Origin: Pirellulaceae bacterium
Lineage (GTDB): Bacteria; Planctomycetota; Planctomycetia; Pirellulales; Pirellulaceae
NCBI GenBank assembly: GCA_020852965.1
Contig: JADYZV010000101.1
Coordinates: forward strand, 1-64,000
Length of the DNA stretch: 64,000 nt
Direction: 5' to 3'
A model generated the notes under the pieces. That model saw only the letters and a list, made by a program, of their open reading frames with translations. It was not told the origin of the DNA and did not search any database. Below are positions 1 to 64,000 of the stretch, one piece after another; positions within the stretch are counted from its first letter, which is position 1, and the number at the start of each line of letters is the position of its first letter. A program made the translations under genes and the position numbers.

Positions 1-121
1 CACTCAGAAACTGATCCATGGTTCCTAAAATGACCGTTTTAAAAAATCAACCGAAAGTTGACCGTGGAGCGTTCGCAAATATTTTTTTTATTCTCAACTC
101 TTGATTTCCACATGGCAGTCT

Positions 122-150
122 CCAAAGATCCTCTCGCGCACAGTCACAGG
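122..150. repeat. Direct repeat, left flank of the Y1 transposase gene
   Basis: The sequence reads CCAAAGATCCTCTCGCG then CACAGTCACAGG. A closely similar stretch lies on the other side of the transposase gene at 982-1011 in the same orientation. Flanking placement suggests a transposase-associated repeat or target, which is inference. Confidence 0.5.
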
Positions 151-159
151 GACATTGCG

Positions 160-786
160 TCAATGATAGGTAATCCAAGCGTGCTTTTCGATGCCAGCAA
201 AGGGCGTTACCCAGTACCAGTCTTGTGGAGCTGCACCCTCGCGCTGAGGATTTTCGCGAACATAGTGTATCGCGTTGTCGATCGCCTGCTCTGAATCCAA
301 ATAGACCTTCCATTGGTTCTCGGCCCACATGTGAGGCATGCGTTTACCTTGTCGCTTGCAATTGGCATGTGGATGAATGCCTACTCGCTGCAGCTCTCTG
401 GTGGCAGCGCCTTTCAATTGGTTCGCAATCTTTTCGACTTCAAACACATGTCGAGCAATAACTAAATGGGTATGTTCTGGGAGTATGGCGCAAGCCCAAA
501 CCGTATAGTTGCTGCGTTTAATGCGCTGCGCAAACCCAGCAGCAATATGCAGGATCTGCTCATCTGTAAAATGGACGGGCGGATAGACCAGTGCGCGACG
601 CGCTTGCTCACGTTGTCGTTGCTCCTCTACCGTCAATTCGTCTAACGTTCGCCGTTCCAACGACTTCGTCGATGGTCCGAACCGTAGCAATTCCCACTTT
701 CGTACCATATCAGACCAAGACCCACGCGGATCGTTTGGGAGCCAGAAACCATATGCCGGGATGATGACGTGATAGCCGTGAATCAT
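160..786 (-). CDS. REP-associated (Y1/IS200-like) tyrosine transposase
   Basis: This is a Y1/HUH-type transposase of the RAYT kind. That family nicks and rejoins single-stranded DNA at palindromic repeats and is usually a single-copy domesticated gene rather than an IS. The opening MIHGYHVIIPAYGFWLPND and the metal-binding motif EHTHLVIA (H-x-H preceded by E) near the middle are family hallmarks. The C-terminal part contains the conserved W..YL and AI.YVRENP stretch that follows the catalytic Tyr region. The start at 786 is preferred over an upstream in-frame ATG at 852, because AGGAGG (reverse strand, 794-799) sits at good spacing before it and homology begins there. It appears intact at about 208 residues. 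The two flanks carry related direct repeats. A different, broken RAYT lies at 26.3-26.9 kb. Activity is not shown by the sequence. Confidence 0.85.
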   Translation of the reverse strand: MIHGYHVIIPAYGFWLPNDPRGSWSDMVRKWELLRFGPSTKSLERRTLDELTVEEQRQREQARRALVYPPVHFTDEQILHIAAGFAQRIKRSNYTVWACAILPEHTHLVIARHVFEVEKIANQLKGAATRELQRVGIHPHANCKRQGKRMPHMWAENQWKVYLDSEQAIDNAIHYVRENPQREGAAPQDWYWVTPFAGIEKHAWITYH

Positions 787-852
787 CGAAAGCTCCTCCT
801 GTAATATTGAAGACATCGTATAACGCCGAGCCGTAGCAGACCGCAGGTGCAC

Positions 853-1273
853 GAGGTGAACTAGTCAACATGCGAGTCTCTGATGCACCCGGACGCATGT
901 CAACTGGTAGTTGCGGTCTGCGCAGGCGACGGCAGCTACGCCAGCCAACAGCTACAATCACATGCGGCTGCCAACCTCACTCCATAGATCCTCTCGCGCG
1001 CAGTCTCGTGGCTAGGTGCGATCGCCTCCGCTCCTGCCTGCGCCTACTTGGCCGGTACTCTCGCGCTGATCCTATCGCAGGCGCATCGAGCCAATACTCC
1101 GTAGTACACATCTCTCCCGCTCTACCGGCCAATCCGGCTAGGCGTTAAACGTTTTATCTGCTCAACGAAAAAATCCCTGACTACGAGACATAGTCCTGGT
1201 AACTGCAGGGCATTGCTCATTGATCGTTTTATATTGAATGCATATCCGCTTTGGTCGTAATTTCAAAGTTCAC
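853..1273. other. Intergenic region without a convincing gene
   Basis: About 420 bases between the transposase and the kinase. It holds the right-flank direct repeat at 982-1011 and short imperfect palindromic stretches such as TCTCGCGCTGATCC near 1058. Open frames here lack ribosome binding sites and recognisable motifs. I see no RNA gene. Confidence 0.5.
982..1011. repeat. Direct repeat, right flank of the Y1 transposase gene
   Basis: CCATAGATCCTCTCGCG then CGCAGTCTCGTGG matches the copy at 122-150 at most positions, in the same orientation. The pair brackets the transposase gene about 860 bases apart. Confidence 0.5.
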
Positions 1274-4090
1274 TTAAGTTGCGGGCGGAGCCTGCGATTC
1301 TACTTTCAGTCGTACGATGACTGCATTGATCCCATCGACCCGTTCAAGCTTTTCGTCGAGCACTGGGCGGTCGTCGGGATCGCTGGTGTGACAGTCGGTC
1401 AAGCGATAGCTTCCAGGCGAGAGAAACAGTATGGCACTCTGGCTAGCTTCCACTTTGCCGCCGAGCGTCTGCAGCGTGAGCTGCGCATCGCACGTGGCGG
1501 CAAAGGCTAGCTTGTGCCTGCGAGCCAACAGAATCCCAGTGGTCGTCCGCTGGATATCGGTGTGCTCGAGCCGCGCGGCTCCCGAGAGAACGAGGATGCC
1601 AACCTGGTTGTTATGAATTTGGCAGCTCTTGGCAACCAGCGCGTCGTCCAGACCATCGACGACTATCCCAGCGGCTTGGTTGGATGAAACGACACAACGT
1701 TGCAATACAGCGCGACTTCCCTCGAGCAATAATCCCGCCACTTCGCAATTGCGAATCTGCGAAGCGTTGAGTTCCAGGTAGGAATTGTCGAGTAGTCGAA
1801 TCCCCATGTCCGAGCAACCATCGATGGTCAGGGAAGTAGCGATTGCACTGGATTGACTCAGTACCAGTGGAACGCGCGCGCCGTCGATCTGACACGACTG
1901 TAGCACGATCGGAGCGCTCGTATTCCCCAAGCCTTTAATCATTAGTCCCTTGCCATTCGCATTGCCAAGATCGTCGATTTGGCAATTCTTGATCGCTCCG
2001 CCACAACCGGTCAGTTCCATGGCCGTGTTACAGTTTTTGAACAGCGCGCGCCCGTCACCACCAATTTGCAACTCCTGGCAGGTCGTGGCAATAATTGCGC
2101 GTTCCAAATTCTCAAACTGGCAATTGTCAATCGTCACCACATCTCGTGTGTGGCTCCACTCGATACCGACAGCAGAACTTCCGGTGAAGCTGCAGTCCGA
2201 AACAGTGCCACCCGACTGCTCAATTTGCATGCCAGCTAAAAACTTGGTTTGGCTCGCTTCGTCCAAGCCGATATGGAATCGTGATTTAGCTACTTCAATG
2301 TGCTCGGCAAGCTTTGAATAGATGGCGGGATGTAGGGTGTTGTAGAAGTCGCAGTTGGTGGCAATCAAACTCGATTCGGCTTGCAATCTTACGCAATCGA
2401 ATTCGTTGGCCGAAACCGAACAATCCTCGAGCAAAACGGCTCCTTCGGTTACATCGATTGCATTCCAGATGCCAGTGGTGGTTTCATCGACGGCGACCGA
2501 CAAACCGTAGAGGGCCAGTTGTCCACCGATGTCGACTTGGAAGGCAGGGCCGTCGCTACCGACGATTTGAATTTGATCGCGTGGACCACGTCCTCGAAGC
2601 GTAATTTTGTGTTTCAGCACCAGCGACTCGTGATACAAACCCGGCTCGATGAAGATGCTGGTCACACTATTGGCGGCGTCGAGCGCGGCCTGGATGGTGC
2701 GATGCGTGCCGTGCCCGGTTGGTGAAACCACGAATTCGTCAACGGCTGGGCCCTGGCGAAAGAAGGCGACGATGATCAGTAGAGCTACGGCCCCCAGACC
2801 CCACGCAGCCATAGCGTTTCGCCGTATCTTTCGCCATCTAGCGATATCCTCGGTTGATGTTTTACGACCGCTGGAGAGTGTACTTCCCAGGTACTTCTGC
2901 AGTAGTGCGTTGTGCTTTTCTAAGCTTGGTTCCAGGCTGCGGCTGAGCCGATCCAAATCCTGCGCCATTTCCAGCGCGCTGTTGTACCGCTCGGAAATAG
3001 ACTTGGCACAGCATTTTCGAAAGATGGTATCCCACTCGCTGCCGAGCGTTGGCTGTCGCTGAGCGATCGGGCGCGGTTCAAGGTTTAGTATCTTATCATG
3101 CAAATCCGTGGTGTTGTCGCTTTGGAAGGGGAGCCTGCCGGTCAGGCACTGGTAGAGCATGACGCCCAAGGCCCAGATGTCACAGCGTCCATCGAGCCAC
3201 TCGGCCTTCCCCATGATCTGTTCGGGAGACATGAAGCAGGGTGTTCCGGCCACGCTGGCTTGAGGCAGTTTGGGATCGTCCTCCGCTAGAGACAAACCAA
3301 AATCGGCAATCCAGGGATAACCTTGTTTGTCGATCAAGATATTCTCGGGCTTCAAATCGCGATGGACGAGCGCTTGAGCGTGGGCTGCCGCTACAGCTTG
3401 GCAGATACGTGTGAACAGCTCTATCGTTTGGCTAGGGGAAAGGACACCACCGAATTTAAGGATTTCATGCAGAGACTTCCCATCAATGAGCTTTTGAACG
3501 ACAAACGGAGTTCCTTCGTGCGTTTCACCGACGTAGTAGATCGGAACGATCCCTGCAGCTTCGACGCGCGAAGCATTTCGAGCTTCGGCGACGTATCTTT
3601 GTCGCTCCCGCAGTCCGTCGATGAGCGGAAACTTGATAGCCACTTCGCGCTGGAGATTTTCATCCAGCGCGCGAAACACGACGCCAAAACCACCTTTCCC
3701 CTGCTGGGCTACGTAGCGGAAGCCAGGCACATCGGGCATCTGATGGGGCAATCCCAATGTGGCCCGACGCTCCGCGTCGGAAGATCCATACTGTTCTGAA
3801 TGGCTACCGCTGGAGGGAGTATCAATCACCGCGACGCTGTTCTTGACCGTTCCTTCCGTCTGAGACACTAGTTTTGAAATCCAAGGGGCGACCTGGGCCG
3901 GAACGGGGTCTTCGAGCATCCAGGAGGTTCTGCTCAACACTTCGATTCGTTGCTGCAGGTAGTGTCGCCACGGCCCAACATCGGCCAAAAGTATGGCGGC
4001 GTCGATTTCCTCACCGCGCTGGCGAGCCAATTCCCAATCGACGAGCCGCTCATCGATATCTTCTTGGCTCATAGGATCTTCACGGCGCAT
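1274..4090 (-). CDS. Membrane Ser/Thr protein kinase with beta-helix C-terminus
   Basis: This is a Hanks-type kinase. Its domain spans roughly residues 124-385: glycine loop GKGGFG (131-136), ATP-binding Lys153 in VAIKFP, catalytic loop HRDLKPEN with Asp245, DFG at 263-265, and GTPCFMSPEQ in the activation segment. One membrane segment (about 427-444) follows. The remaining ~490 residues are short repeating units rich in 'DCS', 'NCQ' and 'SCQI' turns, typical of a right-handed parallel beta-helix (pectate-lyase-like), presumably outside the membrane. The linker before the kinase domain contains DAERRATL (105-112), which is an in-frame translation of the dispersed palindromic repeat at 3756-3780. 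The gene lies 15 bases downstream of a sigma factor gene and is probably co-transcribed, an arrangement common in planctomycetes. A second ATG at 4072 is an alternative start. The ligand of the beta-helix is unknown. Confidence 0.9.
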   Translation of the reverse strand: MRREDPMSQEDIDERLVDWELARQRGEEIDAAILLADVGPWRHYLQQRIEVLSRTSWMLEDPVPAQVAPWISKLVSQTEGTVKNSVAVIDTPSSGSHSEQYGSSDAERRATLGLPHQMPDVPGFRYVAQQGKGGFGVVFRALDENLQREVAIKFPLIDGLRERQRYVAEARNASRVEAAGIVPIYYVGETHEGTPFVVQKLIDGKSLHEILKFGGVLSPSQTIELFTRICQAVAAAHAQALVHRDLKPENILIDKQGYPWIADFGLSLAEDDPKLPQASVAGTPCFMSPEQIMGKAEWLDGRCDIWALGVMLYQCLTGRLPFQSDNTTDLHDKILNLEPRPIAQRQPTLGSEWDTIFRKCCAKSISERYNSALEMAQDLDRLSRSLEPSLEKHNALLQKYLGSTLSSGRKTSTEDIARWRKIRRNAMAAWGLGAVALLIIVAFFRQGPAVDEFVVSPTGHGTHRTIQAALDAANSVTSIFIEPGLYHESLVLKHKITLRGRGPRDQIQIVGSDGPAFQVDIGGQLALYGLSVAVDETTTGIWNAIDVTEGAVLLEDCSVSANEFDCVRLQAESSLIATNCDFYNTLHPAIYSKLAEHIEVAKSRFHIGLDEASQTKFLAGMQIEQSGGTVSDCSFTGSSAVGIEWSHTRDVVTIDNCQFENLERAIIATTCQELQIGGDGRALFKNCNTAMELTGCGGAIKNCQIDDLGNANGKGLMIKGLGNTSAPIVLQSCQIDGARVPLVLSQSSAIATSLTIDGCSDMGIRLLDNSYLELNASQIRNCEVAGLLLEGSRAVLQRCVVSSNQAAGIVVDGLDDALVAKSCQIHNNQVGILVLSGAARLEHTDIQRTTTGILLARRHKLAFAATCDAQLTLQTLGGKVEASQSAILFLSPGSYRLTDCHTSDPDDRPVLDEKLERVDGINAVIVRLKVESQAPPAT
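3756..3780 (-). repeat. REP-like palindrome inside the kinase gene
   Basis: AATGTGGCCCGACGC then TCCGCGTCGG is a full reverse-orientation copy of the dispersed repeat. It lies in frame in the kinase gene and is translated as AERRATLG. Confidence 0.9.
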
Positions 4091-4105
4091 GATGATCGAG
4101 CTTCC

Positions 4106-4780
4106 TCAAGAAAACGTTTCGTGATCCGCTAACCAACCCGAAAGCAATGTTCGCGCGCTAATCAATCTCCGAATAACAGTCCGCTCCGACAGGCCCAATA
4201 ATTCACCTATCTGTCGTTGTGTTAATCCAGCATACCACTTGAGGCTGAAAGTTTCCCGTTCGAGGGCCGGCAAGCGATCGATGGCTTCATGGAAGGCTGT
4301 CCAATCGTCGAGAGCTAGAATTGGTTTGTCGAATCGCAAATTCCCTGCGGCGGCATGGCTATCCAGTTTGTCGGCAGCAGTCGAATCGTGCTTTGTCCCC
4401 AAGCCGTAAACGCCGTTATAGTGCCGCGACAGATCGATCAACGTTCGTCGCAGTTGAGTCATGGCCAAACCGAAAAAAGCAGCCACCGATTGCGGTCGGA
4501 CTTCACGCAGCGACCGGTTCAAACGCAGCAAGACCTCTTGCAGCACATCGTCGGTCTGTTCCCACCGTCTGACTTGCGGGTAAGTTGCCAGCATACGATG
4601 GGTAATCGCGCACAGGCGGCTGGAAACGTGGTGTATCAGGGCATCAAAGGCTTCTGGGTCGTTCCCCTGCGCCAATTCAACGAGTCGCTGAGTGTCCTGC
4701 GTTTCAGAATAGGGCAAATGAACCTGGCTCACACTATCAGATTGGATCGAATCGCGGTTGGTAGCAGAGTTCTCGGCCAT
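4106..4780 (-). CDS. ECF-type RNA polymerase sigma factor
   Basis: This is a sigma-70 family protein with only regions 2 and 4, as in ECF factors. Region 2 is seen in FDALIHHVSSRLCAITH...WEQTDDVLQEVLLRL. Region 4 has LPALERETFSLKWYAGLT followed by the helix-turn-helix QRQIGELLGLSERTVIRRL. At 224 residues, with a charged N-terminal extension and a linker between the regions, it resembles the planctomycete sigma factors coupled to Ser/Thr kinases. The downstream kinase gene begins 15 bases after the stop. The inferred circuit is that the kinase senses a signal and controls this factor by phosphorylation, which other planctomycete ECF/STK pairs suggest but this sequence does not prove. No strong Shine-Dalgarno precedes the ATG at 4780. 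Confidence 0.88.
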   Translation of the reverse strand: MAENSATNRDSIQSDSVSQVHLPYSETQDTQRLVELAQGNDPEAFDALIHHVSSRLCAITHRMLATYPQVRRWEQTDDVLQEVLLRLNRSLREVRPQSVAAFFGLAMTQLRRTLIDLSRHYNGVYGLGTKHDSTAADKLDSHAAAGNLRFDKPILALDDWTAFHEAIDRLPALERETFSLKWYAGLTQRQIGELLGLSERTVIRRLISARTLLSGWLADHETFS

Positions 4781-5361
4781 GACTTTACTTTTCGATTAGC
4801 GTTCAGTGTAGAACACCTCTTGGTACACTTCAAGACTCCCCCCGCTTGTCTCCTGAACCATAGCAATTCTCCAACCGAGTAGCGAAGCTGGGCGGTCAGT
4901 GAGAAGTACCCCGATTCGTGGCAATTCTAGATTTTCTTGTCAGGTTGGCGGCGGCGTTTACGCTTTAACTTATGGAGGCACGTTGCTGTTACTTTTGATA
5001 CTCACCGCACGATGGCAGCGTGTCCTCCTTTTTACCTGAGATCATAGCGACAATCTCACGGGCTGGCGGCTAGGTAGCGAGCAAGAGCTACGCTCGGATT
5101 ATTCATGAGCTTGCAATAAAACGCAGTAAACGATGATAGCGAATGGGTTTACGTTATCGGAACAAACAACAGTCTGCCATGGAATCGTAACCCGCAGCGT
5201 CAGCAAGGACGTTTGAGACTGAATCGAATCTAAAGAATGTGATTTACCTCGGTCTTACGCGCTCCGTATGCAGTCGGGTCAAACGTCCTTGCTGACGCTG
5301 CGGGTTATGAATAATCCGGGTTAAACGGCACTGAGGTGATACGAAGAGTATCGCCTGCCAG
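4781..5361. other. Intergenic region with an inverted-repeat element
   Basis: About 580 bases without a credible gene. It includes the long inverted repeat at 5188-5307. The part near 4800-4900 is the upstream region of the sigma/kinase operon; I could not place a clear promoter there. Confidence 0.5.
5188..5307. repeat. MITE-like element with 29-bp perfect inverted repeats
   Basis: The arms are 5188-5216 (TAACCCGCAGCGTCAGCAAG then GACGTTTGA) and 5279-5307, its exact reverse complement, around a 62-base centre. There is no ORF inside. It could be a non-autonomous mobile element or a REP-type palindrome. It lies between two genes read on the same strand. Confidence 0.8.
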
Positions 5362-6597
5362 CTAATTTACAGCGATCAGTTTTCTCAATTGTTCGTATGA
5401 TTCGGATAGCCAACTGGCGGCTTGATCTATTTCCGTCTGCGTATTGAAGCGACCGATGCCGAATCGCAGGCTGCTGCGAGCTTCCTCTTCGCTCATTCCT
5501 ATGGCCTGCAAGACATGGCTGGGGCCGGGGTTGGCGCTGGTACAAGCGCTGCCACTGCTTACCGCCAAGTCGGGCAGAGCCAACATTAAACTCTGTCCTT
5601 CAACGGGATAGAAACAACAGTTTAGATTACCTGGTAAGCGAAGTAGTTGATCGTGTTTTAATTCGACGCTTTCCAAATTCCCAGTTCCGCTAATGCCACG
5701 GAAAGCACTGATCATGGGGCCGTTTAGTCGCATGTTGGGGCAATGGCTTTTTAGGGATTTCAGCAAGCGATCGCGTAACTTCGCGATGCGAATTTGGTCT
5801 TCATCGAGCGACTGCAAGCAGGAGGCCAAGGCCGCGTGCATGCCCACGATACCGGCTGTGTTGAGCGTGCCGGAGCGAAAGTTATGCTGCTGTCCTCCAC
5901 CCACGATCTGCGCTTGCATTTTAACACGCCGACTTCGCCTACGCACAAATAGACCGCCAACTCCCTTGGGGCCGTAGAATTTGTGGGCCGAAAAGCTGAG
6001 TAGGTCCACATCGAGCGCGTCGACATCGACCGCCATGCGCCCAACTGCTTGGGTGGCGTCGGTATGCAGCAGACAGCCTGTCGCTCGGCAAAGCTCAGCG
6101 ATCTGGGGCAGCGGCTGCAGGGCACCGATTTCATTGTTGGCCAGCATGACGCTCACCAGTGCCGTGCGGTCATCCACGGCAGAAGCCAACGCATCCATGT
6201 CGATTAGGCCGGCTGTGGACATGGAGCGGTCGGTAACGGGAACCAATTCAATTTCAAAACCGTGTTGCTTGAGCCGTGATAGGGGATCGAGCACCGCTTT
6301 GTGCTCGGTCACGACCGAGACGACTTTGCGGCGTGTCTGCCGTGGGTGCAAGCAAGCTCCGAGCAGCGCCAGGTTATTGCTCTCGGTTGCACCGCTGGTA
6401 ATCACGAGCTCGTCGTCGGCAGCACCGATCATGCGAGCCACGTCGGTGATAGCTGCGTCGATTTGAGCAGCCACGGCCCTTCCGGCTGCATGCGTTATGC
6501 TCCCCGCATTGGCAAACTGTTCGCCGAGCATTGGCAACATGGCTGACAGTGCGGCGGGATCGAGCGGTGTGGTAGCGTGATTGTCGAGGTAAATCAT
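5362..6597 (-). CDS. Cysteine desulfurase (NifS/IscS family)
   Basis: A PLP-dependent class V aminotransferase-fold enzyme that takes sulfur from cysteine as an enzyme persulfide for Fe-S cluster or thio-nucleoside synthesis. The N-terminus MIYLDNHATTPLDP is diagnostic. The PLP lysine is in SFSAHKFYGPKG (Lys206). The pocket residues HTDATQAVG and the flexible-loop cysteine in SSGSACTSANPGPS (Cys352) are present. The C-terminal RFGIGRFNT matches the substrate-binding arginine stretch. At 411 residues it is slightly longer than IscS. No IscU or IscR gene is adjacent, so NifS versus IscS cannot be assigned. The NUDIX-like gene and queA lie upstream on the same strand, and a link to tRNA modification is possible but unproven. 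Confidence 0.93.
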   Translation of the reverse strand: MIYLDNHATTPLDPAALSAMLPMLGEQFANAGSITHAAGRAVAAQIDAAITDVARMIGAADDELVITSGATESNNLALLGACLHPRQTRRKVVSVVTEHKAVLDPLSRLKQHGFEIELVPVTDRSMSTAGLIDMDALASAVDDRTALVSVMLANNEIGALQPLPQIAELCRATGCLLHTDATQAVGRMAVDVDALDVDLLSFSAHKFYGPKGVGGLFVRRRSRRVKMQAQIVGGGQQHNFRSGTLNTAGIVGMHAALASCLQSLDEDQIRIAKLRDRLLKSLKSHCPNMRLNGPMISAFRGISGTGNLESVELKHDQLLRLPGNLNCCFYPVEGQSLMLALPDLAVSSGSACTSANPGPSHVLQAIGMSEEEARSSLRFGIGRFNTQTEIDQAASWLSESYEQLRKLIAVN

Positions 6598-6629
6598 TCG
6601 TACCCGTTCACGAGTAAGTGCTTTTACTA

Positions 6630-6657
6630 ACCACGAAATATGCGAAGGACACGAAGA
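6630..6657. repeat. CACGAA-rich dispersed repeat, copy 1
   Basis: ACCACGAAATATGCGAAGG then ACACGAAGA. A near-identical 28-base stretch occurs at 13293-13320. It lies in the intergenic region upstream of the cysteine desulfurase. Confidence 0.6.
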
Positions 6658-6761
6658 ATTGGGATACTACTTACTGTTTGCCACCATCCAAGTATTTCCT
6701 AAGTATTTCGTGACCGGTTACGCTCATCCTTCCTCAATCAATGATAGACAGAATTGGCGGA

Positions 6762-7361
6762 TCAAAACAAATGGCTCAGGCACAGTTGTGACCAGGTTTC
6801 AAAGCTGTCGAGCTGTTGCTTGAGTTGCTCGACGGGAGCAAAACCGCTGTCGACCAGATCGTCCTCGCGAGCGCGGGCAGCCGGCTGGTTCAACTTGAGC
6901 AAGTGAACCACGCCCAAGTGAACGCGTCCGACTGGCGAGGTGTCATCGTAAATGAATCCGACTAGCTCTTCACTATAATCGCTTTCCAAGATCATTTCTT
7001 CGGATAGCTCGCGTTGCATACCTGACCGATACAGATCATCCCCTTGAGCGTCTTCGCGCGAGATATGCCCCCCGATGCCGACGCTGCGCTTAGCGTGCAG
7101 ACGTTTTTCTCCTTGCCCCGAGCCGCGAGTGTAGTGGAACAAACTCGACTGGCCGCCCGTGTCCGCTTGAAGAATTGCGTAGGGGATGAGCTGTTTGAAC
7201 GTCGGGTCGTCTTCGACGGTGCTACGTGGTCGGAATTCCATGTAGTCCGGATTGAGCAGAGATTCCAGAGCATCGGAGCAAAAGGGACGGAAGCCACTAA
7301 ATGTTCCCAGTAGCGCCAGGCGGCTTTCGGGGATGACGAGCACGTGTTCTTCAGTGGTCAA
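6762..7361 (-). CDS. NUDIX-like phosphohydrolase
   Basis: A protein of 199 residues with a probable NUDIX box. GIGGHISREDAQ is followed by RSGMQRELSEEMIL, matching the G...RE..EE core of the family that hydrolyses nucleoside diphosphates linked to another moiety. The N-terminal half (FRPRSTVEDDPTFKQLIPY) resembles the predicted MutT-like phosphoesterase group (COG4112-like), which is unusual in having a long loop in the box. The substrate is unknown. It lies 80 bases downstream of queA on the same strand and could be co-transcribed with it. The start at 7361 gives MTTEEHVLVIPES; a GGAG-type element (GGAGACTCTACTTG) precedes it. Confidence 0.75.
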   Translation of the reverse strand: MTTEEHVLVIPESRLALLGTFSGFRPFCSDALESLLNPDYMEFRPRSTVEDDPTFKQLIPYAILQADTGGQSSLFHYTRGSGQGEKRLHAKRSVGIGGHISREDAQGDDLYRSGMQRELSEEMILESDYSEELVGFIYDDTSPVGRVHLGVVHLLKLNQPAARAREDDLVDSGFAPVEQLKQQLDSFETWSQLCLSHLF

Positions 7362-7407
7362 GTAGAGTCTCCTGTAGTCATGTCAGTTTCAGTTTCGTTA
7401 ACCATGG

Positions 7408-7431
7408 ACCGGCGGAGCGATCCACGACTAA
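7408..7431. repeat. Degenerate copy of the CGGCGGAGCGAT repeat family
   Basis: ACCGGCGGAGCGATCC then ACGACTAA resembles the family at 34475-34621 (GGCGGAGCGATCAGCGACTA). It sits between queA and the NUDIX-like gene. Confidence 0.5.
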
Positions 7432-7441
7432 ATTGATTGGG

Positions 7442-8530
7442 CTAGACGATCAGCATGCAGTCGCCGTAGCTATAAAAGCGGTAGCGTTGTTCGATGGCTT
7501 CCTGGTAGGCTTGCATTATCAGCTCTCGACCTGCCAGCGCGGCTACCAATACCAACAGAGTACTTTTGGGTAAATGGAAATTGGTCATCAGCCCATCGAT
7601 GGCAAGGAATTCGTAGGAGGGCTTGATGAAAATGTCGGTTTCACCCTGCCAAGCGTTTAGGGCTTGAGCGGTCTCCTGCGCGGCGGCTTCAAGCACGCGA
7701 GCTGACGTGGTACCGACGGCGATAATGCGTCCCCCCTGCTCACGGCAGTGACGCAGCTTTTCAGCGGACGACTCGGGCAGTTCAGCGCATTCGCTGTGCA
7801 TCTTATGATCGCTCAATCGCTCGCAGGCGATCGGTCGAAAGGTCCCCAAGCCTACATGCAAGGTCACGGCGGCGGTCACCGTCCCCTTTTTTTGTAGATG
7901 CCGAATTAAATCGGTGGTAAAGTGCAGACCGGCAGTCGGTGCGGCTACCGATCCGGGCTCTCGCGCATAGACCGTCTGGTAGGTTGTCACATCTTGGTCA
8001 ACCATCTGTCCTTCACGAATATAGGGTGGTAGTGGCACGCGTCCAAAACGCTCGAGCAACGCTTGCGACGTGGTCGGCTCGTCAATAGGGCGCACGGCTA
8101 GATGTCCGTCGTCGAGTCGAGCGACTACATGGAGCGCGAGTACGTCGCGGCCATCCTTGTCGCGAAGCGTAAGCGTTTCTCCAGCGGTTAGATGCCCACG
8201 CGTCTTACTGAGGACTTCCCAAACGCCGCTCGGGTCTTCGCGAAGGTAAAGCCCTTCCCATTTGCCACCCGTCGAGGTGCGAAAGCCGACCAGCCGGGCG
8301 GGGATGACTTTGGTATTGTTGAGCACCAGCGCGTCGCCCGGCTCGATCAGGTCGGGCAGATCGCGGACATAGTGATGCGAGATTTGTTGTGTACTGCGAT
8401 CGATCCGCATCAAGCGTGCATCGATGCGATGGTCTAGTGGATATTGCGCGATCAGTTCGCGCGGCAACTGGTAGTTGTACAATTCCAGTTTATCTTGATC
8501 GATGTCCACATCGCGCATGAATGACTCCAT
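7442..8530 (-). CDS. queA: S-adenosylmethionine:tRNA ribosyltransferase-isomerase
   Basis: QueA transfers and isomerises the ribosyl part of S-adenosylmethionine onto 7-aminomethyl-7-deazaguanine in tRNA to make epoxyqueuosine. Family signatures are DYxLPRELIAQYP near the start (YNYQLPRELIAQYPLDHR), DALVLNNTKVIPARL, GSVAAPTAGLHFT, HVGLGTFRPI and NFHLPKSTLLVLVAALAG. The length matches the family. The frame is open up to 8587, but homology begins near MRDVDIDQDKLEL. The ATG at 8530, preceded by GAGGGAGG 14 bases upstream, or the ATG at 8518 is therefore the likely start. A divergent glycosyltransferase gene begins 142 bases away. No other queuosine gene is in the window. Confidence 0.95.
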   Translation of the reverse strand: MESFMRDVDIDQDKLELYNYQLPRELIAQYPLDHRIDARLMRIDRSTQQISHHYVRDLPDLIEPGDALVLNNTKVIPARLVGFRTSTGGKWEGLYLREDPSGVWEVLSKTRGHLTAGETLTLRDKDGRDVLALHVVARLDDGHLAVRPIDEPTTSQALLERFGRVPLPPYIREGQMVDQDVTTYQTVYAREPGSVAAPTAGLHFTTDLIRHLQKKGTVTAAVTLHVGLGTFRPIACERLSDHKMHSECAELPESSAEKLRHCREQGGRIIAVGTTSARVLEAAAQETAQALNAWQGETDIFIKPSYEFLAIDGLMTNFHLPKSTLLVLVAALAGRELIMQAYQEAIEQRYRFYSYGDCMLIV

Positions 8531-8671
8531 TGTAGAAAACAAAACCTCCCTCTGCGTTCGTGTCAGGCAAACTAAGATAACAAACACGGTAGAATGCGAA
8601 ACGGCACCTAGCCGAAGTCTCCAAGCAGAACGCCACTGAGCTCAATAAATTCTTGCGAAAAAAATTTCCTG

Positions 8672-9853
8672 ATGCGCATAGCTTTAGTAATAACCGAGCT
8701 TCATCCAGGAGGTGCTGAAAAGTGCTTTGTCAATTTGGCCTGCTATTTGCATTCTCGCGGCCATCAGGTTGAAGTGTGGCAGTTGTGGCCTGACCCACCC
8801 CCCGAACGTCGGCAGCTCACGCAGCAATTGGACGAGCAAGGTGTTGTCTGGCATAGCGGCGGCGCTCGCTCCGCTGGGCAGTTTATCAGAGCCACGCGTT
8901 GGTTGCGCGGCGAGTTGATTGCCTTCGAGCCCGATGTGACGCAAGCATTTTTATTTCACGCCAATGTGGCTACTTCTTTGGCTCATCGTCGCTTTCCCAA
9001 AAGATTGTCGGGGCGTTTGTTTGGTGGCGCTCGCGTGGCGCAGCCCGAACGCTGGCGGCAGCGGCTACAGCGATGGGCTGCCGGGCCCATGGAGAAGCTA
9101 GTATGCGTTAGCCAAAGCGTGGCCGCGCACTGCCATTCGGTTGAGAAAATACCGCAAGATAAACTGATCGTTATCCCCAACGGCGTAGAACTACCTGCAA
9201 CGACTACGGATAATACGGTTGGCTGGAGCAGTTTGGGGTTACCGAGTGATGCACGACGAGTACTACTGTTCGTGGGGCGTTTGACCGAGCAGAAGGGAAT
9301 CGTCGATTTTATGTCGCGCGCCGTACCTGACTTGCTCGCGCGGCTCCCCGAGCATCACTTGGTGTTGATGGGGGATGGCGAGCAGTCTGCACAACTACGC
9401 GTGACGGCTCAGTCCCTCCCGTTCGCGTCGCGCATTCACTTAGTGGGCTGGCAACCGCAGGCTATCGAGTGGATGCGGGCTGCAGAGCTGCTGGTGCTTC
9501 CGACGCGCTACGAAGGCATGCCCAACGTGATTCTCGAGGCGATGTCAGTTGCCAAGCCCGTCGTCAGTTTCGCCGTCAATGGCGTGCGTGAATTATTGGG
9601 GAACACGGATACGGCGGATGTGCAATGTGTCGAACCGCTCGACTGGCCAGCCCTCGTCGAAGCGTTGGTGGCATTGGCTCGCGACACGTCTTTACAAGTG
9701 CGTTGTGGCCAAGCCAATTGGTCACGCGCCGAGCAGCACTTTCAGCTCAGTGATCAGCTTGCCCGATACGAGCGACTATATGAGTGCCCGAAGGCCTGCC
9801 ATGGCTCAGCCACTTGTCGGAGTTCAATGTATACTACGTGGACAACTCAATGA
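8672..9853 (+). CDS. GT4-type glycosyltransferase
   Basis: A GT-B fold glycosyltransferase of the GT4 type, transferring a sugar from a nucleotide-sugar donor to a cell-surface glycan or lipid. The acceptor domain opens with MRIALVITELHPGGAEK, containing the glycine-rich GGAE loop. The donor domain has LVCVSQSVAAH, VIPNGVEL, LLFVGRLTEQKG and the E-x7-E motif in LPTRYEGMPNVILEAMSVAKPV. The C-terminal 20 residues (CRSSMYTTWTTQ end) do not look conserved and may be a run-on into the disturbed DUF4058 region that starts 8 bases later. The acceptor is unknown and no polysaccharide cluster surrounds it. Confidence 0.9.
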   Translation: MRIALVITELHPGGAEKCFVNLACYLHSRGHQVEVWQLWPDPPPERRQLTQQLDEQGVVWHSGGARSAGQFIRATRWLRGELIAFEPDVTQAFLFHANVATSLAHRRFPKRLSGRLFGGARVAQPERWRQRLQRWAAGPMEKLVCVSQSVAAHCHSVEKIPQDKLIVIPNGVELPATTTDNTVGWSSLGLPSDARRVLLFVGRLTEQKGIVDFMSRAVPDLLARLPEHHLVLMGDGEQSAQLRVTAQSLPFASRIHLVGWQPQAIEWMRAAELLVLPTRYEGMPNVILEAMSVAKPVVSFAVNGVRELLGNTDTADVQCVEPLDWPALVEALVALARDTSLQVRCGQANWSRAEQHFQLSDQLARYERLYECPKACHGSATCRSSMYTTWTTQ

Positions 9854-9861
9854 AATTGTAG

Positions 9862-10371
9862 GTGATGAATAAAATGAAGAGCCCTTTTCCTGGGATGGAT
9901 CCATATCTTGAAACCCGCTGGGGCGATGTGCATACGCGTTTAAACATCTACGCCAGTGACATGCTCAGCCGCTCCCTACCAGCGGGCTTGGTGGCGCGCT
10001 GCGAAGAGCGATCCATTGTCTGCGAGAACTATGGTGCCGTTCGAGATATTTATCCAGACGTTTCAGTAGTCGAACGCGCCGCACATGAATCGATTGCGCC
10101 GGGTGGTGGAGTTGCATTGGCGGAGTCGGAATGCCTATTGCTCCCCGCAGCTACTGAAATCACTCAACGTTTCTTAGAGATTCGCGATGCGAGCTCAGGC
10201 GGGCGGATTGTGACTGTGATCGAGTTTGTTAGCCCAACCAATAAGAGAAGTGGCAGTTGTTGCAATTCTGCCTGTGCCTGTGATAATGATCGCCCACGCT
10301 GCCTTGCCATCGACCTCGGACACCATTTAGGCGGCCCACAAATGGTTCTGCCTTGGCTCCTTCCACTATGA
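9862..10371 (+). pseudogene. DUF4058-family gene, 3' truncated
   Basis: The start MKSPFPGMDPYLE and the following WGDVHTRLNIYASDML, IYPDVSVVE and VIEFVSPTNKRSG are characteristic of DUF4058, a roughly 250-residue family of unknown function frequent in planctomycetes and cyanobacteria. Homology stops abruptly after SPTNKRSG, about codon 133. The rest of the frame ([13 protein letters not shown]...) is unrelated and low-complexity, and it runs into the start of the lactate permease gene. The intact family continues for another ~100 residues, so this is a remnant left by a deletion whose right end is just upstream of the permease. It could still be translated. Confidence 0.8.
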
Positions 10372-12074
10372 GCACGGAAATCCTTGCGCTTCTCGCGCTG
10401 TTGCCAATCGCCGCCGTGGCATTGCTGCTAGTGGTATTGCGCTGGCCTGCCAGTCGGGCGATGCCGATCTGTTACGTAGTTGCAGTGGCGCTGGCGCTGG
10501 GCGTCTGGCAAGTACCACTTGTCCAAGTTACCGCTGCTTCGCTCAAAGGGATCGTGGTGGCGCTGGAGTTGTTGTACATCATCTTCGGAGCAATACTGTT
10601 GCTCAATACGGTGCGAGAAAGTGGCGGATTGCAGTCGATTCGCCAGTCGTTTAGGAACATCTCACCCGATCGTCGCGTACAAGTCATCATTGTGGCTTGG
10701 CTTTTCGGCTCGTTCATCGAAGGCTCGGCCGGTTTCGGGACGCCGGCGGCCGTGGCCGTGCCACTATTGGTCGGGCTTGGCTTTCCCGCCTTGTCGGCGG
10801 TGATTGCGGGAATGATGATTCAATGCACGCCGGTCTCGTTTGGTGCCGTTGGAACACCGATTCTGATAGGTGTATCCACCGGGTTGGCCGGTCAAGGAAC
10901 GATCGATGAATTTGCCATCCATGCGGGGTTCGAAAATGGCCGAGAGCTACTGAGCCTCATCGGCTTGCGCGTGGCCTGTCTGCATGCCATTGCAGGGACG
11001 CTTGTTCCACTGTTTGTCATCGCCACCATGACGCGTATCTTTGGCGTTCAAAGGAGTTTTTCCGAGGGGCTGCGACTGTGGCCCTTTGCGCTGTTTGCTG
11101 CTTGTGCCATGACGGTGCCCTATGTGTTGGTTGCTTGGTTGCTGGGCCCCGAGTTCCCGTCGTTGCTAGGAGGATTGATCGGTCTGGCTATCGTTATCCC
11201 AGCGGCCAAGTACGGCTTTCTGGTCCCACGCGGAGACCAGGTTTGGGACTTTCCACCGGCCGGCGATTGGCCCAGCGACTGGATGGGGAGCACAAGTGTA
11301 CAACCGGTAGCGGATCATGGCAGGCAACCAGGTTTGTTTGTCGCTTGGCTTCCCTATTTGATTGTGGCCCTGTTGCTGGTGGTAACTCGGTTGAAGTCGC
11401 TACCTGGCCTAGAGCTTTCGCCACAAGCCCTTTGCACGTGTGTCACTATTCCGCTGAAGAATTTGTTGGGGACCGACATTTCCCGAGAGGTCGTGCCACT
11501 CTACTTGCCTGGCACGGTTTTCATTGTCGCTTCTATCTGTACTTTTGTTTTACACCGTATGCACCTGCGAGACTATGCGACAGCCTGGAAGGCATCCGGG
11601 CGAACGATTGTGGCCGCTTCGGTCGCACTGATATTTACGGTGCCGATGGTGCAAGTCTTTATCAATAGCGAAGCAGGAAGCGCGGGCTACCCGGAAATGC
11701 CGTTGGCGCTTGCCAGCGGTGTCAAAGATGTCGTGGGAAACGCTTGGCCGTTGATGGCCACCTTTATCGGTGGAGTGGGAGCGGCGGTAGCTGGCAGCAA
11801 TACGGTCAGTAACATGATGTTTGCATTGTTTCAATACGATGTGGGTGTCATGCTGGGAGTAGATCCTGTCTGGATCATCGCATTGCAAGCGGTGGGCGGC
11901 GCAGCGGGAAACACGATTTGCGTACACAATGTAGTTGCCGCCTCAGCCGTTGTCGGCTTGATCGGCAAAGAGGGCCTAGTGATTCGCAAAACGCTACCAC
12001 TATTCACTTACTATGCGCTTCTTACGGGGATGATCGGATATCTAACCGTCTGGTGGCTGCACGCTCCGCCGTAG
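10368..12074 (+). CDS. lldP: L-lactate permease family transporter
   Basis: An integral membrane carrier of the LctP family, which imports L-lactate, D-lactate or glycolate with protons. It has about 12-14 hydrophobic segments. Family motifs include [45 protein letters not shown], and near the end [15 protein letters not shown] followed by [21 protein letters not shown]. The length fits the family. The ATG at 10368 is preferred; an in-frame TTG at 10353 would add five residues. No lactate dehydrogenase genes adjoin it. The following 2-hydroxyacid-type dehydrogenase gene, separated by a tandem repeat array, might act on a related substrate, but this is only positional. The upstream DNA is the deletion junction of the DUF4058 remnant. 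Confidence 0.93.
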
Positions 12075-12081
12075 TGCTTTG

Positions 12082-12284
12082 CCAAGCACCAAGCACCAAG
12101 CACCAAGCACCAAGCACCAAGCACCAAGCACCAAGAACCAAGAACCAAGAACCAAGAACCAAGCACCAAGCACCAAGCACCAAGAACCAAGCACCAAGCA
12201 CCAAGAACCAAGAACTAAGAACTAAGAACCAAGAACTAAGAACTAAGAACTAAGAACTAAGAACTAAGAACCAAGAACCAACAA
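12082..12284. repeat. Heptamer tandem array (~29 units)
   Basis: Consecutive 7-base units of the types CCAAGCA, CCAAGAA and CTAAGAA fill the whole gap between the permease stop and the next start codon. Variant units are clustered (GCACC at the left, AACTA at the right), which suggests expansion by slippage. The array directly forms the leader of the dehydrogenase gene. Confidence 0.95.
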
Positions 12285-12286
12285 CT

Positions 12287-13246
12287 ATGAACTCTATTCC
12301 AACCATCGCTCCAGGCACAACTAAAATCGGCTGGATTGGGACTGGCGTGATGGGTGCCAGCATGTGCGGCCACTTACTGAAAGCTGGGTTTGCCACGACC
12401 GTCTTCACTCGCAGTCGTGAGAAGGCGCAGGGCTTGCTCGATCAGGGAGCCGAGTGGGGGGCGACGCCGCGCGAAGTAGCCGAGCGTAGCGACGTGGTGT
12501 TCGCCATCGTCGGCTTTCCACGCGATGTACGGCAAGTCTTTCTATGCCCCGAGAGTGGTGCCCTAGCAGGAAGCAAGCCAGGCAATGTCCTAGTCGACAT
12601 GACGACCAGCGAACCTACTTTGGCGGTAGAGATTTTCGAAGCGGCTCGAGCGAAACAGGTACACGCCTTGGACGCGCCGGTATCGGGAGGTGACAAGGGG
12701 GCACGTGAAGCTCGGCTGTCGATCATGATCGGCGGCGAGGCCGAAGTCGTCGAGGCGCTGCAACCGTGTTGGCAGGCCATGGGCAAGACCATCGTCCATC
12801 AAGGTCCGGCGGGCTGCGGTCAACATACCAAGATGGTCAATCAGACCCTAATATCGAGTCTGATGATCGGCATGTGCGAAGCTTTGATCTACGGTCACCG
12901 CGCGGGGCTCAATCTCGAAACGGTGCTCGAGTCCGTTGGTTCTGGGGCAGCGGGTAGTTGGTCGCTAACCAATCTCGGCCCACGCATTATTGCTAACAAT
13001 TTTGATCCAGGATTTTTCGTCGAACACTTCGTGAAGGACTTGGGGATCGCCCTGGCCGAGAGCAAGCGCATGGGCCTGTCGATGCCCGGCTTGGCGCTAG
13101 CAGAACAACTCTATCTGTCGGTACAAGCCAAGGGCTGGGGCAAGCTCGGTACGCACGCGCTAACACTTGCACTAGCGGAAATGTCAGGCTTCGAGTGGAC
13201 CAGTCGCGAAACATCAAATCCCGTAGCTACCGTCGCCAGACGGTAG
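12287..13246 (+). CDS. 3-hydroxyisobutyrate/tartronate semialdehyde reductase-type dehydrogenase
   Basis: A beta-hydroxyacid dehydrogenase of 319 residues. The NAD(P)-binding motif is [18 protein letters not shown]. The substrate-binding motif [22 protein letters not shown] and the catalytic lysine region [13 protein letters not shown] are intact, followed by [10 protein letters not shown] and the all-helical C-terminal domain. Such enzymes interconvert 3-hydroxyisobutyrate, tartronate semialdehyde/glycerate or related hydroxyacids; the substrate cannot be fixed from sequence. The start codon at 12287 lies three bases after the heptamer array. No Shine-Dalgarno sequence is visible, only A-rich repeat units, so initiation may be leaderless or repeat-dependent. 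The neighbouring lactate permease suggests, but does not show, a hydroxyacid pathway. Confidence 0.92.
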
Positions 13247-13292
13247 AGTCGTGGCATCCGTTCACGAACATGGAGGGTTTCGACTTGCATTG

Positions 13293-13320
13293 ACCACGAA
13301 ACACACGAAGGACACGAAAA
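13293..13320. repeat. CACGAA-rich dispersed repeat, copy 2
   Basis: ACCACGAAACACACGAAGG then ACACGAAAA matches the copy at 6630-6657 at nearly all positions. It lies at the start of a 500-base gene-free stretch. Confidence 0.6.
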
Positions 13321-13521
13321 TAATCGTAGCCGTTTACGAGTTTTTCAATCGTGCCATTCGGCTGACAGCGCAAGAATGTAGGAAAGCGAGAACGTCGTCT
13401 GTGCCTGCCATCCGTGCTCCGGCCTTGCCATCCGTGCTAGCGAATGACTCGAGCGATTACAAGACTCGTGAACGGCTGCCATCCTTTTCAGCTTATCGTA
13501 CTCGATTCCAGCGCCGTTTTT

Positions 13522-13701
13522 CGAGCACGAGCACGAGCACGAGCACGAGCGCGAAAACGAAAACGAGCACGAGCACGAGCACGAGCACGAGTACGAGTAC
13601 GAGTACGAGCACGAGCACGAGCACGAGCACGAAAACAAAAACAAAAACAAAAACAAAAACAAAAACGAGCACGAGCACGAGCACGAAAATAAAAACGAAG
13701 C
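13522..13701. repeat. Hexamer tandem array (~30 units)
   Basis: CGAGCA, CGAGTA, CGAAAA and CAAAAA units follow one another for 180 bases. The array lies between the dehydrogenase and beta-propeller genes, which converge on it. Apparent long ORFs across it on both strands (such as Arg/Ala or Leu/Val runs) are by-products of the repeat. The rest of 13247-13745 holds no credible gene. Confidence 0.95.
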
Positions 13702-13745
13702 TACGCTGGATTCTTTGCGAGCATTGCGCCTTTGCGTGCGGTACG

Positions 13746-14867
13746 TTAGTTCAATACTGCACCTCGTCCGAACTGATCGCCTACTGCTTCAACTCGCGAA
13801 CCGCGAAAATGAACTTCCAATAGTTTTTCGCTCATAACCATGCGTCCTTCTTCATCGCTGAGTCGATGGGTGATTTGTCGGCTGGCCGAGTCGATAACCT
13901 CTCCGGTGGACGGCCAGCATGTTAGGCCGTCGATGCTAAATGTGATCCAGCCCGGCTGTTCGCGAAGTTGGATGCTAGTCACTTGTTTTGGCGGCATGGA
14001 ACTGACGTCGAAGACGTGCAGATGTTCGTTGTGACCATCACTGATCCAGATCTCTTTTTCATCGGGAGTCATGGCGATACCATGGCTGGGGCAGCCATGT
14101 CGCTTGACGGGACCAGTCGTAAAACCGCTGACTTCGACGCGATGTAGTTTCTTTCCCGATTTCAGATCGCCAATTTCGAAGCCCAGCAATTCGTTGACGT
14201 TCACAAAGCAGCGTGTGCCTGCACCATTGACGGTAAAGGGTCGAATCGAATTCGAAAAGGGCCCACAGGTAGCAGTGATTTGATGGGTTGTAGTATCTGC
14301 TATACTCAGCAGCGGCGATCCCAAACCAGCCAAGAACACGTGAGAGCCATCCACCGCGTAGACCGTATTGTGAGCCTGCGAGTTCGGATGTACTTCGTGC
14401 AGCACGTCTCCCGTTGCGGCATCGAGCACATACCAATTCTCTTTTTCGAAACTCGGTTGGTAGATCACCTTGCCGTCCGGCGACATCGACATGCGGTCGC
14501 AACCGTTAGGATATTGGCGCTCCCACAGGACTTGGTCGGTGTTGAGGTCGAGGCAGATCAGGTGGACTTTGGTGCTGATATACAATTTGCCCGTGGTCGC
14601 ATTGCCACAAATACCCTTCACATTGTCTGGCGTGCCATCTGCTGCCAGACCCTGGAATGGGATGCGTTTAACGAAAGCGTAGTCGTTGTCGATATCAAAC
14701 ACGATGACACCATGCCCGCCGTACTCGAGGTAGTTGCGAATACCAGGTTCGGCGACATACAGCAAGCGTTTGAGACCCTCTTCGGCCGTCGCGCGATTTG
14801 TCAGGGAGAGGCTGCAGATTAACGCTAGCAGCAGCGAACAGCGGACATTGAGAAAGGTTGACAGCAT
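13746..14867 (-). CDS. Secreted YncE-like beta-propeller protein
   Basis: A protein of about 373 residues with a signal peptide (MLSTFLNVRCSLLLALICSLSL... ending near ATAEEG). Several beta-propeller blades resemble YVTN/YncE repeats: GVIVFDIDNDYAFVKRIPF, GKLYISTKVHLICLDLNT, MSMSPDGKVIYQPSF, GIAMTPDEKEIWISDGHNEHLHVFD and ITFSIDGLTCWP. No catalytic motif is seen, so it may bind a ligand or protein outside the cytoplasm. The ATG at 14867 is chosen because a signal peptide begins there and GGGGAG lies 9 bases upstream; the frame extends to 14921 without a signal sequence. The sialidase-like gene is divergent, and a joint role in glycan handling is possible. Confidence 0.8.
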   Translation of the reverse strand: MLSTFLNVRCSLLLALICSLSLTNRATAEEGLKRLLYVAEPGIRNYLEYGGHGVIVFDIDNDYAFVKRIPFQGLAADGTPDNVKGICGNATTGKLYISTKVHLICLDLNTDQVLWERQYPNGCDRMSMSPDGKVIYQPSFEKENWYVLDAATGDVLHEVHPNSQAHNTVYAVDGSHVFLAGLGSPLLSIADTTTHQITATCGPFSNSIRPFTVNGAGTRCFVNVNELLGFEIGDLKSGKKLHRVEVSGFTTGPVKRHGCPSHGIAMTPDEKEIWISDGHNEHLHVFDVSSMPPKQVTSIQLREQPGWITFSIDGLTCWPSTGEVIDSASRQITHRLSDEEGRMVMSEKLLEVHFRGSRVEAVGDQFGRGAVLN

Positions 14868-14989
14868 AGCATGGGACTCCCCGATATTGGATGCTTGTGT
14901 TGTGATTGAATATTGCTGCATGAGTATTAGAATAGCACACTGCCAGGCGACGCCCGTGAATGTTTACGATTTTTGAGAGGACACGAGAG

Positions 14990-16045
14990 ATGCTTACACT
15001 GAGACGATGGACGATTTACATCACGATCAACGTGATGCTTGGAGTAGGGGTAATGTCTGGGGCGAGCGCGGGCGATCCGTTTGCGTTGACCGTGGTACCG
15101 GTGGGACCCGACAATCCGCGCAACAGCGAGGCGGCCATCGTGCCGCTGAAGAGTGGCGAACTGCTGCTTGGTTGGACGGAGTTCTATGCCGGCGATGCAG
15201 AGGACCACGGCCCGGCGCGGATCTCGGGGCTGCTCTCGACCGATGGTGGACGAACCTGGGGGCAGAAGTATACGCTGGTCGAGAACGATGGCGGAATGAA
15301 CGTTATGGAGGTTAACTTCTTGCGCCTGAAAAATACCGATATCGCGTTGTTCTATTGTCAGAAGAATACGGAGAGCACCGATTGCCGAGTGATGATGCGA
15401 ACGTCCGCAGACGAAGGCCAAACGTTCGGTGCCGCAAAACAATTGAGCCCAGCCGACAAATACACGGGCCTGACCAATGGACGATCAATCCGCCTGCGGA
15501 CGGGGCGAATTCTGCTCGAGGCATGGGAGGCTGGAGATAGCTACTGTTATATTTCTGATGATGACGGAGAAAGCTGGCGCGAATCTCAGCGGGTTCAACC
15601 GTCCGCAGGGAAATCGTACGAGCCCGCTTGCGTGGAGCTCAAGAACGGGGACGTGTTGATGCTGTTGCGAACCGGCTTGGGCGGCCAGTACAAGAGCATC
15701 TCCAAAGATGGTGGAGAGAGTTGGAGCGAGCCAGTTGCTACTCCCCTGGTGGGCACGGCGGCACCGGTATCGATCAGTCGAGTTCCCACCTCGGGTGATT
15801 TGCTGGCGATTTGGAATCGCAATCCAGGATCAGGGAATCGCAATCCGTTGGTTGCGGGGATTTCCAAGGATGAAGGAGAAACGTGGACGCATGTTCGCGC
15901 AGTGGAGGATGCCGCAGACGATGCATGGGCTTATCCAGCCGTCACGTGGATTGGCACCGATGCGTTCCTAACCTACTTCAACTATAAAGGAGGTCTGTCG
16001 CTTCAATTAAAGATCCTGCCGGAAAGTTGGTTCTACAAGACTTGA
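14990..16045 (+). CDS. Secreted sialidase-like (BNR/Asp-box) protein
   Basis: A six-bladed neuraminidase-type beta-propeller of about 351 residues with a signal peptide (MLTLRRWTIYITINVMLGVG..., cleavage near SGASAG). Five Asp-boxes of the form S-x-D-x-G-x-T/S-W/F are visible: STDGGRTWG, SADEGQTFG, SDDDGESWR, SKDGGESWS and SKDEGETWT. This planctomycete/Bacteroidetes group is often annotated as exo-alpha-sialidase, but many members lack the full arginine triad, so enzymatic activity and substrate are uncertain. The ATG at 14990 with upstream GAGAGGACACGAGAG is preferred over the ATG at 14960. Its 3' end overlaps the convergent phnX gene by 13 bases. Confidence 0.85.
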   Translation: MLTLRRWTIYITINVMLGVGVMSGASAGDPFALTVVPVGPDNPRNSEAAIVPLKSGELLLGWTEFYAGDAEDHGPARISGLLSTDGGRTWGQKYTLVENDGGMNVMEVNFLRLKNTDIALFYCQKNTESTDCRVMMRTSADEGQTFGAAKQLSPADKYTGLTNGRSIRLRTGRILLEAWEAGDSYCYISDDDGESWRESQRVQPSAGKSYEPACVELKNGDVLMLLRTGLGGQYKSISKDGGESWSEPVATPLVGTAAPVSISRVPTSGDLLAIWNRNPGSGNRNPLVAGISKDEGETWTHVRAVEDAADDAWAYPAVTWIGTDAFLTYFNYKGGLSLQLKILPESWFYKT

Positions 16046-16857
16046 GAATAACTTAGTTTCTTTTGATTCAACTCGTCGATCAGGGATGGCAAGTCGCTGA
16101 GCGAGTTGATGGCGGCGTGGCTACCGGCATTGCGAAACGCCTGGGCGGTTTGATTCAGGCGCGCAAGCCGTTGGTCCGCAGGTAATTCTGCGTATTCCGA
16201 TTGTGTAAGGCCGGTCAGGCTGCTGCTATCGCACACGCCAACCGACCAACATCCGGCTGCTAGCCCCGCGTGGATATCGGCAACCGTATCGCCCACTTTG
16301 ACGACGCAGGCGGGTGGGTAGACGCCCAATTGCTCCATGAGGCGATAGATCATCCAGGGTGCGGGGCGACCTTGCCGCACATCGTCGGCACACACATTGG
16401 CGTCCGGCTCAAAGCCGGCTTGCGCAGCCCGACGTGCTACGGCCTGGGCGGCTTCCCGGAAATATCCAGTCGTGCCACCGATCTTTAGGCCGCGCGAGCG
16501 TAGTTGATCGACCGTTGCCAACAACTGTGGAACCAATTCCGCGTGTTCCTCAATCGCCTGGAGTTGAAGCGGCATGAACTCGCTATACATCGTGTCGACA
16601 TCCTTGTCGGTCCAGGGATTGCCTCTGTGAGCCGTTCTCCAACGCAAAGCGATTTCGGGATCGCTCAGCATGGCGATGAGATGCTCACGCTTGTTCAGCC
16701 CCGTCGGCGCACGAGCTTCGGCGTCGGTGACTCTCACCCCGTGGGCTGCAAATACTTTGGTGAATGCCGTCGCCGGTGCGCGCGAGCCAAAGTCGACGGT
16801 CGTGCCTGCCCAGTCAAAGACCACTAGGCGAATTGCCTTGCTCTTGTTCGTATTCAT
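16033..16857 (-). CDS. phnX: Phosphonoacetaldehyde hydrolase
   Basis: A HAD-superfamily phosphonatase that splits phosphonoacetaldehyde into acetaldehyde and phosphate. The nucleophile motif VVFDWAGTTVDFGSRAP contains Asp15. The Schiff-base lysine of the cap domain is in TGLNKREHL (Lys56). Further HAD motifs are IGGTTGYF (motif II) and VKVGDTVADIHAGLAAG (motif IV). At 274 residues it has the usual length. The start codon overlaps the stop of the upstream Fe-alcohol dehydrogenase by one base (TAATG), so the two are translationally coupled. The 2-aminoethylphosphonate transaminase PhnW that usually supplies its substrate is not present nearby, and the dehydrogenase may supply it instead by oxidising 2-hydroxyethylphosphonate. 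Confidence 0.95.
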   Translation of the reverse strand: MNTNKSKAIRLVVFDWAGTTVDFGSRAPATAFTKVFAAHGVRVTDAEARAPTGLNKREHLIAMLSDPEIALRWRTAHRGNPWTDKDVDTMYSEFMPLQLQAIEEHAELVPQLLATVDQLRSRGLKIGGTTGYFREAAQAVARRAAQAGFEPDANVCADDVRQGRPAPWMIYRLMEQLGVYPPACVVKVGDTVADIHAGLAAGCWSVGVCDSSSLTGLTQSEYAELPADQRLARLNQTAQAFRNAGSHAAINSLSDLPSLIDELNQKKLSYSQVL

Positions 16858-18056
16858 TAGTTTAGTTTTTCACTTCTATTCAAAATTGGATGCGTTTGGA
16901 GCGTTTCGCCCTTATCATTCCCACGAAGTAATCGCAACAACGCTTGGGGATTAGTCTTTCGAGGGTTGTTGGACAAGCGTTGCGCGTTGACACTGCTCAC
17001 AAGCTGCCGCAGTTGACCGTCTTCCTGAATGCCAGCTTCCGCCAATGAAATAGGGCAGCCTAAGTCAGCTACGAGCCTATCTATCCGCTGGCATGCCTCG
17101 GCGACACCGGTTGCTTCAAGCAGTTTGACAATCACCGAGATACGTTGGAGTACATGCTCGGCACCTCGCGGGTCAGCACAGTCATCGGCCGTTACGCGAG
17201 CGTTGTAGGCCAGCATGGAGCTGAGTGTCATCGCGACAGCCGTGCCGTGAGGAATGTTGTGACGTGACGTTAACGCGTAGGACAGCGCATGCGGCGCAGT
17301 GGTCTTGCTGATATTGATCGCCTTACCGGCGAGGTGTGCAGCTTGACTCATTCCCAGTCGAGCTGCCGGTGTCGGCTCTTTTGTCGCTGGCACAAGATGT
17401 TTTAGCGCGTGGCGCGCTGCGTCAGTGGCGTAAACGATCGACTCGTCCGTCGCACCGACGGCCCAGATGGACTCAATGGCTTGGCAGAAGGCGTCCAGAC
17501 CGGTAGCTGCTGTGACGCCGGCAGGCAAACTGTGCGTCAGCCGAGGATCCACGACGGCGTAGTTTGGCAACATCGAAGCATGGGACACCGAGTACTTTTC
17601 GCCGTCGACGTAGGCGACCGCGAACTGCGTGGCCTCGCTTCCCGTACCGGCGGTTGTGGGGATCACAATCAGGGGCGGGCCGTTGCCAATGATCGAGGAC
17701 TGTCCGGTAACGATGTCGCGTGGCGAATCAAGCTGGCGGGACAGGGCTGCGATAATCTTTCCCAGATCGATCGCTGTGCCTCCACCCAACGCAATGACCA
17801 AGTCAGGACTGAATGCGCGAGATTGCTGCACACCTCGTTCGATATCGGCGATCTTCGGATTCAATTCAAAGCCAGAGAATCTAGCGACGATGCGGGATCG
17901 CAAGATGGGCTGCAACACCACGTCGGCACCACAAGCCGCGTACGCCGACTCATCGACGACGAACAGGAGTCGCTCTGCGGAATTGCGCTCGATGATGCCA
18001 CCGACTTCGCTCAGAGCGCCTTCTTTAAGATAAACCGCGCCATCCGCAATCGTCAT
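16857..18056 (-). CDS. Phosphonate-associated iron-containing alcohol dehydrogenase
   Basis: A group III Fe-dependent alcohol dehydrogenase. NAD-binding features are LVIALGGGTAIDLGK and IPTTAGTGSEATQFAV, followed by EKYSVSHASMLPNYAVVDP. Metal-site residues lie in TGLDAFCQAIES, TTAPHALSYAL and IPHGTAV. At the second ligand position Gln replaces the His of most family members (DAFCQ rather than DxxxH); this may be typical of the phosphonate subgroup, which I could not check. Members of this subgroup interconvert phosphonoacetaldehyde and 2-hydroxyethylphosphonate. Its coupling to phnX points to catabolism. The ATG at 18056, five bases after GGAG, is preferred over the ATG at 18089. A transporter gene is transcribed divergently. 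Confidence 0.88.
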   Translation of the reverse strand: MTIADGAVYLKEGALSEVGGIIERNSAERLLFVVDESAYAACGADVVLQPILRSRIVARFSGFELNPKIADIERGVQQSRAFSPDLVIALGGGTAIDLGKIIAALSRQLDSPRDIVTGQSSIIGNGPPLIVIPTTAGTGSEATQFAVAYVDGEKYSVSHASMLPNYAVVDPRLTHSLPAGVTAATGLDAFCQAIESIWAVGATDESIVYATDAARHALKHLVPATKEPTPAARLGMSQAAHLAGKAINISKTTAPHALSYALTSRHNIPHGTAVAMTLSSMLAYNARVTADDCADPRGAEHVLQRISVIVKLLEATGVAEACQRIDRLVADLGCPISLAEAGIQEDGQLRQLVSSVNAQRLSNNPRKTNPQALLRLLRGNDKGETLQTHPILNRSEKLN

Positions 18057-18309
18057 TAGTTCTCCACATCGTGGTCTGTCATGTCTCAATCTTAGCGTAG
18101 TGGACGAGGTAACGAGTCCCTATTGGCGTAGTGGACGAGGTAACGAGTCCGTATTGTTTCGGCATGTGTCGGGGGCTCGTTGCCTGGTCCTCTACCATTG
18201 GGCATTCATGGCATATCGTAAAACATTCTTTTGCATTGCAGAAGGCACGAGTTAAGGTTTTAGGTTAACCTGGGGGCCGAAGGATCGGAATCGCCATAGG
18301 AACGAAATA
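18057..18309. promoter_or_regulatory. Divergent regulatory region of the phosphonate module
   Basis: About 250 bases separate the dehydrogenase (leftward) and the transporter (rightward). It contains the 25-bp direct repeat pair at 18095-18150 and a perfect palindrome AGGTTAACCT at 18262-18271 close to the transporter start. Either could bind a regulator. No promoter hexamers were assigned with confidence. Confidence 0.35.
18095..18150. repeat. Two direct copies of a 25-bp repeat
   Basis: GCGTAGTGGACGAGG then TAACGAGTCC occurs at 18095-18119 and exactly again at 18126-18150. Its inner part (GTAGTGGACGAGG) recurs in inverse orientation as CCTCGTCCACTAC at 27716 and 41295, so it is probably a dispersed repeat and not an operator. 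Confidence 0.7.
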
Positions 18310-19608
18310 ATGAACAATGAACGAGCGGTGCGCGAGCTGAGTCGAACGCGGTCCGCACAGTTTCGAACTGCACCGTTTCGCAACGCACAGTGGCGGATGC
18401 TGTTAGCAACCATGTTTTGCTATCTGTTTTTCTATACTGGGCGGCAGACCTTCGGGTTTGCTATTCCGGGGATTGAGCAGGAATTGGGCCTTTCCAAAGT
18501 CACGCTGGGCTGGGCCAGTGCGGCACTTCTTTGGTCGTATGCGGTTGGACAATCGATCAACGGCAACCTGGGAGACAAGTTTGGTGGCCGCCGGCTGATG
18601 AGCCTCGGAGCGATTTTGTCATGCCTGCTGAATTGGGCTGTCAGTTTCGGCAATAGTTTCCTCGGCCTAGTCGTTCCTTGGGCGGCCAACGGCTACTTTC
18701 AATCGATGGGCTGGGCACCGGGAAGTCGTGTGCTTTCGAATTGGTGGCCGCCGTCCGATCGCGGAAAGGTGTACGGTGCTTACGTGTTTGCTGCCGGCAT
18801 GGCCTCCGTCTTGGCATTCACTACGTCGACATTGATTTTGGAATTCGACTTGGGTTGGCGGTGGATATTTCGCCTACCCGTATTGTTGTTGCTTGTCGGA
18901 GGCGTGAGCTACTATGTGATCGTGCGCGATCGCCCGGAAGACTTGGGGTTTCCTCCCCTGCCTGACGACGGCGCCCAAGCATCTGGCCCAACCGAGTCAC
19001 ATGCCAAGGACGCACTGGTTGAGACTTCCTGGCAGCGATACCGGCATGTCCTCTCCGATCCTCGCTTTCTAGTTGCGAGCGTTGCCATTGGTTTTCAGAA
19101 CATGGCCCGCTACGGGCTGCTGATTTGGGTTCCCGTCCACTTTCTAGGGGATGACTGGAAGAATTCCGATACGAAATGGATGAGTCTCGCATTGCCAATC
19201 GGTATGGCGTTGGGGGCGATTGCTAGTGGCTGGCTATCGGATCGTTTCTTTCACTCGAACCGATCTCGCGTGATCGGATTGTTCCTGTTTCTCGCCGCCT
19301 GCAGCTCGCTGGTGATGTATTTGTTGCCGAGAGGTCATTGGTTGGGCGTTCCCATATTGCTGCTGGCGGGATTTTTCGCCTACGGTCCTCAGTCCGCGTT
19401 CTGGGCACTCTGTCCCGACTTATTGGGACGCGAGCGAGCCGGCACGGGGACCGGAGTGATGAATACGGCCGCTTACATCTTCGCTGGTCTTGGCGAACCA
19501 TTGATCGGTTGGATCATTGAATCGAACGATGACACTTCGCTCGTGTTCGGTGTGGTGGCGGCAGCTTGCCTAGTGGGGGCATTGATCTCTCCTATGATTC
19601 GCCGCTAG
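18310..19608 (+). CDS. MFS transporter of the organophosphate:phosphate antiporter type
   Basis: A 12-segment major facilitator of 432 residues. The N-terminal signature YLFFYTGRQTFGFAIPGI, the DKFGGRRLMSLG loop between helices 2 and 3, QSMGWAPGSRVLSNWW and RDRPEDLGFPPLPD in the central loop resemble the GlpT/UhpC (OPA) family, which exchanges glycerol-3-phosphate or hexose phosphates for phosphate. Placed divergently from the phosphonate-degradation pair, it is a reasonable candidate for uptake of an organophosphonate with exchange of the released phosphate; that is inference from context. The start at 18310 has AGGAACGAA upstream. No signal of truncation is seen. Confidence 0.85.
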   Translation: MNNERAVRELSRTRSAQFRTAPFRNAQWRMLLATMFCYLFFYTGRQTFGFAIPGIEQELGLSKVTLGWASAALLWSYAVGQSINGNLGDKFGGRRLMSLGAILSCLLNWAVSFGNSFLGLVVPWAANGYFQSMGWAPGSRVLSNWWPPSDRGKVYGAYVFAAGMASVLAFTTSTLILEFDLGWRWIFRLPVLLLLVGGVSYYVIVRDRPEDLGFPPLPDDGAQASGPTESHAKDALVETSWQRYRHVLSDPRFLVASVAIGFQNMARYGLLIWVPVHFLGDDWKNSDTKWMSLALPIGMALGAIASGWLSDRFFHSNRSRVIGLFLFLAACSSLVMYLLPRGHWLGVPILLLAGFFAYGPQSAFWALCPDLLGRERAGTGTGVMNTAAYIFAGLGEPLIGWIIESNDDTSLVFGVVAAACLVGALISPMIRR

Positions 19609-19675
19609 CGCTACCAACTTAATTTTAGTTCGTTTGTAAGCCCAACCGAATCATGAGGGTGTAGGCCCTCCATGC

Positions 19676-21151
19676 TTATTGGCCAGCCACGCGTGAGCTC
19701 TCATTGCCACAGCGGTCGACCGCCGTTACGACCCAATCCGTCGTCGACGCGGCGAGATCGATCGATGTCGTCTGACCAGGATAAGTGGTGAAGGCCCAAT
19801 TGCCATCGGTTCGAACCCACACACCCCACAGCCAAGCTGGTTCGTCCCCACCCGAGTTAAGCTTGAGAATACGTCCGCCGTTAGCAGTTCGCTCCGTTGC
19901 TACCTTAGGGGGAGCAGGGGGAGTATCGTCGAGCCACGTCATTGCTGGCGATAGCGCATCGGAGCGATAGACGCCCGCTTTGAGCGCGTCGGCCAACCCT
20001 TCGCGATTCTGCAGCAAAGCCTTCATGCTAAAGTGAACATGGCCGGGGGAATTGCCGCGACTGCGAACAACTTCAATCTGTGCGGGGATCTCCTGCATCT
20101 CAAACGCGCGTCGCTTATCACCGACGCGACTAGTGAACAGCCCCGGCCAAATGTAACGCGATTGCCGGTTCTCGCTTTGCCAATAATCGAGTAGTACCGG
20201 AAAGCTCTGTGGCTTTTGTGCGATCGGCCAATAGAGTTGCGGAGTGAAGTAGTCGCACCAGCCTTCGTTGAGCCACAAAGCGGCATCTGCATAGAGCTCC
20301 TCGTACTGGTCGAAGCCAGTGATGCCTGGCGCCTTGCCCGCGCGACCGATCCCAAACGGAGAGATCCCAAATCGTACGTGCGGTTTGATCGCATGAGTCG
20401 TTTGGTAGATCTGCTCGATCAAGTGGTTGATGTTCTGACGGCGCCAATCATCCCGCTCCAGTTCACCTCCCGCAGCTCGATACTTGGCCCAGGAGTCGTC
20501 GTCGGGAAACGGTACTTTCGCGCCATCTTCGGTTATCGGATAGGGATAGAAATAGTCATCGATGTGAACTCCGTCGATGTCGTAACGCCGAACGACATCG
20601 TTGAAGACTGCCAGTGAGTGCGCGGCAGCCTGTTGGCTACCTGGATCCATCCACAAATACTGGCCATATTTCTTGACGCTCTCAGGCATCGCGTGGCTGA
20701 TATGGGAGTCGGCCAGTTCCCCCGGCTTCATTTGAGCACGATAGGGATTGAACCAGGCGTGGAGTTCAATACCACGAGCATGCGCGGCCGTCACCCAGTA
20801 CTCCAACGGATCATAATAAGGTTTTGGTGCGACGCCTTGCTTACCCGTCAGGTAGACGCTCCAAGGTTCAAGCTCAGACGCATACAAGGCGTCGGCCGTC
20901 GTGCGAACTTGCAGCACGATCGCATTCATGTTCAGCTCGGTCGCGACATCCAGAATGCGCTCGATTTCGGCCTGTTGGTCGGCAGTGCTCAGTCCGCGTT
21001 TCGAGGGCCAATCGATGTTTTCCACCGTGGCTACCCAGGCGGCCCGAAATTCCCTCGGCGCCGCTGGCGGTTCACCTGCCCGCGAATTCGCGGCCGACGC
21101 TGCCAGGATGCTGCTGAAACACAATACAAAAAATACTTTGCAAGCGCGCAT
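19676..21151 (-). CDS. Secreted glycosyl hydrolase-like 10 (GHL10/DUF187) protein
   Basis: A YddW-type protein of 491 residues with signal peptide MRACKVFFVLCFSSILAAS.... The GHL10 barrel begins at EFRAAWVATVENIDWPS and includes NMNAIVLQVRTTADALY, GIELHAWFNPYRA, HSLAVFNDVVRRYDIDGVHIDDYFYPYP and WCDYFTPQLYWP. The acidic residues in the IDDYFYPYP stretch are the likely catalytic ones. Family members act on glycans such as peptidoglycan-linked or related sugars, but few are characterised. A C-terminal Fn3-like domain (APPKVATERTANGG...WVVTAVDRCGNESS) follows. It is upstream of, and divergent from, the BlaI-like regulator, with a four-copy repeat cluster between. Confidence 0.9.
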   Translation of the reverse strand: MRACKVFFVLCFSSILAASAANSRAGEPPAAPREFRAAWVATVENIDWPSKRGLSTADQQAEIERILDVATELNMNAIVLQVRTTADALYASELEPWSVYLTGKQGVAPKPYYDPLEYWVTAAHARGIELHAWFNPYRAQMKPGELADSHISHAMPESVKKYGQYLWMDPGSQQAAAHSLAVFNDVVRRYDIDGVHIDDYFYPYPITEDGAKVPFPDDDSWAKYRAAGGELERDDWRRQNINHLIEQIYQTTHAIKPHVRFGISPFGIGRAGKAPGITGFDQYEELYADAALWLNEGWCDYFTPQLYWPIAQKPQSFPVLLDYWQSENRQSRYIWPGLFTSRVGDKRRAFEMQEIPAQIEVVRSRGNSPGHVHFSMKALLQNREGLADALKAGVYRSDALSPAMTWLDDTPPAPPKVATERTANGGRILKLNSGGDEPAWLWGVWVRTDGNWAFTTYPGQTTSIDLAASTTDWVVTAVDRCGNESSRVAGQ

Positions 21152-21218
21152 GACGAAATCCCAGCTTCAAAATTGGACAACGAAACCATTTACAACCAAC
21201 CGCCATCTTAGCCTATTA

Positions 21219-21362
21219 ATGTGGCTCGACGCTCCGCGTCGTGAGTTCTACTAGCTCCTCCGACGGCGGAGCGTCGGGCCACATTATAAATGCAAACACC
21301 GACGGCGGAGCGTCGGGCCGCAGTAAATCTACAGACACCGACGCGGAGCGTCGGGCCACATT
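21219..21362. repeat. REP-like cluster of four copies
   Basis: One reverse copy (21219-21242) is followed by three forward copies (21260-21285, 21299-21324, 21338-21362). Cores are CCGACGCGGAGCGTCGG or the variant CCGACGGCGGAGCGTCGG, each with a GCC(A/G)CA tail. The opposed first pair can form a large hairpin. The cluster ends just before the BlaI-like promoter. Confidence 0.95.
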
Positions 21363-21368
21363 ACCCAC

Positions 21369-21423
21369 TTGACGCAGATTTTCCGTCGTGCTAATTTTAC
21401 TGCATGTGCTAAATTTACTGCAC
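21369..21423 (+). promoter_or_regulatory. Promoter and tandem operator-like repeats before the BlaI-type gene
   Basis: A TTGACG at 21369-21374 is spaced 17 bases from TAATTT at 21392-21397, giving a plausible sigma-70-like promoter. Overlapping and following the -10 are two tandem 18-base units, GTGCTAATTTTACTGCAT (21388-21405) and GTGCTAAATTTACTGCAC (21406-21423). Their position and near identity suggest the binding site of the repressor encoded just downstream (start 21446). This is inferred from layout only. Confidence 0.55.
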
Positions 21424-21445
21424 TTTCAGTGGGGACGAGCTGCGG

Positions 21446-21838
21446 ATGGGTACACCACCTCTGAATTTGAGCCGCCGCGAGCGGCAATTGATCGAAGCAC
21501 TGTTTCGCTTGAATGAAGCCAGTGTGGCCCAAGTGCGAGAAGCGATTGACGATCCTCCTAGCTACTCGTCGGTCCGGGCGATGCTCACCGAACTGGTGCG
21601 CAAAGAACAAGTCACCTATCGGCAGCAGGGCAAACGCTATCTGTACCGCCCTGTTGCGGCCCGCGCGAAAGTGGCTAAAGGCATGTTGGCGAATCTAGTC
21701 ACCAACTTTTTTCGCGGTCGACCCAGTGAAGCAATTTGCGCGCTGCTCGAACAGCAAGCGGGACGTCTAACTCCAGACGACATCCAACGCATCAAACAAC
21801 AGATCGAACGCGCTGAGGCGGAGGTGAACGATGAGTAG
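21446..21838 (+). CDS. BlaI/MecI/CopY-family transcriptional repressor
   Basis: A 130-residue winged-helix repressor. LNLSRRERQLIEALFRLNEASVAQVREAI and PSYSSVRAMLTELVRKEQVTYRQQGKRYLYRP match the BlaI DNA-binding domain; the C-terminal half is the dimerisation helix region. BlaI proteins are inactivated by proteolysis triggered by a BlaR1/MecR1 membrane peptidase. The next gene encodes exactly such an M56 protein and overlaps this one by 8 bases, so they form one operon. Two 18-base tandem repeats over the putative -10 are candidate operators. The regulon here need not concern beta-lactams, since the partner lacks the penicillin-binding domain. Confidence 0.9.
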   Translation: MGTPPLNLSRRERQLIEALFRLNEASVAQVREAIDDPPSYSSVRAMLTELVRKEQVTYRQQGKRYLYRPVAARAKVAKGMLANLVTNFFRGRPSEAICALLEQQAGRLTPDDIQRIKQQIERAEAEVNDE

Positions 21839-24800
21839 TCGACTTGAATGGGTAGCGGAGTTCGTTGTGCGGCTGGGGATTGGTTCCACTCTGTTGCTAC
21901 TGACGGGCCTGCTGGCGATGGCTGTATGTCGTCGGCAATCGGCCTCCCTGCGGTATTGGATCGGCACATGGACTGCTTTGGCACTACTGCTCTTACCTCT
22001 GGCCGCTGCCGCCCTTCCCTGTTGGCAACTCGGATGGCTCGATGTAGGCAGGCAGGATGTTCAACATGAAAACTCCGGTCAACCAACAGTACATCTCGAC
22101 TTCAGTGAACCAACCATTGTCCCGCCTCAGGGGTTCGCCGAAGATCGTCTTATCAGCCAACTGGGAGTGAGCCGATTGGATAAACCGCCGGCTGCCATTA
22201 CATCCAACTCGACGCTCCATCTAAACACTAGTGACGCTGATGTTCGCAACCAACAATCGCCGGGAGAGTCACCATCGCACGAGCTGTCAGCCAGTCAATT
22301 CATTGCGGGGAGCTCAATAATTTTATTCTTGCTGATCTTCTACGCGTTGGGGTTAGGAGTAGGTCTTTGGCAATTGTCCTTCGCTCACTATGCAGTTGCG
22401 CAGTGGATTCGCACAGCACGAGCCGAATTGCCACCGTGGATTTTACAGATTGCCGAAGATTGCCGTAGTGCCATGGGCTTGTCGCGCGAGTTATCGGTAC
22501 GGTTGTCGGGGCGAGTGGCTGTGCCGGTTGTGGCTGGCATGTTGCGTCCGACGATCTTGTTGCCCGAGTCGGCCGTTCACTGGCCAGTCGAGCGGGTTCG
22601 AGCGGCTGTGGCGCACGAGTTGGCGCACATCGAGCGCGGTGATCTATGGACCCAGTTATTGAGTCAATTGGTCCAGTGCATCTACTGGCCACAGCCCTTG
22701 ATCTATTGCTGGAGCCGGGGACTGTGCATCGAGCGCGAGGCGGCCTGCGACGACCGAGTGTTAGCCTGCGATCCACGTCCAACGCAGTACGCACGACATC
22801 TGCTCGATGTGGCTGCCGAGTTGACGGGTCGAGGGCGCGCGCAGCCTGCCGCCTTGGCCATGGCGCGCGGCACGCACGTTGAACGGCGCATTGCAGCCAT
22901 CCTCTCATCGAGCTGCCGCCGTGCGCCACCGGCGCGAATCATGCTATCTGCGATGTGCGCCGGTGCAATCATAGGCACTCTCATTGTAGCTTCCTTTAGC
23001 CCGTTCACGGCATTGAAAGGACAGGAGATCGACGACGCCAAGGTATCTGCACCGAGCACGAGCAACGAAAAGAAGCTGCACACGTTCCGTGGTCGCGTGG
23101 TATTTGCCGATGCTCGTCCGGCTGGGGGAGCGCGCGTTCGCAGCGCGGACGCGGGTGAGGACTACCCGAGTGTTAGCACCGTAGCCGATGCAAACGGCGA
23201 CTACGTGTTAGCGCTTCCGGCTCGCAATTTTCATCCACCTCTAATTGCAGAAATGGATGGTGAGCTCGGTTTTGCACAGATCGCCGTGGATGCAAAACTG
23301 CACAATAGCTCGGCAGGATTGAGCGTGGACGCTATTACGCTGAAAGCTGCGAAAAGAATCGTTGTTGAAGTAGTCGATCAGGCGCAAACACCTGTTAGCG
23401 ACGCAGTGATCTATGTGCAGGCCGTTCACGGAGTTGTCGAGCGATTGCAAACTGACGTGCTGGGGACAGCAACCGTTGCTTATCCCGACGGATTAAGTCT
23501 ACAAGTGATTGGCGCGGTAAGGTCGCGAGTCGGTTGTGACTATCGCATGTTTGAGAGCCCTTATGGAAACGTCGACAAATCTCATCCTAGTCAACTCCCG
23601 CAGGGCTTTGAGGGGCAGGTTCGACTAGTGCTCGACGGTGTCCGCGAAGCCACTGTGCGTGTAGTCGGTCCCGATGAGTCGCCCGTTCAGGGGCAGCGCT
23701 TCAATCTCTGGCTGATCAATAGACCCGATCGAGGTGGGCAGTGGAGTCTGCCAAGCGGGGCTGAGTTTGCGGTGGAAACCGATGAACATGGCATGGCTCG
23801 TTTCGATATGATCCCCCACGATCAAATGGTGGGAATCGGAATCTGGCCACGTCTCAAACGCACGGATTGGTTTGTCATCGGCAATGTGGGCGAAGAGTAT
23901 GCCTATATCAATTGGGAGAAAGGTGATACCGCCACCGTTCATATTGGCAAAAAGGTATTGGTTAGTGGGCATGTGCATCACGCGAACGGTAGCCCGGCGG
24001 CAGGTATCTCGGTTCGAGCCGCTGGCGGGTTCGAATATACAGGACGATGGAAGGAGACGACCCAAAGCGACGAGCTGGGACACTGGGAGATGTTGGTCAA
24101 ACCCAATGGCTACTATCTGTTTGTCGTTCAGAATGAACAGTTTGCCGCTCAACCATATGCGGGTGTCATTATTCGCGATAACAACCTTCCAGCCAATCTT
24201 GATTTCGCTTTGGAGCCCTCCCGAAAGGTTTTCGGAAGGGTCTCTGGTCCAATCGGTGAAAAAACGTATGTGATGCTGCAACAAACAGCCGCTGATTACT
24301 ACGAACTTCCGGAAAAGGATCGGCTTCCCAACTCCGACAACGGCAACCGTGGGGTGTCAGCATTTACACAGGACAGCGTACATGTCGCCAAAGATGGAAC
24401 GTTCGAATTCAACGTTGGCCCAGGTGATTATACAATCTGGAGTCCCGACAAGAAAACACAGAAGTTCAGCATTACCGATGAACTAGAGAAGGAGTTTAAT
24501 TTCGCATTGCCTCGTGCACTGCGCGGCGTTTTTACTTTGCGAGCGGTTGAGGCTAATAATGCCGCGCGGCCCATCGCCAATGCCACGGTTGTTGCATTCG
24601 GCACTGAGGACATCTATCGTGGGCATCTCGACGGTGTCACCGGTCTCGATGGGACAATGCAAGTGGAACGTGCTTTAGTAGATATGTTGTTGCTTGCCAA
24701 ATCGTCGGATGAGCAGCTTGCTGGAATAGCGAAAGTTTCCGCTGACGCACAAGAATCCACCGTTCATCTAGCACCGACGACTTCCGCTCGCGGGCGTTTG

Positions 24801-26222
24801 ATGGATACGAACGGCGATTTGTTGGCCAACACCAAAATGCGACTAAGCATTGATATTGTGTTCCCAGATCTTCTGAGCACGCAGTTAGAAACTCGCGACT
24901 TTGTGACCGATGGGCAAGGCCGCTTCGAACTCGCAGGGATGTGCCGAGGGGCCGAATACAAGCTATGGCGCATCGTCGACAAGGATGGTGATGGGCAGCC
25001 TGATTCCTGGAATCTTATTGTTGCAATCACACCTCAAGCGAACCGGATGGAACTTGGTGACGTGCGCGTGGTCCCGCCGCAGCAACGCTTGGGTAGTGCA
25101 ACTCCGTCAGAGCTAGCTGCCAAAGCATTTGAATCCGACGAACCACTCCAGCGGAGATACACGTCTCTGAGCCAGCAAGCGCGCCAGTCGAAGCAGCAAA
25201 TGTTAATCATCGCTGGGTCACCGACCAGTCAGACTGCAAGCAACTTATATGTAGTCCTTTCAAGCCGCGATGTGCAACGTGTACTGGCCAGCTATCGACA
25301 GTTGCCCATCGATATCTCCGGAAAAGACAAAGCACTCAATCGCAAGTTTCTACAAACCCTCGTGGGACGCGAGATCGATGTGGATGCTACCGAATTGTTT
25401 GTGCTAAACGACGGTCTGCAAGTCGTCGCGACAACCAGCGTCGCACAATTGCAGTCGGGTACCAACTCGCTGCAGCAAGCCCTGGTTGACTTTGCCGAAC
25501 AACATGAAACCACAGTGCCGCGTACGATGACGATTCTTGTAACCGATGAGACGGGTAAGCCACTAGCGGGCGCAGACGTGTTTCGCAATCACGTCTTTGA
25601 GTTCGAAAAAGACAAAGCACACATTGAGAATCAACACTACCCGAGCGATGCCAGTGGGAAAGCGCTGGTGACACTGTCGGGGACTAGCGTTGATCTGCGA
25701 TTGTGGGTGACGCTGGATGGCTATGTACCGCTACATGCCATGTGGGCCAAGAAGTTCCATAGCGATGGCGATAAAATACCCGACCAGTTTACATTCACAA
25801 TGCAGTCTGGGACCGAAATTGGTGGGATGGTGGTGGATGAAGCAGGTGCGCCCATCGCAGGTGCGATCGTGGAAGTCCAAGAACCGGCAGTCGGAGGGTT
25901 GGCGTTTGGCGTTGGACGCGACCAACCAGGTATTCGTCCTGTACGGAACCACTATTTAGCAGAAGGTGAGACGGCACTCATTACCGATGTCAACGGTCGA
26001 TGGACGCTGCGCAATGTTCCCAGCGATTCGCAACTCGATGCGCCGGAGTTGTTGCCACTGCAGCAAGGCCCGAAGTTGGCTTTACGAGTGACACTTCCCG
26101 GCCAGGAGAAGGACGAGCGAGGTTACGGTCGCTTGCAGCGCGAGCAAGGCATCTCGCACGCCTCCCTCCGCGACAAATCGGCTAAGTTTGTCGTCTCTTC
26201 GAAGGCTCAAGATTCCAAGTAG
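21831..26222 (+). CDS. BlaR1-like M56 membrane peptidase with CnaB-like repeats
   Basis: A 1463-residue protein. The N-terminal ~390 residues are a BlaR1/MecR1-type zinc peptidase: transmembrane segments near 12-32, 45-64, 157-177 and 372-393, the zinc motif HELAH (262-266) and a probable third ligand Glu303 in EREAACDD. In BlaR1 the extracellular C-terminus is a penicillin sensor. Here it is replaced by about 1000 residues of carboxypeptidase-regulatory/CnaB-like beta-sandwich repeats, for example FRGRVVFADARPAGGARVR, VLVSGHVHHANGSPAAGISV and EIGGMVVDEAGAPIAGAIVEV. These probably bind a ligand outside the membrane and signal inward to cleave the co-encoded BlaI-type repressor. A thioredoxin-like segment may lie near residues 1100-1220 but lacks a CxxC. 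The gene is followed by a repeat cluster. Confidence 0.88.
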   Translation: MSSRLEWVAEFVVRLGIGSTLLLLTGLLAMAVCRRQSASLRYWIGTWTALALLLLPLAAAALPCWQLGWLDVGRQDVQHENSGQPTVHLDFSEPTIVPPQGFAEDRLISQLGVSRLDKPPAAITSNSTLHLNTSDADVRNQQSPGESPSHELSASQFIAGSSIILFLLIFYALGLGVGLWQLSFAHYAVAQWIRTARAELPPWILQIAEDCRSAMGLSRELSVRLSGRVAVPVVAGMLRPTILLPESAVHWPVERVRAAVAHELAHIERGDLWTQLLSQLVQCIYWPQPLIYCWSRGLCIEREAACDDRVLACDPRPTQYARHLLDVAAELTGRGRAQPAALAMARGTHVERRIAAILSSSCRRAPPARIMLSAMCAGAIIGTLIVASFSPFTALKGQEIDDAKVSAPSTSNEKKLHTFRGRVVFADARPAGGARVRSADAGEDYPSVSTVADANGDYVLALPARNFHPPLIAEMDGELGFAQIAVDAKLHNSSAGLSVDAITLKAAKRIVVEVVDQAQTPVSDAVIYVQAVHGVVERLQTDVLGTATVAYPDGLSLQVIGAVRSRVGCDYRMFESPYGNVDKSHPSQLPQGFEGQVRLVLDGVREATVRVVGPDESPVQGQRFNLWLINRPDRGGQWSLPSGAEFAVETDEHGMARFDMIPHDQMVGIGIWPRLKRTDWFVIGNVGEEYAYINWEKGDTATVHIGKKVLVSGHVHHANGSPAAGISVRAAGGFEYTGRWKETTQSDELGHWEMLVKPNGYYLFVVQNEQFAAQPYAGVIIRDNNLPANLDFALEPSRKVFGRVSGPIGEKTYVMLQQTAADYYELPEKDRLPNSDNGNRGVSAFTQDSVHVAKDGTFEFNVGPGDYTIWSPDKKTQKFSITDELEKEFNFALPRALRGVFTLRAVEANNAARPIANATVVAFGTEDIYRGHLDGVTGLDGTMQVERALVDMLLLAKSSDEQLAGIAKVSADAQESTVHLAPTTSARGRLMDTNGDLLANTKMRLSIDIVFPDLLSTQLETRDFVTDGQGRFELAGMCRGAEYKLWRIVDKDGDGQPDSWNLIVAITPQANRMELGDVRVVPPQQRLGSATPSELAAKAFESDEPLQRRYTSLSQQARQSKQQMLIIAGSPTSQTASNLYVVLSSRDVQRVLASYRQLPIDISGKDKALNRKFLQTLVGREIDVDATELFVLNDGLQVVATTSVAQLQSGTNSLQQALVDFAEQHETTVPRTMTILVTDETGKPLAGADVFRNHVFEFEKDKAHIENQHYPSDASGKALVTLSGTSVDLRLWVTLDGYVPLHAMWAKKFHSDGDKIPDQFTFTMQSGTEIGGMVVDEAGAPIAGAIVEVQEPAVGGLAFGVGRDQPGIRPVRNHYLAEGETALITDVNGRWTLRNVPSDSQLDAPELLPLQQGPKLALRVTLPGQEKDERGYGRLQREQGISHASLRDKSAKFVVSSKAQDSK

Positions 26223-26250
26223 TGAAATTCCTTTATAATAAGTCCTCTAT

Positions 26251-26345
26251 AATGTGGCTCGACGCTCCGCGTCGTGGGGACGGGGCACAGCGCCGCGGAG
26301 CGTCGAGCCACATTAAAACACCGACGCGGAGCGTCGGGCCACATT
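26251..26345. repeat. REP-like cluster of three copies before the RAYT fragments
   Basis: A reverse copy (26251-26274) opposes a slightly degenerate forward copy (26291-26314, CGCCGCGGAGCGTCG) and a canonical forward copy (26321-26345). The last copy immediately precedes the leader of the first RAYT fragment. Confidence 0.95.
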
Positions 26346-26375
26346 GAACAATTTCATAACAGTGGGAGCATCACT

Positions 26376-26652
26376 ATGGATGACTTCGTCTCGTTTGGAG
26401 TTTTCGACAAAGCGGCAAATGTCGACATAGATCGACGCTTTCTTCCTCACTGGTTTCAGCCCGGCGTCGCAACGTTCATTACGTTTCGTACTGCCGATTC
26501 CATGCCGCGCGAAGTGGTCGAGAAATGGAGAGCAGAATTGCGAGCGTGGCTGGGTAGACGTGGCGTAGTGTTGCGAACAGACGAAAAGCTGCCAACTGTT
26601 GAGCAGTTGCAAAGGCGAATTGATGGGGGGAGAGAGTTTCTTGGGAGAGAAT
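26376..26652 (+). pseudogene. RAYT transposase N-terminal fragment, copy 1
   Basis: From the ATG at 26376 the frame reads MDDFVSFGVFDKAANVDIDRRFLPHW then GVATFITFRTADSMPREVVEKWR and LRAWLGRRGVVL. This is the conserved N-terminal part of planctomycete REP-associated tyrosine transposases. Homology fades after VEQLQRRID, where the frame runs into a repeat copy at 26653. The HUH motif and catalytic tyrosine, which lie further downstream in intact members, are missing, so no active enzyme can result. The leader (AACAATTTCATAACAGTGGG and onward) follows directly on a REP-like copy. The frame remains open through the second fragment to 26921. Confidence 0.8.
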
Positions 26653-26717
26653 CCGACGGCGGAGCGTCGGGCTACAATAAAACCCAAAACACCGACGGCG
26701 GAGCGTCGGGCCACATT
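26653..26717 (+). repeat. Two REP-like copies between the RAYT fragments
   Basis: Forward copies at 26653-26678 (tail altered to GGCTACAATA) and 26692-26717 (canonical tail). The second sits at the same distance from the following ATG as copy 26321-26345 does from its own. Confidence 0.95.
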
Positions 26718-26747
26718 AGACAATTGCATAACAGTGGGAGCATCACT

Positions 26748-26921
26748 ATGGATGACTTCGTCTCGTTTGGAGTTTTCGGCAATGCGGCAGATGTCGACAT
26801 AGATCGACGCTTTCTTCCTCACTGGTTTCAGCCCGGCGTCGCAACGTTCATCACGTTTCGTATAGCCGACTCCATACCGCGCGAAGTGGTCGAAAAATGG
26901 AGAGCAGAATTCAGCGTGTAG
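26748..26921 (+). pseudogene. RAYT transposase N-terminal fragment, copy 2
   Basis: This is a second copy of the same leader and N-terminus (MDDFVSFGVFGNAADVDIDR...GVATFITFRIADSIPREVVEKW), roughly 90 percent identical to copy 1 by eye, with several synonymous differences. Homology ends at about 26910 (AGAGCAGAATT), and the frame stops at 26921. The break coincides with the stop codon of the sigma factor gene on the other strand (26911-26913), so the fragment abuts and probably supplied that gene's end. The catalytic part is absent. Confidence 0.8.
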
Positions 26922-27483
26922 CATCGCGAAGTTTGTCTGTTCCGCGGCGCAGGAGACCTGCGATCGAGTCTACCGTGCGGTCGCTCAGGCGAGCGATCTC
27001 GGTAACGGTTTTACCTTCGAGATAATACCAGGTCATGACTTGTCGCATGTCGCTTGGGAGTCGAGCTAAACGCTCCAAAATACGTGCAACCTCTTCAGTA
27101 CGCTGAGCCGCTTGACTGGGAGGCGTGTGGTCGGAGGCGAAACTCTGACAAGACCCGACTGTCCCTGACGGCTGGTTAGGACTCCCCGAGTACTCGCGGC
27201 GAATGTCTCTGCGCGCTGTAAAGAAGCGTTTTCTCTGATCACTCAATACGCGGGTGAGAATTCGCCGCAACCAGTTGCGGACTACCAATGGTTCCTCGAT
27301 GGCTCGCAGTTGCCCCAAACCCAGATAGGCCTTAACCATGGCTTCTTGAACGATATCGTCGGCGTCGAGCTTGGTTCGCAATTGCCGATCCAATCGCGAC
27401 TCAGCCATACGCAGTAAGCTCGGGCGGTAGGCTTCAATTCGGCCGATTCCGCCCTGGTGCGGGCGTTGCTTTTTTACATGCAT
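26911..27483 (-). CDS. ECF-type RNA polymerase sigma factor
   Basis: A sigma factor of about 190 residues. Region 2 is seen in RPSLLRMAESRLDRQLRTKLDADDIVQEAMVKAY and WLRRILTRVLSDQRKR. Region 4 is seen in LERLARLPSDMRQVMTWYYLEGKTVTEIARL followed by SDRTVDSIAGLLRRG. The ATG at 27483, with AGGCGAGAG upstream, is preferred over 27516, which adds 11 unconserved residues. It is divergent from the Ser/Thr kinase-WD40 gene beginning at 27797, a variant of the common planctomycete sigma/kinase pairing. Its stop codon is at the junction with a truncated RAYT fragment, so the C-terminus may have lost or gained a few residues. Confidence 0.87.
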   Translation of the reverse strand: MHVKKQRPHQGGIGRIEAYRPSLLRMAESRLDRQLRTKLDADDIVQEAMVKAYLGLGQLRAIEEPLVVRNWLRRILTRVLSDQRKRFFTARRDIRREYSGSPNQPSGTVGSCQSFASDHTPPSQAAQRTEEVARILERLARLPSDMRQVMTWYYLEGKTVTEIARLSDRTVDSIAGLLRRGTDKLRDATR

Positions 27484-27796
27484 TTTGGCTCTCGCCTGTA
27501 ATGGAGAGTGTTGCAACTAGTGCTTGGTCAAAGTGAAAAACGGGGCTAACACCTGTTTGAGAGTTTGACAGCTCACGAGCGTACTACTTTCTTCAGAAAA
27601 CAATTACGAAAGCTAATTTTGCGGTTGTGTGGGACAAGGCGGGCGCAAAAACAACTACAATGGCTTTCACGCGGTGAAAGGTTCATGGAGCCGATAGTCT
27701 GGCGCGACTCGCGGGCCTCGTCCACTACCATCAACCCTAAGTCTAAACATTGACAGACCAGTAGTTGTATCTTAATCATTAGTGTGGATCATTCTG
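27484..27796. other. Divergent intergenic region, sigma factor/kinase
   Basis: About 310 bases. It should contain promoters for both genes, but none is clear. A dispersed repeat lies at 27716-27767. Short frames here are not convincing genes. Confidence 0.4.
27716..27767. repeat. CCTCGTCCACTACC / AACCCTAAG dispersed repeat
   Basis: CCTCGTCCACTACC followed by TCAACCCTAAGTCTAAAC and ending CAGTAGTTG. Diverged relative of 41281-41348 and 35639-35692. Confidence 0.55.
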
Positions 27797-30700
27797 ATGT
27801 CGGATGCAAGTAGCCCGCTCGATCAAACCCCGCTCGATCAAATATCGCCCGGCGATTCGCTAGATCGATTATTAGGTCAAGTAATGACCTCGCTGGAGGA
27901 TGGCGACTGGCAAGCCCTCAAGCGGGCCGCGGCAGATTTTCCGCAGCATGCCGACGAACTCTACAAGTTCTTTAGGAATTCACGTGAGGTGCAGGCGGGC
28001 TTGGCTGGGAATGTAAACGCGGCAGAACTGAGCGATTCGTCCAAGACCATCAACGACGCGCGCACGCAGCCAGCGATGTTTGCTGACTTGCCTGAAGGGG
28101 GCCAGGACTTCGGCGAATTTGAATTGATTCGCCAATTGGGCAGTGGTGGCATGGGGACTGTCTATGAAGCCTACCATGGAAAACTCAAACGGACAGTCGC
28201 TCTGAAGCTGTCCCGTCTCCTGAACGGATTTTCGCAGGAAGACGTTGCTCGATTGCGATTCGAGTCTCAAGTGGCGGCCAGCTTGGACCATTCGAATATC
28301 GTACCGATCTTCGATAGTGGTGAATTGTGTGGTCGATACTATATCGCCATGAAAATAATCTCCGGGGGGAGTCTGAGAGAGTTGTCGCTAAGTTCTCAGT
28401 CTGTAGAGGTTACGCGGCTCGCAGCGGTTTCCGCAGCGGTGCAACACGCGCACGATCGAGGCATTTTGCATCGTGACCTAAAGCCATCCAATGTGCTCGT
28501 CGACGAACATGGTGTGCCTTTCGTGTCCGATTTTGGCTTAGCCAAACTGCTCGATTCGGATGGTGATCTAACTCGAAGCGGCGTCCGGCTGGGAACGCCG
28601 CGTTACATGTCCCCTGAGCAGTCGACCGGTGCAAAGTCGCTGACGGTCGCCTCGGACATTTATTCGTTAGGGATTATTCTTTACGAGCGAGTCGTGGGAG
28701 ATCGCTGGGCGGAAACTAGCGCTGAAGCACTTGGAGATCAGTCAAGGCGACTACTGGACGCTCGGCGGTTGCAGGCTTTGACGAAGACCTGTGATCGTCG
28801 TCTGCAGACCATTGTACGTAAGTGCCTCGAAACACTTCCGCAGGATCGCTATTCGAGCTGCCGAGATCTAGAGAGGGATCTAGAGTGTTGGCTACGGGGT
28901 GAGCCGATATCAACGCAACCCACGGGGGGGATTCAACGAGGGCTGCGTTGGCTGTGGCGACACCCTAAACAAGCGTTAGCTGGGGCTTGCTTGACGATTG
29001 CTGCATTGCTTTTCGTGTGGTTGTTCATTGACAATCTGAATACTCGAAGCCATGGACGTGTCACCGAGTATGCCAAGAATCTTGAACATGCTCGCGCGGA
29101 AATACTGGCACATCGTCCCGGATGGAAGGCTCGAGGCACCGCTGCTTTGGACCGAGCTGAAGCCATCAGTCGCCTTGAAGGCCAAACAACCGATCTGGAG
29201 TCGTTGCGCGTCGGTACACAGATCGGATTAGACGTCGGTCTGCCGCACTACTCCGTCGCGCTGGAGAATACCCGTGTTGTCCGTTTTCATCCGAGCAAGC
29301 CGTGGTTGCTGATTGCCCAAAAACACGCCAGCGAAGTCAATGGTCCTGCTGCCATTCTCATCGTCGAATCGGCGACAGGGAATCATCTCCACGAGCTGGC
29401 GGTGGATGATGCAAATACAGATGCCGAGAATGGTGTTACGGATATCACTTTTACCCCCGACGGTCGATGGATGTTGGTAGTTTCACGCGCATCCAATTTA
29501 CTCATTTACGACTCCGATTTGCCGGCGGCAACGGCCCCCGATGATCAAATTGGATTAGGCGACTTTGCCTTGATGCGAGTTGTAGCGTTGCGCAGTGGAT
29601 ATGTCGTCGTCCTAGGGAGGGCTCATGGCGGAAGTTCACGCTTGTGGACCCTGTCGACGACTGATTGGAGCATTGCAGTAACTCGAGATTTCCCAGATGG
29701 GCTTGCGGATATTGAAGCGGCAGACGATCTCAACAGCGTCATTCTCAGCGAGGCTGGGCGAGTGCAAATTGCGAATCCCGCGACCCTTGAGACGACTGGG
29801 TTTATTCCTGAGGTGCCCCATGGAAGCTTGACGTATCGTGACGGTTGGTTGGCCATCTATCATCAGGACGGGGTCCATCTTGTCGATGTGGTTACTGGCC
29901 ACAGTATTGGACCTTTGGCACCCCCTCCGAGCGGATTTCCAACAACGCGCTGGGACTCGCCAATCGCTTTCTCCGAGTCGGGGGAGCTTCTGGCCGTGGC
30001 AGACAATCAACGCAATCAGGTGCATTTTTGGTCGACTACCGATCTTGCCTATGTTCAATCGACAGCAGTGATCGACTCGCAGTTCAATAATATATGTTTC
30101 GATTTTTCCGCTGACAGTTTAATGGCGGCTTCGGCTGGTGGTCATACCGCAGTAAATCAACTTCAAGCCACGGCGCTGCGTCCAATACTTCACGAAAGCG
30201 GAGTACTTCGTGACGTCGCGCTGGCGCGAGATCGACACTCGTTGGTAACGCTCAGGGAAACACAGCGCCAAGTGGGCAGAGTGGAAACCTACCGCTTGGC
30301 GGGCGAAGCTTTGCAGCGGGACAGTGATTTTACCATTGCGGGGCTCCCCGACTACCATCAGCCGCACATCGACATATCGAGCGATGGCAGCCAAATCGCG
30401 GTGCTCAGCCATGAACCGAGATTCGTAGCCCGCATCCTACAATACTCTCGCGACGGCACGCATCTCGCGACTCGTGGGCCCTTGGCTGGTTTCCGAAATA
30501 TGGCATTCGCGCCTGACCAGCAGCTTTTGGCGTCGAGCACACCAAGTCTCGTTAGCTGGGCTAGCCAAGTTGACGCGCCACCGTGGCAATGGGCGCGCAG
30601 GCTTCCCATTGAAAACGCGCGCGGCGCTGCGAAATTCAGCTTCATCCTACCGATCGGCCCAGGCCGAGTCGTTTTGGGAGATGAAGTTGGTAGTCTGGTT

Positions 30701-31147
30701 GTCCTGCGCTACGGTGCATCTACGGTCGTCGAGTTCGACGTGACATTGGGCGACGCACCGATTCGCGCCGCTGCATTTCACTCACCGACATCTCTCCTGG
30801 TGGTCGGCGATGGACAGGGAGATCTATATGTAATGGATATCAGCGCGCGTCCATTGCAGCCAGTGCGAGTGGAAGCTCATTGGTCGGGGGTATCATGCCT
30901 GGCGTGGACAGCATGTGCCCATTTGATCAGCGCGGGACTCGATCAAACCATTCGCTATTGGCAGGTAGACGACCTACTACAACCGCCGCGATGCGTACTC
31001 GAGTTCCCTTTGCGCAGCAATGTACGGAAGTTATTTCCCGATTTAAATAACAATGCGAATGATCCTGTTCACGATTTGATTTTGTTCCGGGAAGGCACCT
31101 ATGCATTGGAGCGATTGGAACTCGAACGTCAGCTTTTGCGACCGTAG
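27797..31147 (+). CDS. Membrane Ser/Thr protein kinase with WD40-like C-terminus
   Basis: A Hanks-type kinase of about 1116 residues. An N-terminal stretch of about 105 residues precedes the kinase domain: GSGGMG loop (115-120), TVALKLS with Lys137, HRDLKPSN with Asp227, DFG at 245-247 and GTPRYMSPEQ. A transmembrane segment (ALAGACLTIAALLFVWLFI, about 393-411) follows. The C-terminal ~700 residues form WD40-like blades, for example VTDITFTPDGRWMLVVSR, PIAFSESGELLAVADNQ and VSCLAWTACAHLISAGLDQT then IRYWQVDDL. The topology puts the kinase inside and the propeller outside, unless the protein is reversed. An in-frame GTG at 27782 is an alternative start, and no clear ribosome binding site is seen for either. 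The divergent sigma factor is the likely partner. Confidence 0.9.
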   Translation: MSDASSPLDQTPLDQISPGDSLDRLLGQVMTSLEDGDWQALKRAAADFPQHADELYKFFRNSREVQAGLAGNVNAAELSDSSKTINDARTQPAMFADLPEGGQDFGEFELIRQLGSGGMGTVYEAYHGKLKRTVALKLSRLLNGFSQEDVARLRFESQVAASLDHSNIVPIFDSGELCGRYYIAMKIISGGSLRELSLSSQSVEVTRLAAVSAAVQHAHDRGILHRDLKPSNVLVDEHGVPFVSDFGLAKLLDSDGDLTRSGVRLGTPRYMSPEQSTGAKSLTVASDIYSLGIILYERVVGDRWAETSAEALGDQSRRLLDARRLQALTKTCDRRLQTIVRKCLETLPQDRYSSCRDLERDLECWLRGEPISTQPTGGIQRGLRWLWRHPKQALAGACLTIAALLFVWLFIDNLNTRSHGRVTEYAKNLEHARAEILAHRPGWKARGTAALDRAEAISRLEGQTTDLESLRVGTQIGLDVGLPHYSVALENTRVVRFHPSKPWLLIAQKHASEVNGPAAILIVESATGNHLHELAVDDANTDAENGVTDITFTPDGRWMLVVSRASNLLIYDSDLPAATAPDDQIGLGDFALMRVVALRSGYVVVLGRAHGGSSRLWTLSTTDWSIAVTRDFPDGLADIEAADDLNSVILSEAGRVQIANPATLETTGFIPEVPHGSLTYRDGWLAIYHQDGVHLVDVVTGHSIGPLAPPPSGFPTTRWDSPIAFSESGELLAVADNQRNQVHFWSTTDLAYVQSTAVIDSQFNNICFDFSADSLMAASAGGHTAVNQLQATALRPILHESGVLRDVALARDRHSLVTLRETQRQVGRVETYRLAGEALQRDSDFTIAGLPDYHQPHIDISSDGSQIAVLSHEPRFVARILQYSRDGTHLATRGPLAGFRNMAFAPDQQLLASSTPSLVSWASQVDAPPWQWARRLPIENARGAAKFSFILPIGPGRVVLGDEVGSLVVLRYGASTVVEFDVTLGDAPIRAAAFHSPTSLLVVGDGQGDLYVMDISARPLQPVRVEAHWSGVSCLAWTACAHLISAGLDQTIRYWQVDDLLQPPRCVLEFPLRSNVRKLFPDLNNNANDPVHDLILFREGTYALERLELERQLLRP

Positions 31148-31668
31148 CCGACTCTTCTTGTCCGAAATTGAATCGCGAAGGCTAGAATGCACAGGCAAGC
31201 CAATGCGTTTGGCTCGGGCACTCCGATAGGCCGAAACTCGCCGCGAAATTCCCAGCTTATAATATCGTGATTTCCGTAGCCACTTCCTGTTGCCGACGTA
31301 AATCCAACGAACGCTTCGTTTTGATTCAGGACGCTCGGAAGATCAACGTTGAGCGAAAGCTGAGAATTTTCAGGCCGTACAGTCAATTGCGACCAGCGCG
31401 TTTCAAGCAGACTGGACGCCCCGTTGTAGTCGATCCAGACATTCCATATTGAGGCGTTATTGAAGCGACTCGGTTCGACCGCTGTTGCGACAGATGCGAT
31501 ATTCCCATCGAGGTCGATCCCCACATGATTGCCGTTCGGGTCGCCATAGTTGGGGCCATTATCGTACGTATCTCGAAGCTTGTTACCAAAGTAGCGGGCA
31601 TACTCCGTACAACTTAGCCACGGAGGGTCTGGGTATTGCGCGCAGTCGGTCGGTATTGCGGACGGCAC
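31129..31668 (-). pseudogene. PEP-CTERM protein with L-type lectin-like domain, 5' truncated
   Basis: The C-terminus (VPEPNALACLCILAFAIQF then RTRR) is a PEP-CTERM sorting signal: VPEP, hydrophobic helix, basic end. Upstream, NHVGIDLDGNIASVATA, ASIWNVWIDYNG and LNQNEAFVGFTSATGSG followed by HDIISWEF match the C-terminal half of legume/L-type lectin domains. The N-terminal half of the lectin fold and the signal peptide are missing. The frame is closed by a TAA about 15 bases upstream of a GTG at 31668. It therefore looks like a 5'-deleted gene, although translation from GTG is possible. PEP-CTERM proteins are exported and handled by an exosortase, which is not encoded here. The gene converges on and slightly overlaps the kinase gene end. 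Confidence 0.75.
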
Positions 31669-31711
31669 AAGAAACCGTCGCGGTTAAGTTCAGAGCGGTC
31701 GGAATTGGTAT

Positions 31712-32707
31712 TCATAGGGGGCACATGCCGCGCCACAAAATGGCACCATTTGCCGAGGTTACTTCGATATTGCGAAACGTTGCCTGGGCGCCTTTGTGGA
31801 GGTAAAGTCCTACGCGGCCGCTCTTGATCAGTGGATTCTTAGACTGGCAGACTTCTTCTTGGTCAAAGCTGACTGTGACCGTATCGCCGGAGTGCTTCAC
31901 CTGCAGCGTGTGCCACTGGCCGACATTGTTGCTGACACGGTTTGGCATCCAACGTCGCGCTAGATCACGGTGTGCGCTGACGCCATCGGAATATGGCAGA
32001 AGATCTAGATGATTGATTCCATCGTCTCTGCCAATATCGAAAACCCAGCGTTCTTTGTTTAAACGGCGCGTCACCATACTGATCGGGCTGGGTATTTCGC
32101 TTTTGTACTCCACCGAAAATACGATGTCTTTCCAGTCGGTTGCACCAAAGTACAGTTCGGCTGCTTTGTCTCGCCTGGCTGAGCCGATCAGCTCGTTGCC
32201 GACAATTTTCCAATCCCCAATCTTCTCGACCGGTGGTGTGGAAACCATGCGCTCGTACAGGCCAGACGCATCCGACTCGAACTTATCAATCAGTTCGATG
32301 AGCTCTTTCGCGCGTTCGTCAAAACGACCTGATCGGTCGCTGAGGTATTCGTCGCGTGACGACAGGAGGACGATACGGTAGGCCGTTCGGGCCAACATGA
32401 CTTGTGTAAGGATACGTTCGGAGGTGTAGGGTGCGAAATCTATGTTTGCCGCCAAATTTTGCTTCCGACTCCCGATGTCGGCGAGCATTTCGAGTGTTTC
32501 CTGGGAAGGAATTCGACGCAACTTAACTTCCAAATTGTCCAGCTCGCGCGTAGCCTGCTTTACCAATCCATCGATTCGTGAGTCGTATTTTCTTTTTGCT
32601 GAGCTCAATCGCGATTCGATTGTGGCATCCGTTTCGACCGCTCGACTATCGAACGGGAGATTGAGCACCAAACCTGCAGCCATAAGCGGAAGCATTACCA
32701 ACTTCAT
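31712..32707 (-). CDS. Secreted DUF1080/concanavalin-like domain protein
   Basis: A 331-residue protein with a signal peptide (MKLVMLPLMAAGLVLNLPF, cleavage near SRA). Residues 25-160 are charged and helical (possible coiled coil: SRLSSAKRKYDSRIDGLVK, TRELDNLEVKLRRI). The C-terminal half is a concanavalin-like beta-sandwich of the 3-keto-disaccharide hydrolase (DUF1080) type: IGDWKIVGNELIGS, DWKDIVFSVEYKS, GQWHTLQVKHSGDTVTVSFD and SGRVGLYLHKGAQATFRNIEV. Such domains bind or cleave sugars, but activity cannot be inferred here. The GAAAACTCCAGTG upstream is not a strong ribosome site. The upstream stretch 32708-32937 shows nothing further. Confidence 0.8.
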   Translation of the reverse strand: MKLVMLPLMAAGLVLNLPFDSRAVETDATIESRLSSAKRKYDSRIDGLVKQATRELDNLEVKLRRIPSQETLEMLADIGSRKQNLAANIDFAPYTSERILTQVMLARTAYRIVLLSSRDEYLSDRSGRFDERAKELIELIDKFESDASGLYERMVSTPPVEKIGDWKIVGNELIGSARRDKAAELYFGATDWKDIVFSVEYKSEIPSPISMVTRRLNKERWVFDIGRDDGINHLDLLPYSDGVSAHRDLARRWMPNRVSNNVGQWHTLQVKHSGDTVTVSFDQEEVCQSKNPLIKSGRVGLYLHKGAQATFRNIEVTSANGAILWRGMCPL

Positions 32708-32937
32708 TGAGAAAACTCCAGTGTTGCAATTTCCCTCAAACTTAGAGTTGCTATTGTTTCAATCATGATATTCCTCATGGTGTTCTCGAGTAGGCGTTTT
32801 GGCTCGATGTGTAACAAGCTGTACTCCCGATCGGATGTGTCGAAAGTCCGACTCGGTGTTCTGCAATAAAAAAGTCATGTCACACAAACGACTCACCATC
32901 AAGCCATGAGGTACTTGGTTCTGGATTCACGTTCGCG

Positions 32938-33030
32938 TCAGTTGTGTCGTTGTGTTCGCGCCATGCAAAATAAGGGAAAAATTGCAACAAGAATAGCAAC
33001 AGCAGATGGTTCTGGTACGGCGGTTGCGGT
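32938..33030 (-). pseudogene. PEP-CTERM tail remnant
   Basis: The last ~30 codons encode ATAVPEPSAVAILVAIFPLF and CMARTQR, a typical PEP-CTERM sorting signal. In the same frame the upstream codons (VPERLKNLANILKPLK...) belong to an unrelated segment shared with 35700-35753 and with the end of the neighbouring gene. It is thus a decapitated PEP-CTERM gene joined to other DNA. Confidence 0.65.
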
Positions 33031-33130
33031 TGCAGCAATGCTAAATCCGATTAAGCTACCATGATCTTCACGCAGAGCTTTGGAAAGTTGAGGCCGCCGT
33101 GCTGCCCACGGTATGTCGATCGATCGTTTG

Positions 33131-33184
33131 GCCAATTTTAGTGGCTTTAGAATGTTGGCTAGATTTTTCAGGCGTTCAGGGACG
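33131..33184. repeat. Duplicated segment, left end (copy A)
   Basis: GCCAATTTTAGTGGC to TTCAGGGACG. About 43 of 54 positions match 35700-35753 in the same orientation. In this copy the two conserved ends (here and 34332-34372) enclose a gene; in the other copy the gene is missing. Confidence 0.7.
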
Positions 33185-34303
33185 GCAATCGTTGGACGGT
33201 TTGGCTCGCCGTTTTCTGGGGTTTTGGATCCAATGGCGAGCTTTGCCAATGGCAGCTAAAAATGATTTTGCACCAGGCTGGTCGACCGTGAACTCATACA
33301 ATTCGGCCCCAGCTCGGACCTGTTTTTGATCGGGAACCCGCTCGTGGCCGCAGGCTTCGAGCCTAGAACGTCCGATATTGGTCATGGCAAAGCTTAGGCT
33401 GCGCAAGTCGGATTCGCCGCCGATCGGTACACAATGTGCGAGCTGGGCTAGGAAGCAGCCTACAACCGCCCGCGTGCTGGCCTGGTGATACTTGGCTGGC
33501 AAGCGATAGGCGTACTCCGTCCCGCCAAACGTCAGGAAACGATTGCTTGTCGCGACGATGTCTCCCGCGCGGAGGTCTAGCTCAAGCTGTCTTCCCGTTC
33601 GAATGCGCTGATAAGCCGATTCGGTGATCGGCAATAAACATGTCATGCCGCACCGCCGCTCGGTCAGGTCGAAGGCGGTCATACATGTCAGGCGATTGAC
33701 TCGCCACCACTCTACCATGAGATCGGGAATGTTCGATTCGTATCCCAGGCAGTTTCTTTGTAGCGAAGCTTCTAATAGCAGTTCGTGGTCGTGGAGGTTT
33801 CCTTCCGGATTTTGCTCTTTCAGTACTTGCCACCCCAATGCCAATTGCATTTCGCGCGCAGCCTGCCGCACATCTTGCTCGCTGTCCAAGTAGGATCGCT
33901 CGTGGACCACGTATTCGCGATTGTTCGATAGCCACAAAACCAAACGGTCCCAGCCATGCTGGAAAACGTCATGCTGGGCCAGGCACAGATGTTGTGGTGC
34001 CTGCGTGGTAAATCGAATGAATTCGTGAGGTTCCATCTCCAGCCAAGCGGCCACCGCTTCGAGCATCCCATCGGAAAACGGCCCTCGCTTTTTGCTGGTT
34101 AGCGAAGCGAATTCTGCTTTTTCAAATGGGAATTGAACTGCCAATTGCCTCAGCGAGTCGCGGGTGGGGAGCCGTTTCCCTTGTGCGGCGCACAAAACGG
34201 AGAGAGGCTCGCGCAATTGGTAGTAGTGTCGACCTTCCATTTTTGGGCAATTTGCAGAGTGATAGTGAATGGCGGGCGTACGGTCCGGTGCCGAGCGTGC
34301 CAC
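33176..34303 (-). CDS. Unrecognised protein with possible XRE-like and GNAT-like parts
   Basis: A 375-residue protein I do not firmly recognise. An early segment (SLRQLAVQFPFEKAEFASL, then GPFSDGMLEAVAAWLEMEPHE) has the spacing of an XRE-type helix-turn-helix. The central part resembles GNAT acyltransferase-like proteins (MTAFDLTERRCGMTCLLPI, RAVVGCFLAQL, LSFAMTNIGRSRLEACGHER, GAELYEF). The GTG at 34303 is uncertain; an internal ATG at 34240 is an alternative. Near the end, a second frame continues as TPENGEPNRPTIAVPERLKN, and a related stretch at 35700 also encodes VPERLK, so a frameshift may have replaced the true C-terminus. The gene is bracketed by short sequences that are also found at 35700-35902 without the gene. 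Function unknown. Confidence 0.55.
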   Translation of the reverse strand: MARSAPDRTPAIHYHSANCPKMEGRHYYQLREPLSVLCAAQGKRLPTRDSLRQLAVQFPFEKAEFASLTSKKRGPFSDGMLEAVAAWLEMEPHEFIRFTTQAPQHLCLAQHDVFQHGWDRLVLWLSNNREYVVHERSYLDSEQDVRQAAREMQLALGWQVLKEQNPEGNLHDHELLLEASLQRNCLGYESNIPDLMVEWWRVNRLTCMTAFDLTERRCGMTCLLPITESAYQRIRTGRQLELDLRAGDIVATSNRFLTFGGTEYAYRLPAKYHQASTRAVVGCFLAQLAHCVPIGGESDLRSLSFAMTNIGRSRLEACGHERVPDQKQVRAGAELYEFTVDQPGAKSFLAAIGKARHWIQNPRKRRAKPSNDCRP

Positions 34304-34331
34304 GTGGGCAAGCGAAAAAAGCAGCTACGAC

Positions 34332-34372
34332 ATTAAAGACGACATTTGGCTGAAAACTGTCGCCATTTCTCA
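34332..34372. repeat. Duplicated segment, right end (copy A)
   Basis: The stretch AAAGACGACATTTGGC to CATTTCTCA matches 35865-35902 at about 29 of 38 positions, same orientation. It lies upstream of the gene at 33176-34303. Confidence 0.6.
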
Positions 34373-34474
34373 CCGACTAGGAGGATTTTTTCGAGAAAAG
34401 CGATATGACAAAGTAGCTATGTGAATTCCGAGACTCCGTATTTCGATTTCTGTAACCGTCCACGGATTTGCAAG

Positions 34475-34621
34475 ATAGTCGCTGATCGCTCCGCCGGTCA
34501 GTTGCTTAAGATAGTCGCCAATCTTTCCGCCGATCAGTTGCTTGGGCGTTTCACGTAACCGATGACGCTTCCGATGCGCTATTCGGGAAGAGCACTGATC
34601 GGCGGAGCGATCAGCGACTAT
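34475..34621. repeat. Tandem plus inverted GGCGGAGCGATCAG repeat
   Basis: Two adjacent 36-base direct copies (34475-34510 and 34511-34546, starting ATAGTCGC and containing TCCGCCG(A/G)TCAGTTGCTT) are followed by an inverse copy at 34594-34621 (ACTGATCGGCGGAGC then GATCAGCGACTAT). The first and last can pair almost perfectly. A relative is at 7408-7431. This fills most of a 400-base gene-free gap (34304-34707). Confidence 0.85.
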
Positions 34622-34707
34622 CGCGTAAACGGCTATAGGCACAGAAACACGGAGGCACAGAGAGATATGCTGTTCCCAATGGGAAAAGTGATACTTCGAA
34701 TCAAGTA

Positions 34708-34917
34708 TCAAGCATCGACGAGCCCACGCGCTTCATCGCGTAAGCGACGCAGGATGCGGGATTTCGCGAGCAGCACCGAATTCAACGACTCAATCTGTTG
34801 TTCGACGAAAGAGGCTACTTTTTCTTCGACCTGCGGTGGAAGCTTTCCGGCGACGAAATCCTTCAACAGCGATTGATTGAAGACTAGCTTTTCAGGTTTT
34901 GGGGCATTGGGTGGCAT
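34708..34917 (-). CDS. Small hypothetical protein
   Basis: A 69-residue frame beginning MPPNAPKPEKLVFNQSLLKD. Its middle FVAGKLPPQVEEKVASFVEQ resembles the helix seen at the start of anti-sigma-like or kinase-associated proteins (FxxGxLxxxxxxxVxxHL), followed by a charged C-terminal helix (SRILRRLRDEARGL). It lies 32 bases downstream of the next gene on the same strand and could be translated with it. No strong ribosome binding site is visible. Its reality is supported only by composition and position. Function unknown. Confidence 0.45.
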   Translation of the reverse strand: MPPNAPKPEKLVFNQSLLKDFVAGKLPPQVEEKVASFVEQQIESLNSVLLAKSRILRRLRDEARGLVDA

Positions 34918-34949
34918 AGTCTTGCATTCGAGGGTTGCACCCTTTGATT

Positions 34950-35396
34950 CTAAACGGTTACTCGGTTCTGAAGCTTGGGTAGGTCACCTTGGTAACCCTC
35001 GGCCCTTGGCGACCTTGGTTGTTTCAACGGACGAGTTCTGAGGGCTAGAATACGGTGTATGGCGATGCCGTAGGCAACGATACTCCCAGCGACAAAGCAA
35101 CCGGCGGCTTGGGGACTGGCTAGTCCGAGCATTCCTATGATGCCCCCAGAAAAGACCGCGATTCCAGCTGACGAAACCATGTCTCGACAGGCTCGCGTGC
35201 ATTCGCTACTTCGAACTAGCGCGAGTCTCACGTTCATCGTGGCTGACGATTCGTCAATGTCGGGTTGGAGGCCGGCTGAAATAGATACTGCCTGCTGAGC
35301 GGATTCATCGACTACTAAACACGCGCGCTGGGGGTCTGCAAAGTTTGTGTTCAAGGTGGTTGGGTGGAATTGAGACTGCGAACATGTTGATTGCAT
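34950..35396 (-). CDS. Hypothetical protein with two hydrophobic segments
   Basis: A 148-residue protein with no family I recognise. GGAAG lies upstream of the ATG at suitable spacing. Residues 1-70 are polar. A pair of hydrophobic stretches, SSAGIAVFSGGIIGMLGLAS and AAGCFVAGSIVAYGIAIHRI, could form a membrane hairpin, and the C-terminus is basic and Pro-rich. It is upstream of the 69-residue gene on the same strand. Possibly an inner-membrane protein. The surrounding area is decayed and repeat-rich, so it may be a remnant. Confidence 0.45.
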   Translation of the reverse strand: MQSTCSQSQFHPTTLNTNFADPQRACLVVDESAQQAVSISAGLQPDIDESSATMNVRLALVRSSECTRACRDMVSSAGIAVFSGGIIGMLGLASPQAAGCFVAGSIVAYGIAIHRILALRTRPLKQPRSPRAEGYQGDLPKLQNRVTV

Positions 35397-35638
35397 CTGA
35401 GCTTCCTTCTTCGATGGTTTGTAGGGAACGGTTGGTTGGGTTTGATTGACTCGCTGGCATGACTAGAAGCATCGGAACTAAAAGCGATTTGAGGGGTCGC
35501 TCGTCGCTGCCATCCTAGAAGGCAGTTGGGAAAGGCAACCTGTCAAGGAATTTCGAGAAACGTCGGAACCCTGGGTGAAATTTAAACATTTTGATCATTC
35601 GCGTTCGCGAGCTCTTAGCCACCTACACGTTTGGTCAT

Positions 35639-35692
35639 GCCACTAGTGTTTCAACCAACCCTAAAGTTAAAGTTGGATGAAGCACTAGTGGC
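35639..35692. repeat. 54-bp element with 10-bp terminal inverted repeats
   Basis: The ends are GCCACTAGTG (35639-35648) and CACTAGTGGC (35683-35692). The inside includes CAACCCTAAAG and GTTAAAGTTGGATGAAG, which recurs at 41321-41337. It directly adjoins the duplicated segment copy B. Confidence 0.75.
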
Positions 35693-35699
35693 ATAACTC

Positions 35700-35902
35700 G
35701 CCAATCTTAGTGGCATTCAAATGTCCGCAAATATTTTCAGGCGCTCAGGGACGACATTGGGCCGCCCATCTTTGGGTGTTTCGTGGGGCGATTGTGGTTG
35801 ACGGGCTTATGACCGGTGAAAAGCCGAAATGGCACATGGACATGCGAAAAGTGATTGCAACTCTTTAGACGACCTTTGGCCGGAAATTGTCGACGCTTCT
35901 CA
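35700..35902. repeat. Duplicated segment copy B, gene missing
   Basis: The left end 35700-35753 matches 33131-33184 and the right end 35865-35902 matches about 34335-34372, in the same order and orientation. The copies are 203 and about 1240 bases long, so copy B lacks about 1 kb, the gene body. The intervening bases resemble only the 5' leader of the gene in copy A. Confidence 0.7.
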
Positions 35903-36002
35903 GAATAAAAAGGACACTCCTCGCTGAACGCCAACAGGTTACAAAATCCAACGCGGCATCCCGACAACAAAGTCACTGTGGATAGTTGTGGTGGGGAATC
36001 CC

Positions 36003-36063
36003 TATTATTCTGCCGGCTATTATTCTGCCTTGAAGTTGATTTGGGGGAGTAGGCAGAATGATA
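36003..36063. repeat. TATTATTCTGCC direct and inverted repeats
   Basis: TATTATTCTGCC occurs at 36003-36014 and 36019-36030, and its near complement GGCAGAATGATA at 36052-36063. Together they can fold into a hairpin. Probably another dispersed family. Confidence 0.7.
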
Positions 36064-36125
36064 AGCCGTGTTTCGGTGGTGACTGTCAGCGAAAAGTGTC
36101 TTTTTTTAGAGGTTGAGCGGGTATT

Positions 36126-36223
36126 CCGACGGCGGAGCGTCGGCCTACATTAATGCGAATACCGACGACGGAGCGTCGGGCCACATTGGTGCGAATTCCG
36201 ACGACGGAGCGTCGGGCCACATT
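36126..36223 (+). repeat. REP-like cluster of three forward copies
   Basis: Copies at 36126-36151, 36162-36187 and 36198-36223, with cores CCGACGGCGGAGCGTCGG and CCGACGACGGAGCGTCGG. They lie 60-160 bases upstream of the amidohydrolase start codon. Confidence 0.95.
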
Positions 36224-36284
36224 TTGAATAGAATGGAGTGGTCGAGATTCTACTCCACCCCAATTCCAACAAAGTTGCTCCAGC

Positions 36285-39200
36285 ATGAACCGCTTTTTTT
36301 TTAGAATCGCTGTGCTCGTCGCCTGTACTACATGTTGTGTCGCGAGCACGCTGACAATTGCATGGGTTCAGGCTGAGGAGCCGGACACGGTCCCCGATGT
36401 GGGGGTCCGCTTTCAGCCGCCAACGAGTGTGTTGCTGAAGGCTGCCCATATAGTGGTGAGCGCTGACAAGGAGCTCGCAACGGCCAGTTTGCTTCTCCAG
36501 CACGGCAAAATCATGGCCATCGGAAATGAACTGGTACCACCGGGCGGCGTTGAGGTTATCGACTGCCAAGGTAAATATCTCTATCCCGCTTTCGTCGATC
36601 CGCTGGTGGAGTTCGACGTAAAGCCGAACGAGTCGCCAACCGGCTACTGGAACAGCAATGTGACTCCCGAGCGGCGAATGGCTGAGTCGTTACATGTCGA
36701 TAAGGCCAAACTTAAAAGCTTGCGGAAGGCCGGTGTGGGAATGGTGTTGGCCGCTCCGAATAGTGGAATTATCAAAGGCCAAAGTTGCGTACTTTCCACC
36801 GCTGACGCACCGCTGAACGAATTGCTGCATCGGTCCGATGTATTTCAGCACATCCGTCTCTATCCCAATCGCGGCAACTCGGAACGATATCCCACTAGTC
36901 CCATGGGGGCCGTGGCACTGGCTCGTCAAGTGCTCCTAGACGCCGATTGGTATCAACGCGCTCAACAAGCTGCTGCGGCCAACGCTCGCCTGCCACGTCC
37001 CGATTCAAGCGCTGCGCTGCAAGCCCTGGAGCCCGTCATTCGAGCTCGGCAAACTGTCGTGATCGACGGTACCAATGAGTTGTATGCACTGCGTGGTGAT
37101 CGCTTTGCGCGAGAATTCCTGTTGAAGCTAATCATTCGTGGCTCAGGACGCGAATACCGACAGCTCGACGCGTTGGCTGCTACCGGTCGCACGTTCATCA
37201 TCCCTATCGATTTTCCTGACGCTCCCAAGATGAACACGGAAGTCGACATGCTCGACACCACACTGCAGACGTTGATGCACTGGCGGTTGGCTCCAGAAAA
37301 TCCAGCGAGATTGGAACAGGCGGGGGTCGACTTCGTGTTGACCACTGATGGAATCACCAAACCGGCTGAGCTGCTCTCCAAACTACGCTCCGCCATCGCC
37401 GCTGGATTGAGCGAGCACAAAGCCCTGTCGGCACTCACCTCCGAGCCCGCTCAACTGCTGGGCGTCGAGCACTTGGTGGGAACTTTGGAAGTGGGCAAGC
37501 TGGCCAACATCTTGGTGACGGACGGCCCGCTTTTCGCCAAAGAGACCAACATCGAAGAGACTTGGGTTCAAGGGGGCCGGGATCGTTGGAAAGCTGAACT
37601 GACGATCGATCCACGCGGCCAGTGGAAACTAATCAACGCGAGTGACTCCGTTGAATTGCAATTAGAGATTTCCGGTGAGCCCGATGAACTGAGCGCGAAA
37701 ATAGGTCTCCCCACCGCTTTCGCCACCGCGCAGGGGGCCAAGGTAGCCCCCGCTGATAATCCCAAGACCAGCACCGAAAGTGCTTCCTCCCAAAATAAAG
37801 AGGACGCAACTAGCGAGAAACCAATTAAAGTCAAAGAGCTAGCCAACAACGGCTTGCAACTAACGGGAACGTTCGACGCTCAGAAGTTGGGTAGCAAACC
37901 GAACGGTCGGGCATGGTTGTCGATCGTACTGTTACAAGACGAAGGCAAGCCGCTCGCAGTGGATGCTAGCGTGCTCTGGTCCGACGGATCGCCGACACGC
38001 TTCCATGCCACACGTGTCAGCCCGCTATCGAAAGATAGTCCGAAAGCTGACCAACCGGCCGAGAGTGGCGCAAGGAAAAGCAGTGAGGATGAGCAGGCGG
38101 GCTCCGAACGTCCACCCGCTCCGAAGCCACCGGGGAGCGACAACAAAAATAAACCTGAGGCCTCTGTGGCCGACGCGCTGCCGTCCGTGCCCTGCGCGAT
38201 CAATTATCCGTTGGGAGCGTATGGACGGACCGCCCCTCCAGAACAACCCGATGTGCTGCTCATTAAGAACGCTACTGTCTGGACCTGCGATCAAGCTGGC
38301 ATACTTGAGCACGCAGACATTTTGGTTCGCTGCGGAGTGATCGAGCAGGTTGGCCAGAACTTGGAGCCGGTCAAGGATGCCCAAGTCATTGACGGCTCGG
38401 GGATGCATGTCTCCCCTGGGATTATTGATTGTCACTCACACATGGCCACCGATGGCGGTGTCAACGAATCGGGACAGACCATAACGGCCGAGGTCCGCAT
38501 CGGCGACTTTATCGACTCCAATGACATTACCATCTATCGCCAGTTGGCCGGTGGGGTCACGACCTCCAATATCCTGCATGGTTCAGCCAATCCAATTGGC
38601 GGTCAGAATCAAGTCATCAAGTTGCGTTGGGGAAGTCTGGACGAAGATTTGAAAATGCGTGAAGCGCCCGCCGGTATCAAATTTGCCTTAGGTGAAAATG
38701 TTAAACAGAGCAACCACGCAGGGGGCAGTTCCCGCTATCCGCAATCGCGGATGGGAGTCGAGCAATTGATGCGAGATCGCTTTGAAGCCGCTCGCGACTA
38801 TCGCGAACATTGGCAGCATCCAGAACGTCGCGCCAACTCTCTGCCGCCTCGTCGCGACTTGGAGTTGGAAGCCCTCGTCGAAGTACTTGAAGGTCGCCGC
38901 TGGATTCACTGCCATAGTTATCGACAAGATGAAATTCTGATGATGCTCCGCCTGCTCGAAGACTACGGTGTCACCATTGGGTCATTGCAGCACATTTTAG
39001 AGGGTTACAAAGTGGCTGATGCCATGGCCGCGCATGGTGCCACCGGTTCGAGCTTTTCGGATTGGTGGGCCTACAAAATCGAAGTCCTCGACGCGATTCC
39101 CTACAACGGTGCCGTCATGCATCGCGCGGGCGTGGTCGTATCGTTCAACTCCGATGACGCAGAGCTGGCTCGACACCTCAATCATGAGGCGGCCAAGGCG

Positions 39201-39584
39201 ATCAAATATGGTGGCGTCGAGCCGAGCGAGGCCTTGAAGTTTGTAACTTTGAATCCAGCCAAGCAACTACGCATCGACAACTGGGTCGGTTCGATCACCG
39301 TAGGCAAGCAAGCCGACTTGGTCATTTGGAATCGTTCGCCGCTATCCACACTCTCGGTCTGCATGCAGACTTGGATCGATGGCCGCAAGTATTTCGATCG
39401 TGAGCAAGAACAAATCCGCCAACAGCAAGACGAACAACTTAGATTGAAATTAATTCAACTGGCCGCCGCGCAGCCAGGGGACAAGGAGGAGGAGGCCAAC
39501 GACAAGGACCCTTCGCTTTGGTGGGCTCGCTACGATGAGTTTTGTCATCACGGCCACGGCCATGACGATGACCGAGAGGAGTGA
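36285..39584 (+). CDS. Tandem-domain amidohydrolase (inactive N-half, active-like C-half)
   Basis: A 1099-residue exported protein with signal peptide (MNRFFFRIAVLVACTTCCVA..., cleavage near VQAEE). It contains two imidazolonepropionase-like amidohydrolase modules separated by a charged, low-complexity linker (about 490-630). In the first, the usual metal-binding HxH after the beta-strand is replaced (KYLYPAFVDPLVEFDV), so it should not bind metal. The second keeps SPGIIDCHSHMATDGG (His717, His719), a later HCHSYRQDE and the terminal aspartate in VVSFNSDDAEL, so it may be an active hydrolase. The pattern resembles secreted amidohydrolases in planctomycetes and Bacteroidetes. The substrate is unknown. 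The gene starts within a T9 tract (CGCTTTTTTTTT), where slippage could occur. A paralogue follows. Confidence 0.87.
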   Translation: MNRFFFRIAVLVACTTCCVASTLTIAWVQAEEPDTVPDVGVRFQPPTSVLLKAAHIVVSADKELATASLLLQHGKIMAIGNELVPPGGVEVIDCQGKYLYPAFVDPLVEFDVKPNESPTGYWNSNVTPERRMAESLHVDKAKLKSLRKAGVGMVLAAPNSGIIKGQSCVLSTADAPLNELLHRSDVFQHIRLYPNRGNSERYPTSPMGAVALARQVLLDADWYQRAQQAAAANARLPRPDSSAALQALEPVIRARQTVVIDGTNELYALRGDRFAREFLLKLIIRGSGREYRQLDALAATGRTFIIPIDFPDAPKMNTEVDMLDTTLQTLMHWRLAPENPARLEQAGVDFVLTTDGITKPAELLSKLRSAIAAGLSEHKALSALTSEPAQLLGVEHLVGTLEVGKLANILVTDGPLFAKETNIEETWVQGGRDRWKAELTIDPRGQWKLINASDSVELQLEISGEPDELSAKIGLPTAFATAQGAKVAPADNPKTSTESASSQNKEDATSEKPIKVKELANNGLQLTGTFDAQKLGSKPNGRAWLSIVLLQDEGKPLAVDASVLWSDGSPTRFHATRVSPLSKDSPKADQPAESGARKSSEDEQAGSERPPAPKPPGSDNKNKPEASVADALPSVPCAINYPLGAYGRTAPPEQPDVLLIKNATVWTCDQAGILEHADILVRCGVIEQVGQNLEPVKDAQVIDGSGMHVSPGIIDCHSHMATDGGVNESGQTITAEVRIGDFIDSNDITIYRQLAGGVTTSNILHGSANPIGGQNQVIKLRWGSLDEDLKMREAPAGIKFALGENVKQSNHAGGSSRYPQSRMGVEQLMRDRFEAARDYREHWQHPERRANSLPPRRDLELEALVEVLEGRRWIHCHSYRQDEILMMLRLLEDYGVTIGSLQHILEGYKVADAMAAHGATGSSFSDWWAYKIEVLDAIPYNGAVMHRAGVVVSFNSDDAELARHLNHEAAKAIKYGGVEPSEALKFVTLNPAKQLRIDNWVGSITVGKQADLVIWNRSPLSTLSVCMQTWIDGRKYFDREQEQIRQQQDEQLRLKLIQLAAAQPGDKEEEANDKDPSLWWARYDEFCHHGHGHDDDREE

Positions 39585-39647
39585 AGGAGTGAAGGAGTGG
39601 AGGAGTGAAGGAGTGAAGGAGTGAACGAGTGAACGAGTGAACGAGTG
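39576..39647. repeat. Octamer tandem array across a stop codon
   Basis: Nine units of GAGGAGTG, AAGGAGTG or AACGAGTG. The array begins inside the last two codons of the amidohydrolase gene and includes its TGA stop (39582-39584). Confidence 0.9.
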
Positions 39648-39671
39648 CGCATAAAACTTTGAATGTATTGG

Positions 39672-39702
39672 CATTTAGGGCCGAAGGTCCGTCCGATTGT
39701 CT
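39672..39702. repeat. CATTTAGGGCCGAAGG repeat, copy 1
   Basis: CATTTAGGGCCGAAGGTCCG then TCCGATTGTCT. A near-identical copy lies 79 bases downstream. Confidence 0.7.
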
Positions 39703-39750
39703 AGCCCCAGCAGAAGGCTGGGGGAGACATGAAACAGGCAATGTCCAATT

Positions 39751-39781
39751 CATTTAGGGCTGAAGGCCCGACCGATTCTCT
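39751..39781. repeat. CATTTAGGGCTGAAGG repeat, copy 2
   Basis: CATTTAGGGCTGAAGGCCCG then ACCGATTCTCT; four or five differences from copy 1. Confidence 0.7.
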
Positions 39782-39786
39782 CAATG

Positions 39787-39850
39787 CTAAAACCTAAACC
39801 TAAACCTAAAACTAAAACTAAAACTAAAACTAAAACCTAAAACCGAAAAC
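39787..39850. repeat. Hexamer tandem array upstream of the second amidohydrolase
   Basis: About ten units of CCTAAA or ACTAAA, ending 16 bases before the ATG at 39867. Like the heptamer array, it forms the leader of a gene. Confidence 0.9.
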
Positions 39851-39866
39851 CTTAGATCTGAAACCA

Positions 39867-41159
39867 ATGAATGCCACCATGTCCTATCGACGACCTACTC
39901 GCGTTTGCGCGCTATTCCTTAGCCTTATTGCTGCATGCGTCCCCGCCATTTCGCTGGGGCACGATTTTATCCCGGGGGCTCCGCAGGATCGGCCGATTGC
40001 CATTGTGGGAGCCACACTTCATACGGTCAGCGGTAACGATTTGTTGGACGCGACGCTCTTGTTTGAAGCGGGTAGGATTACGCACGTCGGGCCGGGAGCC
40101 ACGTTGCCCAGCGATACGGAAGTCATACAAGCGACGGACAAGCATGTCTATCCAGGGCTGATTGAGGCCAATACTGATTTGGGCTTGGTTGAAATCAACT
40201 CGATTCGAGCCACCATCGACTCGCGCGAGGCCGGTTCATTGAATCCGAACGTCCAGGCCGTTGTGGCGTTCAATCCGGATAGTGAACTGATTCCAGTAGG
40301 ACGCGCCAATGGCATATTGACCGCATTGTCGGCTCCCACCGGCGGTCTGATCTCCGGCCGTTCAGCACTGATGCAGCTCGATGGCTGGTCACGTGATGAT
40401 ATGACGCTCAAGTCCGAGGTGGCCATGCACGTGCGCTGGCCGAGCGATGCGGACGATATCCAGCAATTGACGGAGTTCTTCGAACAGGCACGGCGTTATG
40501 AGGCGGCAATCGCGGACCAGCAGGTAGGCAACGCTCAGCCTCGCGACTTGCGCCTGGAATCGATGGTGCCCGTACTCGAGCAAAAAACGCCGGTCATCGT
40601 GGCGGTCGATGAGTTAGATGCGATTCGTAGCGTGATTGCCTTCAAACGCCGCTTCGGCCTGCGGTTGATTATCGCGGGTGGGACGGACGCTTGTCGCTGT
40701 GCTGTGCAATTGAAGAGCGAGAGCATTCCGGTAGTTGTCACTGCGGTTTATAGCAATCCGAGTCGTCGACATAGTCCGTACGACGAAGCCTATACGCTCC
40801 CCAAGCGACTTCACGAAGCGGGGATTGTGTTTTGCATTTCGGCTGGTGGGCGTTTTGGCGCTAGCGCTATTCGCAACTTGCCTTACAACGCGGCCACTGC
40901 GTCCGCCTACGGACTTTCGGAGCGAGAGGCGCTGCGTGCGATCACGTTGAGCCCTGCCGAGATTTTGGGAGTCAGCGATCGAATCGGTTCATTGCAGGTT
41001 GGTATGGACGCGACCGTGTTCATTGCCGATGGCGATATTCTCGAAACGCCCACTCAGGTTGTAGAGGCCTTTATCCAAGGTCGGCGAGTCGATTTGCGCA
41101 GTCGGCATACGCAGCTTTATGAAAAATACTCTGAAAAGTATCAGCGGGCTAGCAAATGA
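39867..41159 (+). CDS. Amidohydrolase-like protein lacking the HxH metal motif
   Basis: A 430-residue exported protein (signal peptide to about SLGHD) of the imidazolonepropionase-like amidohydrolase family. The fold motifs PIAIVGATLHTVSGND, GRITHVGPGATLP and LSPAEILGVSDRIGSLQVG are clear. The canonical PGLIDxHxH becomes YPGLIEANTDLGL, without histidines, and no second HxH or metal lysine is evident, so it is probably not a conventional metallohydrolase. It parallels the N-terminal module of the preceding tandem protein and may be its inactive partner subunit. It lies about 280 bases downstream, with repeat arrays between. An internal ATG four codons in (MSYRRP) is an alternative start. Confidence 0.85.
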   Translation: MNATMSYRRPTRVCALFLSLIAACVPAISLGHDFIPGAPQDRPIAIVGATLHTVSGNDLLDATLLFEAGRITHVGPGATLPSDTEVIQATDKHVYPGLIEANTDLGLVEINSIRATIDSREAGSLNPNVQAVVAFNPDSELIPVGRANGILTALSAPTGGLISGRSALMQLDGWSRDDMTLKSEVAMHVRWPSDADDIQQLTEFFEQARRYEAAIADQQVGNAQPRDLRLESMVPVLEQKTPVIVAVDELDAIRSVIAFKRRFGLRLIIAGGTDACRCAVQLKSESIPVVVTAVYSNPSRRHSPYDEAYTLPKRLHEAGIVFCISAGGRFGASAIRNLPYNAATASAYGLSEREALRAITLSPAEILGVSDRIGSLQVGMDATVFIADGDILETPTQVVEAFIQGRRVDLRSRHTQLYEKYSEKYQRASK

Positions 41160-41176
41160 CGCGGCCGTTGGTTTCC

Positions 41177-41243
41177 AATGTGGCTCGACGCTCCGCGTCG
41201 GTATTGCTATCAGCACTCACGACGCGGAGCGTCGAGCCACATT
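41177..41243. repeat. REP-like inverted pair
   Basis: A reverse copy (41177-41201) faces a forward copy (41220-41243), separated by 18 bases; together they form a long imperfect hairpin just downstream of the amidohydrolase-like gene and might also end its transcript. Confidence 0.95.
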
Positions 41244-41280
41244 GAAAGTCGACGAATCGATAGAATTAGAATGGATGAAG

Positions 41281-41348
41281 GACTAGTGATTCAACCTCGT
41301 CCACTACCCCCAAACCTAGAGTTAAAGTTGGATGAAGTACTAGTTGGC
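41281..41348. repeat. ACTAGT-bounded dispersed repeat
   Basis: ACTAGT boxes at 41282-41287 and 41339-41344 bracket CCTCGTCCACTACC and GTTAAAGTTGGATGAAG. Relative of 35639-35692 with an extra CTCGTCCACTACC block, which is also found at 27716 and, inverted, at 18095. Confidence 0.7.
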
Positions 41349-41425
41349 AATTTTGCAAAACCAGTTGTAACTGGTTTATTCGCAAACTCTTTGCAGAAAA
41401 TCTAGTAAACAATGGTAACTTTCCC

Positions 41426-43567
41426 ATGATGAAACAGATTGTTAAGATCCTGCTCATTGCTATTGCTTCGACCGCCTTGCTCAATGCGCCGCTCGCAGCT
41501 CAAATCGCTTCTGAAAAAACGACTGCAGGCAAGTCAGCCACGGAAAAGGCATCCGAGTCGCAGTCGGTCGAATCGACTCCAGAATTGCCTCTTACCGACA
41601 AGACGCTCGTGGTGTGGGTGGCACCGGCCAATTTGAAGCAGCGTGGCGGCAGCGCGCTGACAATCGAAGATGGAAGCGATCATTTCGATGGGATTGTATT
41701 TGGCGAATTGACACCTGCGAAATGGATGGCGGGAAGCGATGCGTTTACCCGTACACAGAGGGATCAGTCTGATTGGCCAGCAGAAACTGCGGAAGGAGCC
41801 ACCTATATTCAACTGGCGATTGTGTATCAGGGCAAGCAGATCAGCGTCTTTCGGAACGGACGTCTCTATTCTCAGCACGTGATGGCAGCTCTGCCGCAAG
41901 AGTTTGGGGCGCGAAGCATCGTAGGCATTGGTAAGCGGCATCGTGCCCAAGGTGACAATTCGCACTTTGCCGGCTCGATTGATGATGCTCGTATCTACGA
42001 CTATGCCCTTTCGGCGAATCAACTCGCCGAGTTGGAACCCAATGTGGCTGCGGACTTGGTTCCCTGGGCATGGTGGACCTTCGACGATGAACAGGCGCAG
42101 GAACGCACTGGGCGATTCCTGATCACGCAACTCTCAGATGGTGCTCAAGTCGTCGATGGCAAGCTCGTGCTCGACGGTAAGACGGGCACGCTGCTGGGCA
42201 AGAGCGGGAAGGAAATTCCCTTTGCTTACGAGACTCCGGCCCGTCCCGAGACTCCGCCAGAGAATTGGTTGACATACCATTTGGCTCACCCCGGTCCTGG
42301 GGATGCCATGCCGGGCGATCCAAATTGCGCCTTCTTCTGGAAAGGTCGCTATCACTTGCACTACATCTACACACATCGGGATGGGTTCTCGTTCGCCCAT
42401 GTTTCTAGTACCGATATGCTGCATTGGGAGTGGCATCCGACCACACTCACGCCACCGAAAACAGAGCATGGCATGTTCAGCGGCACTGGCTTCTTTACCA
42501 AGCAGGGCAAGCCGGCCATCATCTATCATGGCCAAGGGTCGGGGAGAAACCAGATCGCCATCGCTGAGGATGACCAGTTGGAGAAGTGGAGTGCGCCGCT
42601 CGCGCTCGAGCCGACGATTCTTCCTGGCCAGGATGCCAGCAAGATCGCGCATTGGGATCCCGACGCATGGTGGGACGGCGACAGCTACTACGCTCTCTCC
42701 GGTGGTTCTCCCGGCAGCGGCAAGCCTCCCACGCTGTTCAAATCCCAGGATCTTCGGAGCTGGGACTATCTCGGTTTGTTTCTGAGCAAGGACATGCCGG
42801 ATGTGCAAGCGGACGAAGACATCTCATGCCCCAATTTTTTCAAGCTTGGCAACCAGCACATGCTGCTCTGTATCAGTCACACTCTAGGCTGCCGCTATTA
42901 CCTGGGCCAATGGAAAGATGAAAAGTTCAATCCCGAGTTTCACGCGCGGATGAACTGGAAAGGCTGGGACTGCTTTGCCCCAGAAAGCCTACTCACGCCC
43001 GACGGTCGTCGTGTGATGTGGGCCTGGTGCAATCTGGGTAGTCCGCAAAGCGGCATCCAGTCCTTGCCTCGCGAGTTGAGTTTACCGGACGACGGAGTGC
43101 TGCGAATCAAGCCGTTGCGAGAATTGGAATCGCTTCGCTACGACCAGCGGGTTGAAACCCAGATCGACGTCAAGAGCGACGCTCCATACCGACTCAAACA
43201 GATTGAGGGAGACGCGTTGGAGTTGAATGTCGCACTCAAGCCCGGCACGGCCGCACAGTTCGGCGTCGAAGTCCATTGCGACGAGCAAGGAACCAACGGG
43301 TTTCAAATCGCCGTCGAACCCGCGAGCAAGAGTTTGCGACTGGGCGATACCGTTGCACCGTTCGAATTACAGGCTGGTGAAGATCTCGAACTGCGTGTTT
43401 TTATCGACAAGAATGTGATCGAAGTGTTTGCCAATGAGCGCCAAGCTGTCGTTGCCTCTCACCCATACGATCGCAAAAATGTAGCCGTCAGCCTGTTCAG
43501 TAAAGGTGGCGACGTGCACGTCACCAATGTTCGATGCTGGAAGATGAATTCGATCTATACGAGATGA
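41426..43567 (+). CDS. Exported GH32-like fructosidase with LamG-like N-domain
   Basis: A 713-residue protein with signal peptide MMKQIVKILLIAIASTALL.... Residues ~60-235 form a concanavalin/LamG-like domain (GGSALTIEDGSDHFDGIVFG, GSIDDARIYDYALSANQL). The five-bladed GH32 propeller follows: NWLTYHLAHPGPGDAM then GDPNC with nucleophile Asp298, FSGTGFF, and the RDP-like HWDPDAW (Asp411). A C-terminal beta-sandwich (ELRVFIDKNVIEVFANERQA) is typical of levanases and invertases. The acid/base Glu normally found in the (W)ECPDLF motif is replaced: the sequence is DISCPNFF with Ser467 at that place, Glu464 being three residues earlier. Either the mechanism differs or the protein is inactive. The substrate is unknown. 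Confidence 0.87.
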   Translation: MMKQIVKILLIAIASTALLNAPLAAQIASEKTTAGKSATEKASESQSVESTPELPLTDKTLVVWVAPANLKQRGGSALTIEDGSDHFDGIVFGELTPAKWMAGSDAFTRTQRDQSDWPAETAEGATYIQLAIVYQGKQISVFRNGRLYSQHVMAALPQEFGARSIVGIGKRHRAQGDNSHFAGSIDDARIYDYALSANQLAELEPNVAADLVPWAWWTFDDEQAQERTGRFLITQLSDGAQVVDGKLVLDGKTGTLLGKSGKEIPFAYETPARPETPPENWLTYHLAHPGPGDAMPGDPNCAFFWKGRYHLHYIYTHRDGFSFAHVSSTDMLHWEWHPTTLTPPKTEHGMFSGTGFFTKQGKPAIIYHGQGSGRNQIAIAEDDQLEKWSAPLALEPTILPGQDASKIAHWDPDAWWDGDSYYALSGGSPGSGKPPTLFKSQDLRSWDYLGLFLSKDMPDVQADEDISCPNFFKLGNQHMLLCISHTLGCRYYLGQWKDEKFNPEFHARMNWKGWDCFAPESLLTPDGRRVMWAWCNLGSPQSGIQSLPRELSLPDDGVLRIKPLRELESLRYDQRVETQIDVKSDAPYRLKQIEGDALELNVALKPGTAAQFGVEVHCDEQGTNGFQIAVEPASKSLRLGDTVAPFELQAGEDLELRVFIDKNVIEVFANERQAVVASHPYDRKNVAVSLFSKGGDVHVTNVRCWKMNSIYTR

Positions 43568-43891
43568 TAGTAGTCGTACCTGTCAAATATCAGGTGCGGT
43601 TTAGATTGCTCGAGCGAGTGGTGGGAGCTGAGCTACTTCCGACGGCGGAGCGTCGAGCCACATTGAAGCAAGCTACTCGGCGGGATTGCGTGTGGCACGC
43701 AGTGTCGACGAGGAATTGTTGAGAAGTCGCGTTTTGTTGGAACTGAGCTGGCCGTTTGAGCGTCGTTACTTGCATGCTCGAACGCTCCCTATGGCCCAGC
43801 TCGCTAGATCTAAACGAGATTTCTCGAAAAAGTTCGGGAAAACTTCTAAGAAACTGCGGCGCGTGGGGTCTTCCCATTGAACGAGCTCGAT
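43568..43891. other. Intergenic region before the sigma/vWA operon
   Basis: About 320 bases with one forward REP-like copy (43639-43664) and no convincing gene. A short frame MRVARSVDEELL... (43686-43880) has no recognisable motif and is doubtful. The promoter of the operon should lie here but was not identified. Confidence 0.4.
43639..43664 (+). repeat. Single REP-like copy
   Basis: CCGACGGCGGAGCGTCG followed by AGCCACATT, a solitary forward copy. Confidence 0.95.
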
Positions 43892-44488
43892 ATGGGCGTG
43901 ATTCGAAACCGCAAGGCGCATCGAACTGAGTTTATGTTGCAACCCTCTCCGCTAACCGACCAGCCCGATGAACAGGGGGCGAGCCACCTCACGCTGCGCT
44001 CGCTGTTCGAAAGCGAGGAAACTCCGCTGCTGCGCTATGCATTCTCGCTGGTTGGTCGCCGCGCGGTAGCCGAGGAGATTGTGCAAGAGGTTTTCTTGCA
44101 GCTCCACAAGCATTGGGATGAGGTTGATTGCCCGCAATCGTGGTTGATGCGCAGTGTTCGCAACAAAGCGTACAACCACACTCGTGACCACAAGCGAGAG
44201 ACTTTGCGCAGCGACGACCACCAGGCCCGCGCCCCGAATGCCGAGGACGAATCACCCGACGAGGTGCTGTTGAGAATGGAAGCGACCGTCGCTCTGCGGC
44301 AGACCCTGGCGGAGCTCGATGAGACCGATCAGCAATTGGTGAGATTGAAGTACTTCGACAATCTAAGCTACCGGGAGATGGCAGCTCAAACAGGACTCAG
44401 CATCAGCAATGTTGGCTATCGACTACACCATATTTTGAAAGAGCTGGGCAGGAAACTACGTCCACTCGGAATCGACAATAAATCATGA
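43892..44488 (+). CDS. ECF-type RNA polymerase sigma factor
   Basis: A sigma factor of about 198 residues. Region 2: LFESEETPLLRYAFSLVGRR then AVAEEIVQEVFLQLHKHW and WLMRSVRNKAYNHTRD. Region 4: LAELDETDQQLVRLKYFD followed by LSYREMAAQTGLSISNVGYR. The ATG at 43892 is preferred; a TTG at 43877 and an ATG at 43934 are alternatives. The stop overlaps the next start by four bases (ATGA), so translation is coupled to the vWA protein, whose N-terminus resembles an anti-sigma domain. That protein is the likely regulator of this factor. Confidence 0.9.
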   Translation: MGVIRNRKAHRTEFMLQPSPLTDQPDEQGASHLTLRSLFESEETPLLRYAFSLVGRRAVAEEIVQEVFLQLHKHWDEVDCPQSWLMRSVRNKAYNHTRDHKRETLRSDDHQARAPNAEDESPDEVLLRMEATVALRQTLAELDETDQQLVRLKYFDNLSYREMAAQTGLSISNVGYRLHHILKELGRKLRPLGIDNKS

Positions 44489-47310
44489 ACGACCATTCCC
44501 CAAATCCTGAGATCGAATACGAGCTAGAAGCCCGCATCGTGGCGCTGGTACTGGGCGAGGCGTCGGATCTGGAACGCGATCAACTCGAGCGTCTGATCGC
44601 CGAGCGTCCTGAACTAGCCGAACTCAAGACGCACTTCGAAGCGATACATGGACTGCTGCGCGATAGCGTGATGGGCGAGTCCATTGCAGCAGACGACGAT
44701 TGGAAGCTACCGCCTGAAAAACGCAATGCGCTGTTAGCCGTGATCGATGGCGAGGCACTGACGCAGCTTGATACGTCTTTGGCACCCAACTCATTGAGAC
44801 TTGTCGCAACAGCTACGCCAGTTTCAATCAAACAGAGCGCTCTGTGGAAATTCTCTAAGATTGCCGCCGTCTTATGCGTGGCGGGTTGTTTGGGTGTGTT
44901 GGCGATGTCAGGCTCCTTCTTTCTTTACTCGAAGAATGCTTCCCGTGCTCGACAGCTTGCCTCAAGCGAAGGGGTTGCTCTGCATAGGAGCGATTTTTCG
45001 GAAGCAATTCTAGACGGAGTTAACGTCGACGGAAAGTTTCGTGGGGGTGCTGATGTCACGTTTGGATTGCCCGCCGCCCAGCCTGCGGAAGGCTCGGACG
45101 CTATTGTGGAGAATGGCTTAACGTCTTCGCTGCGAGCGATACGTCATGAGGAGGGACGCGAGTTCAAACTGCATGCTGAAATTCTGGATAGGGCTTTAAC
45201 CGAAGCCAAAGACGCCAGTCAACAACAGTTGCCTGCCCAGGTCGATCAACCGGCGAGTGGAGAGCTAAGCTATCGTGACTCGTTCGATTCCGACGATGGA
45301 TTTGGCACCAAGAATGACAGCGGCATCGATGGTACGAATGCTTGGATGTCCGGCGGCGGGTTTGGCGGCGGGTTTGGCGGTGCCGGTGGCATGCCGAGTA
45401 GCGGACGTGGGTTGGGACGCTCGGCAGGTCATTATCCAGCCGCGGGTGACGTGCAGCAGACTGATGTCTATTATGGCTTCAGTCAACCGGAATCGGCGCA
45501 ACCCTCGCGTCCCATGGCGGCCGGTAACAGATACGACGATCGGAATGAGGGAGTTGAAGAACTCCCTGCCCGTAACTACTCCGCTGAGAGCTCGAATGGC
45601 CTTTCCGACGAGTTAGCACGCGGCATCTCGCCAGCGAGTCCCAGCAATCGACCATTAGGCTTATTGCGCGAAGATTCCAAGAAGCTGAGTGATTTGGCAG
45701 AGTCCAATGGAGCAAACTCAGCACACTTGGGCGATGTCGCGGTGGCCGAAATAGTAGAGACGGAGGGTTTGGATCTCGCAACCATTAGTGGACGTCGTGG
45801 TAAGGGAAATGTCGATGCAGAGAGTGATGCACTGTCTGCATTGCCTGCCGATAGGGTCGGACAAGACCAGACCGCAACTCTAGAAGTTCGTATGGGCACA
45901 CACTTCCAACCGCTTTTCGAAAGAAGACCGGAGTTACTCCAGGGTGGCTTCGCTCTCCTGCCATCAGCGCCTGCAAATCTTGGTGAGGACAATGCTGCCG
46001 ACGAGGCCTTTTCGACGTTCTCGCTGCATGTTAGCGATGTGTCGTTCAAACTAGCCCAGGCAGCACTGGCGAGTGGAAAGTGGCCTGAAGCTGCCAAGCT
46101 GCGTATCGAAGAGTTTGTGAACGCGTTCGATTATGGCGATCCACTGCCAAGCCCCACCGAAAAAGTGGCTTGCCGTGTCGAACAGTCGATTCATCCATTC
46201 CTACAGCAGAGGAACGTGTTACGAGTCTCGTTGAGAACGGCGGCCGTGGGGCGCGCAATCGATACTCCGCTGCGTCTCACTTTCCTACTCGACAACTCGG
46301 GGTCGATGGAACGCGCTGACCGCCAGCAAACGGTACGTAGATGCTTTGCTCTGCTGGCACGACAGCTCACACCGCTCGATCAAGTCACTGTCATAAGTTT
46401 CGCGCGTCAACCGCGACTTTTGGCTGACAAGGTGAGCGGTGATAAAACGCAGCAATTGGTTGGGCTCATCGAGGATTTGCCTAGTGAGGGGGGGACCAAC
46501 ATCGAAGCGGCCTTGCGACTCGCTTTTGAGAAAGCTCGCGAGCAACAGTCCGAAGGGGCTCAAAGCCGAATCATCTTGTTGACCGATGGAGCGGTCAATC
46601 TGGGCGACGCAAATCCCAATAGTTTGTCGCACCTGATCACCACGATCCGCGATGCCGGAATTGCCGTCGATGCCGCCGGAATCAGCGCCGATGGCTTGAA
46701 TGACGAGATCCTGGAAGCCCTCACACGCCAGGGAGATGGACGTTACTACCTACTGGACTCCAACGAAGCGGTTGACGAAAGCTTTGCTCGCCAAATTGCC
46801 GGAGCGTTGCGTCCGTCGGCTAAGAATGTGAAAGTGCAAATCGAATTCAATCCGAAACGCATTGGTCACTACAAACTACTTGGCTTTGAGAAACACCTGC
46901 TGAAACAAGAAGATTTTCGCAATGACAAGGTGGACGCCGCCGAGATGGCAGCCGCAGAGGCTGGTGTGGCCGTCTATCAATTCGAAGCCAAACCCGACGG
47001 CGAAGGGGATGTCGGTTCAGTATCCGTCCGCTTTCGAGACCTGGCCACCGGACAAATGGTCGAAAACCGCTGGCCCATTCCCTATGAAGCGGATGCCCCG
47101 CGAGTGGATCAAGCTGCCCCCGCACTTCGACTCGCCACTGCCGCTGCTCTATTGGCGGCCAAGCTGCGCGGCGATCCGCTAGGAGACACGGTCGAACTGA
47201 AAACACTGTCCGATTTGATTGCGAGTTTGCCAGAACGATTGCGCAAGGCGACACGCGTTGAACAGCTTCAACAGATGATTCAGCAAGCTAGACAAATTAG
47301 CGAAAAATAG
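44485..47310 (+). CDS. YfbK-like vWA protein with anti-sigma-like N-terminus
   Basis: A 941-residue membrane protein. The first ~65 residues (ARIVALVLGEASDLERDQLE then RLIAERPELAELKTHF) look like the anti-sigma N-terminal helix bundle without zinc ligands. One transmembrane segment lies near 126-148. A low-complexity Gly/Ser-rich region is followed by the von Willebrand A domain with intact MIDAS motif LLDNSGSM (Asp603, Ser605, Ser607), VISFARQPRLL, EGGTNIEAALRLAF and LLTDGAVNLGD. The C-terminal part (GVAVYQFEAKPDGEGDVGSV, AAALLAAKLRGDPLGD) matches the DUF3520 domain of YfbK-type proteins. A topology with the anti-sigma part inside and the vWA domain outside fits a surface-sensing switch for the co-translated sigma factor. 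Confidence 0.88.
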   Translation: MNDHSPNPEIEYELEARIVALVLGEASDLERDQLERLIAERPELAELKTHFEAIHGLLRDSVMGESIAADDDWKLPPEKRNALLAVIDGEALTQLDTSLAPNSLRLVATATPVSIKQSALWKFSKIAAVLCVAGCLGVLAMSGSFFLYSKNASRARQLASSEGVALHRSDFSEAILDGVNVDGKFRGGADVTFGLPAAQPAEGSDAIVENGLTSSLRAIRHEEGREFKLHAEILDRALTEAKDASQQQLPAQVDQPASGELSYRDSFDSDDGFGTKNDSGIDGTNAWMSGGGFGGGFGGAGGMPSSGRGLGRSAGHYPAAGDVQQTDVYYGFSQPESAQPSRPMAAGNRYDDRNEGVEELPARNYSAESSNGLSDELARGISPASPSNRPLGLLREDSKKLSDLAESNGANSAHLGDVAVAEIVETEGLDLATISGRRGKGNVDAESDALSALPADRVGQDQTATLEVRMGTHFQPLFERRPELLQGGFALLPSAPANLGEDNAADEAFSTFSLHVSDVSFKLAQAALASGKWPEAAKLRIEEFVNAFDYGDPLPSPTEKVACRVEQSIHPFLQQRNVLRVSLRTAAVGRAIDTPLRLTFLLDNSGSMERADRQQTVRRCFALLARQLTPLDQVTVISFARQPRLLADKVSGDKTQQLVGLIEDLPSEGGTNIEAALRLAFEKAREQQSEGAQSRIILLTDGAVNLGDANPNSLSHLITTIRDAGIAVDAAGISADGLNDEILEALTRQGDGRYYLLDSNEAVDESFARQIAGALRPSAKNVKVQIEFNPKRIGHYKLLGFEKHLLKQEDFRNDKVDAAEMAAAEAGVAVYQFEAKPDGEGDVGSVSVRFRDLATGQMVENRWPIPYEADAPRVDQAAPALRLATAAALLAAKLRGDPLGDTVELKTLSDLIASLPERLRKATRVEQLQQMIQQARQISEK

Positions 47311-47342
47311 AGTGGGCCGGCTGGGCAACGAGTCAAGGTCGG

Positions 47343-47414
47343 GTAAAGAGGTCAGGAGTAAATCTTGCAAGCTCCCCAGGGACCCTGCCGGCAATTGTCT
47401 CCTGACCCTCTTAC
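47343..47414. repeat. Hairpin repeat between vWA and giant-protein genes
   Basis: The arms GTAAAGAGGTCAGGAG (47343-47358) and CTCCTGACCCTCTTAC (47399-47414) pair with two mismatches. The centre contains CTTGCAAGCTCCCCAGGGAC. It may act as a dispersed repeat or attenuator between the two genes; there is no T tract. Confidence 0.7.
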
Positions 47415-47479
47415 CCTCCGCTTCGCGACTGAGTAGCGAAACATAATTAATTACAAAACGTCATCTTTGGGGTGCTCTG

Positions 47480-50400
47480 ATGAATCATAGACCACGAAAA
47501 AAACTTGGTAACGCGACATTTCTGTGGCAGTTCGCAGTACTCGGACTAATGGCATTTCCGTCGATGGCGCAAGAGGACGAGGGGAATACGAGTAACGCAG
47601 GGGAGCAGGAACCGACTGCGGAGCGTCGGGCCACATTAGAACCAAATACCGACGCGGAGCGTCGGGCCACATTAAAGCAGTCTGAAGGTACTAGGACGAT
47701 TATCCTTGAGACGCGTAGCGAGATACCTGAGCCAGCGGTCTTTTTTACGGCTAGTGTGCATGGCAGCGCGCGTGTGGGTTTGGAACACGTCGAGCAAGTT
47801 GTCGAGCTAGAGGTGAAAGTCTTTCAAGGCAAAGCCGAGACGCTGAGCTTGGGCTTGAGCGGCGATGGAGATGTTACCAATGTGCAAGACGACAATCTTC
47901 GATCCTGGTCGGTGCGCAGGCAAGGGACCAAGCGATTCCTCGAGCTACATTTGAAGGCAGGCGTTAACGAACTAAAACCCGAGATCACGCTTCGCTCGCC
48001 CAAATTGACTTTACCTACAACCTTCAATTTGACGCATCTGGCTCCTGGGGAAGCGGTGGGATTCGACTCGATCGTGAGTCTCGAATACGCACCGGAAGTC
48101 GAGGGGAAAGTCAGCATTGCCGAGGGATTTGTGCCACTGAGCACTGCCGGGCGCACGGTTCGCTTTCAAACTGCCAGCGGAGGTCAGCTCCAACTCTCGC
48201 TCCATCGCAACGGAGCATTGCCTGCCGCAGTGGAGCTGGTCGATACAACTTTAGTTGGCAATGCGCATACCGATAGCGATTCGATTCACTTTCAACTGAC
48301 GGGGCAGGTTCGTGTCAGTTCAGCCCATTCGGAAATCACGATCCTCTCCGGCAATGCCGCCGTTCGCCAAATCCCTGTAAACACTGGCATCGGCGCCAAC
48401 TATCGGCTACGACTCGACATCGAAAACGACTTGCCACAATACAAGCTTGTGTTTGCGGAAACGGGTACATTCCCTTTGTCACTCGACTTTGTCGCGCCAC
48501 TGAGAAAGTCCGAAGATGATTCGCACGGCATCGATTTCACCGTTGCCGCCAGCGCTGTCATTCCGTTGACGCTCCAGGGACTCGGCTCCACCTTGGAATT
48601 TCAACGAGACCAGGAGTCGGTCGTGCCGATTCGCGTCGAAGAGGTTTGGCTCGGGTTCTTACCTGCCTCGGGGCGTGCCAAATTGCAGTGGAAAACGGCC
48701 CGGCGAACTGAGGAAGGAAAGCTGTTCTTTACGACTACTGGCCAGGTCGAGGCAAGGCTGGATGTGGGACTGCTACGGCAGGAGCATAGGATCGATTACC
48801 AGGTTCTGCAAGGTGAATTGAAGTCACTCGGCATTCAGCTACATGGCCCAGGGGAAATCCTAGACGTCCAAGGGAAGAACATCGTGGGCTGGAAAGTTAT
48901 CGAGGAAGGAGAAGCTCGCCGATTGGACATCACTCTCAGTCAGCCGATCACGGGTACCAGCCCGATCCACGTGCGCAGTCAAACTCCCTTGGATGCTTTG
49001 CCTGTGCGTATCGAAGGTATGAGATTGAATCCAATCGGGGCCATCCGCCATTCTGGCTACCTGCGGCTGTCGAACTTAGGATCGGTACGACTCGAACCGA
49101 CGAGCTTGGTCGGCCTGGCGCAGTTGGCGCCAGACCAGTTTCCCGGTGAATCGATCGAAGCGCGTCAAGTCTTTGTATACCGTTTTCCCGCTGCCGAGTA
49201 TTCGTTTACCGTGGCTGCAGACCGTATCCAGCCGGAAATCAATATTTCCCAAGTGGTGCTGTACGAGCTGACGGAAACCGATCGAGTGATCAAGGCAGAT
49301 ATTGAACTCGATGTGCGCGAAGCGCCGATTCGCGAGTGGGATCTTGCGATCCCTGCGGACTATTCGGTCGTCTCTGTCACTGGTGCAAGCGTTGCGGATT
49401 ACATCGTGGCTTCGGAGTTCGCTGATGATCTCCGCAACTTGAAGATCATTTTTGGCCAAGACGTATCGGGTCGCCAGTTGGTTGCGTTGCATCTGGAAAA
49501 AAGCGAAACGGCTATTGAAAGTAACTGGATTCTTCCGCGTCTCGAATACCCGGCTGCGAAAGCGGTGCGTGGCGATGTTGGAATTGTGGGCGCAGCCGGT
49601 TTTCGCATTGCAGTCGGAGAGATGGATTTGCTAGTCGAAAAGCCGCTCGCCTATTTTCCCAAACCGGTGGCTAATCTTCAGCAAGCGTTTCGCATGCGTG
49701 AGCCAGGTTGGTCGGCAACGATGTCCATCGAACAGCTCGACCGAAGCGTGCAGGCGGATGTGTACCATTTGATTTCGTTGAGCCAAGGAACTGTGTACGG
49801 CAGCGCGCTAATCAACTTGTTTGTTACCGGTTCACCCGTTTCGGAGTGGAAGATATTCGCCCCCGAGGCGCTGGGCAATGTGCTGGTCGATGGCCAGGAT
49901 GTCCGCACGTGGCATCGAGACGGGGATACGCTCACGGTGACTTTGCATCAACCTGTGATGGGGGCCTACACGCTGCTATTGACTTTCGAAGAAAAACCTG
50001 AAAAAGGGAACAGCACTTTCCAAGTTGGTCAAATTGCACCGCTCGGCGTGCAGAGTGAGCGGGGCTATATTCAGGTTGTCAGCGCGACGCAAGTAGACCT
50101 CAAGACGACTTCGATTTCGCCGGAAATATTGAAGCTCGATCCACTGGAGCTCCCAGCAGAATTTCGCTTGTTGAGTACCACACCTCCACTGGGGACGTGG
50201 CAGTATACGGCGCGCCCTTTGGATCTCAATTTGGAAGTAGATTGGTTCCAGCCAGGGTCGACGTTAGCGCAGATCGTCGAGTTTTCCGAAGCCAACAGCC
50301 GTGTCTCGCAAGATGGTGAATTGGTGACGGACGTTGTTTACTTCGTCAAGTCGCGTGGGGAGCGGACGCTGAAAGTGAAACTTCCCGCTGAGCCGGTGCG

Positions 50401-53400
50401 TCTGTGGGCGGTTTCAGTCAACGGACAGCCTGTCACGGCGCGGCGAGCGGGCGAGGATACACTGATTCCCCTGCCCGGTGGAACGGATCCCAATATTCCA
50501 GTCGAAGTCAGTCTGCGTTTGGGGAAGCCGGCCGTCGATGAATCCAATCCACAACTCGCCTTGCCCATCGTGTTCGCTCCGGTCCTCAAGACGCAATGGA
50601 ACGTCGTCGGCGATGAGAAACATGTCTTGATTGCTAGTGGCGGCACCGTCGCACCTCCAGTACCCGTTTTGCGGCCGTCAGGTTTTGAGTGGTTGGCCCA
50701 GGATGGAATGCTTTCACTGCTACTGATCGGCCTGTCGACTGGTGTCGGAATCTGGTGGAGCCGCAAATCCAGTTTGTTGAGCCTCGTGGGCGTACTCTGT
50801 TTGGCAGTTGCTATCGGGCTGTCTATTGCAACCGCTACCACGGCGCTATCACAAACAGGTCCGCCGACACCGCTGCAGTTGAGTCTGCCGATTCTTTCGA
50901 CCGGAGAAGCAATTGAATTGCAGGTGAGCATCATGCCGCTCTGGTTGGTCAATCTATCTTGGGTGGGGCTCGCCGTTTTCGTGGTAGGCATTGTCATTAT
51001 CGTGGGTTCGTTCATCGTCCGGGCACTAGGTTTGCGAGCGATGATGCGCTGTGTTGGCATGCTTTTGATCGGGTTGGGCGTGTTGTTTCAAGGCAACGCA
51101 GCGCCATGGTTCTTCGCTCTGCTTGCTGTCGCGATTCTGATTCTGCTCTTTGTACCTCGCGCGTTGGACTGGATGCGTCAGGTTTCGTTATCAATGCGTG
51201 TCCAAACGAAACGTCCGAACGAACTAAGTGAAGCTAGCGACGCGAGTCCCACTGCAGGCTTGGGGCCAGTTACCCCGGCTTTGATATTGTTCACTTTGAT
51301 ATTCGCCTCCGCCGAAACTGGTTTGGCAGACGATCCTGCAGGATTCCAATCATTCGATTCGATCACGCAGCAATGGCAGATTTCCCATCGAGACGCGCGG
51401 CTCACCGCTAGCGGCACAGTGACCCTCTCTGGAGTACCCGGCGACCAGTTTTTGTTGCTGCATGCGCCCGCCGTGTTGACTCGCTTTGAAGGCGAAGGTC
51501 TGCGGTTGTCCAAGCTGACTGCTTCCGATGAAACGACACCCGGGGACTTGAGCTACATTATCAGTATTCCTACAAGCGAAGAAGCGAAGGCCACGGATGG
51601 TGAATTCGATACGGCAGCAACGGCGGCTGATTACGAAGCGAAGTTTGAGTATCAACTTGAGGGAGTCAGTCCAACGGCGGGAATCGCTGTGCTGACCGGC
51701 ACCGCCGCCGTGCAGGAGATCGGCCTCAGCTACGATGAAGCTGGTTGGGATGTCACCAGCACCCATGCTGCAAGCGTCGAATTGATCGAGGACTCCGACG
51801 CCACTCTGGCGAAAGTGCTACTGAGTCCAGGACGAGCGAGTCTCATCCTCAAACCCAAAGCTCGAGATATCAGCGCGGAGGAGACGCAGTTTTTTGTGGA
51901 AGCCTCCAACCTGTATCTGCTTGGCCCAGGTGTGGTCGATGGTAGCCATCGCCTTCACATCCGTACTTCGCAAGGGCAAGTGCGCGAGCTGAATGTACGG
52001 GTGCCACCAGGCCTCACCGTCAGCGCTGTCCGTGGTCCGGTTGAAGCTTGGCAATTTGATGCGGATAGTAGTCGCCTAAAATTGGAAATACAATCGACGG
52101 CAGCGCAAGCCTTCGATGTCACGATCGAAACACAACGGGGGCTTGATCCACTCCCCACAGATGTCAGCCTGTCACCGCTGCAAGTGGACGATGTGGATAG
52201 TGAAATAGGACAGTTGGCCATAGCTTTTGGTCCAGAGGCTCAGCCTGAAAAGTCGGACTCAGAGCAATTGTCGCTCGTCAATCTAGCAGACTTTGACGCG
52301 AGTTTAATCTCCAACAAACAAGCGGTACTACATCGAGTCTATCGCTATGGTGCCGCCGGTGGAGAGTTGTCCGTCCGCGTCGCACCGGTAGACTCGGAGG
52401 TGCGAGTGATCAGTCGACAAGTGTTGTCACTTGGTGAGGAGCGGGTTGTCCTCGGCATTAATTTCACAGCGGATATCGCTCGCGCAGGCTTATTTCAATT
52501 GAGCTTCCCCCTGCCACTGGGCCTCGAGGTCGAATCGCTGACCGGTTCTGCACTTCATCACTGGGCGGAACTAACTGAAGGGGGCCAGCGCAACATTATT
52601 CTCCATCTCAACGGCAAGACCATCGGCTCCCAGGACTTCGCGTTGACGCTCTCCGGTGCGGCTCCCGCTGCGTTGGGCGATTGGGAAATACCCCGCTTCG
52701 AATTGCAGGAAGCGACTCGCCAATCTGGTGAACTGGTCGTCCGGCCTTCGACGGGCTTGCGACTGAGAACCGTTTCACGTCAGAACGTCTCCGAGAGCGA
52801 TCCACGAGCGGTGGGAGGCGAAGCACAAGGTGCATTGGCGTTTCGACTGTTGCAACGCGACTGGAATCTAGTACTCGGCGTGGAACAACTCGACCCCTGG
52901 GTAACAGGCCAAGTACTGCACGAAGTTATCTTGCGAGAAGGGCAAACGCGATCGGCACTTCACGCGAGCTTCACGGTGCAAAATGCTTCGATTCGCGGGC
53001 TGCAAGTGGTTCTGCCTGTGGCTGACGAGGAAGAGATCAAGACGTTGCGAGCGAGTGGTGATATCGTTAGTGATTTTGTACGAACGACCGCCGACTCCAA
53101 CATTTGGGAAGTTCAGTTCAAACGCCGTGTAGTCGGCAAGGTCCAATTTCGAATAGAGTACGAACGACGCGGCGACCGCGCTGGTGACAACGAAACATTG
53201 AGATCTACTGAATTTCCTCAAGCTCGACAGATAGCCTATTATTTAGCTATCCGCGCTGGTGGGCGACTCGAACTAGAACTCGACGACATGTTGGGCGGAT
53301 GGCAGCGGGTTGATTGGGGTACAGTTCCAGCGGTGCTCCGCGATAGCGCGATTCGAAGCACTCCCACCTTCGCCTTGCGGACTGAAGCGTCTGCTGACCC

Positions 53401-54532
53401 CGTCGTAGTTCGCGTCAAACGCCATGCGCTGGCAGAGGCTCTTAAGCTACGAGTGGCCAAGGCGGAACTGACCACTGTGCTCTCACCTACTGGCGATCAA
53501 TTGACCGCAGTGGATGCGACCATTGAGGTCATCCAGCGCAGCAGCTTGAGCGTTACACTTCCGAACAAAGGCGATCTATTCAGCATCTTTGTCAATGGAG
53601 AGAGTGTCAATTCCATTCGCCTGGGAGCGAGTTCAAATACGTGGCAATTCAATATTTTGCCTGGTATAGACGATGCTCAAGCGCAAGTTCGTTTTGTCTA
53701 TTCCGTCTCTGGCGATCAGTTGAGTTCTCTCAAGTTGACGAGCCCCGAATTGAATGTCCCTTTGGAGAATATTCGCTGGAATGTCATAGCCCCCGAGGGG
53801 TTCGAATTGATCGATAGCGACGGAAGTTTGGAGCTCGTAGGTCAAACTAATCAAGGGACCTATGATCGCGACTCGTATCTATCCAAGACGAGCGGCAAGC
53901 GGCAATCCCAAGCCAAGCAAGCAGCGCAACTCTTGGAGCAAGCCAATCAATTGCTGCAAGCCGGTGAGCAGACCAAGGCACGTTGGGCGCTAAACAGCGT
54001 CGCCAATCAATACGCATTGGACGCCGCCTCCAACGAAGATGCACGCGTACAGTTGGAAAATCTACAGACGCAACAGGCGATTGTCGGACTGAACACGCGG
54101 CGTCAAAGACTTTTTCTCGACAACAATCGAAGCGACACTTCGATAGAGGGCAATCAACAACTCAAGGAGGCCGCAGCCGACAATCCCGTTCTTCAGAAAG
54201 ATCAATTGAATTTCCGACCTCAGCAGCTCGGTGAACTATTGCGTGGCAATACCATTGAAGACAACGCCATACTGGGCCATATTGCCGCTCGGCTGGTCCA
54301 GCATCAGCGCGCTAGCGAGCCCGCGCCAAGGGCCATTCTGATCAGTTTGCCGGAAGAAGGGACCGTGTATACCTTCAGCCGCACGGTGCAGGTTGCACAG
54401 AGCCAACCTCTAGAGCTCGACCTCGACTTTGAATCGCAAGCCAGACTTCGCCCTTGGCAAATCGCGGCCGCCGTATCGCTGTTGGTCGTCATGGCTGTCG
54501 GTCTAAATGTGGCTCGACGCTCCGCGTCGTGA
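47480..54532 (+). CDS. Giant membrane protein (2350 residues) of unknown function
   Basis: A very large exported or membrane protein that I cannot assign to a named family. A signal peptide (LWQFAVLGLMAFPSMAQ) is followed by beta-strand-rich sequence, then four or more hydrophobic segments near residues 1075-1230 (LLLIGLSTGVGIWW, LVGVLCLAVAIGLSIATA, GLAVFVVGIVIIVGSFIV, WFFALLAVAILILLFV). A second beta-rich half is followed by a helical region (~2140-2250) and a C-terminal membrane helix. The halves share modules, for example SIEQLDRSVQADVYHLISL in the first and GVEQLDPWVTGQVLHEVIL in the second, suggesting internal duplication. Two REP-like copies are translated as AERRATL at residues 47-53 and 59-65, and a third supplies the end NVARRSAS and the stop. 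It lies 169 bases downstream of the sigma/vWA genes and may be a partner of that system. Confidence 0.8.
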   Translation: MNHRPRKKLGNATFLWQFAVLGLMAFPSMAQEDEGNTSNAGEQEPTAERRATLEPNTDAERRATLKQSEGTRTIILETRSEIPEPAVFFTASVHGSARVGLEHVEQVVELEVKVFQGKAETLSLGLSGDGDVTNVQDDNLRSWSVRRQGTKRFLELHLKAGVNELKPEITLRSPKLTLPTTFNLTHLAPGEAVGFDSIVSLEYAPEVEGKVSIAEGFVPLSTAGRTVRFQTASGGQLQLSLHRNGALPAAVELVDTTLVGNAHTDSDSIHFQLTGQVRVSSAHSEITILSGNAAVRQIPVNTGIGANYRLRLDIENDLPQYKLVFAETGTFPLSLDFVAPLRKSEDDSHGIDFTVAASAVIPLTLQGLGSTLEFQRDQESVVPIRVEEVWLGFLPASGRAKLQWKTARRTEEGKLFFTTTGQVEARLDVGLLRQEHRIDYQVLQGELKSLGIQLHGPGEILDVQGKNIVGWKVIEEGEARRLDITLSQPITGTSPIHVRSQTPLDALPVRIEGMRLNPIGAIRHSGYLRLSNLGSVRLEPTSLVGLAQLAPDQFPGESIEARQVFVYRFPAAEYSFTVAADRIQPEINISQVVLYELTETDRVIKADIELDVREAPIREWDLAIPADYSVVSVTGASVADYIVASEFADDLRNLKIIFGQDVSGRQLVALHLEKSETAIESNWILPRLEYPAAKAVRGDVGIVGAAGFRIAVGEMDLLVEKPLAYFPKPVANLQQAFRMREPGWSATMSIEQLDRSVQADVYHLISLSQGTVYGSALINLFVTGSPVSEWKIFAPEALGNVLVDGQDVRTWHRDGDTLTVTLHQPVMGAYTLLLTFEEKPEKGNSTFQVGQIAPLGVQSERGYIQVVSATQVDLKTTSISPEILKLDPLELPAEFRLLSTTPPLGTWQYTARPLDLNLEVDWFQPGSTLAQIVEFSEANSRVSQDGELVTDVVYFVKSRGERTLKVKLPAEPVRLWAVSVNGQPVTARRAGEDTLIPLPGGTDPNIPVEVSLRLGKPAVDESNPQLALPIVFAPVLKTQWNVVGDEKHVLIASGGTVAPPVPVLRPSGFEWLAQDGMLSLLLIGLSTGVGIWWSRKSSLLSLVGVLCLAVAIGLSIATATTALSQTGPPTPLQLSLPILSTGEAIELQVSIMPLWLVNLSWVGLAVFVVGIVIIVGSFIVRALGLRAMMRCVGMLLIGLGVLFQGNAAPWFFALLAVAILILLFVPRALDWMRQVSLSMRVQTKRPNELSEASDASPTAGLGPVTPALILFTLIFASAETGLADDPAGFQSFDSITQQWQISHRDARLTASGTVTLSGVPGDQFLLLHAPAVLTRFEGEGLRLSKLTASDETTPGDLSYIISIPTSEEAKATDGEFDTAATAADYEAKFEYQLEGVSPTAGIAVLTGTAAVQEIGLSYDEAGWDVTSTHAASVELIEDSDATLAKVLLSPGRASLILKPKARDISAEETQFFVEASNLYLLGPGVVDGSHRLHIRTSQGQVRELNVRVPPGLTVSAVRGPVEAWQFDADSSRLKLEIQSTAAQAFDVTIETQRGLDPLPTDVSLSPLQVDDVDSEIGQLAIAFGPEAQPEKSDSEQLSLVNLADFDASLISNKQAVLHRVYRYGAAGGELSVRVAPVDSEVRVISRQVLSLGEERVVLGINFTADIARAGLFQLSFPLPLGLEVESLTGSALHHWAELTEGGQRNIILHLNGKTIGSQDFALTLSGAAPAALGDWEIPRFELQEATRQSGELVVRPSTGLRLRTVSRQNVSESDPRAVGGEAQGALAFRLLQRDWNLVLGVEQLDPWVTGQVLHEVILREGQTRSALHASFTVQNASIRGLQVVLPVADEEEIKTLRASGDIVSDFVRTTADSNIWEVQFKRRVVGKVQFRIEYERRGDRAGDNETLRSTEFPQARQIAYYLAIRAGGRLELELDDMLGGWQRVDWGTVPAVLRDSAIRSTPTFALRTEASADPVVVRVKRHALAEALKLRVAKAELTTVLSPTGDQLTAVDATIEVIQRSSLSVTLPNKGDLFSIFVNGESVNSIRLGASSNTWQFNILPGIDDAQAQVRFVYSVSGDQLSSLKLTSPELNVPLENIRWNVIAPEGFELIDSDGSLELVGQTNQGTYDRDSYLSKTSGKRQSQAKQAAQLLEQANQLLQAGEQTKARWALNSVANQYALDAASNEDARVQLENLQTQQAIVGLNTRRQRLFLDNNRSDTSIEGNQQLKEAAADNPVLQKDQLNFRPQQLGELLRGNTIEDNAILGHIAARLVQHQRASEPAPRAILISLPEEGTVYTFSRTVQVAQSQPLELDLDFESQARLRPWQIAAAVSLLVVMAVGLNVARRSAS
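47612..47673 (+). repeat. Two REP-like copies translated within the giant gene
   Basis: Forward copies at 47612-47637 (CCGACTGCGGAGCGTCGG) and 47649-47673 (CCGACGCGGAGCGTCGG), each with the GCCACATT tail. Both are read in the same frame as AERRATL, just after the signal peptide. Confidence 0.95.
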
Positions 54533-54609
54533 GTCTGGTAGATTTGCCGACGCGGAGCGTCGGGTCACATTAAGACTGCGAATACCGACGCGGAGCGTCG
54601 GGCCACATT
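54506..54609. repeat. REP-like cluster forming the 3' end of the giant gene
   Basis: A reverse copy (54506-54529) encodes the last codons NVARRSAS, and the stop TGA follows directly at 54530. Forward copies are at 54547-54571 (tail GGTCACATT) and 54585-54609. Confidence 0.95.
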
Positions 54610-54708
54610 TGCAGGACTCGGCTTGCAATTACTGCTCGAAAACTGCTACGCTTCGGCCATCGGTGAGGTTGCGATATCGAATTGCCATGCGAAACGGGAG
54701 TTAGTGAC

Positions 54709-55701
54709 TTGGACACAATTGCGGATACCCAGGTGATTCGCGCCTTCGCGCGGCACAGCCCGCAGCCTCAGGCGGGACGAGTCACCGATTTCCTGGGGAT
54801 ACGCACGCGCGTATCGACGATTGCCTCAATTGCGCATCTTGCCGGAACGGTGGAGCCACCGCCGATTCCTGCGAACTTTCATGCATCGCAACTCGAATGG
54901 GCAGGTGTCCTACGAGCAGCACTCCAAACAGAACAACGATTCGTGGCAATCGAACTTGGCGCTGGCTGGTGTCCTTGGTTGTTAGCAGGTGCGGTAGCCG
55001 CCCAGCGCTGCGGCGCGCAGAAGTTCTCTCTGTGCGGCGTCGAAGCTTGTCGCGGACACGTGGAATTCGCCCATCAGCACTTTCAAGACAATCCGCTCAA
55101 CGGAATTCAGCTCGAATTGTTGCATGGCGTGGCGGGTGTACAAGATGGTTTCGAAGACTTTCCAGAGATCGACGATCCTGCAAACAACTGGGGCGCGTCG
55201 GCAATCATCGCTGGGAGCAATAGTCATCAAGAAGTGCTCGCGCGATACCGTGGATTGCGACGGTTCTCGCGAATGGCTCGTATCGGCACGCGACGAGTGT
55301 TGCGGCGGCTGACGGGAGGCTCCTCGGTGACACGACTTCGTAGCTATGCGCTGGCATCTTTGGTCGAGCGCTCCGAGTCGATAGATCTACTGCATATCGA
55401 TATTCAAGGACATGAATTTGACGTGGTAGAAGCTGCCCTGGAAGCTGTTTGTCAACGAGTCAAACGGATGGTAATAGGAACGCACTCCGAACACTTATCG
55501 CAACAATTGCGAGATTTGCTCGTGCATCGAGAGTGGTCGTTGGAAGCAGAAGAGGCCTGTCAGGTGCATCGCTCCCGTGGGAAAGAGAGCTTGGTTATTG
55601 ATGGATGTCAAGTTTGGCGCAACACTCGTTTGCAGGCACAGTTGGAGGTAAGCGATCTAGCGAAAGTTGACCGTAACGCGATTCGAAGGTTTGCGGCATA
55701 G
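54709..55701 (+). CDS. FkbM-family methyltransferase
   Basis: A SAM-dependent methyltransferase of about 330 residues. The nucleotide-binding motif is VAIELGAGWCPWLLAGAVAA, with acidic strand FSLCGVEACRGHVEFA. The FkbM hallmark IDLLHIDIQGHEFDVVEAAL and the following VIGTHSEHLSQQLRDLL are present. Between them is an insert of ~90 residues. Such enzymes usually O-methylate sugars in surface glycans or natural products. The frame is open from 54682, but TTG at 54709 is preceded by GGGAG at 8 bases and is the likely start. It is separated from the giant gene by the REP-like cluster; a functional link is not evident. Confidence 0.85.
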   Translation: MDTIADTQVIRAFARHSPQPQAGRVTDFLGIRTRVSTIASIAHLAGTVEPPPIPANFHASQLEWAGVLRAALQTEQRFVAIELGAGWCPWLLAGAVAAQRCGAQKFSLCGVEACRGHVEFAHQHFQDNPLNGIQLELLHGVAGVQDGFEDFPEIDDPANNWGASAIIAGSNSHQEVLARYRGLRRFSRMARIGTRRVLRRLTGGSSVTRLRSYALASLVERSESIDLLHIDIQGHEFDVVEAALEAVCQRVKRMVIGTHSEHLSQQLRDLLVHREWSLEAEEACQVHRSRGKESLVIDGCQVWRNTRLQAQLEVSDLAKVDRNAIRRFAA

Positions 55702-55736
55702 GTCTTGGAGGAAGCAAATGCGGTAGATAGGAAGAT

Positions 55737-55800
55737 CCGACGGCGGAGCGTCGGGCCACATTACAATACACATACCGACGGCGGAGCGTCGGGCCACATT
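55737..55800 (+). repeat. Two REP-like forward copies
   Basis: Copies at 55737-55762 and 55775-55800, both with core CCGACGGCGGAGCGTCGG. They lie between the methyltransferase and kinase-like genes, five bases from the stop codon of the latter. Confidence 0.95.
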
Positions 55801-55804
55801 AAAA

Positions 55805-56296
55805 CTAGCGGGCGCGAATGTTTGCTGGTTTGATATCTAAGTACTCGATACCGAGCAGGCGTAGGTCTAACAACGCATCCTCAATCAATTCCCAGTCGTT
55901 CGGTTCAAATAGCTCGCGACATGCGTCGAGACTCTCCTCCTTTTGCTCGTCGGTGTATGGTGCATCGCGGTCGACGTAAGCCTTGCCAAAGTCGAGCAGG
56001 TAGGGGGGCGATACAATTGCCATCTCAACGATTCGATGTTCATCATCGTAGTCTACCAACGATGGAACTGCAAAAATCCCCAAGTACCTGACGTTTTCGT
56101 CCCTCAAGCGAAGATACGCGTCGCGCTCGTTAAGATAGGTGCGTTCCCGTTCCAAGAGTTTGACAGCGGTTTTTCGTGAAGAACGCCAGACTTCTCCATC
56201 TTGTCCGAACCCAAGAGCATTGGTCCCATCAATGGAAATTCCTCGCGAAATCGCGTAGACTTGTAGCGTCTCATTTATTTCTTCAGGATTAGCCAT
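55805..56296 (-). CDS. Minimal protein-kinase-like protein
   Basis: A 163-residue protein with fragments of a kinase fold. GFGQDGEVWRS then KTAVKLLERE corresponds to the glycine loop and ATP-binding lysine. EMAIVSPPYLLDFGKAYVDR covers the hinge region and an early DFG-like triplet. YLDIKPANIRAR at the very end resembles the catalytic loop (D-x-K-P-x-N). No activation segment or C-lobe follows, as the protein stops there. I recall small planctomycete/cyanobacterial homologues ending the same way, so it is probably complete rather than cut by the adjacent repeat. Activity is doubtful. GAGG lies 11 bases upstream of the start. Its start codon overlaps that of the opposite gene. Confidence 0.7.
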   Translation of the reverse strand: MANPEEINETLQVYAISRGISIDGTNALGFGQDGEVWRSSRKTAVKLLERERTYLNERDAYLRLRDENVRYLGIFAVPSLVDYDDEHRIVEMAIVSPPYLLDFGKAYVDRDAPYTDEQKEESLDACRELFEPNDWELIEDALLDLRLLGIEYLDIKPANIRAR

Positions 56297-56534
56297 GATT
56301 CGTAACGCCTCTACAACAAGTTACTCGGCAGAAGTTCGTATTACACTGCGTGTCGGCGAGCGTGTGTTTGATGTTGCCCAAGTGCATAATACAGCCTGCT
56401 ATCTGCGAAATCCGGCAGACGTCCCTGCTGGGCCGGCTGAATTGATGATTTCCGTTGATGGGCGCGAGTCACTCGAAAACGTGATACTACGTGACGGCAT
56501 TAAAGCAGATTCGCCTGAAGTATGTTTCGGCTGA
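56295..56534 (+). CDS. Small conserved-type hypothetical protein
   Basis: A 79-residue protein of unknown function: a beta-strand-rich sequence with VRITLRVGERVFDVAQV, CYLRNPADVPAGPAELMISV then DGRESLENVIL and GIKADSPEVCF. I believe related small proteins occur in other planctomycetes next to the minimal kinase-like gene, but I cannot verify this. AGGATTAGCC precedes the ATG at good spacing. The ATG and the kinase-like gene's start share the palindrome CATG, so each gene's ribosome binding site lies inside the other's coding region. A joint role, for example a toxin/antitoxin-like or modification pair, is only speculation. Confidence 0.65.
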   Translation: MIRNASTTSYSAEVRITLRVGERVFDVAQVHNTACYLRNPADVPAGPAELMISVDGRESLENVILRDGIKADSPEVCFG

Positions 56535-56538
56535 TAAC

Positions 56539-57801
56539 CTAATCTTCGTCGAGCAACTTGTGAACCGCGAGGCTAAGATTCTCGCCGCGAAGCCCCTCAT
56601 ATCGAATGACGCCTCCGCTGTCGATCACGTATATTGTCGGCCATGCTCGGACATTCCACTGCTGAGAAATTGTTGCTTCACCATCCAACCAGACACGCCA
56701 AGTTATTTTCTTCGACGCAATCGCTGTCGATGTAGTTTCTAGCTTCGGGTCCCGCATTACGGACACGAATACAAAGGGTTTCCCCGCCAGTTCTTCTACC
56801 AGTTCTCGGTTTCGGGGATACATCTCTTCGCAGGGGCCGCAACCTGTGTAAGAGAACATTAGCACTACTACCTTTCCACGAAACTCGGACAGACGCATTG
56901 CATTGCCCGCTACGTCCTCCTGATCGATTTCAGGTGGTTTCTGTCCAATGCTATGTTCTAATTCAAACGTCGCAGATGGTATTCGATCGACCACTCGGCG
57001 TCGATTGGCGTGCGTGAGCGCGTCGACATCTGACCTCTCAATTTGGATAAGTGACGGTTTCCTTGAGTCGGTAAGTGGGGGCTCTAGAACATCAGGATAA
57101 GCGGTGGCCAGTGTTTTAAGCATTCGACGAGCTTCGTCGCGAGCTTCTCCACGCCAAGTGTCGCTGTCAATGTCGGCAAACTGTTGTGTGTACTCCTGTT
57201 TCAATTCGATCGCACTTTCGTGGTCGAGAAGCGAAAGTCTGGACTCGATATTTGCCGCGAAGCTCGCCTCAGTCGCGAGCATGTTCGCAAGCGTCAACAT
57301 GGCATTTGCCTTGACGTCTTCCAGCGACGTTGTTTTTATAACTTCCCTCAAGAAGTTTGCCGACTCGGGAACACGTGCTCCTGACATCAAGTGCCGAAAA
57401 GTGGAATCGATGTCTGGGTAATCAGCATATTGGTCCCCCAGAATCCTTAATGCTTTCTGCTTCCCCATAGTCGCTTTGAAATCAACTTGACTGAATCGTC
57501 CAGCCTGGACAACCAATTGGAATAGGCAACTGAATCCAACTCTTGTACCTCTATTGTTTGACTCCAAATTTAAGAAATCATCTACCATCGACGCTTCAGG
57601 AAATTCTATGTCTATCTCTTTGCCTGACATATGGCTCTCTACGATGAGTTTCGTATCGGCGTTGAATTGCTTTGCAAGCTCCAAGAACTCTAGCTCCGCC
57701 TTGGAAGCCGCTTCGCCGTTTTCCAGTTGCTCTTGGCTAAAGAGCACGCTTGAACACACTAGGGCAAAAACCAATATGCGGGCCGTTACAATGGGTTTCA
57801 A
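56539..57801 (-). CDS. Exported TlpA-like thioredoxin-fold protein
   Basis: A protein of about 420 residues with a signal peptide (LKPIVTARILVFALVCSSVLF). A helical central domain of ~250 residues (FLELAKQFNADTKLIVESHM...) precedes a TlpA/AhpC-type thioredoxin domain: GQKPPEIDQEDVAGNAMRL, VVVLMFSYTGCGPCEEMYP with the redox CGPC, and WPTIYVIDSGGVIRYEGLRG. TlpA-like proteins keep periplasmic cysteines reduced. The frame extends to a GTG at 57837, but a TTG at 57801, seven bases after GAGGAG, gives a clean signal peptide and is preferred. It converges with the small gene, whose stop is four bases away. Confidence 0.85.
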   Translation of the reverse strand: MKPIVTARILVFALVCSSVLFSQEQLENGEAASKAELEFLELAKQFNADTKLIVESHMSGKEIDIEFPEASMVDDFLNLESNNRGTRVGFSCLFQLVVQAGRFSQVDFKATMGKQKALRILGDQYADYPDIDSTFRHLMSGARVPESANFLREVIKTTSLEDVKANAMLTLANMLATEASFAANIESRLSLLDHESAIELKQEYTQQFADIDSDTWRGEARDEARRMLKTLATAYPDVLEPPLTDSRKPSLIQIERSDVDALTHANRRRVVDRIPSATFELEHSIGQKPPEIDQEDVAGNAMRLSEFRGKVVVLMFSYTGCGPCEEMYPRNRELVEELAGKPFVFVSVMRDPKLETTSTAIASKKITWRVWLDGEATISQQWNVRAWPTIYVIDSGGVIRYEGLRGENLSLAVHKLLDED

Positions 57802-57903
57802 AATTCCGCTCCTCGAAAACAGTATTCGCAAAATCACTGCGCAGATGGAATATCATACCAGAAGAGCGTCGCTTCTCGTCTCAACGTAGTTGGTTGCATG
57901 GTT

Positions 57904-57970
57904 AATGTGGCTCGACGCTCCGCGTCGTGAGCCTGGTAGGCTAAACCGACGCGGAGCGTCGGGCCACATT
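57904..57970. repeat. REP-like inverted pair
   Basis: A reverse copy (57904-57927) and a forward copy (57946-57970), 18 bases apart, lie between two divergent genes (TlpA-like and coiled-coil). Confidence 0.95.
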
Positions 57971-58066
57971 AAGACAGGCTTTCTTGACACACGGCAGTTT
58001 GGTAAACTCGGCGTCTGGGCTTCATGCCCGCAATCCATCATGTTTGCCACACCTAAGAGATTCATC

Positions 58067-59161
58067 ATGTCTGCCAACCTGTCCTACTCGGAAAGCGAAG
58101 TCCAATCACTCAAGGCCCAAGAGGCTAAGGACTATTGCTTAGAACTCATGCGCCTCGTCACCGCGCGCGAAGAAGGCCCCATCTCGCCTGGCGAAGTCCA
58201 ATTGGAAGAATTGCGTTACGAGCTAGAAGTTAAGGAAGCCGAGGCTGAGGACAATCGCCAGCGCGAGGCGCATCTGGAGCGGATGAAGGAATTGGAGCTG
58301 GAGATCGAGCGTGAAAAAGCGGAATTGGCCAAGGCGCAGCACTTGGCCGATGAACGTCGTGAACAATATGCTCGCGTGATCAGCCAAGTCGCCCAGTCGC
58401 AAGAAAAGCTGAGTGTGCAGTTGGATCGCGCCACCCGCGAGCACAACGTCAAATTGCAGATTATGCAGAACGAGCACGCCGCGCGTAGCGAGGCCCTACA
58501 AGCTGAGTTAGAAGGACTCACGCAGCGTCGCGACGCGTTGATTGAAGAGATCGGCAAGCTGGCCGATTTGAATTCGGCGGCCGAAGATGTCGATCGCCTG
58601 CGTTCGGAAATCGAAGAGAAACGCATGGCTGCGGAGCGCGACCAAAAGCAGTTGGACGAGTCGATTGAAACGGCCAGTTTCGAGAAAGAGAAGGAATTGA
58701 AGCGTGTTCGTCGCGAGCAGGAATTGGCGCTAGCCGAACTTGATGCCGCGCATCGCAAGCAATTGCTCGAAGCCAAGACCGAAGCGCTCGACGCCATGCT
58801 CAAGAATTTGGGCCTTGCTAAAATCAATCCTGTCGAACTATCGCAATTGAGAACTCAAGCCACCGAGCATCGCGAACTGACCGAGCAAGAAGTGCAAGCG
58901 ATCCGCCAAGCGGCCGTGGCTGAATTCAAGCGGCAATTCAACCTCAACGCTACGGAACCATTGGATGTTACCGATTTGTTCTATCGTGAACGAGCGTTGC
59001 AGGAGGACAATAAAGCCTATCAACAACAGGTTCAAAAGTTGGAAACTGAAATCGCGCGTATGCGGACGCACATTGAGAGCGAATCGACGCGTGTGGCCAA
59101 AGCCATCGAAGCCGCACGGACCAACATTCAAAACAACATCGAACCCGGTGTGAAGCGGTAA
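58067..59161 (+). CDS. Long coiled-coil protein
   Basis: A 364-residue protein, almost entirely charged heptad-type helix (for example QREAHLERMKELELEIEREK, ALQAELEGLTQRRDALIEE, KRVRREQELALAELDAAHRK). It has no signal peptide or membrane helix, so a cytoplasmic scaffold or structural role is likely, but unspecified. The ATG at 58067 (MSANLSYSESEVQSL) follows AAGAGATTCATC. An ATG at 58040 in the same frame is possible. Further upstream the frame passes through the REP-like pair (giving MWLDAPRREPGR), which is not part of the gene. The C-terminal part near FKRQFNLNATEPLDVTDLFY may form a small folded domain. Confidence 0.75.
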   Translation: MSANLSYSESEVQSLKAQEAKDYCLELMRLVTAREEGPISPGEVQLEELRYELEVKEAEAEDNRQREAHLERMKELELEIEREKAELAKAQHLADERREQYARVISQVAQSQEKLSVQLDRATREHNVKLQIMQNEHAARSEALQAELEGLTQRRDALIEEIGKLADLNSAAEDVDRLRSEIEEKRMAAERDQKQLDESIETASFEKEKELKRVRREQELALAELDAAHRKQLLEAKTEALDAMLKNLGLAKINPVELSQLRTQATEHRELTEQEVQAIRQAAVAEFKRQFNLNATEPLDVTDLFYRERALQEDNKAYQQQVQKLETEIARMRTHIESESTRVAKAIEAARTNIQNNIEPGVKR

Positions 59162-59307
59162 GCTCATCGCCGCTACTGCGATCCTGGAGTAGGCTTGTAA
59201 CTGCGCACCATTGTAGGCGTAGGCATGTCAAGGGACTCGACAACCGTGCGCTCAAGCCCTCCCCGCTCGCCGACCAACTACGTCGGTGCCCGTCGGTGCC
59301 CGTCGCG

Positions 59308-59329
59308 ACCCTCCCGCGCGCGGGAGGGT
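59308..59329. terminator. 22-bp perfect palindrome, possible terminator
   Basis: ACCCTCCCGCG then CGCGGGAGGGT is a perfect GC-rich palindrome without loop, between convergent genes (59161 and 59369). It could end both transcripts, but no T-tract follows. Next to it are short direct repeats CGTCGGTGCC. Confidence 0.5.
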
Positions 59330-59368
59330 ACCATGCAGCTTGATTTGCGTGCTCATGAATAATTGGGT

Positions 59369-60709
59369 TTAAGGAAGAGGATTAGCCATTGGTCGATGGG
59401 CTTGGATTTCAGCTTGGAAGTCGCCGAGGCTTTGCCAATGGGAAGGCTTTCCCAAGTCCACTTTGGCGATTGCAATACTACCCCACTCTTCAGCATGTGC
59501 GATCGTTCGCCCATCGTGTCCGTAGATCGCGGATTGAGCCCAGTCGGCACCGAAGTCGGTGTAGGTGCTGCTGACGAGGTACACATGATTCTCGCAAGCA
59601 CGCGCCGCTGCCAATAGCGGGTTGCAACCCCACACCGGCCAGGCAATCACTTCAGCGCCGCGATTGGAGAGCTCGCGGGCGACTTCCGGGTAAAAGCCAT
59701 CGTAACAAATCATCATAGCGACTTTGCCGAACCGAGTCTCAAACACGGGATACTCACTTCCGGGCATGATGCCCCCTTCGATTTCGCCGCGTGGCAAAGT
59801 TACCTTGCGATACTTGCCTACGATATTTCCGTTTGGGCCGAGCAGGACGGCAACGTTGTAGATCAAGTGGCCGTCGCGCTCCATCAAACCAGCCACGATG
59901 TAGGTGTCGTGTTGTTTGGCGAGTTTCGCGAAGTAGTCGGTTGATGGTCCAGGGATCGTTTCGGCCGCATCGGCATAGGTGCCACCTGATTGGAAGTAGG
60001 TCAAAGTTTCGGGGAGCACGATCAAGTCGGCCTTCTGCCGGGCCGCGTCAGCAATCAGTGACGCAAACTGCTCACGTTTTTCTTTTGGTGACTTGCCAGC
60101 GCGGGGCTGAAAGTGAACGGTGGCCAAGCGAACCGTTCGCGGATCGGGCGCTTGGCTGACTTCCATCGTGGGCACACGCCAGCGAACCGATGAATGCGGC
60201 TCGCCCCAGCGGAAATGCAATTCGATTTTCGCCTGCGTTGCATCGGGTGGGGCATGATAGAAACCTTCGAGCCGATCCCAGTCGTCGTGGGTCGAGACCA
60301 GCTTTGGCATCTCTGGCTCAGCCAGGGGACGTTCACCCGAGCGATAGGACATATAGCTCGGCTCGGCACGAGTCGCTTTGCCGCCAGCTTCATTCAGCCA
60401 GATGATACGCGCGACTGCGGTTCGGCGCGGCAGTTCGACCCCTTCCGTTTTTCGGTCAACGACGAAGTGATAGGATTTCTTCCCCTGAACGGGAATCGTT
60501 CGAGTCCAGGAACCCATCAGCCCTTGGCGACCATCGGCTCGGATGACTAGAACTCCCTGCTCTTCCCCGCCTGCCGACTCCCATGCGAACTCGGGGCGTA
60601 TTTCTTCGCGCGGAGTCTCTGCTATCCAGCCCTCAGTCGCACCTTCATCGGCACGCACACTGTTGGATAGAATTAAGCAACCAACGGCGAATAGAAATAC
60701 GTACTTCAT
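59369..60709 (-). CDS. Exported carbon-nitrogen hydrolase (nitrilase family)
   Basis: A 446-residue protein with signal peptide (MKYVFLFAVGCLILSNSVRA). The N-terminal ~185 residues form a beta-sandwich-like domain of unknown role. The C-terminal nitrilase domain carries the triad Glu234 (LIVLPETLTYF), Lys302 (YRKVTLPRGE) and Cys335 (VAMMICYDGFYPE). It would hydrolyse an amide or nitrile outside the cytoplasm; the substrate is unknown. Homology and the signal peptide support the ATG at 60709; the frame extends without signal to 60823. It is divergent from the sugar importer, and a shared role is not evident. Confidence 0.9.
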   Translation of the reverse strand: MKYVFLFAVGCLILSNSVRADEGATEGWIAETPREEIRPEFAWESAGGEEQGVLVIRADGRQGLMGSWTRTIPVQGKKSYHFVVDRKTEGVELPRRTAVARIIWLNEAGGKATRAEPSYMSYRSGERPLAEPEMPKLVSTHDDWDRLEGFYHAPPDATQAKIELHFRWGEPHSSVRWRVPTMEVSQAPDPRTVRLATVHFQPRAGKSPKEKREQFASLIADAARQKADLIVLPETLTYFQSGGTYADAAETIPGPSTDYFAKLAKQHDTYIVAGLMERDGHLIYNVAVLLGPNGNIVGKYRKVTLPRGEIEGGIMPGSEYPVFETRFGKVAMMICYDGFYPEVARELSNRGAEVIAWPVWGCNPLLAAARACENHVYLVSSTYTDFGADWAQSAIYGHDGRTIAHAEEWGSIAIAKVDLGKPSHWQSLGDFQAEIQAHRPMANPLP

Positions 60710-61041
60710 TGAAGTTTTCCAAGGGCTTAATGGGATGATAACGCAGCTTAGCGGACAGCCATAATCCGATCGAGAGCTTCGTGTAACAATCCCGCATTCG
60801 GTGGACAAAATGGGAGTATGCAAAAAGTCAGCGCTGGCGCGGTCAAACAGACTACTCGTAAGTCACCGCGCCGTCGCCCCCGCAGTCCTTGTAGTTCCCA
60901 CTATCTTAAGCGACTCGCGGACAGGCAGCAACTTGACCGCACTGGCGAGGTCAGCTATCGTTGCTCTCATCTCGGATTTCGGCTGGTCTGCTGTACTGGC
61001 CACGAGCACTCTACTGGGTGACTGACTACTGGGCGACTGAA

Positions 61042-62001
61042 ATGAATTTCGATCTGAGCCACGCGTTGCGTTTGATGACTACTACGCTATTGCTATTCGC
61101 CTGCGCGGGCTGTTCGCAAACGTCGTCACCCAATGGTTCTCAATCGGTGAGCCAGTCTGGGGCGAAGCCAATTCGAATTGGCCTTTCGTTTCAAGAGCTC
61201 GACAATCCATATTTTGTGGTGATGAAGGAGGCCGCCGAGGAAGCTGCGCGATCGATCGGAGCGGAGCTGCATATCACCGACGCGCGGCACGACGTCACCA
61301 AACAAATTAGTGACGTGGAAGACCTAGTTCAAAAAGGTATCGATATCCTGCTGCTCAATCCGACCGATTCCGTCGGCATCGAAGCTGCCGTGCAAGCGGC
61401 GCACTCGGCAGGAGTTGTCGTCGTTGCTGTCGACGCTCAAGCGCAGGGACCGGTCGACAGCTTCGTGGGTTCGAAGAACTATGATGCGGGACGGCTGGCC
61501 GGTGAAGCACTCGCCAAAACGCTAGGTGAGAAGGGGAAGGTTGCGATCCTAGACGGTATCCCGGTCGTTCCAATTCTAGAGCGTGTCAGAGGCTTCCGCG
61601 AAGCCATCGCCAAGCACCCCGATATGACTATTGTCGACGTCCAAAACGGCCGACAAGAACGGAGTACGGCGATGTCGGTAACCGAAAACATGATCCAATC
61701 CCATCCAGATCTCAACGGTTTATTCAGCGTCAATGACGGCGGCGCGATGGGTGCGTTGTCAGCGATTACCGCGTCGGGGAAAGACATATCGCTGGTGAGC
61801 GTCGATGGCCTAGCGGAAGTGGTTGATGCTGTAATACGTGGTGGACCCTTCAAAGCGACGGTTGCCCAGTTTCCTCGGGATCAGATCCGAGTCGCCTTGG
61901 GACTGGGGCTTGCCAAGTACTGGGGGGCTGAGATACCGGCCCAGATACCGCTCGATGTTAAACTGCTGACGCCTGAAAACGCGCAGGGATTCGCCTGGTA
62001 A
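61042..62001 (+). CDS. Sugar-binding lipoprotein of a ribose-type ABC importer
   Basis: A 319-residue periplasmic binding protein of the RbsB/LacI type. A lipobox LLFACAGC indicates a lipid anchor. The mature part begins PIRIGLSFQELDNPYFVVMK and has the two-lobe fold: TDARHDVTKQISDVEDLVQK then GIDILLLNPTDSVGIEAAVQ, VVVAVDAQAQGPVDSFVGS, and FSVNDGGAMGALSAI. The ligand is a pentose or related sugar/polyol, which cannot be specified. The ATG at 61042 is chosen because the lipoprotein signal begins there; the frame extends to 60961. The stop overlaps the next start by one base (TAATG). Confidence 0.9.
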   Translation: MNFDLSHALRLMTTTLLLFACAGCSQTSSPNGSQSVSQSGAKPIRIGLSFQELDNPYFVVMKEAAEEAARSIGAELHITDARHDVTKQISDVEDLVQKGIDILLLNPTDSVGIEAAVQAAHSAGVVVVAVDAQAQGPVDSFVGSKNYDAGRLAGEALAKTLGEKGKVAILDGIPVVPILERVRGFREAIAKHPDMTIVDVQNGRQERSTAMSVTENMIQSHPDLNGLFSVNDGGAMGALSAITASGKDISLVSVDGLAEVVDAVIRGGPFKATVAQFPRDQIRVALGLGLAKYWGAEIPAQIPLDVKLLTPENAQGFAW

Positions 62002-63509
62002 TGGACGTTCCTTTGCTTGAACTCCGCAACATCTGCAAGCGATTTGGCGATACACGGGCCTTGTGCGATGTAAGTCTTACGTTGCAGTCCGGTCGCAACC
62101 TCGCATTGGTTGGCGAGAATGGAGCGGGCAAGTCGACGTTGATGAAGATCCTGTCAGGCGTATATCAGCCGGATAGCGGTTCCATCTTGTTGGATGGTCA
62201 AGCAGTCCGCCTGCGCGATCCACGCGATGCACGCCAGCGCGGCATCAGCATCATCCATCAAGAGTTCAGCTTGGTGCCCCACTTGGATGTGACCGACAAT
62301 CTATTCCTGGGGCGTGAGCCGACGAACCGAATCGGCATGAGTTGTCGAAGTGCCATGCGTCGCCAGGCGCAGCGAGTGCTCGATCGATTGGGTGCTACGT
62401 TCTCGATCGACAGTATCGTGGCGCGATTGGGGATAGCGCAACAACAGTTCGTCGAAATTGCCAAGGCATTGTTGGGTGAGACTCGCGTGCTGATCATGGA
62501 CGAACCGACGGCCACGCTGACGGTTGCCGAAACACGTCGCCTGCTGTCGATCATGCGTGAGCTGGTTCAACAGGGCGTATCGATCATCTTCATTTCCCAT
62601 CATCTGGAGGAAGTATTCGACGTGGCCGACGATGTGCTCTGCCTCCGCGATGGGGCACGTGTCGGTTTTGGGCACAGCGCTGAGCTGTCGCAGGATGAGC
62701 TGATTCGCATGATGGTGGGCCGCGATCTGAATACGACCTTTCCCCCTGCGAAGGCTCAGATTCAAGGTGGAGTGGTGCTGGACGTGCATGCGCTGCAGCG
62801 CAAATCGCATCTTCCGACCGTTTCCTTCCAACTGCGCGCGGGCGAAATCCTCGGACTGGCCGGGCTGGTAGGATCGGGGCGGTCCAAAATGGTGCATGCG
62901 CTGGTGGGTGCCGACCGGGCGACGCAGCGCGAACTGAGTTTGAATCAACAACGGCTATCGATTCGAACGACCGCCGACGCTCGCACCGCTGGAATTGGGC
63001 TGATTCCCGAGGACCGCAAGCGGCAAGGCTTGGTGCTCGACGCATCGATACGCGACAATATGGTGCTGGCTAGCCTGAAACGCCTGTGCCACCCAGTTCT
63101 GCGGCTCATTCGCAGACGAGCAGTCGTACGGGCCACCAACCAACAAGCCGAACAACTGCGCATCAAAGCAGCTTCTCTGAGTCAACTTGCTCGCGCATTG
63201 AGTGGTGGCAACCAACAAAAAATTGTGCTGGCCAAATGGCTCTTGGCCGATTGCCAAGTACTGATACTCGACGAACCGACGCGCGGGATCGACATTGGCG
63301 CCAAAGGTGAGATTTACCAACTCCTGCGAGAACTGAGAAATCGTGGAGTAGCCATTCTGCTGATTTCGTCCGAACTGCCCGAAGTGATTGGCATGAGCGA
63401 CCGGCTCATGGTCATGCGCAATCAGCGGATTGAACACACCTTCGAGAGTCGGCTAGACATCAATGAGGAAGCCGTTATGAACTATGCCGCGGGAGTTCCA
63501 AGTGCTTAA
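62001..63509 (+). CDS. Sugar ABC importer ATPase (RbsA type)
   Basis: A 502-residue ATPase with two fused nucleotide-binding domains, as in ribose/xylose/galactose importers. First domain: Walker A GENGAGKST, signature-like LGIAQQQFVEIAKAL and Walker B VLIMDEPTATLT. The second has a degenerate Walker A (GLVGSGRSKM), signature LSGGNQQK and Walker B VLILDEPTRG. That asymmetry is normal in this family. Its C-terminus overlaps the permease gene by 26 bases. It works with the lipoprotein upstream and the permease downstream. Confidence 0.95.
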   Translation: MDVPLLELRNICKRFGDTRALCDVSLTLQSGRNLALVGENGAGKSTLMKILSGVYQPDSGSILLDGQAVRLRDPRDARQRGISIIHQEFSLVPHLDVTDNLFLGREPTNRIGMSCRSAMRRQAQRVLDRLGATFSIDSIVARLGIAQQQFVEIAKALLGETRVLIMDEPTATLTVAETRRLLSIMRELVQQGVSIIFISHHLEEVFDVADDVLCLRDGARVGFGHSAELSQDELIRMMVGRDLNTTFPPAKAQIQGGVVLDVHALQRKSHLPTVSFQLRAGEILGLAGLVGSGRSKMVHALVGADRATQRELSLNQQRLSIRTTADARTAGIGLIPEDRKRQGLVLDASIRDNMVLASLKRLCHPVLRLIRRRAVVRATNQQAEQLRIKAASLSQLARALSGGNQQKIVLAKWLLADCQVLILDEPTRGIDIGAKGEIYQLLRELRNRGVAILLISSELPEVIGMSDRLMVMRNQRIEHTFESRLDINEEAVMNYAAGVPSA

Positions 63510-64000
63510 AGCGTTACGAGCGAGAGTGCCACGGCTGTTAGACAATCCGAGCGTATTGGCATTTGCCGGCTTAGTTCTGTTGTGCTTGGCCATGTCATTC
63601 GTCTCGGATCGGTTCGCGACGTGGGAAAATTTGCAGAATGTCATGCGTCAAGTCTCGATCAACGCGATCATTGCGGCTGGGATGACCGTCGTGATTTTGG
63701 CTGGTGGTATCGATCTGTCAGTCGGTGCGGTGATGGCGCTCAGTATGACGCTCACGGCAGCGGCGCTGTTGGCCGAAATCCCGATACCGCTGGCCATCGC
63801 GATCGGTTTGGCAACCGGCGCGGCTTGTGGCGCGGTCAATGGTCTGTTAATCGCCTATGGACGATTGCCGGCGATCATTGTCACTCTGGCGATGATGGAG
63901 ATCCCGCGTGGATTGGCATTGTTGAAAACGGGCGGTTACCCACAGTCGGGATTGCCCAGCGAATTTTCATGGATTGGCCAAGGAAATCTAGTCGGCTTGC
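63484..64000 (+). CDS. Sugar ABC importer permease (RbsC type), partial
   Basis: The first 172 codons are present; the gene continues beyond the window. Multi-pass hydrophobic sequence with VLAFAGLVLLCLAMSFVSDR, INAIIAAGMTVVILAGGIDL then SVGAVMALSM and IVTLAMMEIPRGLALL, which fit the BPD_transp_2 permeases of ribose-type importers. The ATG at 63484 overlaps the ATPase gene by 26 bases; a GTG at 63502 is an alternative. It completes the binding protein-ATPase-permease set. Confidence 0.93.
   Translation, partial: MPREFQVLKALRARVPRLLDNPSVLAFAGLVLLCLAMSFVSDRFATWENLQNVMRQVSINAIIAAGMTVVILAGGIDLSVGAVMALSMTLTAAALLAEIPIPLAIAIGLATGAACGAVNGLLIAYGRLPAIIVTLAMMEIPRGLALLKTGGYPQSGLPSEFSWIGQGNLVGL

Follow-up and report, generated by a model that had tools for sequence, protein, structure and literature searches.

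The REPtron, a rayt gene flanked by inverted REPs, was described by Nunvar et al. 2010 (PMC2817692), and the linkage and co-evolution of REPs and RAYTs, as well as the loss of RAYTs with REPs left over, are described for Proteobacteria (PMC2817692, PMC3686654, PMC8049555). Orphan REPs remaining after RAYT loss are treated by Nunvar et al. 2013 (PMC3686654), REPINs are reported from E. coli genomes without a RAYT (PMC8049555), and tnpA_REP genes can carry REP insertions without losing their frame (PMC6006769). The PVC superphylum is reported to contain GTAG repeats (PMC3733652). A literature search for REP with Pirellula and for RAYT with Planctomycetes returned no description of the REP family analyzed here.

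Members of that family precede two truncated RAYT-like frames in a stretch of 64,000 nucleotides from a Pirellulaceae bacterium (hereafter the window). The locus resembles the REPtron as portrayed in PMC2817692 in the GT(A/G)G head and imperfect palindrome of its repeats, in the position of REPs directly at the rayt gene, in the pairing of a RAYT lineage with a REP sequence and in the abundance of the given REP within one genome; it differs in that the gene is represented by two N-terminal fragments, that the inverted REP on the 3' side is missing and that the catalytic half is absent from the assembly. As in the orphan families of PMC3686654 and PMC8049555, REPs persist in a genome without their cognate RAYT, but the window retains a REP-headed RAYT fossil and its host is a planctomycete. 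As in the cases of PMC6006769, REPs lie within RAYT coding sequence and the frame stays open; those described there mostly sit in full genes, in the segment from the HUH to the Tyr motif, whereas in the window they are found at about codon 92 and are followed by a second N-terminus. It is well supported that we are dealing with an ordinary case of the known REP-RAYT partnership, a clean new example from the Planctomycetes with an unusual fossil, and it leaves the understanding of REP and RAYT function unchanged. Nevertheless, physical linkage, and not co-occurrence alone, here assigns a large planctomycete hairpin-repeat family to one particular RAYT lineage, and with hundreds of near-identical REPs beside the wreck of their presumed mobiliser the fate of REPs after RAYT loss becomes testable.

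Two RAYT fragments in tandem

An earlier reading of this DNA from its letters alone (the sequence-only reading) had described two near-identical units, and a gapless alignment of 198 bp bears this out. The units (26346-26651 and 26718-26915) are offset by 372 bp, i.e. 124 codons, share their frame and show 15 differences (92% identity), three of which fall within the last four bases, at the ragged break-off of unit 2. Each comprises two direct 27-bp REP copies, a leader of 30 bases and the first RAYT-like codons, 92 in unit 1 and 56 in the shorter unit 2 (Table 1). The units are REP-headed as had been stated, but by two direct copies per module instead of one, with an additional inverted copy at the far left. 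According to folding, this inverted copy and the direct copy at 26297 can form a 22-bp stem with the heads outward; the inverted pair (window 26250-26315) is far more stable than its shuffles (z -7.7) and constitutes a REPIN-like element beside the fossil.

Table 1. Features of the locus and its neighbours (window positions)
Feature	Position	Strand	Remarks
Large frame, peptidase-like by eye	ends at 26222		left neighbour of the locus
REP core, inverted	26251..26268	-	18-base core, 1 mismatch
REP core, first of direct pair ahead of module 1	26297..26314	+	1 mismatch
REP core, second of direct pair ahead of module 1	26328..26345	+	exact; full element from near 26320
Leader 1, 30 bases	26346..26375	+	GGGAG Shine-Dalgarno-like stretch (by eye) 5' of ATG
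Module 1, RAYT N-terminus, 92 codons	26376..26651	+	homology to about codon 79-82; without HUH, without Tyr
Joint, module 1 to next REP edge	26652..26660	+	REP consensus starts at CCGACGG, 26654-26655
REP core, first of direct pair ahead of module 2	26661..26678	+	2 mismatches
REP core, second of direct pair ahead of module 2	26700..26717	+	exact
Leader 2, 30 bases	26718..26747	+	aligned to leader 1
Module 2, RAYT N-terminus, 56 codons	26748..26915	+	family residues D11 and T39 lost
Abrupt right end	26911..26921	.	RAYT homology stops at 3' end of convergent frame
Convergent frame, sigma-factor-like by eye	26911-27516	-	right neighbour of the locus

The few bases that are possibly RAYT-derived (window 26911-26918) include the stop codon of the sigma-factor-like frame, so that a deletion may have trimmed the end of that gene.

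The proposed RAYT homology of the N-terminal peptide was recovered with a profile of 24 RAYT-like proteins (full-length, from named records), which finds both fragments in the own genome (E 4.2e-25 and 4.7e-18). In addition, RAYT frames matching module 1 at E<=1e-3 occur in 22 of 59 other genomes (best 3.1e-24). Past the homologous part of module 1, codons 83-92 are open frame without matched homology. The curated Pfam and NCBIfam models yield no RAYT match to the fragments alone, and the NCBIfam RAYT model matches three full-length relatives only from residue 103 or later. All three relatives tested are matched by NF047646 (REP_Tyr_transpos), below its cut-off (47.7-53.0 bits vs 80), and two of the three pass Pfam Y1_Tnp, L135 being without a match. 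The sole solved structure matched by the profile of the relatives is TnpArep (PDB 4er8, 6.6e-5), which also ranks first when the best relative, as modelled by AlphaFold (pLDDT 87), is searched with Foldseek (E 2.7e-5, modest TM 0.39/0.51).

In the full-length relatives the HUH motif corresponds to N138-H139-x-H141 and the tyrosine to Y199, both past the codons kept in the fragments, in agreement with the earlier statement that the two units lack them. The model of the best relative places the HUH motif on a predicted strand (139-146) and the tyrosine in a predicted helix (190-206), and the window modules stop before either. Since the HUH motif and the catalytic tyrosine are absent from both fragments, these are, judged by their sequence, remnants of RAYTs and not enzymes.

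A 215-aa open frame (26274-26921) spans the two modules as well as the intervening REP pair, and its product could be taken for a functional protein whose two RAYT N-terminal domains bind REPs or disturb a RAYT. The excess of dS (0.121) over dN (0.041) between the modules points the same way; with so few changes, however, these values would neither establish constraint nor exclude it. Over the same stretch the opposite strand also has an open run of 203 codons, so little weight attaches to an open frame here. Moreover, two residues conserved in the family, D11 (kept in 24 of 27) and T39 (kept in 26 of 27), are lost in module 2, and module 1 breaks off inside a helix (80-99) predicted for the intact relative. 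A working protein of this kind is in our view highly improbable. The changes at D11 and T39, together with one at the conserved N15 in module 1, fit decay. Three of the eight codons that differ between the modules are synonymous (two ragged end codons excluded), a proportion that we judge close to the expectation from drift alone; the synonymous differences pointed out earlier do exist, but the argument from them to a coding origin is weak.

The REP family and its RAYT lineage

A profile of 90 copies delimits the REP as a 27-bp element, the conservation of which falls from 1.00 to 0.50 immediately past ACATT, where the leader starts. On the minus strand of the folded copies GTGG or GTAG precedes a stem of 5-7 bp, so that the family has the GT(A/G)G head and the imperfect palindrome of REPs, with a modest single-copy stability relative to shuffles (z -1.7 to -3.1). 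The window contains 25 matches at <=3 mismatches vs 0.07 expected, and the own genome contains 483 exact matches to the 18-base REP pattern vs 0 for the reversed pattern, or 525 to a looser core. The first 100 of the 483 listed are spread over many contigs, i.e. the repeat is dispersed and of high copy number. In an 855-kb sample of the own genome, for which contigs were picked partly for listed REPs and partly by length, the density is about 137 per Mb; over 19 bases (n=117) 71 copies have no mismatch, 33 have one, ten have two and three have three, and the reversed control pattern finds nothing at <=3 mismatches. More than half of the REP clusters (34/62) lie outside naive ORFs of >=130 aa, in gaps that make up 17% of the sample, and 28 overlap such ORFs, where the naive caller may make spurious frames over repeats.

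Across the family Pirellulaceae the core is matched in 24 of 241 genomes (own included). Besides the own genome only six, from one other genus, have >=5 matches (15, 15, 13, 12, 8 and 5), and the two genomes with the closest RAYT are among these six. Within the window's genus the 18-base pattern is absent from 13 of the 14 other genomes and has two matches in the remaining one. Among 60 genomes searched, exact REP matches other than those of the own genome number two, both close to the start of a contig (G011:C559:41-107). Two genomes combine core matches with the lack of an intact RAYT hit, namely G119 (15 matches, no RAYT at E<=1e-30) and G117 (eight matches, only a broken RAYT hit); they possibly hold further orphan REP families, and the presence of a cognate RAYT and the number of REPs are not tightly tied in them.

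Full-length homologues of the fragments occur in other Planctomycetes. The best relative, L132 (= L046 = L081), comes from an uncultured Pirellula, equals the query and forms the closest pair with L133, a copy that is 97% alike. Both carry the REP core on the 5' side, oriented as in the window, at a distance of 29 bases from the first ATG (30 in the window); L132 has further REP copies upstream and an inverted copy just past the stop. An inverted copy begins 3 to 7 bases past the stop in L132, L133, L135 and L139. Going by sequence, the arrangement of L132 and L133 is that of a REPtron; of the inverted REPs on both sides of the gene, which these four loci have, the window keeps the 5' side only.

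In total, the core (<=1 mismatch) is found within 400 bp of the RAYT in six of the 27 named loci, all of them among the nine best E-values. The other 21 have no core within 400 bp, many of them showing other hairpins by eye, and a control search of these 21 with the 27-bp element gave a match at <=5 mismatches in one. The spacing varies: L134 has REP copies of either orientation, located 46 to 99 bases upstream, in L135 and L139 a copy ends directly at the start codon, and L140 has only an inverted copy, at -86, so the leader length of the window is not common to L134, L135 and L139. The REP of L134 departs from our consensus in three positions out of 26; two of these pair with each other at the stem base and have changed together, so that the stem is kept (pairing by eye). 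Because L132/L133 and L135/L139 are near-duplicates, the members of the latter pair being near-copies of each other, the six core-flanked loci amount to about four independent cases.

In a maximum-likelihood tree of 30 rows, both window fragments fall into a clade of eight rows (support 100/98), which also holds L137 (without core) together with five RAYTs out of the six flanked by the core; the core-flanked L140 lies outside, and the branching order inside the clade is not firm. Shuffling the tree labels gave a value as low in 55 of 500 cases, with 22 ungrouped rows uncounted (the own-genome row plus the 21 full-length relatives that remain), and is hence uninformative. Raw N-terminal identity alone is less telling, as L136 (63%) and L138 (61%), both without a core, score as high as L132 (63%). 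The core at L132 and L133, and the clade with five of the six core-flanked RAYTs, support the link between the REP family and the lineage of the fragments. REPs are common in this genome (see the density above), so that some could have landed by chance beside an unrelated dead RAYT; that the order, the orientation and the leader length match L132 and L133, with the same core, and that this core is concentrated in the clade of the fragments, make such a coincidence very hard to credit.

The sequence-only reading had tied the REP family to a RAYT lineage other than that of the gene at 160-786, and this separation holds: the lineage profile lists no match at 160-786 at E<=1, and L132 and L133 carry the same REP core. 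None of the 11 Y1_Tnp hits in the own genome has a copy of this REP (<=2 mismatches) within 1.2 kb, the flanks of some being cut by contig ends; one of these loci (L005) has a copy about 1.24 kb away. Another, C154:8191 (L012), carries its own GTAG-headed inverted repeats (by eye).

In nine of the 27 planctomycete RAYT loci (L143, L147, L148, L149, L150, L153, L155, L156 and L158) the gene ends in a TAG stop that falls within a GTAG. By eye, this GTAG seems in several of the nine to serve as head of the REP that follows, in which case the end of the gene and the REP head overlap.

Spread of the REPs and fate of the gene

The sequence-only reading had suggested that the 5' module itself was amplified. 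This is true locally, as one tandem duplication, but not genome-wide: in 8.37 Mb the leader plus start codon occurs twice, both times in this locus, even at <=3 mismatches. Searches of the own genome with the profile, the leader and the N-terminus yielded none of the further 5'-only modules that had been looked for. In one of the 5'-module searches, in which 40 of 350 candidates were scored, the listed matches were the locus itself and REP stretches only. Because leader plus start occurs only twice and REP conservation ends at the leader, it is the REP alone that spread through the genome, the module having been duplicated once, in tandem. Could REP, leader and N-terminus nevertheless be a copied mobile unit? 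Both copies are REP-headed and the joint between them sits at a REP edge, but there is no third copy (the N-terminus occurs twice, apart from weak matches), the two are adjacent and direct as simple tandem duplication gives, and the conserved part of the REPs stops short of the leader. We consider a mobile module very improbable.

The full-length RAYT of this lineage, the presence of which in the genome had been put forward as a check, was not found: at E<=1 the 24-row profile picks up nothing in the own genome that would be this lineage's catalytic half, and a full-length search gives no match at E<=1e-30 either. The other profile matches are weak, three C-terminal (2.3e-4 to 0.015), two of which coincide with other IS200-like hits, and one N-terminal (0.11). 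Weak matches to the N-terminus are G000:C61 (an exonuclease-like frame by eye) and C152. The assembly measures 8.37 Mb and is 99.5% complete, but its 199 contigs imply that an intact copy could sit in a gap.

Because the REPs, the leader and the N-terminal codons keep the order and orientation of the closest intact relatives, the region can with good confidence be viewed as a degraded REPtron cognate to this REP family. A RAYT-type enzyme probably spread the family; a RAYT, a single-strand HUH/Tyr transposase of putative activity, would have copied the REPs, cutting at the GTRG head of single-stranded hairpins. For the subsequent events we propose an order that is tentative, being read from the joint alone. 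A REP pair would have come to sit at about codon 92 of the rayt gene, unequal recombination between this pair and the 5' pair would have duplicated the segment of REP, leader and N-terminus, and a later deletion may have run from about codon 56 of the second copy into the end of the neighbouring gene, leaving fragments that would now be decaying and a REP family without its enzyme. The new joint indeed sits at a REP edge, and the REPs behind module 1 are direct and at the same time constitute the 5' pair of module 2, whereas the intact L132, L133, L135 and L139 have an inverted REP behind the gene. A search for the orthologous locus by means of the sigma-factor-like frame gave no match in the 14 other genomes of the genus at E<=1e-40, so that the insertion site and the order of events cannot be read from a relative.

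More speculative still, and in our opinion rather doubtful, is the idea that the REP family switched off its own mobiliser, i.e. that a REP inserted into rayt, recombination between REPs destroyed the gene and the burst of copying thereby ended itself. If this were true, the fossil at 26321-26921 would be the record of the self-inactivation of a REP family; a bolder version would have the in-frame double N-terminal remnant kept as a putative REP-related repressor.

As to timing, REPs diverge by about 2.8% from the consensus per copy, or about 5 to 6% between copies (calculated by hand), and the modules differ by 6 to 8%, which hints at a similar age of the duplication and the REP burst if both drift alike; REPs may, however, be constrained. 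The little-decayed REPs fit a recent loss of the RAYT and, equally, a RAYT that is still active and missing from the assembly. In the latter case an intact gene of the lineage would be present in the cell, and the window would hold a dead by-product. Apart from the nearly intact REPs, the gaps left by 199 contigs favor this; the completeness and the lack of any catalytic part in the profile and full-length searches at the thresholds given above argue against it, and we hold it to be unlikely. It disputes only the orphan status of the REP family, not the REP-RAYT link, and the best reading remains a degraded REPtron, duplicated once, whose REP family has lost its enzyme as far as this assembly goes.

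The REPs themselves mostly form direct head-to-tail arrays, commonly with steps of 30-45 bp, including those at window positions 21268-21362, 36134-36223 and 47620-47673. Some tandem REP arrays are described in P. fluorescens (PMC3116915). Among the neighbouring REP pairs at most 120 bp apart in the 855-kb sample, 50 of 55 are direct, five are inverted with the heads outward and none has the heads inward.
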